This document shows, piece by piece, positions 1 through 64,000 of a DNA stretch of 64,000 nt. Made by a program: the position numbers and the translations under genes. Under the pieces are notes generated by a model. It worked only from the letters and a program-made list of their open reading frames with translations. It made no database searches and was not told the origin of the DNA. The DNA lies in the NCBI RefSeq assembly GCF_000021985.1, contig NC_011901.1, positions 2,986,501 to 3,050,500 of the forward strand. Reading direction: 5' to 3'. Source of the stretch: Thioalkalivibrio sulfidiphilus HL-EbGr7 (GTDB lineage Bacteria; Pseudomonadota; Gammaproteobacteria; Ectothiorhodospirales; Ectothiorhodospiraceae). Numbering within the stretch: position 1 is the stretch's first letter; the number at the start of each line of letters is the position of its first letter.

Positions 1-504
1 GAACCGGGGCGCACCGCCCATCGGGTTGTCGAGTGGGCGTATGAATGGGTCTTCCTCAAGACCGGGCTGCTGGAGTGGGTGCAGAACGCCTCCGCGCAGG
101 CCAGCGCCGGCAGCCACGGTCAGACCAGGGATTTCCGGTATTACCTGAGCCAGGTCTATGTCCACCTGGAAAGCTATCTGATCGCGGCGGCGTACACGGT
201 GCTGGTGTTCCTCGTGCGCCTGCTGGTGCTGTGCCTGATGCTGCCGCTGTTCCTCATGGCGGCTTTCACGGGCCTCGTGGACGGCCTGGTGCGCCGTGAC
301 ATCCGCCGCTTCGGCGCGGGGCGCGAATCCGGCTTCGTCTATCACCGCGCCAAGGCGGCCTTGATGCCCCTGGTGGTACTGCCGTGGGCGGTCTACCTCG
401 CGTTGCCGATCAGCGTGAGCCCGATCCTGATTCTCTTGCCGAGTGCCGTGCTGCTGGGCGTGGTCGTGGACATCGCGGCCGGAAGCTTCAAGAAATACCT
501 GTAG
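1..504 (+). CDS. ICE membrane protein, TIGR03747/PFL_4697 family (5' end outside window)
   Basis: The reading frame is open from base 1 to a TAG at 502-504, so the N-terminus is missing. The visible part (about 167 residues) has two hydrophobic stretches, near window residues 60-90 (VLVFLVRLLVLCLMLPLFL) and 120-155, separated by a basic loop. This is the shape of the DUF4400-type inner-membrane protein of PFGI-1-like ICEs, which normally lies beside the TraD coupling protein and upstream of the RAQPRD gene. Here about 6.6 kb of cargo separates it from RAQPRD. Its exact role in conjugation is not known. Family recognition comes from context and sequence character. Confidence 0.75.
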   Translation, partial: EPGRTAHRVVEWAYEWVFLKTGLLEWVQNASAQASAGSHGQTRDFRYYLSQVYVHLESYLIAAAYTVLVFLVRLLVLCLMLPLFLMAAFTGLVDGLVRRDIRRFGAGRESGFVYHRAKAALMPLVVLPWAVYLALPISVSPILILLPSAVLLGVVVDIAAGSFKKYL

Positions 505-599
505 TTACGTACACTAGCTACTAAACTTGGGGGTTAAAACAAAGGGTTGCCAGCTAGAGCCAGAGAAGCCTGACGTAACCCGACACGCCAATAGCCTAG

Positions 600-1763
600 G
601 GCATCTCTGAATAACCCAGCCCATTTGGCATAATCCCGGCATCGCATCCAACCCGAGCCATTCGCCATGAGCCAGCTGACTTTCGCAGAAGCCGAATACG
701 AGAACAAGAAGCACAAGACCCGGCGTGAGTTGTTCCTGGAGCGGATGGAAGGGCTGATTCCGTGGAAGCGGCTGGAGAAGAAGATCATTCGCTACTACGC
801 CAAGGCCGGTCCGCAGGGCGGTCGGCCTGCCTACCCGTTGCCGACCATGCTACGCGTGCACTGCCTGCAGTTGTTCTACAACCTGAGTGATCCGGGGCTG
901 GAGGACGCGCTGTACGAAGTGGAGTCGATGCGCCGCTTCGCCGGCTTGAAGTTGGACCGGATCCCCGATGAGACGACGATCCTGAACTTTCGACGCCTGC
1001 TGGAACGCCACAACCTGGCAGCGAAGCTGTTCAAGGAGATCAACCAGACTCTGGCTGAGCAGGGCTTGATGCTGAAGGAGGGCACGATCGTGGATGCCAG
1101 CATTCTGTCGGCGCCGAGTTCGACCAAGAATGCGTCTGGCGAGCGCGATCCGGAGATGCACCAGACCAAGAAGGGCAACGCCTGGCATTTCGGCATGAAG
1201 GTGCATGTGGGCGTGGATGACACGCTGGGCCTGATCCACAGCCTGGAGACGACGCCCGCCAATGAAGCCGATATCAACGTGGCCGACAAACTGCTGCATG
1301 GTGAGGAAAAAGTGGTGTGGGCCGATGCCGGCTATCAGGGCATCGAGAGGCGCGAAGAGCATCAAGATCGCCGGGTGGACTGGCGCATCGCGATGCGGCC
1401 AGGCAAGCGCGCGGCGCTGCCGAAGAGATCGCCCTTGCACAAGATCGAGAAGAACAAGGCGAGCATGCGCGCAAAGGTGGAGCATGTGTTCCAGCGCATC
1501 AAGCAGATGTTTGGCTATGCCAAGGTTCGCTATCGTGGCCTGGCCAAGAACACGAGCCGACTGTACCTGCTGGCAGGGTTTACAAACCTGCTGCGGGCGG
1601 AACCCTACATGCTCGCGTAGGGGTAGTACGCCTGTTTTCCACCCCAAACCGGCGGGAAATGGGCGGAATGAGCCCCTTTGGGGGGTAGCATTGATCGAAA
1701 TTTGAACGACTAGACTGCGGAAGCAGATTTTTTTGGCATCAGGCTGGGTTATTCAGAGATGCC
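600..1763 (+). mobile_element. Complete IS5-family insertion sequence (1164 bp)
   Basis: Perfect 22-bp terminal inverted repeats lie at 600-621 (beginning GGCATCTCTGAATAACCC) and 1742-1763. They are flanked by CTAG at 596-599 and 1764-1767, the 4-bp target duplication typical of IS5. One transposase fills the element. The native target reads through CTAG straight into GGGAATACAG and the ATG of the OLD-family gene at 1778, so the element sits 10 bp upstream of that start. It separates the gene from whatever promoter lies in 505-595, while the AGGGG ribosome-binding sequence at 1766-1770 survives. The end and the duplication cannot be separated absolutely, because CTAG is itself a palindrome. 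Confidence 0.93.
667..1620 (+). CDS. IS5-family DDE transposase
   Basis: A 317-residue transposase filling the IS5-type element. The N-terminal DUF772-like region covers about residues 20-110. The DDE catalytic core shows the first Asp in TIVDASILSAP (about residue 142), the second Asp in VWADAGYQG (about 217) and the Glu in RAKVEHVFQRIKQMFG (about 275). The length matches intact IS5 members and there is no frameshift, so the element is probably still active. It is transcribed in the same direction as the downstream defence gene, so read-through could drive that gene. Confidence 0.95.
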   Translation: MSQLTFAEAEYENKKHKTRRELFLERMEGLIPWKRLEKKIIRYYAKAGPQGGRPAYPLPTMLRVHCLQLFYNLSDPGLEDALYEVESMRRFAGLKLDRIPDETTILNFRRLLERHNLAAKLFKEINQTLAEQGLMLKEGTIVDASILSAPSSTKNASGERDPEMHQTKKGNAWHFGMKVHVGVDDTLGLIHSLETTPANEADINVADKLLHGEEKVVWADAGYQGIERREEHQDRRVDWRIAMRPGKRAALPKRSPLHKIEKNKASMRAKVEHVFQRIKQMFGYAKVRYRGLAKNTSRLYLLAGFTNLLRAEPYMLA

Positions 1764-1777
1764 CTAGGGGAATACAG

Positions 1778-3802
1778 ATGAAGCTGCGTCATGCAAAGAT
1801 CAAGAACTTCCGGTTACTCGCAGACGTGCAGCTTGCTCTGGAGGATTTGACTACTGTTGTCGTGGGGCGAAACAACAGTGGCAAAACTTCACTGTCCGAG
1901 ATCATACGGCGACTACTAGCCGAAGGCAGCGCAGCATTTCAACTCGAAGATTTCTCCAGTGCCTGCTACGACAGGTTCTGCACGGCACTGGAAGCTCATA
2001 ATAATGGCCAAGATGACGATGTAGTCAGGGCTCTGATTCCGTTCATCGAGTTGCGTTTGACGTTTGAATATGACCCTGCTCAGCCACAGTTGGGGCCTCT
2101 CAGTCCATTCGTTATCGACCTCGACCCCGACTGTAATGAGGTACTCGCTGTAGTCCGCTACGAGTTGAAGGATGGACAGCTCGCCCAATTTTTCTCGGGT
2201 CAGCCGGATACCCCCCTGACCGATGAAACGAGGATAGCTTTCTTTCGCTCGCTTCGAGAACGTATTCCAACCAGCTTTGCCGTCAGGGTATGGGCGGAAG
2301 ATCCGAATGATGCGGAGAACAATCGTCAGTTGCAGCCGAGTGCACTGAAGGCTCTGATCAAAACCGGCTTCATCAACGCTCAAAGAGGCCTGGACGACAT
2401 AACATCCCGCGAGTCCGATGTACTCGCCAAGACTGTTGAACTCCTCTTTGCCACAGCTTCTTCATCTTCGGCAGATGAGGCTGACAAACAGATTGCCCAA
2501 GCGCTGAAAGAGGCCGTTCAGGACATTCAATCTCAGATAGACAGCAGCTTCGGCGGCCAACTGAACAATCTGATACCGGCATTGAAGAACTTTGGATACC
2601 CAGGATTGGGAAATCAGGAACTGCATACCGAGACATTGCTTGATGTTCGCAAGCTGCTCTCCAATTTCACCAAGGTGCGCTATGCCGGCTACAGCGGTGT
2701 GACTCTGCCGGAGTCCTACAACGGGCTTGGAGCCAGAAACCTCATTTTCATCCTTTTGCAGCTTGCGGGATTCTATAAATCGTTTCTGGCCGAACCAAAT
2801 TCTCCAGGGGTGCACCTGGTCTTCATTGAGGAACCCGAGGCTCATTTGCACCCTCAGATGCAGGAGGTTTTCATACGTCAGCTCGCGAAGACTGCTCAAC
2901 TGCTGGTTGAAGGCACGGAAAGTAAGACGGCTTGGCCGGTCCAGTTCGTCGTTTCCACGCACTCATCGCATATAGCCAACGAGGCCGGATTTGAAAGTAT
3001 CCGCTATTTCCTCAGTGGCGAAGTACAAGGCGCAGCCGCTGGCGTTCGGCAAACGAGGGTCAAGGATCTACGCGAGGGGCTGGACGGCGTTTCCGAACCG
3101 GACAAGAAGTTTCTGCATCAGTATATGACGTTGACCCGCTGCGACCTGTTTTTTTCCGACAAAGCGATCCTAGTAGAAGGTTTGAGCGAGCGGCTCTTGC
3201 TCCCCGCGATCATCGAAAAACTGGAAACCGCAGAGCCAGATCGGCCAAAGCTATCAAGCCAGTACGTAACCACTATGGAAGTCGGCGGAGCATATGCTCA
3301 TCTTTTCTTCGGGCTCCTGCGCTTTCTTGAATTGCCAACCCTAATCCTTACCGATCTAGATTCGGTAGAAAAACCGGGCGGAAGCGCGTGCGAGGTCCAC
3401 AAGGGAACCTACTCCAGCAACGCCTGCCTGAAAGCCTGGTTCTCCGATGATAATCCATTCACCCTCAATGGCCTCTTGACCAAGGATGAATCCGAAAAGG
3501 CAAAGCATGGCAACTGCATCGCCTATCAGTGCGCGGAGGAAGAGAACGGGCCATGCGGTCGCACCTTTGAAGATGCTTTCATTCTCGCGAACCGAGCATT
3601 ATTCGGCTTGAATGGAGCCACACGGGAAGAGCTTGAAGCGGGAGCCAGAAGCCAAGCCAGTAAGATCAAGAAGTCCGAGTTTGCGCTGAAGTACGCAATA
3701 GAAGAAAAAGCCTGGACGACCCCCAAGTACATTCTCGATGGAATACGCTGGCTAGCGGCTGGCATCGAGCCAGCCATCCCTGACCCAATCCACCCAAGTT
3801 AA
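1778..3802 (+). CDS. OLD-family ATPase/TOPRIM nuclease, GajA-like, C-terminus replaced by IS insertion
   Basis: A 674-residue OLD-family protein, the nuclease partner in class 2 OLD/Gabija systems. The ABC-type ATPase half has Walker A G-R-N-N-S-G-K-T at residues 30-37, Walker B FIEEPEAHLHP near 350-359 and an H-loop THSSH at 394-398. The TOPRIM half has the Glu in LVEGLSE (E467), the DxD in TDLDS (D526, D528) and a conserved Lys in KKSEF (about 631-632). ATG 1778 is chosen because AGGGG precedes it; the longer frame from 1733 reads through the IS5 end. The last native 19 residues are replaced by I-H-P-S encoded by the IS4-type inverted repeat. Removing that IS and one target copy restores a 689-residue frame ending at 5331. 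All catalytic motifs remain, so activity is uncertain rather than abolished. The base composition is visibly more AT-rich than the ICE core, which suggests separate acquisition. Confidence 0.85.
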   Translation: MKLRHAKIKNFRLLADVQLALEDLTTVVVGRNNSGKTSLSEIIRRLLAEGSAAFQLEDFSSACYDRFCTALEAHNNGQDDDVVRALIPFIELRLTFEYDPAQPQLGPLSPFVIDLDPDCNEVLAVVRYELKDGQLAQFFSGQPDTPLTDETRIAFFRSLRERIPTSFAVRVWAEDPNDAENNRQLQPSALKALIKTGFINAQRGLDDITSRESDVLAKTVELLFATASSSSADEADKQIAQALKEAVQDIQSQIDSSFGGQLNNLIPALKNFGYPGLGNQELHTETLLDVRKLLSNFTKVRYAGYSGVTLPESYNGLGARNLIFILLQLAGFYKSFLAEPNSPGVHLVFIEEPEAHLHPQMQEVFIRQLAKTAQLLVEGTESKTAWPVQFVVSTHSSHIANEAGFESIRYFLSGEVQGAAAGVRQTRVKDLREGLDGVSEPDKKFLHQYMTLTRCDLFFSDKAILVEGLSERLLLPAIIEKLETAEPDRPKLSSQYVTTMEVGGAYAHLFFGLLRFLELPTLILTDLDSVEKPGGSACEVHKGTYSSNACLKAWFSDDNPFTLNGLLTKDESEKAKHGNCIAYQCAEEENGPCGRTFEDAFILANRALFGLNGATREELEAGARSQASKIKKSEFALKYAIEEKAWTTPKYILDGIRWLAAGIEPAIPDPIHPS

Positions 3803-5259
3803 GCCCACCCACCCTCAGCACGCCTTGTAACTCAGGGCCGGATGCGGCTTTGGTTTCGGCGGCCTCGGTTTGGACAGCCCTGGCCTGTGCTTGTAGGTCT
3901 GCGATCCGATCAGCTTCAGCACCTCCTTCAGCATCGCCGCTGTGGCGAGCCCAAGCAACAGGGCCGGGATCAGCGGCTTGAGCGCGGTTCTCGCGTAGGC
4001 CCGGTTGATGCGGCGGTGAGCGGGCAGGTTCTCGCTTCCGCGCGCCTCTGCGCTGGCGAGCGCGGCGAGGTTGTCGCACAACACCTTGGCGGCGAAGTCC
4101 TGCTGCACGGCGAGGTGGCTCAGGCCGGTCACTTGTTCGAGGCTGAGCCGATGCTTGAGCCGCTTGAAGGCTTCTTCGATGGACCAGCGCTGATGGTAGA
4201 GCTCACCGAACACGGCCACAGGGAAGCGCTCGGCGTCCATCAGGCTGGTCATGAGGATGTGCACGCTGCCGTTAGCGTTGACGTGGCGGACCAGGCGCAC
4301 GCGCAGCGGACCCTCGGGGCATTCGAAGTCCCTGACATCCTGGTCCTCGGCGGCAGGCAGCTCCACGACCTGCTCGGCAAGACCCGAGGCACGGAACGCC
4401 CGGACCACAGCAAAGCCGACCTTGGCCATGTCCACGCGCATGCAGAAGTCGATGCCCTTGCCCTGCAGGGCAGCCACCAGCCAGCGACAGGGATAGCCGC
4501 GATCGAGCAGCAGCAGATCGCCTGTTCCAAAGCGCTCGAACTGCTCGAACAAGGCCTGTCGCTCGCCATAGCCGGCGCTGTAGAGCTGGGCGGCCAGCAT
4601 CAGCTGGGCATCGGGCAAGTAGCAGCCCAAGGCCAGCATGTCGCGGCTGGCCGCGCGCGGCACATGGCTGGCGCGCAGCGCCAGCCGCAGACAGGAGCCG
4701 TCGACCGCGATGCGGCGCAGGCCGTGCCAGCGCGGCACCCTGCCAGTGTCCTCAGCGAGCTTGATGAGGTGGTCGTTGAGCGCCGGCAGTGCAGCGGGCG
4801 CGAGTTTGGCGCGCGCCTGCGCGAACGCCTGTGCGCTCACGTGTCGGACCAAGGTGGCCTGCGCCTTGAGACTGCCGAAGAAGCCATCCAACTCGGCCTG
4901 GACGCTCTTGCACATGCCACAGACCAAGCTTGCCACGAGTGCGTTCAAGGGCAGCTTGCGTCGGCGGGAGAAGGCCGCTGGATGCTCAGGATGTCGGGCG
5001 GTGTTGAGGAACGCATCGGAGGCGAGGTGCTCTGCCAGGGCATTGAAGAGACGGGTGAGGTCCATGGGGCGCTTGAGGTTCGAAAACGAACCTCACTGGC
5101 CGCCGCGCTGCTTGCGCCAGAAGCGGGCGCAAGCAGCGCGGCGGCCTCACGAAGCGCGATGGGTGTCAAGCGAAATCTGCAAGAATCGAGGGGTTCGCTA
5201 GGAGCGCCGCGGGTCGGTGCCTGAGGCTGGGCGCGGGATGGCTTAACTTGGGTGGATTG
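3786..5259 (-). mobile_element. Complete IS4-family insertion sequence (1474 bp) in the OLD/helicase operon
   Basis: Perfect 20-bp inverted repeats (CAATCCACCCAAGTTAAGCC at 3786-3805, its complement at 5240-5259) are flanked by a 10-bp direct repeat ATCCCTGACC at 3776-3785 and 5260-5269. IS4-family elements typically make 10-13-bp duplications. The element carries one transposase on the minus strand, opposite to the interrupted operon. Its left inverted repeat supplies the new stop codon (TAA at 3800-3802) of the nuclease gene. Excising the element in silico with one target copy rejoins the two halves of the nuclease gene in frame. Confidence 0.93.
3815..5065 (-). CDS. IS4-family DDE transposase
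   Basis: A 416-residue transposase of the DDE_Tnp_1 type. The N-terminal region (about residues 10-95) resembles the IS4 N-terminal domain. The catalytic acidic residues are in RIAVDGSCLRL (about 121), LLLLDRGYPC (about 190) and the IS4 signature Y-x2-R-x3-E-x6-K, seen as YHQRWSIEEAFKRLK (about 290-304). The frame is intact and of normal length. It lies inside the inverted repeats of the element inserted between the OLD nuclease and the helicase. Confidence 0.94.
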   Translation of the reverse strand: MDLTRLFNALAEHLASDAFLNTARHPEHPAAFSRRRKLPLNALVASLVCGMCKSVQAELDGFFGSLKAQATLVRHVSAQAFAQARAKLAPAALPALNDHLIKLAEDTGRVPRWHGLRRIAVDGSCLRLALRASHVPRAASRDMLALGCYLPDAQLMLAAQLYSAGYGERQALFEQFERFGTGDLLLLDRGYPCRWLVAALQGKGIDFCMRVDMAKVGFAVVRAFRASGLAEQVVELPAAEDQDVRDFECPEGPLRVRLVRHVNANGSVHILMTSLMDAERFPVAVFGELYHQRWSIEEAFKRLKHRLSLEQVTGLSHLAVQQDFAAKVLCDNLAALASAEARGSENLPAHRRINRAYARTALKPLIPALLLGLATAAMLKEVLKLIGSQTYKHRPGLSKPRPPKPKPHPALSYKAC

Positions 5260-5269
5260 ATCCCTGACC

Positions 5270-5331
5270 CGGCGCTTGCCCTGGCGGCCGAGGCGATGAT
5301 CGCCAACGAGGAGGATGCCGCTGATGCCTGA
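5270..5331 (+). pseudogene. Displaced 3' end of the OLD-family nuclease gene
   Basis: After removing the IS4-type element and one 10-bp duplication, the frame at 3785 continues into 5270 as PALALAAEAMIANEEDAADA and stops at TGA 5329-5331. This is the orphaned C-terminal coding tail of the upstream nuclease gene. It overlaps the helicase start at 5324, so the intact operon had an 8-bp stop/start overlap, typical of translational coupling. Confidence 0.85.
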
Positions 5332-7063
5332 TCCGCAGTCACCGGCCGAGGTTGCCAGCCAGCGCGCTCTTGATGCCATGTTTCGCAGCCTGGATGCCGG
5401 AGAGCACTTCCGGCTAGAAGCTGGAGCAGGCGCTGGGAAGACCTACTCCCTCATCAAAGCGCTCCACTATTTGATCGAGCGCCACAAAAGCACATTTCCA
5501 AGGAAAAACAAGCAGATTGCGTGCATTACATTTACCAATGTGGCCCGCGATGAAATTGCCGCCCGTACTGACAGAAGCCCAATGGTGTACTGCGACACCA
5601 ATCATGCCTTCTGTTGGTCATTGATCAGTGGCTTCCAGAAACAACTCCGTGGTTTGGTTGAGGCGATGCCGGCATGGCAAGAGAGAATTGCGGAAGCTGG
5701 AGGCGGCCTGGGTAACCGTGTAATCGAGTACAACTTTGGGCACCGCTCCATTCGTGAAGATCGCGTGTCTCTCCATCACGATGATGTGTTGCCCCTCACT
5801 GTTTCATTGATGGAGCATGCCAAATTTAGGCATATAGTGACAGATCGGTTTCCAATCATTCTTGTGGATGAATATCAAGATACCGATAAGGATTGGGTCG
5901 AGGCGATTCAGCGGCTGTTTTTGGGGAATCCGCCTTCACCCCTATTCGGCTTCTTCGGCGACCATTGGCAGAAGATATATGGCAATGGATGCGGAAGACT
6001 TGAGCATCCGCAAGTCAAAGAGATTGGCAAGGAAGCCAACTTCCGATCAGTCAAAGCCATTGTTGACTGCCTCAACCGGATGCGCCCGGAGCTACAACAA
6101 TTTGTCGAAGACCCTGACGCTATTGGACAGGTCAGCGTATTTCATACAAATGCCTGGACTGGAGGACGACAAACCGGTGCCCATTGGGGAGGAGATTTAC
6201 CTTCGGAAGTCGGCCACGACACACTTGAGGGAGTGAAGGCCTCGTTGACACAAGAGGGATGGGATTTTTCCCCGGAAAGTACAAAGGTACTCATGCTGAC
6301 GCATAGGCTTCTTGCCAGTGAGCAGGGCTATGCCAGCTTGCCATCAGTCTTTCGTTACAACGATTCCTTTGCCAAGAAGGAACATCCGTATATTGCCTTC
6401 TTCGTAGACCAGTTGGAGCCTGCGTGCGATGCCTTCTCCGCGAATAGGTTCGGCGCCATGTTCGATGCGCTGGGCGGTAACACGCCGCTATTGCGGAGTC
6501 AGGCCGATAAGGCAGCCTGGCACGATGCGATGAGCCAGCTACTGGCGATTCGCGAAAATGGCACGGTCGGAGAAGTCATCGACCACCTGCTCAACCGGCG
6601 GAAGCCAAGACTCCCGGAAGCCATCGAGAAGCGTGAGCGGGAACTACGCGAGTTCGATCGAGCAAGCGGCGAAGAGATGCCGGCCGCACTGGCGGAGATA
6701 GAGAAGCTACGCGCGGTCAGATACGCAGAAATCAAAACGCTACGGAGCTATCTGGATGGTCACTCTCCCTTTGAAACCAAACACGGAGTAAAGGGCGCGG
6801 AGTTCGAGAATGTTCTTGTTGTCATCGGTCGCGGGTGGAACCAGTACAACTTTGGAGAGATGCTCGAACTGGCAGGAAGCGCAGCCATCCCACCCGGGAA
6901 GCAGGCGGCCTTCGAGCGAAATCGAAACTTGTTCTATGTTGCCTGCTCAAGACCGAAACGCCGCCTTGCCCTGCTGTTCACACAGCAGCTTTCGCCAGAT
7001 GCCATCGCAACACTTGAAAGGTGGTTCTTGCCAGAGAGCATCCGTGCTGTCGCTTTTTCGTAG
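5324..7063 (+). CDS. UvrD/Rep-like helicase, GajB-like
   Basis: A 579-residue superfamily 1A helicase. Motif I is EAGAGAGKT (about 32-40), Ia TFTNVARDEI, II VDEYQDT (about 181-187), III GFFGDHWQKIYG, a region like motif IV at NFRSVKAIVDCL, V KGAEFENVLVV and VI NLFYVACSRPKRR. ATG 5324 is preferred over ATG 5315 because the strong AGGAGG at 5309-5314 is 9 bases before it and would abut 5315. In class 2 OLD (Gabija) loci this helicase is always paired with the nuclease. GajB is longer here than the roughly 500 residues of the reference protein. The IS4-type element now separates the pair, so expression probably depends on read-through or an IS-borne promoter. Composition is AT-rich like the nuclease gene. 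Confidence 0.88.
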   Translation: MPDPQSPAEVASQRALDAMFRSLDAGEHFRLEAGAGAGKTYSLIKALHYLIERHKSTFPRKNKQIACITFTNVARDEIAARTDRSPMVYCDTNHAFCWSLISGFQKQLRGLVEAMPAWQERIAEAGGGLGNRVIEYNFGHRSIREDRVSLHHDDVLPLTVSLMEHAKFRHIVTDRFPIILVDEYQDTDKDWVEAIQRLFLGNPPSPLFGFFGDHWQKIYGNGCGRLEHPQVKEIGKEANFRSVKAIVDCLNRMRPELQQFVEDPDAIGQVSVFHTNAWTGGRQTGAHWGGDLPSEVGHDTLEGVKASLTQEGWDFSPESTKVLMLTHRLLASEQGYASLPSVFRYNDSFAKKEHPYIAFFVDQLEPACDAFSANRFGAMFDALGGNTPLLRSQADKAAWHDAMSQLLAIRENGTVGEVIDHLLNRRKPRLPEAIEKRERELREFDRASGEEMPAALAEIEKLRAVRYAEIKTLRSYLDGHSPFETKHGVKGAEFENVLVVIGRGWNQYNFGEMLELAGSAAIPPGKQAAFERNRNLFYVACSRPKRRLALLFTQQLSPDAIATLERWFLPESIRAVAFS

Positions 7064-7173
7064 ACTCAGCTCGGGCTAGATCAATCCGGTAGCAGCGTTG
7101 TTCCTATTTACTGCGGCGCGGCTAGTCCGTGTGCCGCAGCATCGTGCCATCCGCGTCCATGGGGAAAGGCACG

Positions 7174-7524
7174 ATGGGACATACCAACAGCCACGAACTT
7201 GCCCGGCGTCTTCCGATCGCCGCGCTATTGGCTATCCCTCTATTGGCGTTCCAAGCCTCGGTGTTCGCCGGTGATGCTACGGAACCAGAGCGACTGGCCG
7301 TCCTCATGCGTCAGCTCGACATGCTCGACCGGCTGGCCGAGCACAGCGAGCGCCTGCCGAAGCAGGACGCCTCCCGCTACCACTTCGACTACGCGCGGCT
7401 GCGCGAGGACATCGAGCGTGTCCGCAGCGGCATCCGCGACTACCTGACGCCGCAGCGCGCACAGCCGCGCGACCCCACAACGCTGATCGGCGATTACCGC
7501 CAAGAGGCGGAGGACGCGCCATGA
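7174..7524 (+). CDS. RAQPRD-family ICE protein (TIGR01690)
   Basis: A 116-residue secreted protein with a clear Sec signal (basic start, hydrophobic IAALLAIPLLAF, cleavage near VFAGD). It carries the diagnostic R-A-Q-P-R-D motif near its C-terminus (TPQRAQPRDPTT). ATG 7174 is chosen because GGGGAAAGG (7161-7169) lies at good spacing; a GTG at 7129 gives a longer frame with no ribosome-binding site. It opens the run of transfer genes and overlaps the next by 4 bp (ATGA). The family is periplasmic and ICE-specific, without a known biochemical role. Confidence 0.88.
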   Translation: MGHTNSHELARRLPIAALLAIPLLAFQASVFAGDATEPERLAVLMRQLDMLDRLAEHSERLPKQDASRYHFDYARLREDIERVRSGIRDYLTPQRAQPRDPTTLIGDYRQEAEDAP

Positions 7525-7754
7525 CGGGCGATCAGGTCACCGCCTTTCAGGCCAACAGCGGTTTCGGCCCTTCAGATGTTTCCGTCGTCCTGGTCGGCGG
7601 CGTGTTCGTCGTGCTGTTGCTGTGGGGCGTCTGGGCACTGCGCACAGCCTATGTCGGCTGGGCCGAAAACAGCATCTCCCAGCGCCAGTTCCTCGGCGTC
7701 GCGGTGCGCTTCGTCGCGATGTACGTCGTGCTGACGTTTTTCCTTCTCTCTTGA
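7521..7754 (+). CDS. ICE membrane protein, TIGR03758/PFL_4701 family
   Basis: A 77-residue protein with two predicted transmembrane helices (VSVVLVGGVFVVLLLWGVWA and FVAMYVVLTFFLL) and a short connecting loop. Size, position directly after RAQPRD and the two-helix plan match the PFL_4701 family of the ICE type IV secretion apparatus. These resemble small pilin- or VirB3-like components, but the function is not established. The start overlaps the RAQPRD stop by ATGA. Confidence 0.82.
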   Translation: MTGDQVTAFQANSGFGPSDVSVVLVGGVFVVLLLWGVWALRTAYVGWAENSISQRQFLGVAVRFVAMYVVLTFFLLS

Positions 7755-7772
7755 CGCAATGAGGACACCACC

Positions 7773-8141
7773 ATGACTTTCCGTTCCGTCTCCACTCGTT
7801 CTGCACGCCTGATCAGCCTGCCCACCGTCGCCTTGATCTCGGTGAGCCTGTCGCCGATTGTGCAGGCCCAGGGCCTGCCAACCCTCGAAGACCCTTCGCG
7901 AGGCACCGGCAGCGGCATCATGGAGACGCTGCGCAATTACGGTTACGACATCGTGATGCTGGTCGCGCTGCTCGTGGTCGCCTCGATGTTCGTCGGCGTC
8001 TGCTACCACGCCTACAGCACCTATTCGGAGATTCACACCGGCCGCAAGACCTGGGGCCAGTTCGGTTTGACGGTCGCAATCGGCGCGATCTTGCTGGTCG
8101 TGGGTATCTGGTTGCTCACCGAAGCCACCGGCGTCCTCTAG
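7773..8141 (+). CDS. ICE transfer-region protein, TIGR03745 family (VirB2-like)
   Basis: A 122-residue protein with an N-terminal signal (LPTVALISVSLSPIVQAQG) followed by two hydrophobic helices (IVMLVALLVVASMFVGVCYH and LTVAIGAILLVVGIWLL). A secreted small protein with two membrane helices is the architecture of VirB2/TraA pilins. That role is inference. It lies 18 bp after the TIGR03758 gene and 13 bp before the TIGR03750 gene, as in related ICEs. Confidence 0.82.
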   Translation: MTFRSVSTRSARLISLPTVALISVSLSPIVQAQGLPTLEDPSRGTGSGIMETLRNYGYDIVMLVALLVVASMFVGVCYHAYSTYSEIHTGRKTWGQFGLTVAIGAILLVVGIWLLTEATGVL

Positions 8142-8154
8142 GGAGGCCGGAGCG

Positions 8155-8553
8155 ATGTCGGGGAGCCAGGACAGCCTGCACGACGGCACGGTGGCTTTCT
8201 TGCCGCATCGTCTGAACCGTCAGCCCGTGGTGGTACGCGGACTGACGGCCGACGAACTGTGGGTCTGCGTAGGGCTCTCCGCCACGGTAGGCCTGGTGCT
8301 GGGCATTCCGCTGGCGTGGCTGGCGTCCACGCTCGCGATGGTCCCAACCGTGATCGTGGCCGCCATTGGCATGGGCGTGTTCGTGTGCGGCGGCGCGTTG
8401 CGAAGCCACAAGCGGGGGCGTCCCGATACCTGGTTGTACCGGCATCTTCAGTGGTGGGTCGCGCTGCGTCATCCCGCCTTCGCGCCCTATACGGGCGGCA
8501 GGTCGCTGGTCACGCGGTCGGGCCACTGGACGACGCGCAGGAGTGCGCCATGA
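8155..8553 (+). CDS. Conjugal transfer protein, TIGR03750 family
   Basis: A 132-residue protein with a soluble N-terminus containing LPHRLNRQPVVVRGLTADE and two adjacent helices (about 40-80). The LNRQPVVxRGLTxxEL pattern is characteristic of this ICE family, which resembles TraL/VirB3 in size and plan. It overlaps the next gene by ATGA at 8550-8553, so the two are probably translationally coupled. Confidence 0.83.
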   Translation: MSGSQDSLHDGTVAFLPHRLNRQPVVVRGLTADELWVCVGLSATVGLVLGIPLAWLASTLAMVPTVIVAAIGMGVFVCGGALRSHKRGRPDTWLYRHLQWWVALRHPAFAPYTGGRSLVTRSGHWTTRRSAP

Positions 8554-9218
8554 GCCGCTTCAAGAACGAAATCACGCACCTGCAGGCGCACATCAAGACC
8601 TTGCGCATAGGAGCCGGTGCGCTATTCGTCGTCGCCCTGGTGCTGGGCTTCGGCTGGTGGAGTGCGCCTCGCGATCTGACCATCCACGTGCCGCCGGACC
8701 TGCGTTCGGGCAGCGTGCGCAAGTGGTGGGAGGTGCCGCCGGAGTCGGTCTACGCCTTTACCTTCTATGTCTTCCAGCAGCTCAACCGCTGGCCGACGAA
8801 CGGCGAGGACGACTACGCGCGCAACATCCATGCGCTGTCGGCCTACCTGACACCCGGCTGTCAGATCTTCCTGCGGCGCGACTACGAGCAGCGCCGCAGC
8901 ACGGGCGAACTGCGTCAGCGCGTGCGGGGCATCTACGAGATTCCGGGTCGCGGCTTCGGCGACGACCCGACGGCGCGCGTCCGCGTGGTGTCCGACCGCG
9001 ACTGGATCGTCACGCTGGACATAACGGCCGACGAGTACCACGGCGCCGAGCAGGTCAAGCGCGCCCTGGTGAGGTATCCGCTGAAAGTGGTGCGTCTGGA
9101 CATCGACCCGGAGCGCAATCCCTTCGGCCTGGCACTGGACTGTTACAGCAGTACCCCGCAACGCATCGCGCCGCAGGGGGCAGCCGCCTCCGCTACCGAT
9201 GGTCCCGGTGGTCCGTAG
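8550..9218 (+). CDS. ICE protein, TIGR03746/PFL_4703 family (DUF2895, TraE/VirB8-like)
   Basis: A 222-residue protein starting at MSRFKNEITHLQ (ATG 8550); longer upstream frames overlap the TIGR03750 gene and are not needed. It has a short cytoplasmic N-terminus, one transmembrane helix (LFVVALVLGFGWWSA, about 27-41) and a periplasmic domain. This is the VirB8/TraE-like plan for an assembly factor linking inner membrane and periplasm. The family link is from context and architecture. Confidence 0.85.
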   Translation: MSRFKNEITHLQAHIKTLRIGAGALFVVALVLGFGWWSAPRDLTIHVPPDLRSGSVRKWWEVPPESVYAFTFYVFQQLNRWPTNGEDDYARNIHALSAYLTPGCQIFLRRDYEQRRSTGELRQRVRGIYEIPGRGFGDDPTARVRVVSDRDWIVTLDITADEYHGAEQVKRALVRYPLKVVRLDIDPERNPFGLALDCYSSTPQRIAPQGAAASATDGPGGP

Positions 9219-9229
9219 GGAGTCCCGCG

Positions 9230-10117
9230 ATGAAACATCTTGTCCTCAGCTTCCTGGCAACCGCCACCTTGACCTTGGGCCTGATCCCGAGCGCTCTGGC
9301 GCTGGAGATTCTGCGCTGGGAGCGGTTGCCGCTGGCCGTGCCTCTCGTGGTCGGCCACGAGCGCGTGATCTTCATCGACCGCAATGTGCGTGTCGGCGTA
9401 CCCGCCTCGCTGGGCGACCGCCTGCGTGTGCAAAGCGCCGGTGGCGCCCTCTACCTGCTTGCCAGCGAACCGATCGAGCCGACCCGCCTGCAATTGCAGG
9501 ATGCCAACACGGGCATCCTGATTCTGCTCGACATTGCCGCCGAGCCTGGCGAGGCGCCGCTGGAACCCGCGCGCATCATCGAAAGCGAATCGCACGCGAA
9601 GCGCTACGGTGACACCGGCCAACAGCCGGCCGCCGATGCGGCGCGGCTCCCCGCACGGGAGACGCCGGTCCCCGTGGTGCTGACGCGCTACGCCGCGCAG
9701 AGCCTGTACGCGCCCCTGCGCACGGTGGAGCCGGTGAACGGCGTCGTGCGCGTGAACCTGCGCCGCGACCTGGCGCTCGACACACTGCTGCCGACGCTGC
9801 CAGTGCGCGCCAGGGCGCTGGCCGCGTGGCGGCTGGAAGATCAATGGGTGACCGCGATCCGGCTGACCAACACATCCTCTCGGTGGATCGACCTGGACCC
9901 GCGCGCCTTGCAGGGCGATTTCGTCACCGCGACGTTCCAGCACCCCGACCTGGGACCGGCGGGCGATTCGCGCGACACCAGCGTGGTGTACCTGGTGACG
10001 CGCGGCCGCGGCCTGGCGCAATCGCTGCTGCCAGCCATCAGTCCCATCGACGCTGCGCACAACTTGCCGGCCTCCGCAGCGGCCGGCAGTGCGGAAGGAG
10101 CCGGCGATGCGCAGTAA
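9230..10117 (+). CDS. ICE protein, TIGR03749/PFL_4704 family (TraK-like)
   Basis: A 295-residue protein beginning MKHLVLSFLATAT with a clear signal peptide ending near ALALEIL. The mature part is soluble and beta-rich in character. Proteins at this position are periplasmic and comparable to TraK/VirB9 secretins-associated factors of F-type systems; that equivalence is inferred. ATG 9230 lies 11 bp after the previous stop. Its end overlaps the next gene start by 11 bp. Confidence 0.84.
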   Translation: MKHLVLSFLATATLTLGLIPSALALEILRWERLPLAVPLVVGHERVIFIDRNVRVGVPASLGDRLRVQSAGGALYLLASEPIEPTRLQLQDANTGILILLDIAAEPGEAPLEPARIIESESHAKRYGDTGQQPAADAARLPARETPVPVVLTRYAAQSLYAPLRTVEPVNGVVRVNLRRDLALDTLLPTLPVRARALAAWRLEDQWVTAIRLTNTSSRWIDLDPRALQGDFVTATFQHPDLGPAGDSRDTSVVYLVTRGRGLAQSLLPAISPIDAAHNLPASAAAGSAEGAGDAQ

Positions 10118-11525
10118 CGGTTTGCTCAAGTGGTTGATGCTGCCGATGGCGCTGTTGCTGGTCTTCATCGGCGTCAAGCTGTTTTCCGGCGACCGTGGCG
10201 CATCACCGCTCCCCGGCGATGCCGGCGGCCAACTGACGGCGGACGAGATGCGGGCGCTCGGCATCGAAGGCGACACGCCGCACGATACGGTCGCCACGCT
10301 GGTGGCCCAGGTGCGGCAGTTGCGCACCGAATTGCAGACCGCGCTGTCCGACAACCGCAACCAGCGGGCGGAGAACGACCGCCTGCGTCAACGCGAGCGG
10401 TCGATCGAGCAGCGTATCCAGAATGTCCTGGATACCGAACGCGCCCAACTGCGTCAGGATCGCGAACAGACGGCCAGCGAACGGCAACAGGCCCAGGGGT
10501 TGTTGCAGGACTTGCAACGCCAGTTTGAAGGCCTGGGGGGCAGGGCCGGCCACACCGACCTGCCGATCGGTCTCGGGCTGGAGGACGGCGACGGCCAGCA
10601 CTTCGGCCGCGACGGCGTGCGCTGGATCGAGCCGGACGACGCCAGGCCCGCCGAAGGCCGCAGCGGCAGTCGCAACGGCTTCAGCTTCCCCAACGATTTC
10701 AGCCCGGTCGGGGAAACCCTGGATGCCGCATCCGAGACCCTCGGCCGCGCCACCGGCGGCGCCGTCGGCACATCGTCGCTTGAGGCGGTCTACACGGTGC
10801 CGTCGAACTCGACCCTGATGGGGTCGATCGCAATGACGGCACTCATCGGGCGCGTGCCCATCGACGGCACGGTGAACGATCCCTATCCGTTCAAGGTCGT
10901 GATCGGCCCCGACAACCTCACGGCCAACGGCATCGACATCCCGGATGTGGCCGGCGCCGTGGTCAGCGGCACGGCCTCGGGGGACTGGACGCTTTCCTGC
11001 GTGCGCGGGCAGATCCGCTCCATCACCTTTGTGTTCGAGGACGGCACCATCCGCACGCTGCCGGAAGAGTCCGGTCGCAGCAGCAGCAACCGGAGCGACA
11101 CCGGCACCCAGGGAGGTCTCGGCTGGATCAGCGACCCCCACGGCATCCCTTGTGTCAGCGGTGAACGGCGCAGCAACGCCCAGCAATATCTCGGCACTCA
11201 GGCACTGATCACGGCCGCCGGAGCGGGCGCGGCCTCGCTGATCGACTCGGACAGCGGCCGGGTGTCCTACGTCGGCAGCGACGGCTCAATCGGGACGGTC
11301 GGGATCACCGCCAACGAGGCGATGGGCCGCATCCTGGCCGGCGGGGTGCAGGAGATGTCGCAGTGGGTGAACAAGCTCTACGGCCAGGCCTTCGCCGCCG
11401 TCTACGTCGAGCCGGGCGCCAAGGTCGCCGTGCATATCGAGCAGCCACTCACCATCGACTACGACGCCAAGGGGCGCCGGGTCGATCACCGTCTCGGAGG
11501 TTCCCATGTCCCGGATCTGGATTGA
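10107..11525 (+). CDS. ICE protein, TIGR03752/PFL_4705 family (TraB/VirB10-like)
   Basis: A 472-residue protein with one N-terminal transmembrane helix (WLMLPMALLLVFIGVKLF), a charged coiled-coil region (about 70-150, rich in Arg/Gln/Glu) and a long periplasmic C-terminal domain. This is the TraB/VirB10 plan for a protein spanning the envelope and forming the outer channel scaffold. ATG 10107 is selected because AAGGAG lies about 8 bases upstream. GTG 10089 would sit before that site. The end overlaps the lipoprotein start by 20 bp. Confidence 0.86.
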   Translation: MRSNGLLKWLMLPMALLLVFIGVKLFSGDRGASPLPGDAGGQLTADEMRALGIEGDTPHDTVATLVAQVRQLRTELQTALSDNRNQRAENDRLRQRERSIEQRIQNVLDTERAQLRQDREQTASERQQAQGLLQDLQRQFEGLGGRAGHTDLPIGLGLEDGDGQHFGRDGVRWIEPDDARPAEGRSGSRNGFSFPNDFSPVGETLDAASETLGRATGGAVGTSSLEAVYTVPSNSTLMGSIAMTALIGRVPIDGTVNDPYPFKVVIGPDNLTANGIDIPDVAGAVVSGTASGDWTLSCVRGQIRSITFVFEDGTIRTLPEESGRSSSNRSDTGTQGGLGWISDPHGIPCVSGERRSNAQQYLGTQALITAAGAGAASLIDSDSGRVSYVGSDGSIGTVGITANEAMGRILAGGVQEMSQWVNKLYGQAFAAVYVEPGAKVAVHIEQPLTIDYDAKGRRVDHRLGGSHVPDLD

Positions 11526-11940
11526 ACGGCTTGCCGTCGTGCTCGCGGTCGTCGCACTGGCCGGCTGCGCGACCAGCAAGGAGAAGCTGCTGACTCACGA
11601 CGACCGGACCATGCTCGACATCTGGAACCAAGAGACCGGGGGACCGGCGGGCAGCGGCCGCGCATCGCGCGAGCTGCTGGACGCCCGGCAGGCTTTGCGT
11701 CGGCCGCTCACCGACACGGACGTGCAGACCGCGCCCGGCGTGCAGACCCGTTACACCCGCACGGCGCAGAACGAGATTTACCGGCAGTTCCACCGCCTCC
11801 CCAACCCGGACCTGGTGATGTATGTATTCCCGCACCTGACGGGCACCGATCCGGTGCCTGTGCCCGGCTACAGCACGGTGTTCCCGCTCTATCAGCGCGT
11901 GCAGTACGCCCTGCCGGGCGAGCGCGTGGAGGACTATTGA
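11506..11940 (+). CDS. Conjugative transfer-region lipoprotein, TIGR03751 family
   Basis: A 144-residue lipoprotein. The signal peptide ends in the lipobox L-A-G-C (about residues 20-23), followed by ATSKEKLL. The gene sits between the TraB-like gene and the VirB4-type ATPase, as in PFGI-1-like ICEs, and directly abuts the ATPase start at 11941. It probably helps form the outer-membrane part of the secretion channel, like VirB7/TraV; that role is inferred. Confidence 0.87.
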   Translation: MSRIWIERLAVVLAVVALAGCATSKEKLLTHDDRTMLDIWNQETGGPAGSGRASRELLDARQALRRPLTDTDVQTAPGVQTRYTRTAQNEIYRQFHRLPNPDLVMYVFPHLTGTDPVPVPGYSTVFPLYQRVQYALPGERVEDY

Positions 11941-14823
11941 ATGGCGTGGTCGCTGCCGTGGCCGCGCAAACCTGTGTCGGCATCCGAGGAATCCGAGGCA
12001 CAGCAGGCCGACGCCTGGCAACGCCATGTGGCCGGCCTGAAAGCGCATGGCATTCCCGAGCCCGGCACCCGCCTCGATCCGAAACACCGGCCCGCCACGC
12101 AGGCGGATGAACAGGCCCTCTACGACGTGGCGCCGTCCTTCGTGGACCTGTTGCCGTGGGTGGAATATCTGGCCGACGCCAAGAGCCTGTTGCTGGAGGA
12201 TGGTGAATCGGTGGCGGCGTTCTTTGAGCTGACACCGATCGGCACCGAAGGACGCGAAAGCGATTGGCTGTGGCAGGCCCGAGACGCGCTGGAGAATGCC
12301 CTACAGGACAGCTTCGACGAACTCGACGAGCAACCCTGGGTGGTGCAGCTCTATGCCCAGGACGAAGCCGACTGGACGGACTATCTGAACGTATTGCGGG
12401 ACTACATCCAGCCGCGCGCGCAGGGCAGCGCGTTCAGCGACTTCTACCTGCGGTTCTTCGCGCATCACCTGCGGGCCATCACCAAGCCGGGCGGCCTGTT
12501 CGACGACACCACCGTGACCCACCTGCCGTGGCGCGGCCAGACGCGGCGCGTGCGCATGGTGGTCTATCGTCGCACGCCGGGCGCTTCACACCGTCGCGGC
12601 CAATCGCCCGAACAGGCCCTGGCGACGGTATGCGACCGGCTGGCCGGCGGTCTCGCCAATGCGGGCGTCAAGGCGCGGCGCCTGGGCGCGGCGGACATCC
12701 ACGCCTGGTTGCTGCGCTGGTTCAACCCGAACCCGACCTTGCTAGGCGCGACGGCTGCCGATCGTGAACGCTTCTACCAGTTGGCCGCCTACCCCGAAGA
12801 AGCAAACGAAGGCGACGTCGAACTCGCCAGCGGCACGGACTTCTCGCAACGGCTGTTCTTCGGCCAGCCACGCTCCGACGTGGCGAACGGCATCTGGTTT
12901 TTCGACGACATGCCGCATCGGGTCATGGTGCTCGACCGGCTGCGCACACCGCCGACAACCGGACACCTGACCGGGGAAACACGCAAAGGCGGCGATGCCT
13001 GCAACGCGCTGTTCGACCAGATGCCCGAGGACACGGTGATGTGTCTCACCCTCGTCGCCACGCCACAGGACGCACTGGAAGCACATCTGAACTACCTGGG
13101 CAAGAAAGCGGTCGGCGAAACGCTGGCGTCCGAGCAGGCCCGGCAGGACGTGCAGCAGGCACGTTCGCTGATCGGCAGTTCGCACAAGCTCTATCGCGGC
13201 GCGCTGGCCTTCTACCTGCGCGGGCGCGACATGGCCGAACTTGACGCGCGCGGCCTGCAACTCGCCAACGTCATGCTCAACGCCGGCCTCCTGCCCGTGC
13301 GCGAAGAGGATGAGGTCGCGCCGCTCAACAGCTATCTGCGCTGGCTTCCCTGCCTCTATGACCCGGCCAGGGATCGACGCCAGTGGTACACCCAGCTCAT
13401 GTTCGCGCAGCACGCGGCGAATCTCACGCCCGTGTGGGGGCGCAATCAGGGCACCGGGAACCCCGGCATCACCTTCTTCAATCGCGGTGGCGGCACCGTC
13501 GCCTTCGACCCGCTCAACCGGCGCGACCGGCAGATGAATGCCCATCTGTTTCTGTTCGGCCCGACCGGCTCGGGCAAATCGGCCACGCTCAACAACATCC
13601 TCAACCAGCTCGTCGCGATCTACCGGCCCCGGCTGTTCATCGTCGAGGCGGGGAACAGCTTCGGTCTGTTTGGCGAATTCGCCCAGCGCCTTGGCCTGAC
13701 GGTGCATCGGGTGAAGCTCGCGCCCGGCGCTGGCGTGAGCCTCGCGCCCTTTGCCGATGCGTGGCGTCTGGTGGATACGCCCAGCCAGGTGCGGACGCTG
13801 GACGCCGATGCCCTGGACGAGGAACAGGAACCCGAAGACGCATCGAGCGAAAGCGATGAACAGCGCGACGTGCTCGGCGAGTTGGAGATCACCGCCCGCC
13901 TGATGATTACCGGCGGCGAGGACAAGGAAGAGGCGCGCATGACCCGCGCCGATCGCAGCCTGATCCGCCAGTGCATTCTCGACGCGGCGCATCGCTGTGC
14001 GCCGGAGAAGCGCACGGTGCTGACCGAGGACGTGCGCAACGCCCTGCGCGAGCGCGCCAGCGATTCCGCGCTGCCAGAAGCCCGGCGCGCTCGCCTGCTG
14101 GAAATGGCGGACGCGATGGATATGTTTTGCCAGGGCCTGGATGGGGAAATGTTCAATCGTCCCGGCACGCCATGGCCGGAAGCCGACATCACCATCGTCG
14201 ATCTGGCGACCTTCGCGCGCGAGGGCTACAACGCGCAGCTTTCCATCGCCTATATCTCGCTCATCAACACCGTCAACAACATCGCCGAGCGGGATCAATT
14301 CCTGGGGCGCCCCATCGTCAACGTCACTGACGAGGGTCACATCATCACCCGCAATCCATTGCTTGCCCCTTACGTCGTCAAGATCACCAAGATGTGGCGC
14401 AAGCTCGGCGCCTGGTTCTGGCTGGCGACGCAGAACCTGGACGATCTGCCCAAGGCCGCCGAACCGATGCTGTCGATGATCGAGTGGTGGATCTGCCTGT
14501 CGATGCCACCCGACGAAGTGGAGAAGGTCGCGCGCTTCCGCGAACTCAATCCGGCACAGAAGGCGCTGATACTGTCGGCGCGCAAGGAGTCCGGCAAGTT
14601 CAGCGAAGGCGTGATCCTGTCGAAGTCGATGGAAGTCCTGTTCCGCGCCGTGCCGCCGAGTCTCTACCTGGCCATGGCGATGACCGAGCCCGAGGAGAAG
14701 GCCGAGCGCTATCAGTTGATGCGGCAACACGGCATCGGTGAGCTGGAGGCCGCTTTCAAGGTCGCGGAGAAAATCGACCGGGCACGCGGCATCGAGCCAT
14801 TGCCGCTCGACGCCCTCGGTTGA
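11941..14823 (+). CDS. Conjugative transfer ATPase, TIGR03744/PFL_4706 family (TraC/VirB4-like)
   Basis: A 960-residue cytoplasmic ATPase powering the ICE type IV secretion system. Walker A is LFGPTGSGKSATL near residue 540. A Walker-B-like acidic region IVNVTDEGH lies near 800, and WLATQNLDDL follows near 825, which matches the VirB4 WxxTQ pattern. The N-terminal half (to about 500) corresponds to the VirB4/TraC N-terminal domain. It begins at the base after the lipoprotein stop. Length is normal for the family and the frame is intact. Confidence 0.93.
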   Translation: MAWSLPWPRKPVSASEESEAQQADAWQRHVAGLKAHGIPEPGTRLDPKHRPATQADEQALYDVAPSFVDLLPWVEYLADAKSLLLEDGESVAAFFELTPIGTEGRESDWLWQARDALENALQDSFDELDEQPWVVQLYAQDEADWTDYLNVLRDYIQPRAQGSAFSDFYLRFFAHHLRAITKPGGLFDDTTVTHLPWRGQTRRVRMVVYRRTPGASHRRGQSPEQALATVCDRLAGGLANAGVKARRLGAADIHAWLLRWFNPNPTLLGATAADRERFYQLAAYPEEANEGDVELASGTDFSQRLFFGQPRSDVANGIWFFDDMPHRVMVLDRLRTPPTTGHLTGETRKGGDACNALFDQMPEDTVMCLTLVATPQDALEAHLNYLGKKAVGETLASEQARQDVQQARSLIGSSHKLYRGALAFYLRGRDMAELDARGLQLANVMLNAGLLPVREEDEVAPLNSYLRWLPCLYDPARDRRQWYTQLMFAQHAANLTPVWGRNQGTGNPGITFFNRGGGTVAFDPLNRRDRQMNAHLFLFGPTGSGKSATLNNILNQLVAIYRPRLFIVEAGNSFGLFGEFAQRLGLTVHRVKLAPGAGVSLAPFADAWRLVDTPSQVRTLDADALDEEQEPEDASSESDEQRDVLGELEITARLMITGGEDKEEARMTRADRSLIRQCILDAAHRCAPEKRTVLTEDVRNALRERASDSALPEARRARLLEMADAMDMFCQGLDGEMFNRPGTPWPEADITIVDLATFAREGYNAQLSIAYISLINTVNNIAERDQFLGRPIVNVTDEGHIITRNPLLAPYVVKITKMWRKLGAWFWLATQNLDDLPKAAEPMLSMIEWWICLSMPPDEVEKVARFRELNPAQKALILSARKESGKFSEGVILSKSMEVLFRAVPPSLYLAMAMTEPEEKAERYQLMRQHGIGELEAAFKVAEKIDRARGIEPLPLDALG

Positions 14824-14835
14824 GGCGGAAAGATC

Positions 14836-15579
14836 ATGCGCACGCCAGGCCTGCACACGCTACGACGTTACCTGGGGCCGATGCTGGCCGGGATCGCGGT
14901 GCTGCTCGTGCTGCTGGCCTGGTCGCTTGGACGCAGCCCGCACACTGGCGACCCGGCGTCCGCCGAGGCTGCCGCGTCAGCGGGTCCACCGTGGCGCTAC
15001 GGCCGCATCGACGCGCGGTTCACGCTGATCGAGTACGCCGATCTGGAATGCCCGTACTGCCAGGCCTACTTCCCCGTACTGAAGCGCTGGATCGACGCCA
15101 ATCCCGACGTGAACTGGCAATGGCACCATCTGCCGCTGCCGATGCACGAACCAGCCGTCACGCAATCGGCACGCCTGGCGGAATGCGCGGGAGAAACCGG
15201 CGGGCGGGAAGCGTTCTGGAACACCGTCGCCTGGATTTACCAGCATACCCGCGGCGGCGGTCGAGGCCTGCCGTCCGGCATCCAGCCACCCGGCGCGACA
15301 CCCGAGTTGCGCGAATGCCTGACCAGCGCACGGCCCGACGCCGTGATCCGAGCGCAGGCCGAGGAAGCCGCGCTGGCCGGCATCACCGCGACCCCGATGC
15401 TGCGCGTAATCGACAACCGCACCGGCCAGGCATTGCTGCTGCCGGGTGCCGTCGAAGGCGATGCCTTGCTGTCGGCCATTGATCTGCTGACGTCATCGGG
15501 CGATGAGCCGGCGATGGCCGAAACCTTGCCCGAGATACCCGAGATGCCTGCTGACAACGTCAGCGACATGCCCAGGTAG
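14836..15579 (+). CDS. DsbA/DsbG-like thioredoxin-fold protein of the ICE
   Basis: A 247-residue protein with an N-terminal membrane anchor (GPMLAGIAVLLVLLAWSLG) and a thioredoxin fold carrying the active site C-P-Y-C (ADLECPYCQAY, about residue 72). The cis-Pro is probably in ITATPMLRV. It most likely catalyses disulfide exchange in periplasmic transfer proteins such as the Cys-rich TraU-like product encoded downstream. It follows the VirB4-type gene by 12 bp, so it is in the same operon. DsbA-like oxidase versus DsbC/G-like isomerase cannot be decided from sequence alone. Confidence 0.82.
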   Translation: MRTPGLHTLRRYLGPMLAGIAVLLVLLAWSLGRSPHTGDPASAEAAASAGPPWRYGRIDARFTLIEYADLECPYCQAYFPVLKRWIDANPDVNWQWHHLPLPMHEPAVTQSARLAECAGETGGREAFWNTVAWIYQHTRGGGRGLPSGIQPPGATPELRECLTSARPDAVIRAQAEEAALAGITATPMLRVIDNRTGQALLLPGAVEGDALLSAIDLLTSSGDEPAMAETLPEIPEMPADNVSDMPR

Positions 15580-15687
15580 CCGCGATCTTCAAGGCTGCGG
15601 CGCGGTTTCGACCGCGTTGATCGTTCCAGTTCGCACCGCATCCCACGCGCGAACATCCATCGTTTTCGATGGAGGATGCCAATCGTC

Positions 15688-15712
15688 CAAGCCCGATTCC
15701 GGGCTTTCTTCA
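15688..15712 (+). terminator. Possible terminator after the thioredoxin-like gene
   Basis: A short hairpin AAGCCCGATTCCGGGCTT with a following TTCTT lies in the 203-bp spacer before radC. The stem is only about 7 bp and the T-tract is interrupted. The spacer also holds small palindromes (CCATCGTTTTCGATGG near 15657). It may partly separate the upstream transfer operon from radC. Confidence 0.4.
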
Positions 15713-15782
15713 TCACGTCCCACGGGGGTCTCACCCCCACACGGGGACGGGAGCCTCCGTTTCATTTATCAAGGAGGTTCCC

Positions 15783-16283
15783 ATGAATCCGTCCGATACC
15801 GTCACCGACGGTGCATCATCAGCGCTCGTCCGGTACGCGAGCATCCACGAAGATCCGTTGATCCGGCAAGCCATCGGCGTGCTGGAGGAACGTCTCTTCA
15901 AACACGGTGCCGAGCTGACCAGTCCGGCCAGCGTGCGAGAATATCTATGGCTGAAACTCGCCAGCGAAGCACTGGAGGTCTTTGCCGTCGTGTTTCTCGA
16001 CTCGCAACACCGCGTGATCGCTTTCGAGCCGATGTTCCACGGCACCATCGATGGCGCCAGTGTGTATCCCCGCGCGGTCCTCAAGCGGGCGATCGAGCAC
16101 AACTGCAGCGCGGTCATCTTTGCCCACAATCACCCCTCGGGCGTGACCGAGCCGAGCCATGCCGACAAGGCAATCACGACCCGATTGAAATCGGTTCTCG
16201 AACTGGTGGACGTTCGTGTTCTGGACCATTTCATCGTCGGTGAAGAAACGCCTTTTTCCTTCGCGGAAGCCGGCTTGCTGTAG
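15783..16283 (+). CDS. radC: RadC-like JAB/MPN-domain protein
   Basis: A 166-residue RadC-family protein. The JAMM metal site is visible as H-N-H-P-S-G (FAHNHPSG, about residues 117-124) with a downstream Asp in HADKAITTRLK. The helix-hairpin-helix region of chromosomal RadC is absent; short RadC copies of this kind are frequent in ICEs and pathogenicity islands. ATG 15783 has AAGGAGG about 8 bases upstream. The cellular role of RadC is unresolved and the old DNA repair label is not well supported. Confidence 0.92.
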   Translation: MNPSDTVTDGASSALVRYASIHEDPLIRQAIGVLEERLFKHGAELTSPASVREYLWLKLASEALEVFAVVFLDSQHRVIAFEPMFHGTIDGASVYPRAVLKRAIEHNCSAVIFAHNHPSGVTEPSHADKAITTRLKSVLELVDVRVLDHFIVGEETPFSFAEAGLL

Positions 16284-16289
16284 TCCTTG

Positions 16290-16315
16290 AGGCGCCCCAC
16301 CAGGCGCCTTTTTTT
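16290..16315 (+). terminator. Rho-independent terminator after radC
   Basis: The hairpin AGGCGCC-CCACCA-GGCGCCT is followed by a run of seven T residues, 6 bp after the radC stop. This is a classical intrinsic terminator and isolates the radC transcript from the TIGR03757 gene at 16425. Confidence 0.9.
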
Positions 16316-16424
16316 CGTGTTCGGATCGGATGAAAGCGGTCACGGGACAGTTCCCTTTCTTGATGGTGTCCATCTGCCCGATGGGATCGACTAGCGCCAG
16401 TATCGACCCAATGGGAGCCACCCC

Positions 16425-16883
16425 ATGTACCCACGCTCTGAACACGTCGAGACACAACGACACCGGCTGCGTTGCCGCCCAACGCTGGCTTCATGCCTCC
16501 TGGCAACGGCGGTAGCCGCGATGGCCCACGCGGAAGCCGCGGACGTCCGGGTATTCACCGACCGGCACCACGCCGTAGAGGCGCCCGTCGGTATCCACGT
16601 CGTCAAGCTGGACGCACCGGCCCGCATCGAAGCGGAGCTGGCCGTAAACCTCCCCGCCGATCCGGCACAGGCGGCCGTGATCGTCCGGCAGCGGTTGCAG
16701 GATGGCGGCACACCACTCCAACAACGCCTGGCTGATGCCTACCAGGGCGTGACCGACGCCTGGAGCCTGGGCATCACCAGGATTCCCGCCGTGGTGGTCG
16801 ATCGGCGCTACGTCGTCTACGGCGAGACCGACGTGTCGCGCGCCCTCGCGCGCATCGAGGAATACCGGAGGACTCAACCATGA
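16425..16883 (+). CDS. ICE protein, TIGR03757/PFL_4709 family (DUF1525)
   Basis: A 152-residue protein with a signal peptide (ASCLLATAVAAMAHAEA). The mature domain has the thioredoxin-like pattern ADVRVFTDRHHAV... and ITRIPAVVVDRRYVVYG, characteristic of DUF1525 (TrbC-related in F-type systems). It overlaps the TraU-like gene by ATGA at 16880-16883. The likely role is periplasmic, in pilus assembly together with TraU. Confidence 0.86.
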   Translation: MYPRSEHVETQRHRLRCRPTLASCLLATAVAAMAHAEAADVRVFTDRHHAVEAPVGIHVVKLDAPARIEAELAVNLPADPAQAAVIVRQRLQDGGTPLQQRLADAYQGVTDAWSLGITRIPAVVVDRRYVVYGETDVSRALARIEEYRRTQP

Positions 16884-17818
16884 AGCTATCCCGCCGCGCA
16901 TGGCGCACCGGCATGGCATCCGTCCTGCTGGGCACCGCCGCTTCCGCCTTCGCGCTCAACACCGCCACTATCACCGGCTCGGTGCTGTCGCCCGATTGCC
17001 TGTCGTATCGCGTGCAAGGCATTTGCTATTGGCTGTACTGCACGCTCACCGGCTGCACGGTGCGTACCTCGGTCAAGGTGCAGCACTACGTTCCCGATGC
17101 CGTCGTGTCGAGCTACTCGAACACCGGGGAGAACCCCTGGGTGGAAGTGCGGGCGATGAGCATGCCGAATCCCACCGCTCAAGGTGGCGGTGACGGCACG
17201 ACGAACGAAGAGCACGAGAACAACCTCGCGAAGTTCAAGAACGCCGACGTGATCGGGCATCCAGGCGCTACCTTCTTCAGCGAATTCGTCAGCCAGTTGG
17301 GTTACTCCTGCGCCGGTGCGGGCACGGCGTTCATGCCGTACCTGCTGAGTACGCTCGATACCGTGGCCTGGCGCTACAACATCCCCGAATCCGTCTATCC
17401 CGAGGCGCTGATCCCTGGGATGCGCGAGATCGGCACGCGCACCGGCCTGAACCTGTGGGGCAACGTCTATCCGCGCGGTGGGCTCCTGCATCACGTGGAC
17501 GACTACAAGGCGGCTGCCGTCGTCGCGCAGCGTGCCGGCGACATCGTGACCCGGCGTGGGCAGGTCCATGTCTATCAGCCGCTGCTTGCCAATGCCAGCG
17601 CGGGCTACTGGCCCGCAGGTGCCTTGGTGGAAAGCGATGCCTCCACGGGAAAGTGGCAAGAACTGACGCCTCGACTGTCATCCTCCTGCGGGGTCTTCCC
17701 GCACAACAACGTCCGCATCCAGGCCCAACAAGGCGACTATGCCTGGGCGCTGTGGCGCCCGTACTCCTGCTGTCAGCGGCGCGGACAGGTGTTCCTGGGC
17801 AGCACGGATTTCAACTGA
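16880..17818 (+). CDS. ICE protein, TIGR03756/PFL_4710 family (TraU-like)
   Basis: A 312-residue secreted protein. The signal peptide (VLLGTAASAFALN) precedes a Cys-rich domain with CLSYRVQGICYWLYC near residues 37-51 and RPYSCCQRRGQVFLG near the C-terminus. This pattern is typical of TraU, which helps stabilise mating pairs and transfer DNA in F-type systems. At least ten Cys residues imply disulfides, which fits the thioredoxin-like gene upstream. It is coupled to the TIGR03757 gene by a 4-bp overlap. Confidence 0.9.
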   Translation: MKLSRRAWRTGMASVLLGTAASAFALNTATITGSVLSPDCLSYRVQGICYWLYCTLTGCTVRTSVKVQHYVPDAVVSSYSNTGENPWVEVRAMSMPNPTAQGGGDGTTNEEHENNLAKFKNADVIGHPGATFFSEFVSQLGYSCAGAGTAFMPYLLSTLDTVAWRYNIPESVYPEALIPGMREIGTRTGLNLWGNVYPRGGLLHHVDDYKAAAVVAQRAGDIVTRRGQVHVYQPLLANASAGYWPAGALVESDASTGKWQELTPRLSSSCGVFPHNNVRIQAQQGDYAWALWRPYSCCQRRGQVFLGSTDFN

Positions 17819-17828
17819 GGTGCGGCCC

Positions 17829-19241
17829 ATGAGCATGTCCTTATTTTCACACCCCTTCGCCATGACGCGGCTGGCGCGCAGCATCCTGTTTGCCGGCGTC
17901 CTGGCCGCCATGAGCAACCCGCTGTGGGCGCAGACCAGCGTCAATGACTATGGTGTACATCATCGCGGCAGCGTCATCGGCGATGACGTGCTGTACAGCA
18001 TCGGCGGCGGCCGGGCGGTATCGATGGGGCCGGTCGGCCAGATGCAGAGCCTCGGTGTCGGCATCGGCTGGAACAGCAACCTGATCTGCGGCGACATGAG
18101 CATCACCACCACGCTGCAGAACCAGCTCAACGGCATCACCAACGGCTTCCAGACCATCATGAGCCAGGTGATCCAGAACGCCACGGCGGCCGTGGCGTCG
18201 CTGCCGGCGCTCATCATCCAGCGCGCCGATCCCGGTCTGTACAACCTGCTGACCAATGGCATCTTGCAAGCACGGCTCGATTTCGATCGCTCAAAGCTCA
18301 CCTGCCGCGCGATCGCCAACCGCATGGCCGACGCGGCGGGTGGTCAGCTCGGTTGGGATCAGTTGGCCGAGGGCATGGCGCTCAAACAGGCCGTGGCCAG
18401 CACCGATGCCGTATCGGCCATCGAACAGGCCGAAACCAGTCGCGGCAACGACGGTGTGCCCTGGGTCGGCGGCGGCAATGCCGGCGGCGCCGGACAGAAT
18501 CCCATCCGCGTGGTCAGCGACGTGACCCGCGCCGGCTACAACCTGCTCAACGGCCGCGGCGCTACCGATACGTCGCCGATCGACAGCATCACGTGCGGCA
18601 ATCGCCTGAGCTGCCAGACCTGGCCGTCTCCCCAAGCCGCCACCGATTGGGCAACCCGCGTGCTGGGTGAGCAAGAGCACCGGACCTGCGATGGCTGCCT
18701 CAAGACCCAGGCGACCGCCGGCGTCGGCCTGACGCCACTGATCCAGGAGGAGTACGAAACCAGGCTGGAAGCGCTACGGGATCTGGTGACGGGTGCCAGC
18801 ACGACCACGTTCGAGAACCTGGAAGTGGCCGGCAGTGCATCACTGCCGATTACGCGCGGCGTCATCGAGGCGCTGCGCGACGAACCGGACCAAGATGTGC
18901 TCGCGCGTCGCCTGGCCTCCGAGGTCGCGCTGTCCAGCGTACTGGAGAAGGCCCTGCTGTTGCAGCGGACACTGCTGGCCGGGCGCAAGGAGCCCAACGT
19001 CGCGGCCAACCAGCTCGCACAGGATGCCATCACACACGAAAGCAGCCTGCTGGAACAGGAGATCAACAACCTCAAGACCGAACTGGACCTGCGGCGCGAA
19101 CTGGCGGCGAATTCGCCCATGGCGATCATCCAGCGGCACGGTACGCGCAGCGCCGGCTCGCGCGGCATCTACCAGGGCGACACCGAGCGCGATCGTCTCG
19201 ACGCCATCCAGCGGCCGCAGAACCCCGGCAATCCGCCATGA
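17829..19241 (+). CDS. ICE protein, TIGR03755/PFL_4711 family
   Basis: A 470-residue exported protein. Start ATG 17829 gives MSMSLFSHPFAMTRLARS followed by a hydrophobic segment and a cleavage site near LWAQTSV. The mature part is long and soluble, with a helical, charged C-terminal region (about 340-430). The position after TraU matches TraN/TraH-like components of the ICE family. Function is not known. Overlaps the next gene by 4 bp. Confidence 0.83.
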   Translation: MSMSLFSHPFAMTRLARSILFAGVLAAMSNPLWAQTSVNDYGVHHRGSVIGDDVLYSIGGGRAVSMGPVGQMQSLGVGIGWNSNLICGDMSITTTLQNQLNGITNGFQTIMSQVIQNATAAVASLPALIIQRADPGLYNLLTNGILQARLDFDRSKLTCRAIANRMADAAGGQLGWDQLAEGMALKQAVASTDAVSAIEQAETSRGNDGVPWVGGGNAGGAGQNPIRVVSDVTRAGYNLLNGRGATDTSPIDSITCGNRLSCQTWPSPQAATDWATRVLGEQEHRTCDGCLKTQATAGVGLTPLIQEEYETRLEALRDLVTGASTTTFENLEVAGSASLPITRGVIEALRDEPDQDVLARRLASEVALSSVLEKALLLQRTLLAGRKEPNVAANQLAQDAITHESSLLEQEINNLKTELDLRRELAANSPMAIIQRHGTRSAGSRGIYQGDTERDRLDAIQRPQNPGNPP

Positions 19242-19582
19242 GGATCGGACTGCCGAAGTGGCTGTTCAACCGGCAACTCGGACGCACGCTGGGATGGATT
19301 GCGCTGATCGTGTTCGTCGCCGTGGCCGTCAACCTCGTCGGCATTCGCCTCGTCGGTGACGCGCACACCTGGAGCCGGTGGCTGGACGAGCATGCCGGTT
19401 ACTTCCTCGTTTGGCGGCTGTGCCTGTATGGCGCGACGGCCTACGGGTGGATATGGATGCGTCGCCGCCTCCGGGAACGCGACACATCCCGCGAAGCGCA
19501 TCAGCGCCTGCTGCGCGCGGAGGTCGGCGCCGTCGCCGCCATCGTGCTGCTCGAAATCAGCGTGCTGCTGCGACAACCGTAG
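19238..19582 (+). CDS. Small ICE membrane protein of unknown function
   Basis: A 114-residue protein with three hydrophobic segments (LGWIALIVFVAVAVNLVGI near 15-36, LVWRLCLYGATAYGWIWM near 58-75 and AVAAIVLLEISVLL near the end). It is coupled to the TIGR03755 gene (ATGA overlap) and lies 18 bp before the TraG-like gene. Proteins of this size occur at this place in related ICEs. No specific family is recognised. Confidence 0.65.
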   Translation: MRIGLPKWLFNRQLGRTLGWIALIVFVAVAVNLVGIRLVGDAHTWSRWLDEHAGYFLVWRLCLYGATAYGWIWMRRRLRERDTSREAHQRLLRAEVGAVAAIVLLEISVLLRQP

Positions 19583-19600
19583 CGATGCGGGACGACGACC

Positions 19601-21121
19601 ATGACCCTCTACACCACGGACTATCTTGAGTATTACCTGACACTGGTTGCCTGGATCATCAACAACGGCATCTGGAATGTGCTGGTGGCCAGCGGCATCT
19701 TCGCGCTGCCGTTCCTCGCCATCGTCGTGCAGGAATGGCTCAAGGCCCGTGCGGAAGGCGCGGACGAAGGGAACAAGGGCGTGCTCTCGTCCATGCGCAT
19801 CGAGAACCGCGTGTGGGTGGCGATTGTGGTCATCCTGTTCGCCGGCATTCCCTTCATTCCCCTTGACCTGAGCACCATCCAGTTCGATCGCACGCGCTCG
19901 ACCCAATGCCAGGTCAATGTGCCGCTGCCCTCGGAAACGAACTGGTCCACTTCGTTCACGACGATGAACAACCAGAGTGCCCATGTGCCGGTCTGGTGGT
20001 TCTTCATGCACTCGCTGTCGAAGGCCGTCACCAGCGCCGCCGTGGCGGCGATCCCCTGCGGCACGGACCTGCGGCAGATGCGCATGGAGATCGACAGCAC
20101 GCGCATCGCCGACCCGGTGCTGGCCCAGGAAGTCGCCGACTTCACGCACGACTGCTACGGGCCGGCCCGCGCCAGGCTGTTCATGAGCCGGCCGACACTC
20201 AGCGAGGAGCAGATGAACGACGTGACCTGGATCGGTTCGCGCTTCTTCCTGGACACGGCCGGCTTCTACGATACGTATCGCTCGCGCGGACCACGCGACG
20301 CCTGGCCCTATGACGACACGCGCGACGCCGGCCTCGCCGAAGTCTCCACTGGCGGCGGCTATCCGACCTGTCGGCAGTGGTGGGCGGACAGCGGCGATGG
20401 GCTGCGCGATCGCCTGCTGGCCCAGGTTGATCCGGGCCTGCTGTCCCGGCTCGGCCAATGGGCCGGTTTCCTGAGCCAGGCCCAGGCCGACGATGCCGTG
20501 ATTCGTGCCATCGCTTCACCACGGCAACAGGTCATGAACCAGGGACACGTCTACACCGACTACGGTGGTCAGATCGGTATGACGCTCCCCAACGTCGCCA
20601 CCCGCGTCGTATCGGATGTGGGGCTGACGGTAGGATCACTCGGAATGTTTCCGGCCATGGATGTGGTGCGTCAGGCGTTGCCCATGATCCTGTCGTTCCT
20701 GAAGATGGCGATGGTCATCTGCATTCCGCTGGTGCTGATCTTCGGCACCTACGACTTGCGAACGGTGGTGACGGTGACTGCCGTGCAGTTCTCGCTGTTC
20801 TTCGTCGATTTCTGGTTCCAGCTCGCCCGCTGGATCGATTCCACGATCTTGAACGCGCTCTACGGCTGGCACTCGCCGCACAGCAACTTCAATCCGCTGA
20901 TGGGTTTGAACAACGCCTTCGGCGATATGTTGTTGAACTTCGTGATGGCGACGATGTTCATCATCCTGCCGGGCTTCTGGGTCGTTGCATTGACGTGGGC
21001 CGGGGTCAGGACGGGGAACATTCTCGGGGGGTTCATCACCGGCACGACGGATGCGAAGTCGGCGGGCAGTAGCGGCTCGCGCCTCGCCATGGCGGCGGCG
21101 ACGAAAGGCGCTGCGAAGTAA
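19601..21121 (+). CDS. TraG N-terminal-domain protein of the ICE
   Basis: A 506-residue polytopic membrane protein. Hydrophobic helices lie near the N-terminus (LVASGIFALPFLAIVVQEW, VWVAIVVILFAGIPFIPL) and again in the last third (AMVICIPLVLIFGTYDL and MATMFIILPGFWVVALTW), with a periplasmic loop of about 250 residues between. This matches the TraG_N domain involved in mating-pair stabilisation, without the long entry-exclusion tail of F TraG. It is the last + strand transfer gene before the cargo region. Confidence 0.87.
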   Translation: MTLYTTDYLEYYLTLVAWIINNGIWNVLVASGIFALPFLAIVVQEWLKARAEGADEGNKGVLSSMRIENRVWVAIVVILFAGIPFIPLDLSTIQFDRTRSTQCQVNVPLPSETNWSTSFTTMNNQSAHVPVWWFFMHSLSKAVTSAAVAAIPCGTDLRQMRMEIDSTRIADPVLAQEVADFTHDCYGPARARLFMSRPTLSEEQMNDVTWIGSRFFLDTAGFYDTYRSRGPRDAWPYDDTRDAGLAEVSTGGGYPTCRQWWADSGDGLRDRLLAQVDPGLLSRLGQWAGFLSQAQADDAVIRAIASPRQQVMNQGHVYTDYGGQIGMTLPNVATRVVSDVGLTVGSLGMFPAMDVVRQALPMILSFLKMAMVICIPLVLIFGTYDLRTVVTVTAVQFSLFFVDFWFQLARWIDSTILNALYGWHSPHSNFNPLMGLNNAFGDMLLNFVMATMFIILPGFWVVALTWAGVRTGNILGGFITGTTDAKSAGSSGSRLAMAAATKGAAK

Positions 21122-21148
21122 GGAGTCGTTCCCGGTCTGCTGGAACAG

Positions 21149-21508
21149 CTACGGGTCGTCGGGATCGCCCAGGTCGATGCGCCAGTCGTCCTTGTCGTAG
21201 ACGCCGGCACCCGAATGACCGTCCCTGAGTTCAGGCTGCTTCTCTTCATCCAAGTCGGCGTTGCGCACAAGCCAGGCGGCGAGCAGCGCGAACGCGAGCA
21301 GCAAGGCCAGCCAGAACGCTGCGTACAGCAGCACGCCGAACACGACGAGCTTCACGATCCAGAGCAGCAGCCGTGCTACGCCGGCCGGCAGTCCTTTGCC
21401 CGCCAGCCATTGGATGGCGCGGGCCTCTTGCCGTGCAAGGCCACGCCACGCATGGCCGAGCCATCTGCCGGCGCGTTCTGCTTTTGTGGTACGGGGCGTC
21501 GCGTTCAT
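21149..21508 (-). CDS. DUF3742-family ICE protein
   Basis: A 119-residue protein. A basic, Trp-rich amphipathic N-terminus (RAGRWLGHAWRGLARQEA) precedes one long hydrophobic segment (LLLWIVKLVVFGVLLYAAFW). ATG 21508 is selected because GAGG lies about 8 bases upstream; the GTG further upstream adds 16 unlikely residues. DUF3742 proteins are common next to TraG in ICEs. The function is unknown. It is convergent with the TraG-like gene, and the 27-bp gap has no clear terminator. Confidence 0.78.
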   Translation of the reverse strand: MNATPRTTKAERAGRWLGHAWRGLARQEARAIQWLAGKGLPAGVARLLLWIVKLVVFGVLLYAAFWLALLLAFALLAAWLVRNADLDEEKQPELRDGHSGAGVYDKDDWRIDLGDPDDP

Positions 21509-21531
21509 CACTGTTACCTCATGCGGAGGAT

Positions 21532-21999
21532 TTATCGCTTCTCCTGTGTAGACCAATCAGACCGGCTCGCGGCAACCAGGCTGTCCCAATCGTCCGGCGG
21601 ATTTCCTCGTTCGAGCATCTTCTCGAACATGGCGTAGGGGTCGGACTTGCTGCCCGCCGAGCGCAGCGTCTGCTCATCGTTGACCCAGGCAAACACGATG
21701 GTCTTCGCTTTGGAGTCGTAGCGAAAGAACAGGCGAAACCGCCGTCCGACCTTCGCGCGCCGCCAGTGCCGATGGGCTGGCCCGAGGGTATTGCCCTGGC
21801 GGTATTCGTCCCGTGCCGGATCGCTCGGCACCGTCTCCAGGATCAATTGGCTCAACGCATGAAACAGCTTGACGTTGGCGTTGCGCTCGAAGCCCTTTGG
21901 ATCATTGCGCTCGGCGCGTCCGGCCGCCGCGTGCAGCTTCTGAAGCTGCTCCACGATGCACTCATGGAACAGCAGCACCCATCCGTGACGCTGTATCAA
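21532..21999 (-). CDS. yhaV: Type II toxin, YhaV family
   Basis: A 155-residue toxin. The HGWVLLFHECIVEQLQKL N-terminus and the FRLFFRYDSKAKTIVFAWVN core match YhaV, a RelE-fold endoribonuclease that cleaves mRNA. It overlaps its antitoxin by 4 bp (ATGA, 21996-21999), with the antitoxin first, the usual order for PrlF-YhaV. It probably acts as an ICE stability module. The length is typical, so the toxin seems intact. Confidence 0.92.
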   Translation of the reverse strand: MIQRHGWVLLFHECIVEQLQKLHAAAGRAERNDPKGFERNANVKLFHALSQLILETVPSDPARDEYRQGNTLGPAHRHWRRAKVGRRFRLFFRYDSKAKTIVFAWVNDEQTLRSAGSKSDPYAMFEKMLERGNPPDDWDSLVAASRSDWSTQEKR

Positions 22000-22313
22000 A
22001 GTGCCACTTCTCCCTCGATGTCTTCATCGAGGTCCGAGGCGTGGCCCACGTTGGCGAGCATGGTCTGGGCGAGTTCCACCGGCAGCGCTCCGACGTTCCT
22101 GCCGCTGCGGATGTCCGCTTCCAGCAGGCCCAGGAAAGCGCCGATCGCCGGGTCTTCGTGCTCGGCCTCGGCGCGAGTGACGACGACTTCGCCACCACGC
22201 AGCTCGAAGGCCACCTTGCCGCCGGTGGTCACACCCAGCGCCTGCCGGATGGACTTGGGCAACGTGATCTGCCCCTTGGACGTGAGTGTGGCGAGTTCGT
22301 GGATGCCGGGCAT
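21996..22313 (-). CDS. prlF: Type II antitoxin, PrlF/SohA family
   Basis: A 105-residue antitoxin with an AbrB-like swapped-hairpin DNA-binding N-terminus (LATLTSKGQITLPKSIRQAL). The acidic C-terminal half probably binds YhaV. ATG 22313 is preceded by AGGAG 6 bases upstream. A promoter with a perfect 18-bp palindrome lies just upstream, consistent with autoregulation by the antitoxin-toxin complex. Confidence 0.92.
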   Translation of the reverse strand: MPGIHELATLTSKGQITLPKSIRQALGVTTGGKVAFELRGGEVVVTRAEAEHEDPAIGAFLGLLEADIRSGRNVGALPVELAQTMLANVGHASDLDEDIEGEVAL

Positions 22314-22346
22314 GGTTGGGCTCCTGTCTTTGATCCTCATGCCTCG

Positions 22347-22375
22347 ATGGTAAGGAAATTTCCTTACCTTGTCAA
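22347..22375 (-). promoter_or_regulatory. prlF-yhaV promoter with an 18-bp palindromic operator
   Basis: On the minus strand a consensus -35 TTGACA (22370-22375) and a -10 TACCAT (22347-22352) are separated by 17 bp. The perfect palindrome GTAAGGAAATTTCCTTAC (22350-22367) fills most of the spacer and overlaps the -10. Binding there would block RNA polymerase. The predicted start is near 22340, giving a leader of about 27 bases. That PrlF binds it is inference from the family's autoregulation. Confidence 0.7.
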
Positions 22376-22583
22376 TCCAGGAATCCTTTGGTGCGTCGTG
22401 CTGCATAAGCTGTGCTCCATCCCACTGCGGAAAGGCCCATCGTAAGCAGGACACAGGCTGCCTTCCGCTTTCAAAGCGGCATGGGCCAGAACCCGTTTGT
22501 CTGTGGCTGGATACCCATGGTTGCCCTATACACGGCTGGGAAGGGCAGACAGCAGCTCGTCGCCTTGATTAGATATTGAGCCA

Positions 22584-22665
22584 AAAATAAAACATGATGT
22601 TATTTTCAATGCGTTTTTCATGCGGAGCGCTTCTGATTGATTGGATTCTGTGCTATTTTTCGTAC
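22584..22665 (+). promoter_or_regulatory. Candidate abiE promoter region with an imperfect palindrome
   Basis: This AT-rich stretch contains AACATGATGTT (22591-22601) inside a longer imperfect AAAATAA...TTATTTT palindrome. An extended -10, TGCTATTTT (22651-22659), ends 6 bases before the abiEi ATG. There is no Shine-Dalgarno sequence before that ATG, which would fit a leaderless transcript. AbiEi antitoxins are known to repress their own promoter through inverted repeats. The assignment is suggestive only. Confidence 0.4.
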
Positions 22666-23424
22666 ATGAACGGAAATCCTAGACATCAGGTAATCAAGCG
22701 TCTGCAGGCGGAGCTACCCCGTGGAGCGCCGTTCGACCTTGCCACCCTGAACCAGTTCGGGGTGTCGCCCCAACTCGCCGCCCACTACGCCGATGGGGGT
22801 TGGCTCGTGCGCCTGGCTCAGGGCATCTATGCCTTTCCGAACGATGACTTCGGGGTCTACGGTGCCCTGAAGTTCCTGCAACAGCGCGTGCCCGGCCTGC
22901 ATGTCGGCGGCAAGAGCGCCCTGGCCCTGCAAGGCGTGCAGCACAACCTGGGCGGCCGGGACACCCTGGTGCTGTGGGGCGATAGCCGCTTCACGTTGCC
23001 GCGATGGTTCACCTCACGATTTCCGGCCCGCTATGTCCATGCTCGTCTGTTCGATTGGCCGGACACGCCACTGGCCAACAAGACCCTGATCACGCCGCCG
23101 GGCCTGCCCGCCCCCCTGCGGGTGGCGGTTCCCGAGCGCGCCGTGCTGGAACTGCTGTACGAGGTCGGCGTCAAGCAAAGCCTCGAAGAAGCACGGAATC
23201 TCTTCGATGGGCTGCGCTCACCCCGCAAGGAGTTGCTCGGGCAACTGCTGTCCTGCTGCACCAGTGTGAAGGCCGTGCGCCTGTTTCTCACCTGGGCGCG
23301 CGAGACGGGGCTGGTGGAGGTCGATGCCCTGCTGGAACAGTACCCGGTTCGCACCGGCAGCGCCGCGCGCTGGATGGGCCGACTCGATGACGGCAGCCTG
23401 TTGAGTCTGAGACCTCATGGATAA
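22666..23424 (+). CDS. AbiEi-type antitoxin
   Basis: A 252-residue type IV antitoxin. The N-terminal winged-helix region (about 1-60, with LATLNQFGVSPQLAAHYA) is followed by the AbiEi C-terminal domain containing YALHV-like features and ALALQGVQHNLGG. ATG 22666 is chosen because homologous AbiEi proteins start shortly before the winged helix. An upstream ATG at 22594 adds a hydrophobic, unlikely 24-residue extension. It overlaps the toxin gene by 8 bp. AbiE systems cause abortive infection and stabilise mobile DNA. Confidence 0.87.
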   Translation: MNGNPRHQVIKRLQAELPRGAPFDLATLNQFGVSPQLAAHYADGGWLVRLAQGIYAFPNDDFGVYGALKFLQQRVPGLHVGGKSALALQGVQHNLGGRDTLVLWGDSRFTLPRWFTSRFPARYVHARLFDWPDTPLANKTLITPPGLPAPLRVAVPERAVLELLYEVGVKQSLEEARNLFDGLRSPRKELLGQLLSCCTSVKAVRLFLTWARETGLVEVDALLEQYPVRTGSAARWMGRLDDGSLLSLRPHG

Positions 23425-24337
23425 GACCTACGCGGACACCGTTCGCCTGCTGCTGGCCATCGTGCCCGACGTGTTCGCCAACGACATCTTTGCGATGAAA
23501 GGCGGCACGGCGATCAATCTCGTCGTGCAGGACATGCCGCGTCTGTCGGTGGACATCGACGTGGTGTACCTCCCGTGGCAAACACCGCGCGACGAAGCGC
23601 TGCAAGCCATCAACCAGGAGTTGGCCGCCATCGCCACGCGCGTTGCCTCGCTCGGCGTACAGACACGCCTGGTTCGCAGCAAGGATCTGGGGGATACCAA
23701 GCTGATCGTCGAGAACGAGAGCAGCCAGGTGAAGATAGAGGTCAACGTGGTGTTTCGCGGCACCGTGCTGCCCGCCGAACGACGCTCGCTGAGCGCCAAG
23801 ACCAGCGACCTGTTCGGCGTCGAACTGGAGGTGCCGATCCTGGCGCCGAACGAGTTGTACGCCGGCAAGCTGGTGGCCGCGCTGGACCGGCAGCATCCGC
23901 GTGACCTGTTCGACGTGTGGCAGCTCTACGAATCGGGCGGCATCAGCAACGGCATGGTCGAATGCTTCGTGGTCTACCTGGCGGGGCACAACCGGCCGAC
24001 CCATGAGGTGCTGTTCGGCAACGACAAGAACATCGCTGGCGAGTACGAGCGGGCCTTTGTCGGCATGACCGAAGTGGAATGCTCCCTGGAGACGCTGCTG
24101 GAAGCCCGCGTCCGGTTACGGCACGAATTGCCTGGGCGGTTGAGCGCGCAGCACAAGCAATTCCTGAGCGGATTGACGCGCGCACAGCCCGATTGGTCCC
24201 TGCTGCAATGCCAGCACGCCGCGCAACTGCCGGCGCTGCGCTGGAAACTCAGCAATCTCGAAACTTTCCGCAAGCGTCGCCCGGAAGACTTCACAGCCCA
24301 AGCCGATGCACTCGACGCCGGCCTGGGCCAAGCCTGA
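23417..24337 (+). CDS. AbiEii/AbiGii-type nucleotidyltransferase toxin
   Basis: A 306-residue nucleotidyltransferase. The catalytic pattern is visible as KGGTAINL (about 27-34) and D-x-D in RLSVDIDVVY (about 43-52). A further conserved block is APNELYAGKLVAALDR with HPRDLFDVWQL (about 155-180). The family transfers nucleotides to RNA (tRNA for related toxins). It is paired with the AbiEi antitoxin by overlap. The active-site residues are present, so the toxin is probably functional. Confidence 0.92.
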   Translation: MDKTYADTVRLLLAIVPDVFANDIFAMKGGTAINLVVQDMPRLSVDIDVVYLPWQTPRDEALQAINQELAAIATRVASLGVQTRLVRSKDLGDTKLIVENESSQVKIEVNVVFRGTVLPAERRSLSAKTSDLFGVELEVPILAPNELYAGKLVAALDRQHPRDLFDVWQLYESGGISNGMVECFVVYLAGHNRPTHEVLFGNDKNIAGEYERAFVGMTEVECSLETLLEARVRLRHELPGRLSAQHKQFLSGLTRAQPDWSLLQCQHAAQLPALRWKLSNLETFRKRRPEDFTAQADALDAGLGQA

Positions 24338-24540
24338 CAACGCTTCAGCAACGTTCCCCGCTTGCCGGGATTGCCCCATACCGCATTGATCGTGGCGCCC
24401 ACGAGGTAACGGCCATATACCCAAAGGCTTCCATAAAGGCCAAAGGGCTGGGAAGGGGCAAGGGAACGGGGTCAAGGGGAAAGGCCCTACCCGGAAAAGG
24501 CCAAAAGGCTCTCCCGCCAGTCCGTCACTCGGGTGTCGTC
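24338..24540 (+). other. Relaxase leader with direct AAAGGC repeats, oriT candidate
   Basis: This non-coding 203-bp stretch before the relaxase holds at least four copies of a CCAAAGGC/AAAGGCC core (about 24420-24513), interleaved with a purine-rich run of about 70 bases. An origin of transfer usually lies near the relaxase, but none is described for this exact type that I can match. Treat it as a candidate only. Confidence 0.25.
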
Positions 24541-26388
24541 ATGTTCTCGCTGTTCCAACGCAAAAGGGTGCCAACCGCCGGCGCACCGTCCACCGCCTCC
24601 ATAGCGATGCCCCAAGGGCTAACCAGGCCGGAGTCGGCCGCCTCGCTGCTGGCGACGCCGCGCCGGCGGAAGCTGCTGGAACACATCTGGCAACGGACCT
24701 CGCTGTCGCGCAAGCAATTCGCCGCGCTGTACCTGACGCCCTTGGAGCGCTACGCCGAACTGGTGCAGCAGTTCCCCGCCTCCGAGAGTCACCATCACGC
24801 CTATCCGGGCGGCATGCTGGATCACGGCCTGGAGATCGTGGCCTACGCATTGAAGCTGCGACAGTCACATCTGCTGCCCGCTGGCGTGACGCCGGAAGCG
24901 CAGGCGGCCCAGGCCGAGGCCTGGACTGCGGGCACCGCTTACGCAGCCCTGCTGCACGACATCGGCAAGATCGCCGTCGATCTGCATGTCGAATATGCCG
25001 ATGGCACTCTCTGGCATCCCTGGCATGGTCCGTTGCAGCGGCCGTATCGCTTCCGCTACCGCAAGGACCGCGAGTATCGGCTGCACAGTGCCGCCACCGG
25101 ACTGCTGTACATCCGGCTGCTGGACCGCGAGATTCTCGACTGGCTCAACGGCTTCTCCGATCTGTGGGCTTCGCTGCTGTACGTCCTGGCCGGCCAGTAC
25201 GAGCACGCCGGCACGCTTGGCGAGCTGGTCGTGCAGGCCGACCAAGCTTCGGTCGCCCACGAACTCGGCGGCGATCCGAACAAAGCGCTGGCCGCACCCA
25301 AGCACGCGCTGCAACGCAAGCTGCTCGACGGCCTGCGCTATCTGCTCAAGGAGGAATTCAAACTGAACCAGCCCCAGGCTTCGGACGGCTGGCTGACCCA
25401 GGACGCACTCTGGCTGGTGAGCAAGACCGTCTCCGACAAGCTGCGGGCACATCTGCTATCGCAGGGCATTGATGGCATTCCAGCCAGCAACACGGCGGTG
25501 TTCAACGTGCTTCAGGACCATGGTATCGCCCTGGCCACGCCGGACGGCAAGGCGATCTGGAAAGCCTCCGTCACGAGCGATGCCGGCTGGTCGCACAGCT
25601 TCACCTTCCTGAAACTGTCCCCCGCGATGATTTGGGAAGCGTCCGACCGGCCGGCAGCCTTCGCGGGCACCGTGCAGGTGGAGCCGGAAGGGTCGGCGGC
25701 ACAGACACCCGCACCCGAGGCCATCGACGTGGAAACAGGGGAATCCGCCCCGGCGACTACCGAGTCCGCCACACCAACGACCGCCGACAGCAGCGTCGAG
25801 GAACTGCTGGAACTGCTCGATTCGTCTCCCGCGTCCACTGCTACGGCCATGCCGCTTCAGCCCCTCGCTGAGAAGCCCACGCCGTTGCCGGACCACAAGC
25901 CCGCCGACACCACGCCGGTCCAAGCAGTACACCAAGACGACGCCAATCCATCCGGTGCTCATTTTCTCGCGTGGCTGCGTCAGAGCATCCAGACGCGCAA
26001 GCTCATCATCAACGACGCCAAGGCGCTGGTACATACCGTGGCCGGCACGGCGTATCTCGTCAGTCCCGGCGTGTTCCAGCGCTACGCGCAGGAGCACCCG
26101 CAGATCACCGCCCTGGCCAAGCAGGACAAGCTACCGGAATGGCAGTGGGTACAGAAGCGGTTCGAGAAGCTGGGCCTGCACCGCAAGCAGGCCAGCGGGC
26201 TGAACATCTGGAATTGCGAAGTGACGGGGCCTCGCAAGTCCAGGCGGCTGCACGGATACCTGCTGACCAGCCCCGATACGCTGTTCCATGAGATACCCCC
26301 GAACAATCCTTACCTGCGCCTCGCCAACGCAGAGGCACAGCGCGACGACTCGGCGTTTCATGCCAAGAACGATGACGAGCAGGAATAG
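24541..26388 (+). CDS. traI: MobH-family relaxase TraI (TIGR03760/PFL_4751 type)
   Basis: A 615-residue relaxase. The TraI_2 domain (about residues 30-330) carries a cluster HHHAYPGGMLDHGLEI (about 82-97) and the HD-type motif LLHDIGKIA (about 138-146), the metal-binding signature of MobH relaxases. The C-terminal region (about 480-600) matches the DUF1528-like tail. A low-complexity Thr/Glu/Pro linker lies between. ATG 24541 is the start giving the family N-terminus MFSLFQRKR; the frame is open far upstream but overlaps abiEii. The enzyme nicks the ICE at oriT and pilots the strand through the secretion system. Confidence 0.92.
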   Translation: MFSLFQRKRVPTAGAPSTASIAMPQGLTRPESAASLLATPRRRKLLEHIWQRTSLSRKQFAALYLTPLERYAELVQQFPASESHHHAYPGGMLDHGLEIVAYALKLRQSHLLPAGVTPEAQAAQAEAWTAGTAYAALLHDIGKIAVDLHVEYADGTLWHPWHGPLQRPYRFRYRKDREYRLHSAATGLLYIRLLDREILDWLNGFSDLWASLLYVLAGQYEHAGTLGELVVQADQASVAHELGGDPNKALAAPKHALQRKLLDGLRYLLKEEFKLNQPQASDGWLTQDALWLVSKTVSDKLRAHLLSQGIDGIPASNTAVFNVLQDHGIALATPDGKAIWKASVTSDAGWSHSFTFLKLSPAMIWEASDRPAAFAGTVQVEPEGSAAQTPAPEAIDVETGESAPATTESATPTTADSSVEELLELLDSSPASTATAMPLQPLAEKPTPLPDHKPADTTPVQAVHQDDANPSGAHFLAWLRQSIQTRKLIINDAKALVHTVAGTAYLVSPGVFQRYAQEHPQITALAKQDKLPEWQWVQKRFEKLGLHRKQASGLNIWNCEVTGPRKSRRLHGYLLTSPDTLFHEIPPNNPYLRLANAEAQRDDSAFHAKNDDEQE

Positions 26389-26406
26389 GATGCGACGCCG
26401 GCGCCC

Positions 26407-26712
26407 TCAGTTGCCGCGCTTGGGCGGGTCCGATTCGGCCAGCTTGGCCTCCATCGCAGCCATCAGGTGGGCAGAGCTGCACTTCAGGGCGCGGGCGATC
26501 TTGAGGATCAGAGGAAGCGTGGGAATGTGCTCGCCCCGCTCGATCTTGCCCATGTGCGACCGCTCGATTCCGGCCAGGTGGGCGAGCGTTTCCTGCGCGA
26601 TCCCCTGGTCCGTTCTTTCCTCCCGCACCACTGCCCCAAACGCGATCGCTGGTTCCGCTTCGTATGTTGTTGTCCCGGCTGGTCGGCCGCGTTGAATCGA
26701 TCGCTTTTGCAT
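26407..26712 (-). CDS. XRE-family helix-turn-helix regulator
   Basis: A 101-residue protein with one HTH_XRE domain (about 25-80: REERTDQGIAQETLAHLAGI and SHMGKIERGEHIPTLPL). It lies convergent to the relaxase, 18 bp away, and divergent from the LysR-like gene. In ICEs such regulators often control excision or transfer, but no target is proven here. ATG 26712 is used; a second ATG two codons upstream is equally possible. Confidence 0.87.
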   Translation of the reverse strand: MQKRSIQRGRPAGTTTYEAEPAIAFGAVVREERTDQGIAQETLAHLAGIERSHMGKIERGEHIPTLPLILKIARALKCSSAHLMAAMEAKLAESDPPKRGN

Positions 26713-26752
26713 TGCCAAAAGCGTCGATCAGGGCCACGATATAAACCACGTT

Positions 26753-26777
26753 AAACTTAACTCATTCGATTAAGTTT
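26753..26777. promoter_or_regulatory. Inverted repeat between divergent XRE and LysR-like genes
   Basis: AAACTTAA (26753-26760) and TTAAGTTT (26770-26777) form perfect 8-bp arms with a 9-bp spacer. The site lies midway between two divergent genes, one encoding an XRE repressor, so it is a likely operator. A T-N11-A-like character also fits LysR sites, but the LysR-like product lacks a DNA-binding domain. Confidence 0.5.
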
Positions 26778-26806
26778 CCATGCTTTAGCGCCTTCGGAAG
26801 TTGCAC

Positions 26807-27433
26807 GTGAGATCGATCGACGTCTCCACTGAAATCCGCCTGGCAGTCCTCGGCGATTGGGTTCCTCCCCAACTCGCCGACGTGCTCGCCATACAGCGCG
26901 CCGAAGAACCTGAAACCCTGGCAGTTCTGATCGACACAGCGGCCACCGGACAACAACAGGAACGACCTGGTGACGGCTTCGACTTCGCGTTGTCCGCCAC
27001 CCACCGGGAGTGGCCTGGCTGGGTCTGCGAACCGCTGTGGCACGACACCCTGGCCGTCGCCGTGGCAAAGCGATCCCACTTGCTGGCCTACCGGGAAGTA
27101 CCCTGCCAGGAAGCGCTCAAACAGCCGCTGATCTACGCGCGATCAACGGCCGAAGAGTCGTGGCGCACGCTCGCACAGAGCGCATTCAAGAACGAATTGC
27201 GGGACCGCGAAGCAGCCGTCAGTACGTTCGAGGTCGCCATGACCCTGGTCGCAGCGGGGTACGGAATCGCCGTGGCCCCATCCACGAGACTTGCCGGGTA
27301 TCGATGCCAGGGCATCGCCCTGCGGCCGCTGGCGAGCGCACCGATGATCGTGACCGCCTACCTGGTTAGACCCGACGTTGCCCTGACGGAGCCTCAAGAG
27401 GGCTTTCTTCGACGCGCCCGCTCAATGTCCTGA
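26807..27433 (+). CDS. LysR-type substrate-binding domain protein without HTH
   Basis: A 208-residue protein aligned only with the effector-binding half of LysR regulators: VSTEIRLAVLGDWVPPQ at the start and ALSATHREWPGWVCEPLWHD, then VAAGYGIAVAPSTRL near 150. No helix-turn-helix is encoded upstream in any frame. GTG 26807 is selected because GGAAG lies 6 bases upstream; TTG 26801 is an alternative. Copies of this sort recur next to XRE genes in ICEs, so it may be a ligand sensor acting on another regulator rather than a degraded gene. That is inference. Confidence 0.75.
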   Translation: MRSIDVSTEIRLAVLGDWVPPQLADVLAIQRAEEPETLAVLIDTAATGQQQERPGDGFDFALSATHREWPGWVCEPLWHDTLAVAVAKRSHLLAYREVPCQEALKQPLIYARSTAEESWRTLAQSAFKNELRDREAAVSTFEVAMTLVAAGYGIAVAPSTRLAGYRCQGIALRPLASAPMIVTAYLVRPDVALTEPQEGFLRRARSMS

Positions 27434-27458
27434 GCAGCCTCTCAGCCCGGCACGCGCC

Positions 27459-28727
27459 TCACTCCCGCTCGATGACCCGCAGCAAGGCCCTGCGCCGTTT
27501 CGACAGCGGCCCGAAGGTTGCCATGACCTCGTTCATCGAATCGCCACGAGCCATCGCATCGAGGATGTCCGCCCAATCCTGCATGATGATCTTCCGCGAT
27601 GCGATGTACTTGGTGTGATCGTAGGGTGCGCGCGACGAATCTTTCTTCCGCTTCGAGTGGGCCAGTTGCAGGTCAACCCGGTTCTCGGGGTAGCTCAACA
27701 AGCCGAGCAGCGTGGTCGCTGTTGAGCGGAAGCCGTGCGAAGAAAACTGTCCACCGTAGCCCATGCGCTCCAACACCTTGTTGAGCGTCGTAGCCGACAT
27801 AACCGTTCCCGGCTTCCTGAAGCCGGGAAACAGCACCTTCCCTCCGCCTGTCAGCGTGTGCAGTTCTTTCAACAGCACGATGGCCTGCTTCGAGAGCGGA
27901 ACGATGTGAGGGTCGCGCATCTTCATGCGCCCCGCAGGAACCGTCCACATCGCACTGTCCAGATCGAACTCGGACCAGTGCGCCTTGCGCAGTTCGGCCG
28001 TGCGGACATAAGTGAGGGCCATCAATCGCAGTGCAATGACAGTGACCCGGTAACCTGCATCATCCACACGGCTCAAGAACTTCGGGATCTCTTGCCACGG
28101 TAGCGGTGGATGGTGTCGAACTCGGGGGCGCTTGACCGACCGTTTCAGCAGCGCCGTCGGATCACTGTCGCAAAGCTCTTCACCCGCCGCGTATGCGAAG
28201 ATTTGGCTGCACAATTGCCTGATCAGGATCGCAACGGTGGGAGCGCCGCGCTCCGCAACATCCTTAATGACGGGGCGCAGGTGAGCAGTCCGGATTGAGC
28301 TGACCGGCAGCTTGCCCACTTTGGGAAAAACATCGTTCTCCAAAGTGCGCTTGACTTGATCGGCGTAACCCTCGCTCCACTGCACGTTGCTCGCCATCCA
28401 TCTGCGAGCCACTGGCTCAAAGGTGTTCTCGTTCTTTTCAAGCTGAGTGGAGATGTTGACTCTCTTCTCCACCACGGGGTGTACGCCCTTCTTGACGAGT
28501 TCCCGCGCGCGATCCCGCTCGGTCCGCGCCGCCTCCAGTGAGACCTGGGGGTACTTGCCGATCGCGTAGATGGCAGGCTTTCCGCCAAGCCGATAGCGGT
28601 AGCGCCACAACTTGCTTCCGCTGGGCGTGACGTACAGAAATAGACTACCCCCGTCCTTGAGCCAGTACGGTTCTTTTTGGGAAGGAATGGTCTCGACCTT
28701 CCTGGCCGAGAGCAGGTTCATGGCCAT
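27459..28727 (-). CDS. int: Tyrosine site-specific integrase of the ICE (P4-type)
   Basis: A 422-residue integrase. The N-terminal DUF4102-like arm-binding domain (about 1-90; KLWRYRYRLGGKPAIYAIGKYPQ split by conserved Gly residues) precedes a core-binding domain. The catalytic domain shows R in YVRTAELRKAHW (about 237), H-x-x-R in SSHGFRSTATTLL (about 330), a further His in LQLAHSKRKK and the nucleophile Tyr in APYDHTKY (Y369). It is complete and is read inward from the right end of the element, which places an attachment site just right of 28727. Confidence 0.93.
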   Translation of the reverse strand: MAMNLLSARKVETIPSQKEPYWLKDGGSLFLYVTPSGSKLWRYRYRLGGKPAIYAIGKYPQVSLEAARTERDRARELVKKGVHPVVEKRVNISTQLEKNENTFEPVARRWMASNVQWSEGYADQVKRTLENDVFPKVGKLPVSSIRTAHLRPVIKDVAERGAPTVAILIRQLCSQIFAYAAGEELCDSDPTALLKRSVKRPRVRHHPPLPWQEIPKFLSRVDDAGYRVTVIALRLMALTYVRTAELRKAHWSEFDLDSAMWTVPAGRMKMRDPHIVPLSKQAIVLLKELHTLTGGGKVLFPGFRKPGTVMSATTLNKVLERMGYGGQFSSHGFRSTATTLLGLLSYPENRVDLQLAHSKRKKDSSRAPYDHTKYIASRKIIMQDWADILDAMARGDSMNEVMATFGPLSKRRRALLRVIERE

Positions 28728-28777
28728 GTGTGTATATCACCTCTCTTGAGGCCCTATATACACAGAAATATACACAC
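28727..28777 (-). promoter_or_regulatory. Triple GTGTATAT/ATATACAC repeat upstream of the integrase
   Basis: Three copies of one motif crowd the integrase start: TGTGTGTATAT at 28727-28737, its complement ATATACACA at 28756-28764 and ATATACACAC at 28768-28777. The two right copies are direct repeats 12 bp apart, and the left one is inverted. The first overlaps the start codon. They could be operators for an excisionase or integrase regulator, or integrase arm sites. A GAGGTG ribosome-binding site lies between them. Confidence 0.5.
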
Positions 28778-28943
28778 TTGCAGCAGATTGGTCTAGCCTT
28801 CACCAGACCATCAAGGAAGTCACATCAATACAAATCAACAACTTACACCTTCTCCATGGAACACGGTGGAGCTTGATGGATGCTAATCGTAGTTATCGAT
28901 CATGAGGATCATGGGTGTGTTCTCATCGAGGACGAATTCCTGC
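28778..28943. other. ICE right-end junction region, attachment site not resolved
   Basis: This gene-free stretch lies between the integrase promoter and the first chromosome-type repeat at 28944. It should contain the attachment site, since the integrase faces inward from here. No tRNA or tmRNA 3' end is recognisable. A small hairpin TGGTCT-N11-AGACCA lies near 28789-28811. The other ICE end is outside the window, so the direct repeat cannot be located. Confidence 0.4.
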
Positions 28944-29412
28944 AATTAACGCAGAGATCGCAAAGACGCAGAGGCCGCAAAGACGATCAGAGATTGTTAA
29001 CCACTCGCTTGATACCGGTCTTGAGGACACGAGTATTGAAGTTGATCAGCAAACCAAGCTTACGGTTAGCCAGCCTCAAATATGTCAGCAACTGCATTGC
29101 ATGCAGAGGCATGAGTTGTTCAACAGATTTCAGCTCAATCAATACACTGTTCTCGACGAGCAAATCGATCCGATAGGCGCAACCAACCACTTCGTTCCTG
29201 TATCTGAGGGCCAAGGGCACTTCAGTTTCAAAAGTCATCCCACGATGTCTGAGCTCCTCACATAGACATTGGTGGTATGCCGACTCCAGGAGTCCTGGCC
29301 CCAGTACACGGTGCACTTCAATCGCGGCACCAATGCAGATGCGGGCAATATCGTTCTCGTGCATTGGCATTCCTTTGCGCCCTCTGCGTCTTTGCGTCCT
29401 TTGCGTTGATCA
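28944..29412. repeat. CGCAAAG-type palindrome enclosing the GxxExxY gene
   Basis: The left arm 28944-28985 contains CGCAGAG, CGCAAAGACGCAGAGG and CGCAAAG units. The right arm 29371-29412 is the complement type (TTTGCG, CTCTGCGTCTTTGCG, TTTGCG). The arms bracket the GxxExxY gene almost exactly: the left arm ends 1 base before its stop codon, and the right arm begins at the base before its start. Two empty relatives of this palindrome lie at 40160-40271 and 49199-49346. Confidence 0.75.
28987..29370 (-). CDS. GxxExxY-family protein (PDDEXK_3-like)
   Basis: A 127-residue protein with the defining G-x2-E-x2-Y motif (GLLESAYHQCL, about 25-32) and a PD-(D/E)xK-like core: Asp in YRIDLLVENSV (about 69) and E-L-K in LIELKSVEQL (about 78). 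A Gln/Tyr-containing helix follows (AMQLLTYLRLANRKLGL). No function is established for the family; a nuclease activity is only suggested by the fold. The ribosome-binding sequence (AGAGGG, 9 bases before ATG 29370) is supplied by the right repeat arm, so gene and repeat form one unit. Confidence 0.88.
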   Translation of the reverse strand: MPMHENDIARICIGAAIEVHRVLGPGLLESAYHQCLCEELRHRGMTFETEVPLALRYRNEVVGCAYRIDLLVENSVLIELKSVEQLMPLHAMQLLTYLRLANRKLGLLINFNTRVLKTGIKRVVNNL

Positions 29413-29426
29413 GCAATAGCTGAATA

Positions 29427-30896
29427 TTACTTCAACCCCGCCTCCGCCATGGCCACTGCGCGGAACACGGCGCGGCCCTTGTTCATGGTCTCGGCCCATT
29501 CGTTGTCGGGCACGGAGTCGTAGACGATGCCGGCGCCGGCCTGGATGTGCAGCTGGCCGTCCTTGATGACGGCGGTGCGGATGGCAATCGCCGTGTCCAT
29601 GTTGCCGGCCCAGGAGAGGTAGCCCACGGCGCCGGCGTAGATGCCGCGCTTGACCGGCTCCAGCTCGTCGATGATCTCCATGGCGCGAATCTTGGGCGCG
29701 CCACTCACGGTGCCGGCCGGGAAGGTGGCGCGCAGCACGTCCATGGCACGCATGCCCTGCTTCAGGTGGCCGGTGACATTGGAGACGATGTGCATCACGT
29801 GGGAGTAGCGCTCCACCACCATCTGCTCGGTCACCTTCACGCTGCCGGTCTCGCTGACACGACCCGCATCGTTGCGCCCCAGGTCGATGAGCATGAGGTG
29901 CTCTGCGCGCTCCTTGGGATCGGCCAGCAGTTCCGCCTCCAGGTGCAGGTCCTCGTCCTCGGTGGCGCCCCGGGGACGCGTGCCGGCAATGGGGCGCACG
30001 GTGACCACGTCGTCCTCCAGGCGCACCAGGATCTCCGGCGATGAACCCACCACGTGGTGATCCTCCAGGTCCAGGAAGAACATGTAGGGCGAGGGGTTCA
30101 GCCCGCGCAGGGCGCGATAGAGATTGAGTGGCGGCGCGGCGAAGGGGATGGACAGGCGCTGGGAGAGCACCACCTGCATCACGTCACCTTCGACGATGTA
30201 GTCCTTGCAGCGGGCCACCGCGGCCTTGAAGCCCTCCTCGGTGAAACCGGAGATGAAGTCCGATTCGCTGACCTTGCGGGTGTCGCCGGATGCCTCCGGA
30301 ATGGCGGAAGGTTCACGCAGGCGCCGCTGCAGCTCGTCCAGACGCGCCTCGGCGGCGGCCAGGCCGGTGTCGGGGCGGGCGTGCACCACCAGGTACAGAC
30401 GCCCGGCCAGGTTGTCGTAGACCACCACCTCGTCGGAGACCATGAGCAGGATGTCCGGCACGCCCAGGGGATCGGGCTTATCGGCACCGGCCAGGCGCGG
30501 CTCGATGTAGCGGATGGTGTCGTAGCCGAAGTAGCCGACCAGGCCGCCGGTGAAACGGGGCAGGCCTTCGATCTCGGGCACCCGATGACGGGTCTGGAAG
30601 TCCTCCACCCAGGCGAGCGGATCGTCCACCTCCAGGTCCTCCGCCACATGGTCGCCCTCCTCCACCGTCACCCGCCGGCCACGCACCTTGACCACGGTGC
30701 GCGCAGGCAGGCCCACAAAGGAATAGCGGCCCCACTTCTCACCGCCCTGCACGGATTCGAACAGGTAGGTGTAGGGCGCGGCGGCCAGCTTGAGGTAGAC
30801 GCTCAGGGGGGTGTCGAGATCCGCGAGGACCTCGCGGACCAGGGGGATACGGTTGTATCCCTGGGCGATCAGATCATCGAATTGTTCGGGGCTCAT
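29427..30896 (-). CDS. trpE: Anthranilate synthase component I
   Basis: A 489-residue chorismate-using enzyme making anthranilate with glutamine-derived ammonia from TrpG (not in the window). The regulatory N-terminus includes [16 protein letters not shown] (about 50-65), the tryptophan feedback site region. The chorismate-binding domain has [17 protein letters not shown] (about 400-416) and [14 protein letters not shown] near the C-terminus. ATG 30896 gives MSPEQFDDL, the usual start; the GTG at 30917 is less likely. It is last of the rpe-gph-trpE run, a common gammaproteobacterial order. Confidence 0.95.
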
Positions 30897-30985
30897 GGGG
30901 CATTTCCGGGTGGTCACGGTGCACGGGGCGGGTCACTGTCACGTTCAGCCGCGCCATCGCCCATCGTGCGTCCGGAAGCCCAGGT

Positions 30986-31666
30986 TCATGCCGCGTCTTC
31001 CAGCAGCCCCTGGATCTGGTCCAGGCGGTCGATTACCGCGTCAGGGCTGTAGTTGCGGATGTCCTCGCCGTGGTTGTAGCCGTAGCTCACGCACACGATG
31101 GGGAAACCGGCGGCCCGGGCGGCCTTCACGTCGCTTCTGGAATCACCCACCATGAGGGACTCGGCAGGCGTGACACCCAGCTTCTCTGCGGCATGCAGGA
31201 GCGGCGCGGGATCGGGCTTTTTCACCGGCAGGGTATCGCCGCTGACCACCAGCTCGAAATCGCCCAGGATGCCCATGTCCCGCAGCAGCGGCAGGGTGAA
31301 CTGCTCGGCCTTGTTGGTGACGCAGGCCAGGCGCAGGCCGGTGCGTTTGAGATAGTCGAGCCCCTCACGCACCCCCGGATACAGGCAGCTGCGCCCGGAG
31401 GTGTTGTCCTTGTACAGGCGCATGAACACCGGGAGGGCGCGCTGGAACTCCGACGGCTCCGGATCGCCGTCCACGGCGTTGATCAGCGCCCGCTGCACCA
31501 GGCGCTCCACGCCGTTGCCCACCCACTGGCGAACCGCGGCCTCGCCACGCTCCGGCAGGCCCAGCTCACGCATCATGGCGTCCACGCAGAAGGCCAGGTC
31601 CGGCACGCTGTCCACCAGCGTGCCGTCCAGGTCGATGAGCACCATCCTGGGTCGGGCTATGGGCAT
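30986..31666 (-). CDS. gph: Phosphoglycolate phosphatase
   Basis: A 226-residue HAD hydrolase removing phosphate from 2-phosphoglycolate, the toxic product of Rubisco oxygenation and of DNA repair. Motif I is LIDLDGTLVDS (about 11-20), the Lys motif is LPVKKPDPAPL (about 145) and motif III MVGDSRSDVKAA (about 170). ATG 31666 gives MPIARPRMVLIDLDG; the longer frame is spurious. It lies 13 bp after rpe, and both enzymes serve the Calvin cycle and its salvage route in autotrophs. Confidence 0.94.
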   Translation of the reverse strand: MPIARPRMVLIDLDGTLVDSVPDLAFCVDAMMRELGLPERGEAAVRQWVGNGVERLVQRALINAVDGDPEPSEFQRALPVFMRLYKDNTSGRSCLYPGVREGLDYLKRTGLRLACVTNKAEQFTLPLLRDMGILGDFELVVSGDTLPVKKPDPAPLLHAAEKLGVTPAESLMVGDSRSDVKAARAAGFPIVCVSYGYNHGEDIRNYSPDAVIDRLDQIQGLLEDAA

Positions 31667-31679
31667 GGCAGCGGCGTCC

Positions 31680-32369
31680 TCAGGCCTTGGCCAGCTCGTC
31701 GCGCATCTGCTTGATGATGCTCTCGTAGTGGTGCGGGTCATCCTTGCTGGCGGCGCCGAAGATGGCAGAGCCGGCCACGAAGGTGTCGGCACCGGCGGCC
31801 TTGATCTCGCGGATGTTGTCCGCCTTCACGCCGCCGTCGATCTCCAGGCGGATGTCCAGGCCGGACTCGTCGATGCGCTTGCGCGCCTCGCGCAGCTTGT
31901 CCAGGGTGGCGGGGATGAACTTCTGGCCGCCGAAACCGGGGTTCACGGACATCAGCAGGATCATGTCCACCTTGTCCATCACGTAGTCCAGGTAGGACAG
32001 CGGGGTGGCCGGGTTGAACACCAGGCCCGCCTTGCAGCCTTCGCCCTTGATCAGCTGGAGGGTGCGGTCGATGTGCTCGGAGGCCTCCGGGTGGAAGGTG
32101 ATGTAGCTGGCGCCGGCCTTGGCGAAGTCCGGGATGATGCGGTCCACCGGCTTGACCATCAGGTGCACATCGATGGGCGCGGTCACGCCGTGCTTGCGCA
32201 GGGCCTCGCACACCAGCGGGCCGATGGTCAGATTGGGCACGTAGTGGTTGTCCATGACATCGAAATGCACGATATCGGCGCCGGAGGCCAGCACGTTGTC
32301 CACTTCCTCACCCAGACGGGCGAAATCGGCGGAAAGGATGGACGGGGCGATCAGATCGGGTTTTGCCAT
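31680..32369 (-). CDS. rpe: Ribulose-phosphate 3-epimerase
   Basis: A 229-residue TIM barrel interconverting ribulose 5-phosphate and xylulose 5-phosphate in the pentose phosphate and Calvin pathways. Signature blocks are [18 protein letters not shown] (about 33-50), [13 protein letters not shown] (about 140-152) and [12 protein letters not shown] (about 173-184). It is the first gene of rpe-gph-trpE on the minus strand. A GACAGGATT-type palindrome lies 188 bp upstream. Confidence 0.96.
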
Positions 32370-32556
32370 GGTTGCAATGCCTCTGGTGACGAGCCGGGCG
32401 GGCCGGCAAGTGAGTATCTGGGCGTGACGCAGGCTGGGCCGTAGCGCACGCGGAACTGCGCAATTTACCTGAATCGGGCGGAAAACTTAAGCCCTGGGGG
32501 CCGACCGTCGATAGGCCAATACGCCGCGGAGGTCAGGGGATGGCGCCAAAGGCTTT

Positions 32557-32638
32557 GACAGGATTGACATGATTAACAGGATTTAAAATCCATGGACAGG
32601 TTTGCTTTGTAAATCATGTTGATCATGTCAATCCTGTC
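32557..32638. repeat. Palindrome with 9-bp unit arms (GACAGGATT family)
   Basis: The left arm 32557-32584 reads GACAGGATT, GACATGATT, AACAGGATTT. The right arm 32611-32638 is its reverse complement with 2 mismatches over 28 bp, around a 26-base loop. The strict 9-bp period within the arms is obvious. A related right arm lies at 49288-49306. The element is in the gap between divergent rpe and the CopD-like gene. Confidence 0.85.
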
Positions 32639-32743
32639 CAGTCCTTGTCTTTCTCCCGCGCCTCTGCGGAAAATCAACCGCCTTGTTCATCACGCCAGCC
32701 CATGGTTTATGATGCAGGCCACAGAAAAATGAAGGAGTTAGCC

Positions 32744-33205
32744 ATGTCCATCGCCATTACCCTGCACGTCCTCTCCGCCGTCATCTGGGTGGGCGGCATG
32801 TTCTTCGCCTACATGGCCCTGCGCCCCGTGGCCGCGAGTCTGCTCGAGCCCCCCATGCGCACCACCCTCTGGCGGGACACCTTCAACCGTTTCTTCCCCT
32901 GGGTGTGGGCGGCGGTGATCCTGCTGCTGGTGACCGGCTACTGGATGCTGTTCAAGAAGTTCGGCGGCATGGCCCATGCGCCCCTGTACGTGCACGTCAT
33001 GAACGGCCTGGGTCTGGTGATGATGGCCATCTACCTGCACGTGTTCTTCGCCCCCTTCCGCCGCATGAAGCAGGCCATCAGCGCCCAGGACTGGCCCGAG
33101 GCCGGCCGCCGGCTGGGACAGATCCGCATGCTGATCGGGATCAATCTGATCATCGGACTGGTGGTGGTGGCGGTGGCTTCGGGTGGGGCTTATTTGATCG
33201 TTTGA
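32744..33205 (+). CDS. CopD-family membrane protein
   Basis: A 153-residue protein with four transmembrane helices: residues about 2-25 (ITLHVLSAVIWVGGMFFAYM), 48-68, 82-105 and 128-150. A His in the first helix (LHVLSAVIWVGG) and another in the third (YVHVMNGLGLVMM) could bind metal or heme. This plan matches the CopD-like domain, which is also related to HemJ. ATG 32744 has AAGGAG 6 bases upstream. It is a monocistronic gene, and no other copper-resistance gene is nearby, so the specific function is unclear. Confidence 0.75.
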   Translation: MSIAITLHVLSAVIWVGGMFFAYMALRPVAASLLEPPMRTTLWRDTFNRFFPWVWAAVILLLVTGYWMLFKKFGGMAHAPLYVHVMNGLGLVMMAIYLHVFFAPFRRMKQAISAQDWPEAGRRLGQIRMLIGINLIIGLVVVAVASGGAYLIV

Positions 33206-33223
33206 GGCGGGCTAGCACATCAA

Positions 33224-33869
33224 AAGTCAAAGGCTTCCGATCCGGCTTGCAGCCGGCTCGGGTTACTTTCTTTGCTTGTCCAAAGAAAGTAACCAAAGAA
33301 AAGACACCCGGGTTTCTCGCCCCTGCGGGGTGCCCTGCGCGCGGGGGTGTTCCGGGGAGGTCGGCTGACAGGCCTTCCCTGGCCTGACAGCCGACGCGCC
33401 GCATCCCTGCGGCGCCCCTGGCGGGCTTTGACCCCGGAACACCCCCGTGCTCGGCGAGAAAAACGGGGGGGACGTCAAAGGCAGCAACCCTTTGACCTTC
33501 GGTGGGGTTGTGCTCTTTTGTAGGAGCCCCGACCCCGGGGCGAATTTCTCACCATTCGCCCCGGGGTCGGGGCTCCTACAAGGAAAACCCAAGGCAGACC
33601 GAAGCGGTGTTGACCTACCTCCCCCTTATGCCGCACCGAGTAGCGCAGGCTTCGAGGGAAAAAGCCCGAAGGGGCGTCGCAGGGATGCGGCGCGTCGCCT
33701 GCCAGGCCAGGGGCGAGGCGGATCAGGCGGAAGAACTTCCGCCCCGCCGAGCGGGCGCACATGGACGTGCGCCCTGGACTTTCTGTCGAAGCAGGATTGC
33801 GTAGACAGAAAGGCCTGTCAGGCGACCCCCTCGAAGCCGAGCAACGCAGGGATCGGAAGCCTTTGACTT
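33224..33869. repeat. 646-bp nested inverted-repeat element, non-coding
   Basis: Perfect 20-bp ends (AAGTCAAAGGCTTCCGATCC at 33224-33243, complement at 33850-33869) enclose several nested palindromes. GGTTACTTTCTTTG/CAAAGAAAGTAACC is at 33261-33294. A pair of long imperfect arms around GACGCGCCGCATCCCTGCG lies near 33390-33440 and 33660-33720 in opposite orientation. A central 27-bp hairpin is at 33519-33580. Short open frames cross it but none has a ribosome-binding site or a recognisable protein. It fills the whole 739-bp gap between the CopD-like gene and the cytochrome gene, apart from the terminator. Confidence 0.8.
33519..33580. repeat. Perfect 27-bp hairpin (TAGGAGC/GCTCCTA repeat)
   Basis: The arms 33519-33545 and 33554-33580 are perfectly complementary over 27 bp, with an 8-base loop. 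Each begins with TGTAGGAGC and is followed by a GC-rich block. This is the core form of a REP-like repeat common in Pseudomonas and Xanthomonas relatives. It sits near the centre of the 646-bp element. Confidence 0.85.
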
Positions 33870-33897
33870 AAACACCCCAAATAAAACACCCACCCAC

Positions 33898-33924
33898 AAA
33901 AAAGCCGCCCGAAGGCGGCTTTTC
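33898..33924 (-). terminator. Terminator of the cytochrome c gene
   Basis: On the minus strand, AAAGCCGCC-TTCG-GGCGGCTTTTTT forms a strong GC stem with a TTCG loop and six T residues. It lies 20 bp after the cytochrome stop codon. A flanking A-run makes it partly bidirectional. Confidence 0.88.
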
Positions 33925-33944
33925 TGCTGGCCAGAACCGAAACC

Positions 33945-34256
33945 TCAGAGGGTCTCGATGTAGGCAGCCAGGTTGGCGATGTCCTCGTCGGACAGGCCCT
34001 TGGCCTGGGGAGCCATCAGCGGGGTGTTGGGGCCCACGGTCTCACCGGCGCGGTACTTCTTCAGCAGATCAGCGGTGTCAGCGGCAGGCTTTCCGGCCAG
34101 CTTGGGGAAGATGGCCTGGCCCTGGCCCTGGGCGCCGTGGCAGCTGATGCAGGTGGCGAACTTGGCCTTGCCGGCCTCCACGTCCGCAGCCTGGGCAGCG
34201 CCGGCCATGGCCAGGGAAGCAGCAAGGGCAACACCCATCAGAGCAAACTTCTTCAT
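33945..34256 (-). CDS. Small periplasmic c-type cytochrome
   Basis: A 103-residue class I cytochrome c. The signal peptide (MKKFALMGVALAASLAMAG, cleaved after AAQA) precedes a single heme motif C-I-S-C-H (about 39-43). A Met in NTPLMAPQA (about 80) is the probable sixth ligand. The remaining domain of about 80 residues resembles cytochrome c553/c5 shuttles. ATG 34256 begins the signal; the upstream ATG at 34265 adds 3 residues. It carries electrons in the periplasm; the partner is not indicated by neighbours. Confidence 0.9.
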   Translation of the reverse strand: MKKFALMGVALAASLAMAGAAQAADVEAGKAKFATCISCHGAQGQGQAIFPKLAGKPAADTADLLKKYRAGETVGPNTPLMAPQAKGLSDEDIANLAAYIETL

Positions 34257-34458
34257 GTGCAACACTCCTCCAGTTAAGGATCTAGATTGTCAGCTGGTCC
34301 CGCCCATGGCGACCCCGACCAACAAAACCCGGCGATTATCCGGGATGCTCGGGACCAAGTAAACGCCACCATGCCTGAACGAAAGCTGAACCGATCAGAA
34401 ACCCGATGACATAACCCAAATGATGCGCCCGCTCAGGGACTTATTCCACCGGGCCGGC

Positions 34459-35139
34459 TCAGCGCCCCCGAATATAGCGCTCGTCGGACCAGCTGCACAG
34501 CCATTCGGGCTTGAGCATGACCATGGCGGTCACCAGGGTGCCGTTGAGGATCGCCTCGGGCAGCACCAGCAAGGGCAGGTAGATCAGGTATTCCCCGGTG
34601 ATCTTCTCCAGGTCGTAGATCCCCAGGAACGACAGCAAGCCGCCCACCGCCAGCATGCTGGCCAGGATGGCCAGGGCGGCACCGGCAAAGGCGCAGACGT
34701 ACAGGTAGATGAAGGGATGGGGCGGCAGCAGGCGCTCCACCAGGCGCAACAGGCCATGGCTGACCAGTACCGGCACCAGGCCCGAGAGCAGGAACACCAG
34801 GGGCAGGGAGGCCCAGTCCTGGGCGGTGAACAGGGCCACCAGGACCAGGGCGAGGGCCACGGCCAGCAGGGTGAACTGCCAGCCGAACATCAGGGTCAGG
34901 GTGGTCACCCCCAGGTAGTGCAGGGACAGGCCCGGGGAGATACCCGCGCTGAGGCTCCAGAGCACGGCAATACCGAGCACACTGCCCAGGAACAGGTGCA
35001 GCCGGCCGGGCTGGTAGAGCTGCCACCAGGGGGCGCCGGCCAGGGCCCGCCACATGACAAAGGCAAACAACAGGCCACTGCTCAGGAGGGTGCCGGTGGT
35101 GAAAAGCTGGGCGTCGAACAGCATGAAGGCAATCTGCAC
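34459..35139 (-). CDS. CbiM-like energy-coupling-factor permease
   Basis: A 226-residue protein with about six hydrophobic helices and the CbiM-family blocks (HYLGVTTLTLMFGWQFTLL near 75-93; IYLPLLVLPEAILNGTLVTAMV near 185-206). CbiM-like proteins are the substrate-binding units of nickel/cobalt ECF transporters. No ATPase or CbiQ-type gene is adjacent, so it may be an orphan or use a shared module elsewhere. The gene lies alone between the cytochrome and methyltransferase genes. Confidence 0.75.
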   Translation of the reverse strand: MQIAFMLFDAQLFTTGTLLSSGLLFAFVMWRALAGAPWWQLYQPGRLHLFLGSVLGIAVLWSLSAGISPGLSLHYLGVTTLTLMFGWQFTLLAVALALVLVALFTAQDWASLPLVFLLSGLVPVLVSHGLLRLVERLLPPHPFIYLYVCAFAGAALAILASMLAVGGLLSFLGIYDLEKITGEYLIYLPLLVLPEAILNGTLVTAMVMLKPEWLCSWSDERYIRGR

Positions 35140-35187
35140 AGGTCAGGATGAAGATTTGACGCAGGACGGGGACGGTTCGTTCCCTGT

Positions 35188-35775
35188 CTACTCCCGCACG
35201 GCCAGGGCCACGGTGTAGTCCTTGCCCTGCTTGAGCTTGTCGTAGTTGCCGAACACCTCCTTGAAGCCCCGCTCGATGAAGCGGCGCAGGCCGGTGATGG
35301 TCACCACGTACAGGCGGCCGCCGGGATGCAGGTGCTCGAAGGCGTCGTAGAGATACAGATAGAGCATCTCCTTGCCCACCTTGGCCGGCAGGTTGGAGGT
35401 GATAACCTGGAAACGGCGATTCCCCACGGCGCTGAAGCCATTACTCAGGAAGGCCTCGGCGTTGCCGATGCCGTTGATGCGTGCGTTCTTGTTGCTGTAG
35501 TCCACGGCCACGAAGTCCTTGTCCACCAGGCAGGTTCGCCCCTTGGGCGCCAGGCGCGCCAGGGTCAGGCCAATGGGGCCGTAGCCGCAGCCCAGGTCCA
35601 GGCAGTCATCGGCCTCACCGACCTCCACGTGGTCCAGCAGCAGGCGCGTGCCGGCGTCGATGCCCCGGGGGGAGAACAGGCCCCAGGTGGTGTGGAAGGT
35701 GAGCGGCTGGCCGCACAGGGTGTCGCTGAAGACGATGTCCTCGCGCAGGCTGGCGATGTAGTCGGGGGAAGGCAT
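35188..35775 (-). CDS. Class I SAM-dependent methyltransferase (MTS/RsmC-like)
   Basis: A 195-residue methyltransferase. The SAM-binding glycine motif is CLDLGCGYGPIGLTLA (about 57-72), followed by an acidic end of strand 2 (VDKDFVAVDYSNKNA). The N-P-P-Y catalytic motif of rRNA N-methyltransferases is replaced by SNLPAK (about 127-132). The target is unknown, though RsmC/RlmG-like MTS domains methylate guanine in rRNA. No Shine-Dalgarno sequence precedes ATG 35775, because a TTGAATN-type repeat reaches the start codon. Confidence 0.8.
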   Translation of the reverse strand: MPSPDYIASLREDIVFSDTLCGQPLTFHTTWGLFSPRGIDAGTRLLLDHVEVGEADDCLDLGCGYGPIGLTLARLAPKGRTCLVDKDFVAVDYSNKNARINGIGNAEAFLSNGFSAVGNRRFQVITSNLPAKVGKEMLYLYLYDAFEHLHPGGRLYVVTITGLRRFIERGFKEVFGNYDKLKQGKDYTVALAVRE

Positions 35776-35854
35776 AATTCAAAATTCAAGATTCAACATT
35801 CAAGGGCGGAAGGATCATACCACCCCTTGAATCTTGAATATTGAATCTTGAATT
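35776..35854. repeat. Palindrome with 7-bp TTGAATN units between purK and the methyltransferase
   Basis: The right arm 35823-35854 reads TTGAATC TTGAATA TTGAATC TTGAATT, and the left arm 35776-35806 is its near-complement. Both arms have a strict 7-bp period. The element abuts the methyltransferase ATG (35775) on one side and ends 6 bp before the purK stop on the other, so it occupies the whole spacer. A second copy of this family is at 38571-38680. Confidence 0.87.
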
Positions 35855-35860
35855 CGCCCT

Positions 35861-36982
35861 TCAAAGCGCCCCGAAGATCGCTTCGGCCTCGGAGATCACG
35901 CACTCCAGGTCATCGCCCAGCACGCAGAAGTGCCCCATCTTGCGCCCGGGCCGGGCCTCGGCCTTGCCGTAGAGATGCAGCTTGGCCGCGGGGTGGGCGA
36001 ACAGGGCCGACCAGTCGGGCTCGCCATCGGTCCACAGGTCACCCAGCAGATTGACCATCACCACCGGGCTCAACAACCGCGTGTCGCCGAAGGGCAGGCC
36101 GCAGATGGCACGCACCTGTTGCTCGAACTGGGAGGTGACACAGGCGTCCAGGGTGTAGTGGCCGCTGTTGTGGGGGCGCGGCGCGATTTCGTTGACCAGC
36201 AGTTCGCCGGCGGTGGTGATGAAGAACTCCACCGCCATCAGGCCGCAGTAGTCGAGACCCTCGGCGATCCGATTCGCCGCCTCCCGGGCCGCGCGGGCCT
36301 GGGCCTCGGTGACCCGGGCGGGCACGATGCTCATGTGCAGGATGCCGTCCCGGTGGATGTTTTCGGCCACGGGATAACAGACGGTGGCGCCGTCCGTGCC
36401 CCGGGCCAGCACCACGGAGATCTCCATGGCCAGGTCCACCCGGTGCTCCAGCACGCAGGGCACCCCGCCCAGGGACTCGAAGGCCTGGCGGGCCGCCGCC
36501 GGGGCATCCACCGGGATCTGGCCCTTGCCGTCATAGCCGAAGGCGGCGCGCTTGAGGATCGCCGGTCCACCCACCCCGGCAAACGCGGCCTCGGCCTCGT
36601 CGGCGCTGGTCACCACCTCGAACGGCGCCGTGTTCAGCCCCAGGGAGCGGATGAAGGTCTTCTCGCGACCACGATCCTGGGTGTGCAGGAGCGAGCCGGC
36701 CGCCGGGCGCACCGGGACCTTGCGCGCCAGTGTCTCCAGGGTCTGGGCGGGAATGTTCTCGAACTCGGTGGTCACCACCGCGCAGCGGGCCGCCATCTGT
36801 TCCAGTGCCCAGGCATCGCCGTAGGCGGCATGCAGGTGTTCATCGGCCATGCGACCGGCGGGGCTGCCGCTATCCGGGTCCAGCACCAGCACCCGGTAGC
36901 CCAGGGTGCGGGCGGCCACGGTGAACATGCGGCCCAGCTGGCCGCCGCCCAGCATGCCGAGGGTCTGGCCGGGCAGGATCAC
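35861..36982 (-). CDS. purK: N5-carboxyaminoimidazole ribonucleotide synthetase
   Basis: A 373-residue ATP-grasp enzyme that carboxylates AIR with ATP and bicarbonate. Blocks include [13 protein letters not shown] (about 8-20, nucleotide-binding), [14 protein letters not shown] (about 150), and the metal-binding [20 protein letters not shown] (about 255-275). The start is GTG 36982, which overlaps the purE stop (GTGA), so the pair is translationally coupled. The longer frame extending into purE is a shadow of that gene. Confidence 0.95.
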
Positions 36983-37479
36983 GGGTTGGGCGGCAGCTGC
37001 ATGGCGAGCACCTGCTCGGCCAGCTCGCGGCGGAAATCGGCCAGGCGCTCGGCCAGTTCGGCATCGTGGGTGGCCAGCATGGCCACGGCGAACAGGCCCG
37101 CGTTGGCGGCACCGGCTTCGCCGATGGCGAAGGTGGCCACCGGGATGCCCTTGGGCATCTGCACGATCGACAGCAGGGAATCCTGGCCCTGCAGATGGCG
37201 CGAGGGCACGGGCACCCCCAGCACCGGAATCGTGGTCTTGGCCGCCAGCATACCCGGCAGATGCGCGGCGCCGCCGGCGCCTGCGATGATGCACTTGAGC
37301 CCCCGCTCACGGGCGCTTTCGGCGTATTCGAACAGCAGGTCCGGCGTGCGGTGGGCGGAGACCACCCGGGCCTCGTGGGGCACACCGAAGGCCTTGAGCT
37401 GATCCACGGCATGGGCCATGACCGGCCAGTCGCTCTGACTGCCCATGACCACGCCGACGATGGGGGATTCGTTAGACAT
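36979..37479 (-). CDS. purE: N5-carboxyaminoimidazole ribonucleotide mutase
   Basis: A 166-residue class I PurE. The active-site region [18 protein letters not shown] (about 8-25) and [13 protein letters not shown] (about 75-87) with the catalytic His are intact. It converts N5-CAIR to CAIR in purine synthesis, taking the product of PurK, whose gene follows with a 4-bp overlap. It is transcribed divergently from purC with a heptad-repeat palindrome in the shared spacer. Confidence 0.96.
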
Positions 37480-37523
37480 ATTGGCGAAAAACCAGGGTGG
37501 ACAATCGCCTAGGATAAACCAAA

Positions 37524-37647
37524 TTTGAAGGGGGAAGGAGGAATTGGGAACTGCGAGGTCAGTACGAAGTGTGAATTGGGAAGTGGGAAGTAAGGCCTTT
37601 CAATCCCCAGTTCCCACTTCCCAATTCACACTTCGCACTTCAAAATG
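37524..37647. repeat. Palindrome with 7-bp GAAGTGG/GAATTGG units between purE and purC
   Basis: A perfect 25-bp inverted pair (37565-37589 and 37611-37635) is built of heptads GAAGTGT GAATTGG GAAGTGG GAAGT. Further heptads extend outward on the left (GAAGGAG GAATTGG GAACTGC GAGGTCA). It lies in the 200-bp spacer of divergent purE and purC, so it overlaps the likely promoter region of both. A relative is at 53841-53915. Confidence 0.87.
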
Positions 37648-37679
37648 GCCGCGAAATCAAGCCAAGGTCGCCACAGCCG

Positions 37680-38570
37680 ATGTCCCAGCCGCTCCTGCAA
37701 AGCCACCTGACCTCCCTCCCCCTGATCCACCGGGGCAAGGTCCGCGACCTCTACGCCGTGGGCGACGATCACCTGCTGATCGTCACCACCGACCGGGTGT
37801 CCGCCTTCGACGTGATCCTGCCCACGCCCATCCCAGGCAAGGGCGAGGTGCTGACGAAGATCTCCGAGTTCTGGTTTCGCAAGCTTGAGCATATCGTGCC
37901 CAACCAGCTGGCGGACATGAGCCTTGCCGAGGCAGTACCCGATGCCGCCGAACGCGCCCCCCTGGAGGGCCGCAGCCTGGTGGTCAAGCGCCTCAAGGCC
38001 CTGCCCATCGAAGCGGTGGTGCGCGGCTATCTCATCGGCTCCGGCTGGAAGGACTACCAGAAGACCGGCCAGGTGTGTGGCAACCCCCTTCCTGCGGGTC
38101 TGCAGCTGGCGGACAGGCTGCCGGAGCCCATCTACACCCCGTCCACCAAGGCGGCGGTGGGGGATCACGACGAAAACGTGGACTTCGACTACACCGCCGA
38201 GCTGGTGGGCCCGGAGCTGGCCGCCCAGGTGCGCCAGACGGCGCTCGCCCTGTACAAGGCCGCCGCCGAATATGCCCTGGCGCGGGGCATCATCATCGCA
38301 GACACCAAGTTCGAGTTCGGCCTGGACGACGAGGGTGTGCTGCACCTGATCGACGAGGCCCTGACCCCGGACTCCTCCCGCTTCTGGCCCGCCGACACCT
38401 ACCGCCCCGGCATCAGCCCGCCCTCCTTCGACAAACAGTTCGTGCGCGATTACCTGGAGACCCTGGACTGGAACAAGCAGGCCCCGGGACCGGAACTGCC
38501 GCCGGACGTGGTGCAGAAGACCACCGAGAAATATCGCGAGGCGCTGCTGCGGCTTACGGGGGCAAGCTGA
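37680..38570 (+). CDS. purC: Phosphoribosylaminoimidazole-succinocarboxamide synthase
   Basis: A 296-residue SAICAR synthetase of the longer form. Signature blocks are [18 protein letters not shown] (about 16-33), [16 protein letters not shown] nearby and [17 protein letters not shown] (about 115-131), with [15 protein letters not shown] (about 223-237). It condenses CAIR with aspartate. The gene is divergent from purE-purK. Its stop codon directly abuts a TTGAATN-type palindrome. Confidence 0.96.
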
Positions 38571-38680
38571 TTCAAAATTCAAAATTCAAGATTCAAAATT
38601 CAAAGGGGGAACCACCGCGATGCGACAACCGATGCCCAGCCGACCAGCCGCCTTTTCCCTTTGAATTTTGAATTTTGAAT
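38571..38680. repeat. Palindrome with 7-bp TTGAATN units filling the purC-bioD spacer
   Basis: The left arm 38571-38609 begins at the base after the purC stop and reads TTCAAAA TTCAAAA TTCAAGA TTCAAAA TTC. The right arm 38657-38680 (TTTGAAT repeats) runs into the bioD ATG at 38679, so the repeat supplies the first two bases of that codon. No Shine-Dalgarno sequence is available to bioD. The same family and layout occur at 35776-35854. Confidence 0.87.
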
Positions 38681-39359
38681 GTCTCTAAACGGCTACTTTG
38701 TCACAGGCACGGACACCGGCATCGGCAAGACGGTCCTCTCCTGCGCGCTGATTCGGGCCCTGCGTGAAGGCGGACACACCGTCACACCGCGCAAGCCGGT
38801 GGAGTCCGGTTGCGAGGTCCGCGACGGACAGCTCTTCCCGGCCGACGGTACCGCCCTGCGCGAAGCGGCGGGCTCACCCTTCCCGAACCTGGACCGCGTC
38901 ACCCCCTATCGTTTCTCCCACGCCCTCGCCCCCGACCGGGCCGCACGCCTCGTGGGTGCATCGCTGAATATTGAACAGCTGAGACAGGCCTGTCTCGCGG
39001 ATGCGGATCAGGACGCCCTGCTGGTGGTGGAAGGCGCCGGGGGTTTCTATTCGCCGCTCGCCGAGGACGGCCTGAACGCCGATCTGGCCGAGGCCCTGGG
39101 ACTGCCCGTGGTGCTGGTGGCGCCGGACCGGCTGGGGACCATGAACCACGTGCTGCTCACCGCCGAGGCCATCGCCCGGCGCGGCCTGCGTCTCGCGCTG
39201 GTGGTGCTGAACGAGGTTGAGACCGAACAGCCCGAGGGGATGGACAACCGGTCGGACCTGGCACGGCATCTCGACTGCCCGATCCTCGGCTTTCCGCGGG
39301 TGAAGCGGACGGGAGACGGCTGGGAAATCCTGGCCGGCTGGCTGCGCGACAGTGCGTAG
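38679..39359 (+). CDS. bioD: Dethiobiotin synthase
   Basis: A 226-residue P-loop enzyme forming dethiobiotin from DAPA, CO2 and ATP. The P-loop is VTGTDTGIGKT (about 8-18), the catalytic Lys is in TPRKPVESGC (about 36-45) and the second block is VVEGAGGFYSPL (about 112-123). It is isolated from other bio genes here. The start codon is immersed in a TTGAATN-type repeat with no ribosome-binding sequence, so expression may be weak or coupled to purC. Confidence 0.95.
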   Translation: MSLNGYFVTGTDTGIGKTVLSCALIRALREGGHTVTPRKPVESGCEVRDGQLFPADGTALREAAGSPFPNLDRVTPYRFSHALAPDRAARLVGASLNIEQLRQACLADADQDALLVVEGAGGFYSPLAEDGLNADLAEALGLPVVLVAPDRLGTMNHVLLTAEAIARRGLRLALVVLNEVETEQPEGMDNRSDLARHLDCPILGFPRVKRTGDGWEILAGWLRDSA

Positions 39360-39373
39360 CTGGAAAAGCCCTT

Positions 39374-39547
39374 CCTCTCACGGAGCCGTGGAGATCTTGA
39401 AATGGGTTTCTCTGCGTCTCTGCGTCTCTGCGAGAGGACGGGGGTTTTTCAGACGATCAAACCAAAGGCATGATGCTCTCGCGGAGGCGCAGGGGCGCGG
39501 GGAAAAGGCTTTTGATCAGAAATCCCCGTGGCTCCGTGCCGCCGTGA
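39374..39547. repeat. Long imperfect palindrome downstream of bioD (CGTCTCTG type)
   Basis: The left arm (CTCACGGAGCCGTGGAGAT at 39377, then TCTCTGCGTCTCTGCG) is matched in reverse by CGCGGAGGCGCAGGGGCGCG and the far end ATCCCCGTGGCTCCGTGCCG. The arms are only partly complementary. It looks like a diverged member of the CGCAAAG-type palindromes. No coding frame is supported in this spacer. Confidence 0.65.
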
Positions 39548-39572
39548 GCGGATCGCCTTGAGTGCAATGAAG

Positions 39573-39645
39573 TGTAGGTCGGGCTTCAGCCCGACAGCGC
39601 CGCTTCCAGGACGATCCACCGCGTCGGGCTGAAGCCCGACACACG
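39573..39645. repeat. REP-like doublet (GTCGGGCTTCAGCCCGAC)
   Basis: The 18-bp hairpin GTCGGGCTTCAGCCCGAC at 39578-39595 recurs as its exact reverse complement at 39623-39640, 27 bp away. Two head-to-head REP hairpins form a BIME-like doublet. REP elements of this kind are normally mobilised by RAYT transposases; none is in the window. Confidence 0.85.
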
Positions 39646-39674
39646 GACGTAACAGCCCCTTCACTGGACCCCAT

Positions 39675-40076
39675 TCAACCGGCCACGCGCCGCCAGTAGC
39701 GTTCGCTCCAGTAATAAAGCACCGTGGTGTCCAGCACCGGGTAGCTGTCGGCGTAGTCGATACCCCGGGCGGGTTGCTCGATATTGTCCCGCGCTGGATC
39801 CAGGGGGCGCCATTGGGTGTCCCGGGTCTCACCCACTGGTTTGCGCCCCATGCCCTCGTGGCGCCGCTCGGCGGCGCCGAACTCCCGGTAGTTCTGCTGC
39901 GCACGCTCCAGGGACACGGTGTTGGAACCGCCGGGCATGAGGGGAAATCGCAACTGCACCAGGTTGTCCTCCCAGCAGCAGATGGGACAGCGGTGATGGC
40001 TGCCCGGCTGCATGTCGAAGACCTGGTAGCCGCACACGGGGCAGGGAAACTTGGCCTCGCCGAATGAAATCATCAT
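39675..40076 (-). CDS. CPCC-type cysteine-rich protein
   Basis: A 133-residue protein with a zinc-ribbon-like Cys pattern: FPCPVCGYQVFDMQPGSH (about 10-27) and H-R-C-P-I-C-C-W-E-D (about 28-37). This matches the Cys_rich_CPCC domain. The remainder contains GSNTVSLERAQQNYREFGA, typical of the family. ATG 40076 has GGGAGG 6 bases upstream; a longer frame would translate a CGCAAAG repeat (MRSLRLCALALKA) and is rejected. The function is unknown. Confidence 0.82.
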   Translation of the reverse strand: MMISFGEAKFPCPVCGYQVFDMQPGSHHRCPICCWEDNLVQLRFPLMPGGSNTVSLERAQQNYREFGAAERRHEGMGRKPVGETRDTQWRPLDPARDNIEQPARGIDYADSYPVLDTTVLYYWSERYWRRVAG

Positions 40077-40159
40077 CACACACCTCCCGCATCCACCCAC
40101 CCTGACGCCTTCATCAAGGGTAAGCCGAGGGCGCCGTTGCGACAACTTGAAATCAAGTG

Positions 40160-40271
40160 CCTTCAACGCTAAGGCGCAAAGACGCAGAGAACGCAAAAGA
40201 ACAGGTTTTTATTCATCAAAACCTTTGCGCCCTTTGCGCCCTTTGCGTCTTTGCGCCTTTGCGTTGAAGGC
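40160..40271. repeat. Empty CGCAAAG-type palindrome upstream of the CPCC gene
   Basis: The left arm (CAACGCTAAGGCGCAAAGACGC, 40164 onward, then CAGAGAACGCAAAAG) and the right arm 40218-40271 are near-complements. The right arm, read in reverse, shows CGCAAAGG CGCAAAGA CGCAAAGGG CGCAAAGGG units, a period of 8-9 bp. The loop is short and carries no gene. The arms closely resemble those around the GxxExxY gene at 28944-29412. Confidence 0.87.
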
Positions 40272-40292
40272 TTTTCCACATCCCGCGCAAAC

Positions 40293-40325
40293 AAAAAAGG
40301 CACAGGGGCGAACCCCTGTGCCTTT
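40293..40325 (-). terminator. Terminator of fba
   Basis: AAAGGCACAGGGG-TTCG-CCCCTGTGCCTTTTTT on the minus strand is a 13-bp perfect stem with a TTCG loop and a T-run. It lies 45 bp after the fba stop and closes the tkt-gap-pgk-pyk-fba block. Confidence 0.92.
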
Positions 40326-40369
40326 CAGTACGACCGGCGCGGGACCGAGGTCCCGCCCGGTGACGGGTC

Positions 40370-41434
40370 TTAGTTGACCTTGGGATCCAGCTCGCCGCTC
40401 TTGTAACGGGCGGTCATCTCCTCCAGGGAGAGGGCCTTGATCTTGGAGGCCATGCCGGCGCAACCGAAGGCCTCGTAGCGGGCCTTGCAGATGTCCTTCA
40501 TGGCCACGGTGGAGGCCTTCAGGAACTTGCGGGGGTCGAACTCCTTGGGGTTGTCCGCCAGGAACTTGCGGATGGCGCCGGTGGAGGCCATGCGCAGATC
40601 GGTGTCGATGTTGACCTTGCGCACGCCGTGCTTGATGCCTTCCTGGATCTCTTCCACGGGCACGCCATAGGTCTGACCCATGTCGCCGCCGTAGTTGTTG
40701 ATGATCTGCAGCCACTCCTGGGGCACAGAGGAGGAACCATGCATCACCAGGTGGGTGTTGGGGATGCGGGCGTGGATCTCCTTGATGCGGTTGATGGCCA
40801 GGATGTCGCCGGTGGGCGGACGGGTGAACTTGTAGGCGCCGTGGGAGGTGCCGATGGCGATGGCCAGGGCGTCCACGCCGGTCTTCTTGACGAAGTCCGC
40901 GGCCTCGTCCGGGTCGGTCAGCAGCTGGGAGTGGTCCAGCACGCCCTCGGCGCCGGAGCCGTCTTCCTCGCCGGCCATACCGGTTTCAAGGCTGCCCAGG
41001 CAGCCCAGCTCGCCTTCCACGGACACGCCCAGGGCGTGGGCCATCTCGGAGACCTTGCGGGTCACGTCCACGTTGTACTCGTAGGTGGCCGGGGTCTTCA
41101 TGTCGGGCATCAGGGAGCCATCCATCATCACCGAGGTGAAGCCGGACTGGATGGAGCGGAAGCACACGGCGGGCTCGGAGCCATGGTCCTGGTGCAGCAC
41201 GATGGGGATGTGCGGGTACTGCTCCACGGCGGCGATGATCAGGTGGCGCAGGAAGGGCTCGCCGGCGTACTTGCGGGCGCCCGCGGAGGCCTGGATGATC
41301 ACCGGCGCATCCACCTCGTCGGCGGCCTGCATGACCGAGTGCACCTGCTCCATGTTGTTGGCGTTGAAGGCCGGCATGCCATAGCCGTGTTCGGCGGCAT
41401 GATCCAGCAGCTGTCTCAGAGAAATCAGGGCCAT
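40370..41434 (-). CDS. fba: Class II fructose-bisphosphate aldolase, Calvin-cycle subtype
   Basis: A 354-residue zinc aldolase. Metal-binding and catalytic blocks are [15 protein letters not shown] (about 76-90), [11 protein letters not shown] (about 100-110), [13 protein letters not shown] (about 232-244) and [20 protein letters not shown] (about 271-290). This sequence type (CbbA) is common in autotrophs. It also serves glycolysis/gluconeogenesis and can cleave sedoheptulose bisphosphate. AGGAGGT lies 5 bases before ATG 41434. It ends the pgk-pyk-fba run and is followed by a strong terminator. Confidence 0.95.
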
Positions 41435-41523
41435 ACAGACCTCCTATTGCGTTTCGCTTGTGGTTTGGATTTCAGGACCAAACGGGTTGATGAGTATAGT
41501 AAATCGTCTCGCGGACAGACGCC

Positions 41524-42966
41524 TCACGCGCCACTCTCGATGAGCTCGCCTACCCGCACAATCTTCATGGCATTGGTGCCGCCCATGACCCCGGCCAGAT
41601 CGCCCTTGGTGATGATCACCAGGTCGCCATCGGTCACGATACCCTCGCTGATGAGCAGATCCACCACCTGGCGGTTGGTCTCCGCGTGGCTGGTCTGCAC
41701 CGCCTCGAAGGCCATCGGGTAAACGCCGCGGTAGAGGGTGAGTTTTCTACGCGTGTGCTCATGGCGCGTCAAGGCGTAGATGGGGATGCCGGAGCTGATG
41801 CGCGACATCCACAGGGCCGTTGACCCGGACTCGGTGAGCGCCGCGATGGCGCCCACATCCAGGTGGTTGGCGGTATACATGGTGGCCATGGCGATGGCCT
41901 CGTCCACCCGCTCGAAGCGGCTGTCCATGCGGTGGTGGGAGACCCGCGCGCTGCGCTGGCGCTCGGCGGCCTCGCAGATGCGCCCCATGGCGGCGACGGT
42001 CTTGACCGGGTAACGGCCGGTGGCGGTCTCGCCGGAGAGCATCACCGCGTCGGTACCGTCCAGCACCGCGTTGGCCACGTCGAATACCTCGGCGCGGGTG
42101 GGGATCTGGTTCAGGATCATGGACTCCATCATCTGGGTGGCGGTGATCACCACCCGGTTGAGGGTCCGGGCCCGCTGGATCAGGGTCTTCTGGACCCCGG
42201 GCAGTTCCGCGTCACCGATCTCCACGCCGAGATCGCCGCGGGCGATCATGATCACATCGGAGGCGAGGATGAGCTCGTCGATGGCATCCATGGCCTCGGC
42301 GCGCTCGATCTTCGAGCAAATGGCGCCGTGACCGCCGGCCTCGCGCAACAGCTCGCGGGCCAGGTGCACGTCGTCGGCGGTGCGGGGGAAGGACACCGCG
42401 AGGTAATCCACACCGAGCTCCGCGGCGAGACGGATGTCCTCGCGGTCCTTGGCGGTGATGGCGGGCGCGGACAGGCCGCCGCCCTGGCGGTTGATGCCCT
42501 TGTTGTTGGACAGCGTACCGCCCACCACCACCCGGGTGTGGATGGCAGGGCCGTCCACGCGATCCACGCTGAACACCAGGCGGCCGTCATCCAGCAGCAG
42601 GGTGTCACCGGCATGCACGTCGTTGGGCAGGTCCTTGTAGGTGAGGCCCACGCGCTCGCGGTTGCCCTCGTCATCGCCCAGGCTTGCGTCGAACACGAAG
42701 GCATCGCCCTCGTTCAGTTCCACCTCGCCTTGGGCGAAACGGGCGATGCGGATCTTGGGGCCCTGCAGGTCACCCAGGATGCCCACCACGCGGCCCATCT
42801 TGTCGGCGGCCTCGCGGATCATCTGCGCGCGGCGGCGGTGCTCGTCCGCCTTGCCGTGGGAGAAATTGATGCGCACCACGTCGACGCCGGCACTGACCAG
42901 CTTTTCCAGCACGGCAGGGCTGTCCGTGGCCGGGCCGAGGGTGGCAACGATCTTGGTTCTTCTCAT
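41524..42966 (-). CDS. pyk: Pyruvate kinase
   Basis: A 480-residue glycolytic kinase making pyruvate and ATP from phosphoenolpyruvate. Blocks include [13 protein letters not shown] (about 5-17), [14 protein letters not shown] (about 32-45), the signature region [11 protein letters not shown] (about 237-247) and [18 protein letters not shown] (about 310-327). ATG 42966 gives [12 protein letters not shown]; the ORF extension upstream lacks family similarity. It lies between pgk and fba on the minus strand. Confidence 0.96.
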
Positions 42967-43032
42967 CAGTAAGAAATCTCGGGTTGGCCGGGGCACCGGG
43001 GCGGCTGGCCCCGGCAACCCACGGCGCGGGGA

Positions 43033-44211
43033 TCAGCCCTTGGCGCGCTCTTCGAGCATTGCCACGGCGGGCAGCTTCTTGCCTTCCAGGAATTCCAGGA
43101 AGGCGCCGCCGCCGGTGGAGATATAGGAGATGCGCGAGGCCAGACCATACTTGTCGATGGCGGCCAGGGTGTCACCGCCACCGGCGATGGAGAAGCCGTC
43201 GCTGTCGGCGATGGCCTCGCCCAGGGCCTTGGTGCCGGCGGCGAACTGGTCGAACTCGAACACGCCCACGGGGCCGTTCCAGACGATGGTACCGGCCTTC
43301 CTGAGCATGTCCGCGTAGGAGGCGGCGGTGTCGGGGCCCACGTCGAAGATCATGTCGTCGGCGGCGACCTCGGAGACCCGCTTGGTGCTGGCCGGGGTGG
43401 ACTCCGAGAACTCCTTGCCGGTGACCACGTCGGTGGGCACGGGGATGTCACCGCCCTTGGCCTTGGCGGCGGCCATCAGGCGCTTGGCCTCGTCCACCAG
43501 GTCGGCCTCGTACAGGGACTTGCCCACGGGATGACCCTGGGCGGCGATGAAGGTGTTGGCGATGCCGCCACCCACGATCAGCTGGTCCACCACCTTGGAC
43601 AGGGACTCCAGCACGGTGAGCTTGGTGGAGACCTTGGAACCGCCGACGATGGCCACCAGGGGACGCTTGGGGTTGTCCAGGGCCTTGCCCAGGGCCTCCA
43701 GCTCGGCGGCCAGCAGCGGGCCAGCGCAGGCCACGGGGGCATACTGGCCTGCCCCGTGGGTGGAGGCCTGGGCGCGGTGGGCGGTGCCGAAGGCATCCAT
43801 CACGTAGACGTCGCACAGGGCGGCGTACTTGCGGGACAGGCCTTCCTCGTTCTTCTTTTCGCCCTTGTTGAAACGCACGTTCTCCAGCAGCACCACCTCG
43901 CCGTCGGCGACATCCACGCCGTCGAGGTAATCGCGCACCAGGCGCACTTCCTTGCCCAGCAGGCCGGACAGGTGCTCGGCCACGGGCTTGAGCGAATCCT
44001 CCTCGCTGAACACGCCCTCTTCAGGACGGCCCAGGTGGGACATGAGCATCACCTTGGCGCCCGCCTTCATGGCGTGCTCGATAGTGGGCAGGCTGGCGCG
44101 GATGCGGGCGTCGGAGGTGACCTTGCCGTCCTTGACGGGGACGTTGAGGTCTTCACGGATGAGCACGCGCTTACCGGCCAGATCCAGGTCGGTCATCTTG
44201 ATGACGGACAT
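43033..44211 (-). CDS. pgk: Phosphoglycerate kinase
   Basis: A 392-residue two-domain kinase reversibly transferring phosphate between 1,3-bisphosphoglycerate and ADP. Signature blocks are [16 protein letters not shown] (about 14-29), [12 protein letters not shown] (about 54-65), [13 protein letters not shown] (about 192-204) and [12 protein letters not shown] (near 350). The N-terminal substrate site and the C-terminal nucleotide site are complete. It is part of the glycolysis/Calvin block. Confidence 0.97.
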
Positions 44212-44251
44212 GAGACAACTCCTATAAAGGCTGAATGAAAAGTCTGAAAGA

Positions 44252-44369
44252 TGTTTGTTAAAACCGCGTGCACGGCGGAGCCGTGTCCCTCACCCCGACC
44301 CTCTCCCGCAAGCAGGCGAGGGGGAAAGGTGTCGCTTCGCGACATCCATGCCAATGGTCTTAACAAACA
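44252..44369. repeat. 118-bp palindrome with CCCTCACCCCGACCCTCTCCC core between gap and pgk
   Basis: Ends TGTTTGTTAA (44252-44261) and TTAACAAACA (44360-44369) are a perfect inverted pair. Inside, CCCTCACCCCGACCCTCTC is opposed by GGCGAGGGGGAAAGG, and TGTCGC-TTC-GCGACA forms a small hairpin. It is another spacer palindrome with a different core. The TTGTTAA ends are AT-rich compared with the GC-rich middle. Confidence 0.7.
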
Positions 44370-44388
44370 GCTCTCCGATCCATGAAGA

Positions 44389-44416
44389 CCCCGGATGCCG
44401 CGCGCGGCATCCGGGG
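44389..44416 (-). terminator. Terminator-like hairpin after gap
   Basis: CCCCGGATGCC-GCGCGC-GGCATCCGGGG is an 11-bp GC-rich stem 10 bp after the gap stop codon. On the minus strand it is followed only by TCTTCATGG, so the T-tract is weak. It may attenuate read-through into pgk rather than stop it. Confidence 0.55.
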
Positions 44417-44426
44417 ATCTGACTGC

Positions 44427-45428
<1,002 letters not shown>

Positions 45429-45517
45429 TCACTCTCCTACTCGTCGTAGCGTGTAAAAAACCTGTTATCTGCGGCCCGCGCCCTGCACCGGGGCGCGGGT
45501 CTTGAACCGTTCCGGGA

Positions 45518-47515
45518 TCAGGCGAGGACCTCTTCCACGGCCCTGGCGACGTTCTCGGCGGTGAAGCCGAACTCCTTCATCAGGGCGCCGCCGGGGGCGG
45601 ATTCACCGAAGCGGTCGATGCCCACCACGCGGCCGTCGAGGCCCACGTACTTGAGCCAGAAACCGGTGACACCGGCCTCTACGGCCACCCGGGCGCGCAC
45701 GGCCTTGGGCAGCACGGCCTCGCGGTAGGCGGCGTCCTGGGCGTCGAACAGGTCGGCGCAGGGCATGGAGACCACGCGCACCTTCCTGCCCTTGCCGGCC
45801 AGGCTCTCGGCCGCTTCCATGGCGATACCCACCTCGGAACCGGTGGCGATGATGATGGCGTCAGGGGTGCCGTCGGTGTCCTTGAGGATGTAACCGCCCT
45901 TGGCGATGCTGGCCACCTGCTCGGCGCTGCGGGCCTGGTGGGGCAGGTTCTGACGGGACAGGATCAGGGAGGTGGGACCGGAGGTCCGCTCAATGCCCGC
46001 CTTCCAGGCCACGGCCGTCTCCACCGCGTCACAGGGGCGCCACAGGGACATGTTGGGGATGATGCGCAGGCTGCTCACCTGCTCGATCGGCTGGTGGGTG
46101 GGGCCGTCCTCGCCCAGACCGATGGAGTCGTGGGTCAGCACGTAGATCACCCGCTGCTTGGTGAGCGCGGACATGCGCATGCCGTTGCGGGCGTAGTCGG
46201 AGAAGATCAGGAAGGTGCCGCCGTAGGGGATGAAGCCGCCGTGCAGGGCAATGCCGTTCATGATCGCGGCCATGCCGAACTCGCGCACGCCGTAGAACAC
46301 GTAGTTACCGTCGCCGTCTTCCTTGCTAACGCCCTTGGAACCCTTCCACAGGGTCAGGTTGGAACCGGCCAGGTCGGCGGAGCCGCCCAGCAGTTCCGGC
46401 AGGGCCGGGGCATAGCCGCCGATGGCGTTCTGGGAGGCCTTGCGGGAGGCGATGGTCTCGGCCTTGTCGATGGTGGCCTTGATGTAGGCGCCGGCCTTCT
46501 CCTGCCAGTCGGCAGGCAGCTCACCGCTCATGCGGCGCTTGAACTCGGCGGCCAACTGCGGGTGGGCCTTTTCATACTCGGCGAAGGTCTTGTTCCAGGC
46601 GGCTTCGGCCTGGGCACCCTTGTCGCGGGCGTTCCAGCCGGCGTAGATCTCGTCGGGGATGACGAAGGGCTCGTGCTTCCAGCCCAGGGTCTCGCGGGCC
46701 AGCTTGATCTCGTCGTTGCCCAGGGGCGCGCCGTGGCACTCTTCCTTGCCCTGCTTGTTGGGGGAGCCGAAACCGATCACGGTCTTGCAGCAGATGATGG
46801 AGGGCTTGTCGGTGACCTTGCGGGCAGCCTCGATGGCCTTCTTCACCGCCTCGCCGTCGTGGCCGTCCACGCCGGGCACCACGTGCCAGCCGTAGGACTC
46901 GAAGCGCTTGGGGGTGTCGTCGGTGAACCAGCCTTCCACTTCACCGTCGATGGAGATGCCGTTGTCGTCGTAGAAGGCGATCAGCTTGCCCAGGCCCAGG
47001 GTGCCGGCCAGGGAGCAGGCCTCGTGGGAGATGCCTTCCATGAGGCAGCCATCACCCAGGAACACGTAGGTGTTGTGGTCCACCACGGTGTGGCCGTCGC
47101 GGTTGAAGTGGGCGGCCAGGGCCTTCTCGGCGATGGCCATGCCCACGGCATTGGTGATGCCCTGGCCCAGGGGGCCGGTGGTGGTCTCAACGCCGGGGGT
47201 GTAACCGTATTCAGGGTGACCGGGGGTCTTGGAGTGCAGCTGACGGAAGTTCTTCAGCTCGTCCATGGGCAGGTCGTAGCCGGTGAGGTGCAGCAGGGAG
47301 TAGACCAGCATGGAGCCGTGGCCATTGGACATCACGAAGCGGTCGCGGTCGGCCCACTTGGGGTTGGCCGGGTTGTGCTTCATGTAGTCGTTCCACAGCA
47401 CCTCGGCGATATCAGCCATGCCCATGGGGGCGCCGGGGTGACCGGAGTTGGCCTTCTGGACCGCATCCATGCTGAGCGCACGGATGGCGTTGGCTAGCTC
47501 TCTACGGGAAGGCAT
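45518..47515 (-). CDS. tkt: Transketolase
   Basis: A 665-residue thiamine-diphosphate enzyme moving two-carbon units in the pentose phosphate and Calvin pathways. Blocks: [17 protein letters not shown] (about 17-33), the ThDP motif [16 protein letters not shown] (about 152-167) and ending in [10 protein letters not shown]. The C-terminal half has the pyrimidine-binding [19 protein letters not shown] and the [17 protein letters not shown] stretch. ATG 47515 has AGGAG 6 bases upstream; the longer frame is rejected. It leads the tkt-gap-pgk-pyk-fba series. Confidence 0.97.
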
Positions 47516-48015
47516 AAGGATCTCCTGCAAGATAAAAGTGAAAAGGCTTAGGGTTTCATCAATCTGCTCCGGGCCGCCCCTGTTTCTGATGGTTGTGGTG
47601 GGGCGGCGGCCCGGTCGGTGTCTCTGCACGATCCGGGAAATGCGGTCCTGCGGCCGGCGCGTGGTGAGAGTGGCGCTCGAACATCCAGCGCCCCTGTCGG
47701 ATGCTGGAAATCGGCGCAGCACGGGCCCCCTGCCGCCGGCATGGAGCGAAGCATTTTCCCCGAGTGGGCCATGCGGGGCAAGCCTGCCCCGCGTAGAAGC
47801 CCCCAGACCGACCTCCGGAGGGAGCCCGCCCCCGGCCGCAATAACCCTATCAAGCAGATGATTTTAAAAAGGATTTATGACAGCCCCGGAGAGCTTTCCC
47901 GCCCCCGGCGGGATGCATTCACAAGGCGAAATCGGCTACAATCCCCACTCTTTGGGTCCTGCCACCCTAGGCCGCCCACTCACCATGGCCATTCTGACGG
48001 AGCATCAGAAAAAGC
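47516..48015. other. 500-bp divergent spacer between tkt and metK
   Basis: No supported gene lies here. It holds a CGGGGC-N-GCCCCG hairpin near 47772-47791 and an AT-rich stretch near 47860-47880. A TACAAT at 47937-47942 could be a metK -10 box, but no good -35 is found 17 bp upstream. No SAM riboswitch motif was recognised before metK. Short frames here lack ribosome-binding sites. Confidence 0.5.
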
Positions 48016-49191
<1,176 letters not shown>

Positions 49192-49198
49192 TCACGGA

Positions 49199-49346
49199 TT
49201 GCCGCAGAGGCGCAAAGACGCAGAGAAATGAGATGACCTGACCGGATTTTCAGGATGTGATCCGTGGTTTCTGAAACCACCTCCTTTCAATCATGTCAAT
49301 CCTGTCATGGATGATTTCCCTCTGCGTCTTTGCGCCTCAGCGGCAA
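49199..49346. repeat. CGCAAAG-type palindrome containing a GACAGGATT-type inner arm
   Basis: Outer arms: TTGCCGCAGAGGCGCAAAGA (49199, continuing CGCAGAG) and the complementary block 49313-49346. Inside, the right part CAATCATGTCAATCCTGTC (49288-49306) is the complement of the GACAGGATT GACATGATT unit seen at 32557. The middle has a GTGGTTTC-TGAAACCAC hairpin. Two families are therefore nested, one inside the other. It lies between the metK stop and the SAH riboswitch. Confidence 0.83.
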
Positions 49347-49395
49347 GACCTGATTTTTGAAGTACCCCGCGGTCAAGCATCCGCGGTTTGTTACG

Positions 49396-49470
49396 TGTCG
49401 AGGAGCGCTGCAGCGGGTTTATGCCCCGTCAGGCTCGGCACGGCGCAACAACCGTAGTAACGGCGCTCAT
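49396..49470 (+). promoter_or_regulatory. S-adenosylhomocysteine (SAH) riboswitch upstream of ahcY
   Basis: The three conserved blocks of this riboswitch occur in order: GAGGAGCGCTGC (49400-49411), GTCAGGCTCGG (49428-49438) and AACGGCGCTC (49459-49468). GAGCGC and GGCGCTC pair to close the outer helix, and GCGGG pairs with CCCCGT in the inner one. It ends 23 bp before the ahcY start, and binding of SAH is known to switch ahcY on in beta- and gammaproteobacteria. The adjacent GGAG ribosome-binding sequence is outside the element. Confidence 0.95.
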
Positions 49471-49493
49471 CCGACAACCATGGAGATCCACCC

Positions 49494-50906
49494 ATGAATG
49501 CTGTGATGAACCCGAAGCACGACTACATCGTTGCCGACATCAACCAGGCCGACTTCGGCCGCAAGGAAATCGCCATCGCCGAGACCGAAATGCCCGGCCT
49601 GATGGCGGTACGCGAGGAATTCGCCAAGGCCCAGCCGCTCAAGGGCGCCCGCATCGCCGGCAGCCTGCACATGACCATCCAGACCGCGGTGCTGATCCAG
49701 ACCCTGGAGGCCCTCGGCGCCGAGGTCCGCTGGGCCTCCTGCAACATCTACTCCACCCAGGACCACGCCGCCGCAGCCATCGCCGCCAACGGCACGCCGG
49801 TGTTCGCCTACAAGGGCGAGACCCTGGACGACTACTGGGACTACGCCCATCGCATCTTCGAGTGGCATGACGGCGGCAGCGCCAACATGATCCTGGACGA
49901 CGGCGGTGACGCCACCCTGCTGCTCATCCTGGGCACCCAGGCCGAGTCCGATCCCTCCGTGTTGGCGAAGCCCGGCAACGACGAAGAGCGCGCCCTGTTC
50001 GCCTCCATCAAGAAGCGCCTGGCCGAATCGCCCAACTGGTACTCCAACATCAAGAAGAACATCCAGGGCGTGACCGAGGAGACCACCACCGGCGTGCATC
50101 GTCTCTATCAGATGCAGAAGGACGGCACCCTGCCCTTCCCCGCCATCAACGTCAACGACTCGGTCACCAAGTCCAAGTTCGACAACCTGTACGGCTGCCG
50201 CGAGTCCCTGGTGGACGCCATCAAGCGCGCCACCGACGTGATGATCGCCGGCAAGATCGCCGTGGTGTGCGGTTACGGTGACGTGGGCAAGGGCAGCGCC
50301 CAGTCCCTGCGCGGCCTGGGTGCTACCGTATGGATCACCGAGATCGACCCCATCTGCGCCCTGCAGGCGGCCATGGAGGGTTACCGGGTGGTGACCATGG
50401 ACGAGGCCGCCGGCAAGGCGGACATCTTCGTCACCGCCACCGGCAACAAGAACGTGATCACCCACGACCACATGGCAGCCATGAAGAACCAGGCCATCGT
50501 GTGCAACATCGGTCACTTCGACTCCGAGATCGACGTGGCGTCCCTGCGCAAGCACCAGTGGGAGAACATCAAGCCCCAGGTGGATCACGTGATCTTCCCG
50601 GACGGCAAGCGCATCATCCTGCTGGCCGAGGGCCGGTTGGTGAACCTGGGCTGCGGCACGGGCCACCCGAGCTTCGTGATGTCCAACTCCTTCACCAACC
50701 AGGTGATGGCCCAGATCGAGCTCTTCTGCCACGGCGACCGCTACAAGAACGAGGTCTACGTGCTGCCCAAGCACCTGGACGAAAAGGTGGCGGCCCTGCA
50801 CCTGAAGAAGATCGGCGCCAATCTCACCCGGCTCACCGAGGAGCAGGCCAGGTACCTGGGTCTGCCGGTGGACGGTCCCTTCAAGCCGGAACACTACCGG
50901 TATTAA
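49494..50906 (+). CDS. ahcY: Adenosylhomocysteinase
   Basis: A 470-residue NAD-dependent hydrolase splitting SAH into adenosine and homocysteine, removing the inhibitor of methyltransferases. Conserved blocks are [18 protein letters not shown] (about 56-73), [17 protein letters not shown]-type sequence (here [15 protein letters not shown]) and the NAD site [17 protein letters not shown] (about 257-273). C-terminal [18 protein letters not shown] and the final HYRY are typical. It is controlled by the SAH riboswitch just upstream. Confidence 0.97.
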
Positions 50907-51013
50907 AGGCAGGTACAAGGTACAAGGGGCAAGGCACAAGGGAGCAACCCCCTGTACCTTGCCCCTTGGTTTGCCTTTCCCTTTTTCCTTAGTTCCTTTG
51001 CCCTTGTACCTTC
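50907..51013. repeat. Palindrome with 7-bp AGGTACA units between ahcY and metF
   Basis: The left arm reads AGGTACA AGGTACA AGGGGCA AGGCACA AGGG from 50911. The right arm (about 50953-51012) read in reverse is AGGTACA AGGGCAA AGGAACT, then AGGGGCA AGGTACA. The 7-bp period is strict on the left and drifts on the right. It begins at the ahcY stop codon and ends 7 bp before the metF ATG, so metF has no normal ribosome-binding site. Confidence 0.83.
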
Positions 51014-51019
51014 GACATC

Positions 51020-51880
51020 ATGAAATCACAGAAAGCATACGAGAAAGTATTCAGTTTCGAGTTCTTCCCGCCCAAGACCGACGAGGGCGCGGAGAAACTG
51101 CGCAAGGCCCGGGAGGCCCTGGCCGAACTGAAACCCAAGTTCTTCTCCGTCACCTACGGCGCCGGCGGTTCGACCCAGGCGCGCACCCTGGACACGGTGC
51201 TGGAGATCCAGCGCGATGCCCGCTTCGAGGCGGCACCCCACCTCTCCTGCATCGGTTCCACGCGGGAGCATATCCGCGAGATCCTGGAGCTGTATCGCAA
51301 CAACGGCATCCGCCACATCGTCGCCCTGCGCGGCGACATGCCCTCGGGCATGCGCGGCGAGCCGGGCGAGCTGCGCTACGCCAATGAACTGGTGGAATTC
51401 ATCCGCCAGGAGACCGGCGATCACTTCTTCATCGAGGTGGCCGCCTACCCGGAGATGCATCCCCAGGCACCCAGCTATGAAAAGGACCTGGAGAACTTCA
51501 AGCGCAAGGTGGATGCAGGCGCCGATTCGGCCATCACCCAGTATTTCTACAACGCCGACGCCTATTACCACTTCGTGGACAGCTGCGAGAAGATGGGCGT
51601 GACCCTGCCCATCGTGCCCGGCATCATGCCCATCACCAACTACACCCAGCTGGCGCGCTTCTCGGACGCCTGCGGTGCCGACATTCCGCGCTGGATCCGC
51701 AAGCGCCTGGAGGGTTTCGGTGATGACAGCGCCGCCATCCGGGCCTTCGGCGAGGACGTGGTGACCCGCTTGTGCGAGAAGCTGCTGGAGGCCGGCGCAC
51801 CGGGCCTGCACTTCTACACCATGAACCAGGCCGGCCCGACCCTGGCGATCTGGAACAACCTGGGCCTGGGCGGACGCTAG
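51020..51880 (+). CDS. metF: 5,10-methylenetetrahydrofolate reductase
   Basis: A 286-residue flavin-dependent reductase supplying methyl-tetrahydrofolate for methionine synthesis. Blocks are FSFEFFPPKTDEGAEKL (about 11-27), FFSVTYGAGGSTQART (about 41-56) and RGDMPSGMRGE and ITQYFYNADAYYHFVDSC (about 174-191). It completes the methyl-cycle group after ahcY. A strong bidirectional terminator follows 22 bp after the stop codon. Confidence 0.96.
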   Translation: MKSQKAYEKVFSFEFFPPKTDEGAEKLRKAREALAELKPKFFSVTYGAGGSTQARTLDTVLEIQRDARFEAAPHLSCIGSTREHIREILELYRNNGIRHIVALRGDMPSGMRGEPGELRYANELVEFIRQETGDHFFIEVAAYPEMHPQAPSYEKDLENFKRKVDAGADSAITQYFYNADAYYHFVDSCEKMGVTLPIVPGIMPITNYTQLARFSDACGADIPRWIRKRLEGFGDDSAAIRAFGEDVVTRLCEKLLEAGAPGLHFYTMNQAGPTLAIWNNLGLGGR

Positions 51881-51902
51881 CCCGCCGACCAGGCAGCGCA
51901 CG

Positions 51903-51933
51903 AAAAAGGGCGGCCCGATGGGCCGCCCTTTTT
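51903..51933 (+). terminator. Terminator after metF
   Basis: AAAAAGGGCGGCCC-GAT-GGGCCGCCCTTTTT is a perfect stem with A and T runs on both sides, 23 bp after metF. It could terminate in both directions, but the gene to the right (PhnD-like, minus strand) ends only at 52057. Confidence 0.93.
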
Positions 51934-52056
51934 CGTGCAAGCCCCTCGGGCCTGCCAGCGAACAGAATCACAGGACGGCCCCTGGCCGCCGCAGAACGGG
52001 GCACGACCGCGGAACGGCGGGCACGGCCCGCCCTATCACCGGGGTGGACAGGCCAA

Positions 52057-52896
52057 CTACCAGCCGAACAACACGCCCTTGAGCAGGCGGTCATGGGGCC
52101 GGTACTCGTCGTCGTTTGCGGGGATGAACACCTGCGCATCCCGGGCAAAGGTGCGCAGGACAGCCGCCACGGCGGGCTCGTTCGTGGCGGTCATCAATTC
52201 ACGCAGGCGGGCAGACTGGACTTCATCCACCCGCTCACCGACGCTGAAACCCTGGTTGGGCAGCGGCGGGCTTTCGAACAGGATGCGGGTTCCGCGACGC
52301 TCATCGTCGCTCAACTGGTTGTGGTAGAAATTGGTGGGCAGCGCGACGGCATCGCACTCCCCGGCGCGGAACTCGTCGAAGGCCTGGCGCATCCCGCGCC
52401 GGGCGGAGTGGATCACCGGCTGACGGATCACGTCCGGATACTCGGCCAGCATCACCAGGGGCGCCAGGTTCGGCGGCGCCACGGAGCAGATCTTGCGGGC
52501 CACCAGGTCCTGCAACGCCCCAACGCTGTCATCGCCCTCGCGCACAAGCAGGTAGAAGCGCAGCGTGCCGGGCATCCTCGCCACGGGCCGGTGATTCAGC
52601 TCGGCCATGCGCCAGGCGATCAGATGGGGGCCGTCCAGCAGAATGTCATAGGCGTCGTTGCGCATGTCCCGCTGGTAGGTGAGCCAGCTGCCGGGATGCC
52701 GATAGATCACCGGCACGCCCAGCACTTCACTCATCCGCTCCACCAGGGGGCCGTACAGTTGCTCGCCCTGCTCGGGGGTCTCCCGTGGCGCCGCACTGAA
52801 CACCAGGGGCTCCTGTGCCAGGCCCTGTCCGGCGGCAAGCCACAGCCCGACCCACAGTACAATCTGCCGCAGGATGCGGCCGCGAATGCCTTTCAT
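52057..52896 (-). CDS. PhnD-like phosphate/phosphonate-type substrate-binding protein (orphan)
   Basis: A 279-residue secreted protein. The signal peptide (RILRQIVLWVGLWLAAGQGLA) precedes a periplasmic binding-protein fold with the PhnD-like blocks VFSAAPRETPEQGEQLYGP and VREGDDSVGALQDLVARKIC. ATG 52896 has AGAGGTG 6 bases upstream. No ABC permease or ATPase is adjacent, so it may act with transporters elsewhere or as a sensor domain. The ligand is unknown. Confidence 0.82.
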   Translation of the reverse strand: MKGIRGRILRQIVLWVGLWLAAGQGLAQEPLVFSAAPRETPEQGEQLYGPLVERMSEVLGVPVIYRHPGSWLTYQRDMRNDAYDILLDGPHLIAWRMAELNHRPVARMPGTLRFYLLVREGDDSVGALQDLVARKICSVAPPNLAPLVMLAEYPDVIRQPVIHSARRGMRQAFDEFRAGECDAVALPTNFYHNQLSDDERRGTRILFESPPLPNQGFSVGERVDEVQSARLRELMTATNEPAVAAVLRTFARDAQVFIPANDDEYRPHDRLLKGVLFGW

Positions 52897-53105
52897 GTCG
52901 TTCACCTCTGAGATACCCCGCATCCCGTGGTCCGATCCGAGGTCGATCATTTTGATGTTATTGGCCGGTCTGCCCGGCGGCGCCATTGTGTAGCATATGG
53001 AACCAGGATTCACCGTCACTGGCGGTGGTTTCCGAGTTTCCCGAGCATTCACCAGACAATCGGCACGCGCCATCCGCGTCCGCCCCCTTCAGCGAGTTCC
53101 TGCTC

Positions 53106-53840
53106 ATGCGCACCACCCGTCTGTACCTGAACCAGTCCCTGTCCGTCGGGGACACCATCGAACTGGACGAACGCGCTCACCGACATGTGGTACAGGTGTT
53201 GCGCCTGCGCCCCGGCGCGGAACTCGTGCTGTTCAACGGTCAGGGTGGGGAATACCGCGCCACACTGACCGAGGCCCAAAAGCGTCACTCCAGTGTTTCC
53301 CTCACCGGCTTCGATCCCCGTGACACCCGCCCAGCACTCCCGGTCACCCTGGTGCAGGGCATCTCCAAGGGGGACCGCATGGACTACAGCCTGCAGAAGG
53401 CCACGGAACTGGGGGTGAGCAGGATCCAGCCGGTGCTCACCCAGCGCAGCCAGGCACCGGGCGACCCCAGGCGCCTGGACAACCGGCTGGAACACTGGCG
53501 CGGCGTGGTGATCAGCGCCTGCGAACAATGCGGACGCAACGAGCTGCCCGAGCTGGGCGGGGTGATATCATTTCAGGCGTGGCTGGGCAGCGAACCGGAC
53601 AGCGGCCTAGGCCTGGTCCTGGACCCGCGCGCGGAGACCGGATTGTCCGGGCTCGTCCCGCCTGAAGGTGAGGTCAGCCTGCTGATCGGACCCGAGGGAG
53701 GCCTGGACGAGGCCGAGATCCTGGCCGCCCGGCACCGGGGCTTCACTCCGGTGCGCCTGGGCCCGAGGATCCTGCGCACGGAGACCGCCGGCGTGGCGGC
53801 ACTGGCGGTGATTCAGGGCTTGTGGGGGGACCTTCGTTGA
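53106..53840 (+). CDS. rsmE: 16S rRNA (uracil-1498-N3)-methyltransferase
   Basis: A 244-residue SPOUT methyltransferase. The N-terminal PUA-like domain starts RTTRLYLNQSLSVGD and includes HRHVVQVLRLRPGAEL (about 26-41). The knot region has LLIGPEGGLDEAE (about 193-205) and LGPRILRTETAGVAAL (about 217-232), the SAM site. ATG 53106 is chosen because the family begins at MRT-R-x-Y; upstream frames have no similarity. It methylates m3U1498 in 16S rRNA. Confidence 0.95.
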   Translation: MRTTRLYLNQSLSVGDTIELDERAHRHVVQVLRLRPGAELVLFNGQGGEYRATLTEAQKRHSSVSLTGFDPRDTRPALPVTLVQGISKGDRMDYSLQKATELGVSRIQPVLTQRSQAPGDPRRLDNRLEHWRGVVISACEQCGRNELPELGGVISFQAWLGSEPDSGLGLVLDPRAETGLSGLVPPEGEVSLLIGPEGGLDEAEILAARHRGFTPVRLGPRILRTETAGVAALAVIQGLWGDLR

Positions 53841-53915
53841 AGCGCGAAGTGGGAATTGGGAGGTGCGAAGTGAAGGATTTTGACTTCCGACTTCCGACTT
53901 CCCAATTCCCACTTC
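53841..53915. repeat. Palindrome with 7-bp GAAGTGG/GAATTGG units between rsmE and chpC
   Basis: A perfect 16-bp inverted pair GAAGTGGGAATTGGGA (53846-53861) and its complement (53900-53915) is extended by further heptads: GAGGTGC GAAGTGA on the left and, in reverse, GAAGTCG GAAGTCG GAAGTCA on the right. It starts at the base after the rsmE stop. The same family lies at 37524-37647. The two genes are convergent. Confidence 0.87.
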
Positions 53916-53922
53916 TTATTCT

Positions 53923-54390
53923 TCAAAGCCTTTGAAGATATTCCTTGAGCAACCCCTCGATGCGCTCCAGGGTGGGGATCAGGCAGGTCACACCGCTGGC
54001 GCGCACGCGCCGGGCGATGCTGCCGTCACCGGGGTCGGGCTCCGATGAAGCCTCCAGGTCCTGGGGACGGATCTTCAGGGGGTGGGGAATGCCACGCACC
54101 TGCAGGGCGTAGTAGGTGAGCCCCGGGAACTGCTCCAGGCCATGCATCACCAGCATGCGCTGCAGGCGGTTGCGGGGTTCCGGGGCGGCGCCCATGAGGG
54201 TCTCCACGGACACCACCGGCACCTGTTCGTTGCGCCACTCCACCAGACCGGTGAGCCAGGGCGGGGCGCCAGGGATCTCGCGCATGAACTGCTGGGTCAC
54301 CACCTCGGCCACGGCCGGCTGGGGCAGCAGCAGGTGATGCTCCGTCACCGGGACGATGAAGCAGCTGAGGCTTTCCTGGGCGTCACTCAT
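53923..54390 (-). CDS. chpC: CheW-like protein of the Pil-Chp system
   Basis: A 155-residue protein of the CheW fold: MSDAQESLSCFIVPVTEHHLL, then WLTGLVEWRNEQVPVVSVE (about 45-63) and VTCLIPTLERIEGLL near the C-terminus. The position directly after the chpA kinase gene (32 bp) matches ChpC of Pseudomonas aeruginosa, a second adaptor that couples receptors to ChpA. The overall similarity to CheW is moderate, so the name rests mostly on context. Confidence 0.8.
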   Translation of the reverse strand: MSDAQESLSCFIVPVTEHHLLLPQPAVAEVVTQQFMREIPGAPPWLTGLVEWRNEQVPVVSVETLMGAAPEPRNRLQRMLVMHGLEQFPGLTYYALQVRGIPHPLKIRPQDLEASSEPDPGDGSIARRVRASGVTCLIPTLERIEGLLKEYLQRL

Positions 54391-54422
54391 GGGTCAATCA
54401 AGATTCCTGTGTTTTGCCGCCA

Positions 54423-57400
54423 TCACTGCGCCAGGATGTCCTGGATGTTGGCGAGCAGATCCGCCTCCTGGTAGGGCTTGCCCAGGTAGCGGTTCACGCC
54501 GATGTCCAGGGCACGCTGGCGGTGCTTTTCACCGGTACGGGAGGTGATCATGATGATCGGGATCTCCCTGAGCCGGCTGTCATTGCGGATATGGGTGGCC
54601 AGCTCATAGCCGTCCATGCGCGGCATCTCGATATCCAGCAGCATCACGTCGGGCACATGCTCCTGAAGCTGGGCCACGGCGTCGAGACCGTCCTTCGCCG
54701 TGATGACCCGATAGTGGTTGCGCTCCAGCATGCGCGCCGTGACCTTGCGGATGGTGATGGAGTCGTCCACCACCATGACCGTGGGAATGTGCTCCTCCGC
54801 CTCTGCGGCCTCGCCTTCCGGCGCCCGGTAGACCAGCTGCACACCGGCACCGATGCGCACCAGGGCCGGCACGTCCAGGATCAGCACCACGCGACCGTCG
54901 CCCAGGATGGTGGCACCGGAGATGCCGCGCACCTTGGCCACCTGCGGCCCCACCGACTTGATCACCACCTCGCGGCTGCCCAGCAGGCCGTCCACGTGCA
55001 GGGCGATACGGTGATCACCGGAACGCACCAGCAGCACGGGGTACATCACGTCCGAGGCATGCAGGTTGGGCTGGGAGACTTCCAGCAGGGCACCCAGGTG
55101 TTTCACCTCGTAGGTGTTGCCGGCATAGTCGTAGGTGGGATTGGCCTCCTCGTAGTAGCGGGCCAGGTCGCCGGCACGCGCGCGCACGATGCCTTCGATG
55201 CTGGACAGGGGCACGGCGTAGATATCCTCGCCCACCTGCACCAGCAGGGCCTGGTTGATGGCCAGGGTGAAGGGCAGGCGCACCGTGAAGCGGGTGCCCT
55301 TGCCGGGCACGGTCTCGATGCCCAGGGTGCCGCCCAGCTGCTTGATCTCGCTGTTCACCACGTCCATGCCCACGCCGCGTCCCGAGATCTGGCTGACCTC
55401 CTGGGCGGTGGAGAAACCGGACTCGAGGATGAACTGCATGATGTCCTCGTCGGTGAGCGCCTCGTCGCCCTTGATCAGGCCCAGGCGCATGGCCTTGCTG
55501 CGCACGGCATCCAGGTTGATGCCGCCGCCGTCGTCGCTGACCCGGATCACCACCTCGGAGCCCTCACGGGTGACCTGGATGTCAATATGCCCCGCATCGG
55601 CCTTGCCCGTGGCGCGGCGCTTGTCCGCTGACTCGATGCCGTGATACACGGCGTTGCGCAGCATGTGCTCCAGGGGCGAGACCATGCGCTCGAGCACGGA
55701 GCGGTCCAGTTCGCTGCCTTCACCCTGGATGTCCAGCTCCACCCGCTTGCCCAGTTCCGTGGCCGTCTGGCGCACCACACGGCGCAGACGCGGCACCATG
55801 TTGGAGAACTGCACCATGCGCGTGCGCATGAGGCCTTCCTGCAGGTCGGTACTCACGCGGGACTGCTGCAGCAGCAGGGTCTCGGAGTCGCGCACCTGGT
55901 CGGAGAGGATGTCCTGGATACTCACCAGGTCGTTGATGGATTCGGCCAGGGCCCGGGACAGCTGCTGGATGTTGGAGTAGCGGTCCATCTCCAGCGGATC
56001 GAAATCCGCGTCGATCTCGTGGTCCTGTTTCTCCTGCTCATAGCGGAACAGGATCTGCGCCTCGGTCTCCATCTCCAGCTTGCGCAGCTGTTCACGCAGA
56101 CGGGTCACGGTCTGGGACAGCTCGCCCAGATTGAAACGGAACCCGGTGATCTGCTGTTCCAGACGGGCGTGGTAGATGTTCACCTCGCCCGCGTAGTTCA
56201 CCAGGTTGTCCAGCACCTCGGAGCGCACACGCACCAGCTCCTGGGGACCGCTGTCGGCGGCCGCACGGGCACCGGCCCGGGCCGGCTCTTCCGCCGGCGC
56301 CGCCGCAGACACTTCGGGGATCTCGGTCAGGGTGGGCTCACCGCCGCCGTAGCCCGGCTCTTCCACCAGTTCCAGGGTCTCGTCCGGGAGTTCGTCCACG
56401 CTCAGGCGCGGGGATGCCTCGTCGACCGGGATCTCCTCGATGACGATCTCGTCCTCGACCGGGGACTGGGCCGGGATCTCCTCGGTGATGGAGACGGTCT
56501 CGGGTACTGACGGCGCGGCCCGCTCGGCGGGGGCCTCGGCCTCGCCGGCCTTGAAACCGGAAAGCCGCGCGATCAGATCCGGGGCGGTGATCAGCGACTC
56601 ACGCCGGCGGGCCTGTTCCAGCTGTCGGCTCAGGGTGTCCAGGGACTGGGCCACCACGTCCAGCATCGCGGGCTGCGCCTGGCCACGGCCCTCGGTGATG
56701 TCGATCACCAGGGTCTCCAGGGCATGACTCAGATCGCCGATAGGCCGCAGACCCGCCATGCGGGCGCCGCCCTTGAGGGTATGCAGCTGGCGCTGGATCT
56801 CGGCAATGATGCCCTGATCGTTCAGGTTGTGACGCCAGGACTCCAGCAGGTTGTCGCTGGCATCCAGGATCTCGCCACCCTCTTCCAGGAAGATGTCCAC
56901 CAGCTCCTGGTCCTGCTCGTCGTAGGTGACGGCCTCGGTCGGTGCGGGCTGCGCCGGAACGGCAGCTGCAGCGGCCGCGGCCAGGGCGGCCGCCGACTGG
57001 CGGGCCTCCTCCTGGCGAACCCTTTCCTGACGTGCCAGTTCCTCATCCAGCATCGCCTGCATGTCTTCAGCCAGACGTTCGCCGGAAGGCAGGGGATCCT
57101 CGCCCCGGCCCAGGGCCTCGATCACGCCGCTGACGTGCTCGATGAGCGACCAGAACCCGGGCAGGGCTGCACCGGGCACGAAGGCCTCGGTGTCCGCGCG
57201 CGCCTTGACGTAGCGCTCGCAGGGCGCACAGACCTCGAAGATCTCGGGGACCTCCGCCGTGCGAGCCGCGCCGTTGAGGGTGTGTACCGCGCGCAGCAGT
57301 GCATCAGTGACCGGCATGCCGCCGTCTTCCCGGGACGCGCCCTCCAGCTGGCTACGCAGGGTGTTGAGATGCTGGGTGGCCTCGTTACGGAAGATCTCGA

Positions 57401-60347
57401 ACAGGGCCGGGTCCATACGCTGGGCCACCGGTGGCACTGCCTCGGCCGGCGTCGGCTCCATGCCCGGAATCTCTGCCCTGGCCATGAAGCGGGTTTCCGC
57501 CTCGTGATGGTCGGACAGTCCGGCCGGTGCGGAGATCACCGTATCGGCCTCCGGCCGCGGGGTACCCGCCTCAGGCGCCTCGAGCGCCTCGGTTTCAAAC
57601 GTCAGGGTCGACTCTTCGGGCGGTGTCTCGAGGCTGCCAAATTCGCCTTCAAGTGGTTCGAGTGCGTTCAGTTCCTCGGCGGCAGCGCCAACGTCCAGGT
57701 CCTCCAGGGACAGGCCGGTCTCTCCCTGGGCCAGGGTATCCTCATCCGTGCCCGGCTCCAGCGCCAGATCGAAGCCACCCTCGACTGCGAGGCCTGTCAG
57801 GGTGTCATCGGCCTGCGGACCGGTCTCGGCGGTCACGGGGGCCTGGACATCCGGGCTGGAAAAATCCAGATCCTCCCGGTCCAGGATCACGGTGGGCACG
57901 ACCTCGCCGGAGATCTCCGGCTCGGAAGCCTCGGGTGCCTCAGCGAGTGCGGCGCTCACCGGGGGCTCGACAGGGGCTAGCGCCGGCGGGGCGGCCCTGG
58001 CAGGCGCGGTCTCACCGCGGGCCAGGGCGTGAGCCCGGGCCATCAGCGCATAGGTGCCGGGCTCATCACCCTCGCCTCCCTCGATCTGCCCGCGCAACAC
58101 GGGCAGCATCCGCAGGGCTTCGCCCAGCACGGCGTAGACGGCCGGGCCGGGAGAGACGCTCTGGTCGATGATGCGGTTGAGCAGGTTTTCCATGGACCAG
58201 GCAAATTCACCCAGCAGCAACGCGCCGACCAGACGGCCGCTGCCCTTGAGGGTGTGGTAGGAACGGCGCACCGTGGTGAGCGCCTCCTGGTCTGCCGGGT
58301 TCTCCCGCCAGCGCGGCAGGTATTCGCTGATGCGCTCGATCTCTTCCGTGGTCTCTTCCAGGAAGATCTCCTTGATCTCCTCGTCCACCTCACCGGAAAG
58401 CACCGGGAAGCGCTGCGGCTCGGGTTCGGGCTCCGCTGCCGGCGCGGCCGCGATCTCCTCGGACGGTTGCGCCACCTCAACCGACTCCGGGACTTCCGCC
58501 ACGGTTGCCTCGGGCTCGGGCATGTCTGCTGCCGGTGCGGGACGCGATGTCATCCAGGTCGCGTCTTCGTCGGCTGCAGGCATCGACAGACCATGCTCCG
58601 GGGTGACGATCAGGGTCTCGTCGGCGGAGAGGGCCGCAGGCAGTTCGGGCGTGCTGAGTCGGGCCACGCAGGTCCGCGCGGTCTCCAGCATCGGGCGTGG
58701 ATCCCCGTTGCCAGAGTCCAGGGTCTCCAGATAGAGCTCCACCGCCGTGATGGCCTCGGCCAGGGCCTCCTGCTGCTCTGCCGGGGGCACCTTGCCGGTG
58801 GCCAGGACACCGGCCTGCACGTAATCGCGGATGCCACGCAGCACCTCCTCCACGCCCTCCAGGGAGAGGATGGAGAGCGCGCCGCCCACCCGCTGCAGGG
58901 TCGCCGGGACTTCGCTCAGATGCTCGACCTTGGCCGGTTCCGCCACGAAATCGAGGATGCCGCTCTTGGCCCGGGTCATGTCGGCCAGGGCCTCACGCAG
59001 CATGGAATTGATGATGGTGCGCGACTCGGCGGCGGACAGTTCGCCCAGGGCATCGGGCAGCAGTCCGGCACGGGCACCGGCGCGCCCACGGGAGGCCACC
59101 AGGCCGTTGACCGCAGCTTCCATGTTGAGCAGGCGGGAGGCCACGTCCATGAGCAGCGTATCGTCCTTGGCCTCATCACCGGCCGCGATCAGGGCATCGA
59201 TGGTATCGGCCTCGCGCAGGGCCATCTCCCGGGGCTCGGCCATACCCAGCATGGCCATGGTATCGGCCATGCGATGCAGCTTCTCCACCTGGGGCTTGAG
59301 ATCCTCCACCCTGGCCTGGGCGCTGTGCATGAACACGTCCAGACCGTCCTTGACCTCGGCCAGGTCCTCGCGGATGGCGCGGGAGACCGTGTCCATCAGC
59401 TCCTGATTGGGGCCGCGGATGTTGGCCAGGGCCTCTTCCAGGTCCGCGCCCTCGGGCAGCAGCTCGTTGAGGCGGAAGGCACGCTTGACCGCGCCCACCT
59501 GCTCGCCGCCGGGACGGGAGCGGGCCACGTAGTAGAGCAGGTTCTTGATCAGGTCACCGGGGATACGCGCGCCCAGGGCGGACTCGCCGTCCTGGATCAG
59601 CACACGCATCTCGCGGTCGATGCGCCCCAGCAGCTGCTTGACCGTGACGCTGGGCTCCAGGGCGCCGCTGCCGAGGGCCTCGGCGACGGCACCGCCCACC
59701 CAGAACAGACGCCGCACGGCATCGTCCCTGGCGGCCCGGCGCAGGTCGGCGATCACCGACTGGATGCGCTGCAGGCTCTGGGGTACGTCGCGGTTGCGGA
59801 ACAGACCCAGCAGACCGAGCTGGTAGTGATGGCGGCTGCGGCGTGCCAGTTCACGGATGTCCTCGCCGCTGGGTCTGACCTCGGTCTCGCCCTCGTCGCG
59901 ATCCATGATGCCTTCCATGTCCGGGAAGAACAGCACGTTCTCGGACATCAGGCTGGCGTTGCGGGTGGTGCGAAGATCGTTGAGCAGGGGCAGCAGGACG
60001 ATGGGGATGTCCCGATGCCCGGTCTGGATGTGTTCAAGGTAATCGGGCAGCTGCAGGATGGCCCGCATCAGCACCTCGAAGGCGTCGTCACGGCTGGTGA
60101 CACTGCCGTCGCGCACCGCCTGGGTGAGGCGCACCATCTCCTCGGCGAGCAGGGCGGCGCCGTGCAGCTCCACCATCTGCAGGGTGCCGTTGACCTGTCG
60201 AAGCTTGGACTCCGTGTCCGCCAGCTTGTCGGTCTGGGCGTCGTCCTCGATGTAGGACTCCAGCGCGACGCGCGCCTCGTTGAGCAGCGCGTCCAGCTCC
60301 TTCTTCACCCAGTGCAGGGCGCTGTACTCGATGGTCTCGTCAGTCAT
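54423..60347 (-). CDS. chpA: ChpA/PilL hybrid chemosensory histidine kinase
   Basis: A 1974-residue kinase controlling twitching motility and surface sensing. Canonical Hpt sites appear as SYHTLKGSGR (H698), AVHTLNGAART (H1022) and QLHTLKGGARM (H1189). The ATPase core follows (MLRNAVYHGIESADKR, VSDDGGGINLDA, GRGVGMDVVNSEI), then a CheW-like domain (FTLAINQALLVQVGEDIYAV). The C-terminal receiver has D1905 in MLLDIEMPRMDGYE. P. aeruginosa ChpA has more phosphotransfer domains, so this version appears to have fewer canonical ones. Pro/Glu/Ala-rich linkers separate the domains. It is preceded by pilJ and followed by chpC. Confidence 0.95.
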   Translation of the reverse strand: MTDETIEYSALHWVKKELDALLNEARVALESYIEDDAQTDKLADTESKLRQVNGTLQMVELHGAALLAEEMVRLTQAVRDGSVTSRDDAFEVLMRAILQLPDYLEHIQTGHRDIPIVLLPLLNDLRTTRNASLMSENVLFFPDMEGIMDRDEGETEVRPSGEDIRELARRSRHHYQLGLLGLFRNRDVPQSLQRIQSVIADLRRAARDDAVRRLFWVGGAVAEALGSGALEPSVTVKQLLGRIDREMRVLIQDGESALGARIPGDLIKNLLYYVARSRPGGEQVGAVKRAFRLNELLPEGADLEEALANIRGPNQELMDTVSRAIREDLAEVKDGLDVFMHSAQARVEDLKPQVEKLHRMADTMAMLGMAEPREMALREADTIDALIAAGDEAKDDTLLMDVASRLLNMEAAVNGLVASRGRAGARAGLLPDALGELSAAESRTIINSMLREALADMTRAKSGILDFVAEPAKVEHLSEVPATLQRVGGALSILSLEGVEEVLRGIRDYVQAGVLATGKVPPAEQQEALAEAITAVELYLETLDSGNGDPRPMLETARTCVARLSTPELPAALSADETLIVTPEHGLSMPAADEDATWMTSRPAPAADMPEPEATVAEVPESVEVAQPSEEIAAAPAAEPEPEPQRFPVLSGEVDEEIKEIFLEETTEEIERISEYLPRWRENPADQEALTTVRRSYHTLKGSGRLVGALLLGEFAWSMENLLNRIIDQSVSPGPAVYAVLGEALRMLPVLRGQIEGGEGDEPGTYALMARAHALARGETAPARAAPPALAPVEPPVSAALAEAPEASEPEISGEVVPTVILDREDLDFSSPDVQAPVTAETGPQADDTLTGLAVEGGFDLALEPGTDEDTLAQGETGLSLEDLDVGAAAEELNALEPLEGEFGSLETPPEESTLTFETEALEAPEAGTPRPEADTVISAPAGLSDHHEAETRFMARAEIPGMEPTPAEAVPPVAQRMDPALFEIFRNEATQHLNTLRSQLEGASREDGGMPVTDALLRAVHTLNGAARTAEVPEIFEVCAPCERYVKARADTEAFVPGAALPGFWSLIEHVSGVIEALGRGEDPLPSGERLAEDMQAMLDEELARQERVRQEEARQSAAALAAAAAAAVPAQPAPTEAVTYDEQDQELVDIFLEEGGEILDASDNLLESWRHNLNDQGIIAEIQRQLHTLKGGARMAGLRPIGDLSHALETLVIDITEGRGQAQPAMLDVVAQSLDTLSRQLEQARRRESLITAPDLIARLSGFKAGEAEAPAERAAPSVPETVSITEEIPAQSPVEDEIVIEEIPVDEASPRLSVDELPDETLELVEEPGYGGGEPTLTEIPEVSAAAPAEEPARAGARAAADSGPQELVRVRSEVLDNLVNYAGEVNIYHARLEQQITGFRFNLGELSQTVTRLREQLRKLEMETEAQILFRYEQEKQDHEIDADFDPLEMDRYSNIQQLSRALAESINDLVSIQDILSDQVRDSETLLLQQSRVSTDLQEGLMRTRMVQFSNMVPRLRRVVRQTATELGKRVELDIQGEGSELDRSVLERMVSPLEHMLRNAVYHGIESADKRRATGKADAGHIDIQVTREGSEVVIRVSDDGGGINLDAVRSKAMRLGLIKGDEALTDEDIMQFILESGFSTAQEVSQISGRGVGMDVVNSEIKQLGGTLGIETVPGKGTRFTVRLPFTLAINQALLVQVGEDIYAVPLSSIEGIVRARAGDLARYYEEANPTYDYAGNTYEVKHLGALLEVSQPNLHASDVMYPVLLVRSGDHRIALHVDGLLGSREVVIKSVGPQVAKVRGISGATILGDGRVVLILDVPALVRIGAGVQLVYRAPEGEAAEAEEHIPTVMVVDDSITIRKVTARMLERNHYRVITAKDGLDAVAQLQEHVPDVMLLDIEMPRMDGYELATHIRNDSRLREIPIIMITSRTGEKHRQRALDIGVNRYLGKPYQEADLLANIQDILAQ

Positions 60348-60401
60348 GGCACACCTGGCTGCTTGTGGGAACGGGCGAATGGAGGCTCATGGCGCCTTGG
60401 C

Positions 60402-62504
60402 TCAGGCCACCTTGTGCTCGCCTACGTCCAGCTGCTCGTCTTCTTGATCGATGATGACCGTATCGAGCTGCTCCGACTCGGGCAGCTTGAAGCCGGCCAC
60501 CGACTTGCGTAGTTCCGTTGCCAGGTTGGTGAGGTTACCGATGGACACCGCAGTCTCGTTGGTGCCGTCGGAGGTCTGCATGGTGATCTCCTGGATCACG
60601 TTCATGGTATTGGACACGTTCTGCGCCACCGAGGCCTGCTGACGGGCCGCGTGGGAGATGGTGGCGATCAGGTCGGCGAGCTGGTTGGACACGCCTTCGA
60701 TCTCGTTCAGGGCATCGCCGGCGTCCAGGGCCAGCTTGGCACCGTTCACCACGTTGGCGGTGGACTGCTCCATGGAGATCACCGCCTCGTTGGTGTCGGC
60801 CTGAATGGTCTTCACCAGGGCCTCGATCTGCTTGGTGGCGTTGGCGGAACGTTCCGCGAGTCGCTGCACTTCGTCGGCCACCACCGCGAAGCCGCGGCCC
60901 GCCTCGCCGGCCGCCGACGCCTGGATGGCGGCATTGAGCGCGAGAATGTTGGTCTGGTCGGCGATGTCGTTGATCAGACCCACGATGTCACCGATCTCCT
61001 GGGAGGACTCACCAAGACGCTTGATTCGCTTGGAGGTCTCCTGGATCTGTTCGCGAATGGTGTCCATACCGTCGATGGTCTTGCGCACCGTCAGTGCGCC
61101 CTTGCCGGCGATGGCCACGGCCTTCTGGGCCACCTCCGCGGAGGTTTCGGCGCTGCGCGACACCTGCTCGATGGAATCGGCCATGTCGGTAATGGACGAC
61201 GATGCCGAGGCGATCTCGCGGGCCTGGTGGTTGGAGGCATCGGCCAGGCGCAGGGCAGTGGACTGGGTCTTGACCGCTGCGGTAGAGACCTGCAAGGCGG
61301 TCTGGTTGATGGTGGTTACCAGGCTGCGCAGCGCGTCGATGGCGTAGTTGACCGAGTCGGCGATGGCACCGGTGATGTCCTCAGTCACCGTGGCGTGCAC
61401 CGTCAGGTCACCTTCGGCCAGGTTGGTCATCTCGTCGAGCAATCGCAGAATGGCGCGCTGGTTACGACGGTTCTGTTCGGTGGTCACGGCCAGACGGCGG
61501 CGGGTATCCTGATACAGCACGTAACCCAGCAGGACCAGCATGGCCAGGGCCAGGGCACCGAACAGGTAGCCGGCGAAGACCCACAGATCCAGTCCCGAAC
61601 CGTGGCCTAGCAGGGCCGTCTCAAGATCCGTGGTCACGGCCAGCATCTCGCCGGACAGACTTTCCAGTTGCTGGGCAGACTCCTTGATCTCGAACAGCTG
61701 AGGGGCCACTTCCAGGATGCCGCCCACGTTGTCGCTCACCATACTGAAAAGCATGGCCACTTCACGCAGCCGATTCTGAGCCTCGGGATCCTGCACCTGC
61801 ACGATGCCGAGTGCCGGGAAACCGCGCACCATGCCTTCCAGCACGCGACCGAATTCAGCGGCATCACGGCCGAAACGGTCCGCCGCGCTGGCGGCGGTGA
61901 TACCGCCCTCAAGCACACCGACCAGGTTGTTCTGTACCCGCTGGGCCAGCATCATCTGGCGCGTGGCGATGTAGATCTGGCGGGGCTCCGCACGCGCTGC
62001 GATCAGACTCTGCACCACGTCGTCGGAGAGCACGATGAGTTCGGGGATGGATTCGTTGATGACGTTGAAGTACTCGCTGGTGGCGAGCACCGCTTCACGA
62101 CCGCCGATGATGCTGTCGATGTTGGCGCGATAGACGGCCCAGGCCGTCTCCACCGCGGCCAGTTCGCTGGCGATTTCCTCGGGCACGGCGGGCACGCCGG
62201 TGAGAGGGTTGCCCGCCTGCAGTGCGCTCAGACTGCGGTCGAACTCATCACGCAGTTGCTGGAGCTGCGTGAAGGCCGCGTCATTGCCTGCCGCGGATTC
62301 CAGGGCGAAGGTCGCGATTCGCTGCGAGGTCAGTCGCTGCTCGGCCGCCTCGGCCACGTGGCTGCGGTTCTGTGCCAGCTGCACGGTGTAGTAGACGAAC
62401 GCCACCACCGTCAGCAGCATGAACACGATGAGCAATCCGCCCAGGATGGCGAAGGTTCGGTTAATACCGAGCTTCAGCCCGCTGTCGCTTGAAGACCCTT
62501 TCAT
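60402..62504 (-). CDS. pilJ: PilJ methyl-accepting chemoreceptor
   Basis: A 700-residue receptor of the Pil-Chp pathway. Transmembrane segments are near residues 20-44 (FAILGGLLIVFMLLTVVAF) and 305-330 (VFAGYLFGALALAMLVLLGY). Between them are the PilJ sensor repeats. A HAMP-like stretch leads to the signalling domain with the tip AAGEAGRGFAVVADEVQRLA (about 540-560). ATG 62504 has GGGGAG 8 bases upstream. It detects pilus retraction/surface contact and passes the signal to ChpA through PilI. Confidence 0.94.
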   Translation of the reverse strand: MKGSSSDSGLKLGINRTFAILGGLLIVFMLLTVVAFVYYTVQLAQNRSHVAEAAEQRLTSQRIATFALESAAGNDAAFTQLQQLRDEFDRSLSALQAGNPLTGVPAVPEEIASELAAVETAWAVYRANIDSIIGGREAVLATSEYFNVINESIPELIVLSDDVVQSLIAARAEPRQIYIATRQMMLAQRVQNNLVGVLEGGITAASAADRFGRDAAEFGRVLEGMVRGFPALGIVQVQDPEAQNRLREVAMLFSMVSDNVGGILEVAPQLFEIKESAQQLESLSGEMLAVTTDLETALLGHGSGLDLWVFAGYLFGALALAMLVLLGYVLYQDTRRRLAVTTEQNRRNQRAILRLLDEMTNLAEGDLTVHATVTEDITGAIADSVNYAIDALRSLVTTINQTALQVSTAAVKTQSTALRLADASNHQAREIASASSSITDMADSIEQVSRSAETSAEVAQKAVAIAGKGALTVRKTIDGMDTIREQIQETSKRIKRLGESSQEIGDIVGLINDIADQTNILALNAAIQASAAGEAGRGFAVVADEVQRLAERSANATKQIEALVKTIQADTNEAVISMEQSTANVVNGAKLALDAGDALNEIEGVSNQLADLIATISHAARQQASVAQNVSNTMNVIQEITMQTSDGTNETAVSIGNLTNLATELRKSVAGFKLPESEQLDTVIIDQEDEQLDVGEHKVA

Positions 62505-62638
62505 AACAGTGCTCCCCACCCCAAAGGTGTTCTTTGTGTTGAGACCACCCCATTCCCTGCGGGGCGACGCTCGAGGTTTATTCTTATTCTATGCCCCGCT
62601 CTGCCTGGCGGCGGGGTTTGGCCTGACCCGTTCCGGGA

Positions 62639-63184
62639 TCAGGTGGATACATTCAGAAAGCGTTCGTCCTGGGCAAGCCGCCAGGGGCTGAACACGGCCA
62701 GGTGTTCCTGGCCCGCATGGAAGGCACCGTCCAGATAGGGGCGCAGGGCCGGATCGGCCTCGGGCAGTTCCATGACGCGATCATCGGTCCAGTAATGCTT
62801 CATGCCCTGCACGGACTCGACCACCAGGCCCGCGTAGACACCCTGGTAGTTCACCACCAGCAGGCGATGGCGCCGGGAGTCACGGGGGAGGTTTTCTCCG
62901 AACAGGAAGCCCTGCAGATCCATCACCGGCAGCAGGTTGCCGCGCATGTTGGCCATGCCGCAGGCCCAGGGTTTCACACCGGGGATGCGGGTCACCGGAG
63001 GCGGGGTGACAATCTCCGCCACCTGACTCATGGGGGCCAGCAGTTGCTGCCCCCGCAGCCCGAACAGCACGCCCTTCCAGGCCTCCTTCTGCACTGACTG
63101 CATGGGCAGCTTGCCGGCCAGCTCCTCACCCTTGCGGGCCAGAAGCTGGAGATATTCGAAGGGATTCTGAAGGACGGCGGACAT
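62639..63184 (-). CDS. pilI: PilI CheW-type adaptor
   Basis: A 181-residue adaptor with a CheW domain: WKGVLFGLRGQQLLAPMSQV (about 35-54), VKPWACGMANMRGNLLPVMD (about 75-94) and HRLLVVNYQGVYAGLVVESV. ATG 63184 gives MSAVLQNPFEYLQ, which matches PilI; the long frame to 63262 overlaps pilH. It lies 4 bp after pilH and links PilJ to ChpA. Confidence 0.92.
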   Translation of the reverse strand: MSAVLQNPFEYLQLLARKGEELAGKLPMQSVQKEAWKGVLFGLRGQQLLAPMSQVAEIVTPPPVTRIPGVKPWACGMANMRGNLLPVMDLQGFLFGENLPRDSRRHRLLVVNYQGVYAGLVVESVQGMKHYWTDDRVMELPEADPALRPYLDGAFHAGQEHLAVFSPWRLAQDERFLNVST

Positions 63185-63188
63185 TGCC

Positions 63189-63551
63189 TCAGGCGACCAG
63201 GGCCTTGACGCGCTCGAGAAGATCGCGCTCCTTGACCGGCTTGACGATGTAGTCCTTGGCACCCCGGCGCATGGCCCAGACCTTGTCGGTCTCCTGGTCC
63301 TTGGTGGTGACCACGATCACCGGGATGCTGCTGGTGGCGGCATCGTTGGCCAGCTGGCGGGTGGCCTGGAAGCCATTGAGGCCAGGCATCACCACGTCCA
63401 TCAGCACCAGCGCAGGCTTGTGCTGTTTGGCCATGGCGACACCCTCTTCACCGCTGGAGGCGGTCATCACGCTGTAGCCGTTCTTCTCCAGGATGGTCTT
63501 GAGTACGTGAATCTCGGTGGGCGAATCGTCAACTACCAGGATCTGCGTCAT
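63189..63551 (-). CDS. pilH: PilH response regulator
   Basis: A 120-residue single-domain CheY-like regulator. Acidic pocket VVDDSPTE (D9-D10 region), the phosphoacceptor in LVLMDVVMPGLNGFQ (about D52), and the Lys in DYIVKPVKERDLL (about 104). PilH is the phosphate sink/retraction-linked regulator of the pathway. It lies between pilG and pilI, with a 125-bp gap to pilG. Confidence 0.94.
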   Translation of the reverse strand: MTQILVVDDSPTEIHVLKTILEKNGYSVMTASSGEEGVAMAKQHKPALVLMDVVMPGLNGFQATRQLANDAATSSIPVIVVTTKDQETDKVWAMRRGAKDYIVKPVKERDLLERVKALVA

Positions 63552-63676
63552 CGCGGGTGTTCTCCATTGATCAATCTGATGTTTACGTCATCCCGACGGC
63601 TTACAGTGTGTGCCTGCATCCCGGTCTGAACCGGCAGCACGCGGCGTGATCACACCACCCCGCCGGGTAGTTGTCC

Positions 63677-64000
63677 CTAGTGCTTGACATGCATCCTGAT
63701 GGCGCCCAGCAGATCGTCGCGGGTAAAGGGTTTGGTCAGGTACTGCTCCGACCCCACGATCCGACCACGGGCCTTGTCAAAGATACTGTCCTTGCTGGAC
63801 AGCATGATCACCGGTGTCTGCTTGAAAAGACGGTTGTGCTTGATCAGCGCGCAGGTCTGATAACCGTCCAGACGCGGCATCATGATGTCCACGAAAATGA
63901 TGTCAGGCTTGTGCTCGGCGATCTTGGCCAGGGCCTCGAAGCCATCGGTGGCGGTCACCACCTCACACCCCTGTTTCTTGAGCAGGGTTTCAGCAGTCCG
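63677..64000 (-). CDS. pilG: PilG response regulator (5' end outside window)
   Basis: A partial frame, open to base 64000 and covering about 107 residues. The visible part has CEVVTATDGFEALAKI, the phosphoacceptor in FVDIMMPRLDGYQT, T/S in VIMLSSKDS and the Lys in YLTKPFTRDDLLGAI. The TCALIKHN and DKARGRIVG stretches match PilG rather than PilH. PilG promotes pilus extension. The N-terminal acidic pocket is outside the window. Confidence 0.92.
   Translation of the reverse strand, partial: RTAETLLKKQGCEVVTATDGFEALAKIAEHKPDIIFVDIMMPRLDGYQTCALIKHNRLFKQTPVIMLSSKDSIFDKARGRIVGSEQYLTKPFTRDDLLGAIRMHVKH

Follow-up and report, generated by a model that had tools for sequence, protein, structure and literature searches.

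The window, that is, the whole stretch of 64,000 nucleotides analysed here, belongs to one 3.46-Mb contig of the Thioalkalivibrio sulfidiphilus HL-EbGr7 genome (coded G000). Between trpE and trpG it harbours a gene of the GxxExxY family enclosed by a pair of inverted arms; this cassette and its neighbours are composed as follows.

28886-28912, minus strand: 5' remnant of trpG, 27 nt, MILMIDNYD followed by a stop
28945-28982, no strand: left arm, on the downstream side of the gene, composed of a tandem pair of 17-mers similar to ACGCAGAGNNCGCAAAG, inward-reading
28987-29370, minus strand: GxxExxY gene, 127 aa, PD-(D/E)XK nuclease-like (D69, E79-x-K81)
29373-29410, no strand: right arm, flanking the gene upstream, the left arm's inverse complement; contributes to the purine-rich stretch ahead of the start codon
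29427-30917, minus strand: trpE (PF00425, PF04715), upstream neighbour of the cassette

The arms, each 38 nt long and 87% complementary, stand 390 nt apart. When the window was scanned for inverted repeats with sliding intervals of 351 nt (step 40, 1570 positions), the cassette obtained the top score of 29; the runner-up place scored 21, the 99th percentile was 15, and the maxima of ten block-shuffled windows (314 positions each) fell between 14 and 19. The enclosure of the gene in a palindrome, reported in a preliminary description of this DNA, is thereby confirmed. The statement that the arms stop within about a base of the gene was slightly generous, the gaps being 4 nt on the stop side and 2 nt on the start side. 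The right arm does supply ribosome-binding sequence, as had been claimed: the AAAG of AAAGGA, directly before the ATG, comes from it. A gene for a phage-type integrase (27459-28727) lies beside the trpG remnant, so it appears that an island beside the cassette was inserted into the beginning of trpG.

The product of the gene matches TIGR04256 (E=5.1e-43, 146.1 bits, curated cut-off 35) and PF13366 (E=5.3e-44, 149.8 bits, cut-off 22); the Pfam search yielded nothing else except PF03013 below threshold. The PD-(D/E)XK core consists of alpha-beta-beta-beta-alpha-beta elements with an aspartate and an E-x-K motif. In the AlphaFold model built with five sequences (pLDDT 78.5, pTM 0.73, the other four of the five models being less confident), the predicted elements follow the PD-(D/E)XK order (helix 29-42, strands 47-57, 60-72 and 76-81, helix 88-100, strand 107-112), and D69, E79 and K81, invariant in the five sequences, are placed in the predicted fold as in PD-(D/E)XK proteins. 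The E-x-K motif is retained in 54 of 59 loci. Structure comparison led to restriction enzymes, Holliday junction resolvases, a homing endonuclease and XisH, and Foldseek gave no match below 1e-3; since the structural matches are only middling (best Z 6.4), they support the fold class only. The PDDEXK-like core noted earlier thus agrees with the predicted fold and with a catalytic motif retained in most members, and the protein is assigned, as judged from the model, to the PD-(D/E)XK superfamily as a predicted nuclease. Weak PADLOC and PHROGs matches were Cas4-like or CRISPR-associated, and a kinship with Csn2, for which the PDB sequence search gave an E-value of about 0.25 only, was regarded as noise. 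Purifying selection on GxxExxY genes is evident, with dN/dS of 0.05-0.24 in six of ten pairs and dS saturated in the other four.

The flanks of GxxExxY genes were surveyed at 67 TIGR04256 loci, which are the best-scoring matches and not a random sample (the best 30 of the 48 listed matches in 150 genomes of the phylum, all 26 in 40 relatives, four genome-collection loci and eight on plasmids). The 160-nt flanks on the two sides of each gene were compared with each other for inverted repetition; the 67-locus version also took in 30 nt of the gene. A score of at least 14 was reached by 49 of the first 59 loci and a score of at least 18 by 42; the corresponding numbers are 7 and 1 for 349 shifted intervals, and 52 and 45 for all 67 loci. 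Doublets of the word CRCRRAD reading inward on both sides were present at 46 of the 67 loci, outward at one, and at least one inward arm at 58. Among 276 neighbouring control ORFs, a set in which GxxExxY genes were masked, 28 scored at least 14, 11 at least 18, and a single one carried inward doublets on both sides, while none of the 75 small ones (up to 200 aa) showed either a score of at least 18 or such doublets. The expectation that GxxExxY flanks elsewhere carry arms more often than other genes is therefore borne out (46/67 versus 1/276). A single inward arm at 46 of the 276 control ORFs, many of them adjoining a cassette, counts against the cassette reading. After grouping by flank homology into 35 independent sites, the first member scored at least 18 in 21 and had inward doublets on both sides in 20. 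A less favourable control, in which upstream flanks were compared with downstream flanks of different loci and which takes in orthologous loci and shared words, gave scores of at least 18 in 6.3% and of at least 14 in 15.5% of 3422 pairs.

Judged by eye, the arms are built of two to five units with 8-10-nt spacing, the CRCRRAD units being phased at about 9 nt. The arms termed CGCAAAG-type in the preliminary description do recur, but they belong to a wide family of phased CRCRRAK words that differ between gene lineages. The same arms surround the GxxExxY gene on Bacteroidota plasmids (Bacteroides finegoldii and Bernardetia); at the Sphingomonas gene one arm is visible, and in Gemmatirosa a complete gene-less palindrome adjoins the gene. 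An inverted repeat of at least 14 was absent at 15 of the 67 loci, which tells against the cassette reading. Among these are the Sphingomonas gene, the plasmid genes of Persicobacter, Treponema, Fusobacteria and Prevotella, the partial genes L066, L082 and L091, and three (L050, L056, L062) of the 13 loci at the trpD-trpC site described below. That GxxExxY genes are linked to phased inverted arms, and gene-less palindromes to the gene, has strong support.

No GxxExxY relative was confirmed on viral contigs, and among phages the only relative belonged to Halogranum tailed virus 1, at 34% identity and with a single genome behind both records. A search of plasmid DNA with the gene-less palindrome gave no match. 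As regards the trp operon, GxxExxY genes of family f22 lie between trpD and trpC at 13 loci (L043-L046, L049, L050, L052, L054, L056-L058, L062, L070), with both neighbours visible at 11 and trpD alone at two, and others lie between trpE and trpG in the window genus (the window, L077, L087-L089) and in G184 of another family (L085). Because the positions within the operon differ, these insertions are probably separate entries.

A comparable arrangement was encountered in a second family, the four-helix-bundle genes (TIGR02436). All three such genes of G000 stand within inverted arms, and the one tested matches PF05635, the Pfam model of 23S intervening-sequence proteins. In a sample of 32 loci, made up of the best 30 of the 45 listed phylum matches together with those of the own genome (L036-L038, L128-L156), 25 scored at least 14 and 18 at least 18, compared with 13 and 1 of 186 shifted intervals. 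The arm words, about 7 nt by eye (e.g. GGCAGTA, GTGAGAT, ATTCAAA), are of another class: inward CRCRRAD doublets on both sides occurred at none of the 32 loci and one arm at two. The two families therefore share the enclosing architecture, but each has its own class of word.

Bacterial genomes commonly contain short palindromes between genes. In G000 all five GxxExxY matches are enclosed by inverted arms (scores 27-33), and the five genes have five words: CGCAAAG/CGCAGAG, GCAAATNAACGCGAAT, GCGAAGGGCGCGAAGG, CTCTCGCNGAGGCGCAGGGGCGCGGAG and GACAGGATTTACATGATTAAC. The 17-mer of the window arms, with up to two mismatches, has 275 matches (146+129) in this genome versus 13 (7+6) for the reversed control. 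Of 28 sampled arms, counted after L008 and L016, which have the same arms as L007 and L015, had been dropped, 25 had an inverted partner no more than 600 nt away, and in 18 of those the spacer measured 17-29 nt; the common form is therefore a hairpin some 100 bp long that lacks the gene and often has four units in each arm. CACAGAG palindromes are abundant in G000 as well, although its five genes have other arms, which counts against the cassette reading; genes bearing the CACAGAG arm occur in the genus-mates G151 and G152. On the G000 contig C1, at 287344-316801 and 2101734-2106437, CTCTCACGG and CTCTCGCGGAG arms of both orientations are densely clustered, resembling BIME mosaics.

The abundance of the repeat was compared with the presence of the gene by counting the pattern CRCRRAGNNCRCRRAGNNCRCRRAG, one mismatch allowed, in the 150 phylum genomes. 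The 25 gene-bearing genomes, of which 12 were counted whatever the match length and one (G001) lies below the family cut-off, contain 356 matches and the 125 genomes without the gene 87; for the reversed control the numbers were 3 and 50. At least four matches occur in 13 of the 25 gene-bearing and 5 of the 125 gene-less genomes (p=1.6e-8), the Fisher figures, like the Mantel figure given below, being inflated by genome kinship. In family f22 alone the corresponding numbers are 12 of 20 and 3 of 15 (p=0.037), a result which depends on the threshold (p=0.006 at 2 matches, 0.089 at 5), and outside f22 the association is weak (1 of 5 versus 2 of 110, p=0.13). The 12 gene-bearing genomes with fewer than four matches count against the cassette reading. 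The prediction that the repeats track the gene thus holds in the overall comparison, with exceptions among the gene-less genomes with at least four matches (G037 with 31, G108 with 14, G005 with 9, G120 with 5 and G095 with 4). G037 and G108 possess many CRCRRAG palindromes and no GxxExxY match, which stands as an unexplained exception. In the case of the two arm types of the L004/L090 site, 82 and 83 copies were counted in G000 and 62 and 141 in G153, both of which have the gene there, and 0 or 1 in G150 (82% complete), G151 and G152. G152 has a gene related to that of L004 (68% identity) whose word is different, which counts against the cassette reading.

The following palindromes without a gene were delineated in the window.

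32557-32638, no strand: gene-less palindrome of GACAGGATTGACATGATT units (GACAGGAT type), the arm type of the GxxExxY gene L005 of the same genome
39374-39547, no strand: mosaic palindrome of two arm types, CTCACGG (CTCACGGAG...) outer and CTCTCGCGGAG... inner
40160-40271, no strand: gene-less palindrome with CGCAAAG/CGCAGAG units as in the window cassette, also in the sister genome G153
49199-49346, no strand: gene-less CGCAAAG-type palindrome whose loop holds GACAGGAT-type arms (TGACCGGATTTTCAGGAT... and ...ATCATGTCAATCCTGTCA)

Three of these had been described before. The empty palindrome at 40160-40271 is real, and so is that at 49199-49346, with the addition that its loop carries arms of another type; the element at 39374-39547, taken for a diverged CGCAAAG palindrome, is instead a mosaic of two other arm types, both of which are those around the GxxExxY genes L004/L090 of the genus. 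Comparison of the window with its genus-mates shows turnover of gene-less palindrome types at orthologous sites. At site 40063-40291 the CGCAAAG palindrome of G000 and G153 corresponds to a TTGTCAG-type array in G150, G151 and G152; at 49175-49382 the three genomes covered (G151, G152 and G153) each have a CGC-type palindrome with other units; and at 32491-32702 the GACAGGAT palindrome of G000 has a different palindrome as its counterpart in G153.

Gene and arms also change together. Protein and arm similarity are correlated (rho 0.41; 986 non-orthologous pairs between genomes, 0 of 999 permutations) among 48 loci, a set which leaves out ten loci scoring under 14 and L039, and part of this correlation may be genome relatedness. 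Concerted evolution was tested on full flanks, not on arms pre-selected by mutual match, leaving out L056 and L062 (trpD-trpC, no inverted repeat at 14) and L085 (trpE-trpG, other family). At the trpD-trpC site (11 loci) the match between a locus's own arms was 263 against 191 expected, above that with the opposite arms of orthologues (0 of 20000 permutations), and at the trpE site (5 loci) it was 135 against 113 (p=0.033).

The trpE block is 95.9% identical between G000 and G153, while the cassette gene between trpE and trpG has only 56% protein identity with a dS of about 3.3, and its arm type differs too. The G000 version groups with that of G152 (69% over 101 residues) and with a G150 remnant (70% over 44), and the version in G153 with that in G151 (78%). 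At L004/L090 the flanking blocks are mostly 85-92% identical, the gene is 73% identical at the protein level with saturated dS, and the arm words differ. For the ordinary orthologue pairs L002/L074, L003/L083 and L005/L092, dS is 0.02-0.09. Since diverged genes and arms lie inside conserved flanks, gene and arms can be swapped together with the site retained, and these comparative data point more to whole-cassette exchange at a site than to demonstrated cut-and-paste. Broken genes within retained arms were found at L087 (G150) and L089 (G152).

In other genera of the family no GxxExxY gene was seen next to trpE at any of 19 trpE loci. At nine of these trpG follows trpE after 5-114 nt, and at the other ten there is other sequence; the nine cassette-free loci are L108, L109, L110, L117, L118, L119, L121, L122 (by eye) and L126. 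The distance is 267-551 nt in the window genus, and the cassette has therefore entered, or been lost from, an intergenic spacer. The site is thus seen with and without the cassette in different genera; no strain pair of the kind which the preliminary description called for was found, and no convincing target-site duplication, the mark of a classical MITE or insertion sequence, could be discerned by eye in the flanks and orthologous sites, where the outer junctions cannot be read base by base because the cassette-free sites come from diverged genera.

These observations are best accommodated by a cassette whose PD-(D/E)XK protein recognises the phased arms and spreads them, in the manner of RAYT-REPIN systems and with an unrelated enzyme, a reading to which we assign a probability of roughly 0.57. 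The gene and its two arms would form one genetic cassette, the 127-aa protein would be a PD-(D/E)XK endonuclease, and the arms would be two to five phased copies (about 9 nt apart, approximately one helical turn) of a short inward-directed word at both ends, which in most of the lineages examined is CRCRRAK. The protein may recognise the word as a duplex array, an extruded cruciform or a hairpin and may cut or nick at the palindrome, whereupon repair would copy the cassette, or the arms alone, into intergenic palindromic sites. The expected outcome would be gene-less palindromes of about 100 bp, whole-cassette swaps at old sites and nested mosaics, with each protein lineage having its own word. 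The preliminary description had suggested a nuclease that moves its own repeat, in autonomous and non-autonomous forms; the gene-arm linkage and the abundant gene-less copies agree with this, and the recognition, cutting, spread and mobility of the cassette are what we infer.

According to the articles concerned, a genome with RAYT systems has several types of repeat, each linked with a gene lineage of its own (PMC3116915), BIMEs are mosaics of alternating orientation (PMC2817692), REPs carry GTAG/CGTC tags (PMC3733652), and the 23S intervening sequence, described as a selfish element, contains a small ORF (PMC4990558). The likeness to RAYT-REPIN/BIME systems lies in the association of one small nuclease gene with a short repeat, in numerous intergenic gene-less inverted doublets, and in several gene-tied types and mosaics; in particular, the window gene is flanked by inverted repeat copies which are also dispersed as gene-less doublets. 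However, the predicted enzyme is of the PD-(D/E)XK type and not a Y1 (HUH) transposase (PF01797), Y1_Tnp genes being located elsewhere, and the arms are phased 8-10-nt CRCRRAK words and not GTAG/CGTC-tagged REPs. As both the enzyme and the tags differ, the cassette was not filed as RAYT-REPIN; no excision intermediate of the window cassette has been seen. With the 23S rRNA intervening sequence it has in common a small ORF in a selfish-type element, as do the four-helix-bundle genes of G000 in their inverted arms (3/3), but the window protein is unrelated to S23, the cassette lies in a protein-coding operon and there is no sign of selection for RNA pairing. PD-(D/E)XK homing endonucleases such as I-Bth0305I share a small fold (3r3p, Z 5.3), and cassette replacement at a fixed site resembles homing; in this case, though, no intron or intein is present, and a dispersed palindrome would take the place of a unique gene site as the target. 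XisH, the fdxN-element excision controlling factor, is likewise matched in fold (2okf, Z 5.6; 2inb, Z 5.5), yet this is a middling match among many restriction-enzyme folds and no sequence relation was shown.

The arms could alternatively be operator or anchoring sites of a self-repressing DNA-binding regulator or a nucleoid or repair factor, the palindromes being a regulon or structural sites kept by the host. A self-regulating repressor with operators would equally yield the gene-arm linkage; the arms often abut the gene, in the window supply part of the ribosome-binding sequence, have regular unit spacing and are kept between trpD and trpC in many f22 genomes. Nevertheless, the replacement of palindrome types at orthologous sites and the nested mosaics fit selfish turnover better than a conserved regulon, and the nuclease residues, needless for a pure regulator, are mostly retained (E-x-K in 54 of the 59 loci), which renders this explanation rather unlikely.

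It is also improbable that the repeats are moved by something else, e.g. RAYT/Y1 transposases, with the GxxExxY gene as a passenger or parasite in existing palindromes. In favour of another mover, Y1_Tnp matches exist in all 11 genomes searched (five in G000), G037 and G108 are rich in palindromes without a GxxExxY match, and G000 lacks a gene matching its own CACAGAG palindromes. On the other hand, no CRCRRAK doublet occurs in any of nine Y1_Tnp stretches (five of G000 and one each of G037, G108, G124 and G025), a count which spans the whole stretch, the reading frame being uncertain for some of the genes, and three of the five G000 stretches have other inverted repeats (score 21-30), two of them GTAG-tagged and REP-like, which serves as an internal control. 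A passenger would furthermore need to be choosy, as CRCRRAD arms are confined mostly to GxxExxY genes (46/67, compared with 0/32 four-helix-bundle genes and 1/276 other ORFs), and gene and arms switch jointly.

A role of the arms in RNA, as a transcript stem protecting or processing the gene in the way of 23S rRNA intervening sequences, would account for both families lying between complementary arms and for the four-helix-bundle member of G000 which matches the 23S intervening-sequence Pfam model. Such a stem should favour arm differences that still allow G-U pairing in the transcript; the arm transitions show no bias, however, 69 being G-U-compatible and 63 incompatible (48 loci), none of the 12 loci tested has an Rfam match, and the window cassette resides in the trp operon and not in rRNA, so that this explanation seems very improbable. 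Chance or an assembly artefact, with low-complexity CGCAAAG words happening to flank the gene, could be invoked because in a repeat-rich genome some ORFs fall between two elements (11 of the 276 control ORFs), but is practically dismissed by the top rank among the 1570 window intervals, the 42 of 59 loci against 1 of 349 shifted intervals and the recurrence in other genomes.

The preferred reading, a cassette whose nuclease-like protein would spread the arms enclosing its gene, would have consequences for a named and widespread family of unknown function. In the open-access literature, as far as its text was accessible, neither a mover for these words nor a link between repeats and GxxExxY, TIGR04256 or PDDEXK_3 was found. 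The arrangement suggests a little-studied kind of selfish DNA cassette, and tying the palindromes to this family provides a testable job for the latter and a candidate enzyme for the repeats. If the reading is true, it would represent a PD-(D/E)XK counterpart to RAYT-REPIN; should the nuclease prove to be the mover of the palindromes, the cassette would be mobile DNA of a new class. More tentatively, GxxExxY proteins might be the founding enzymes of an unrecognised class of minimal mobile elements, in which a nuclease would read a phased-word palindrome, spread gene-less hairpins and home into the palindromes of other lineages while word and enzyme co-evolve, and whose architecture the four-helix-bundle family would have adopted independently with words of about 7 nt; we regard this broader view as possible, with the balance somewhat against it. 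The parallel four-helix-bundle set suggests that the enclosure of a small gene by phased inverted words occurs as a general architecture, and natural protein-word variant pairs would make the recognition code directly testable.

Other repeats were also noted in the window and its genome. REP-type palindromes (GTCGGGCTTCAGCCCGAC) are located at window positions 39578-39595 and 39623-39640, and similar GTAG-tagged repeats flank two Y1_Tnp genes elsewhere in the genome (L170, L171). At the position corresponding to 51886 of the window, G153 (stretch L094) contains a 271-bp insertion with inverted ends CTAGCCCGCATATC, identified by eye and missing from the window, which is a probable MITE. Finally, a DUF2721 ORF of G000 (L101:2311-2907) lies between CGCAAAG-type units and is missing in G153 (L105), where one repeat stretch is left; this difference is a gene gain or loss through recombination between repeats.
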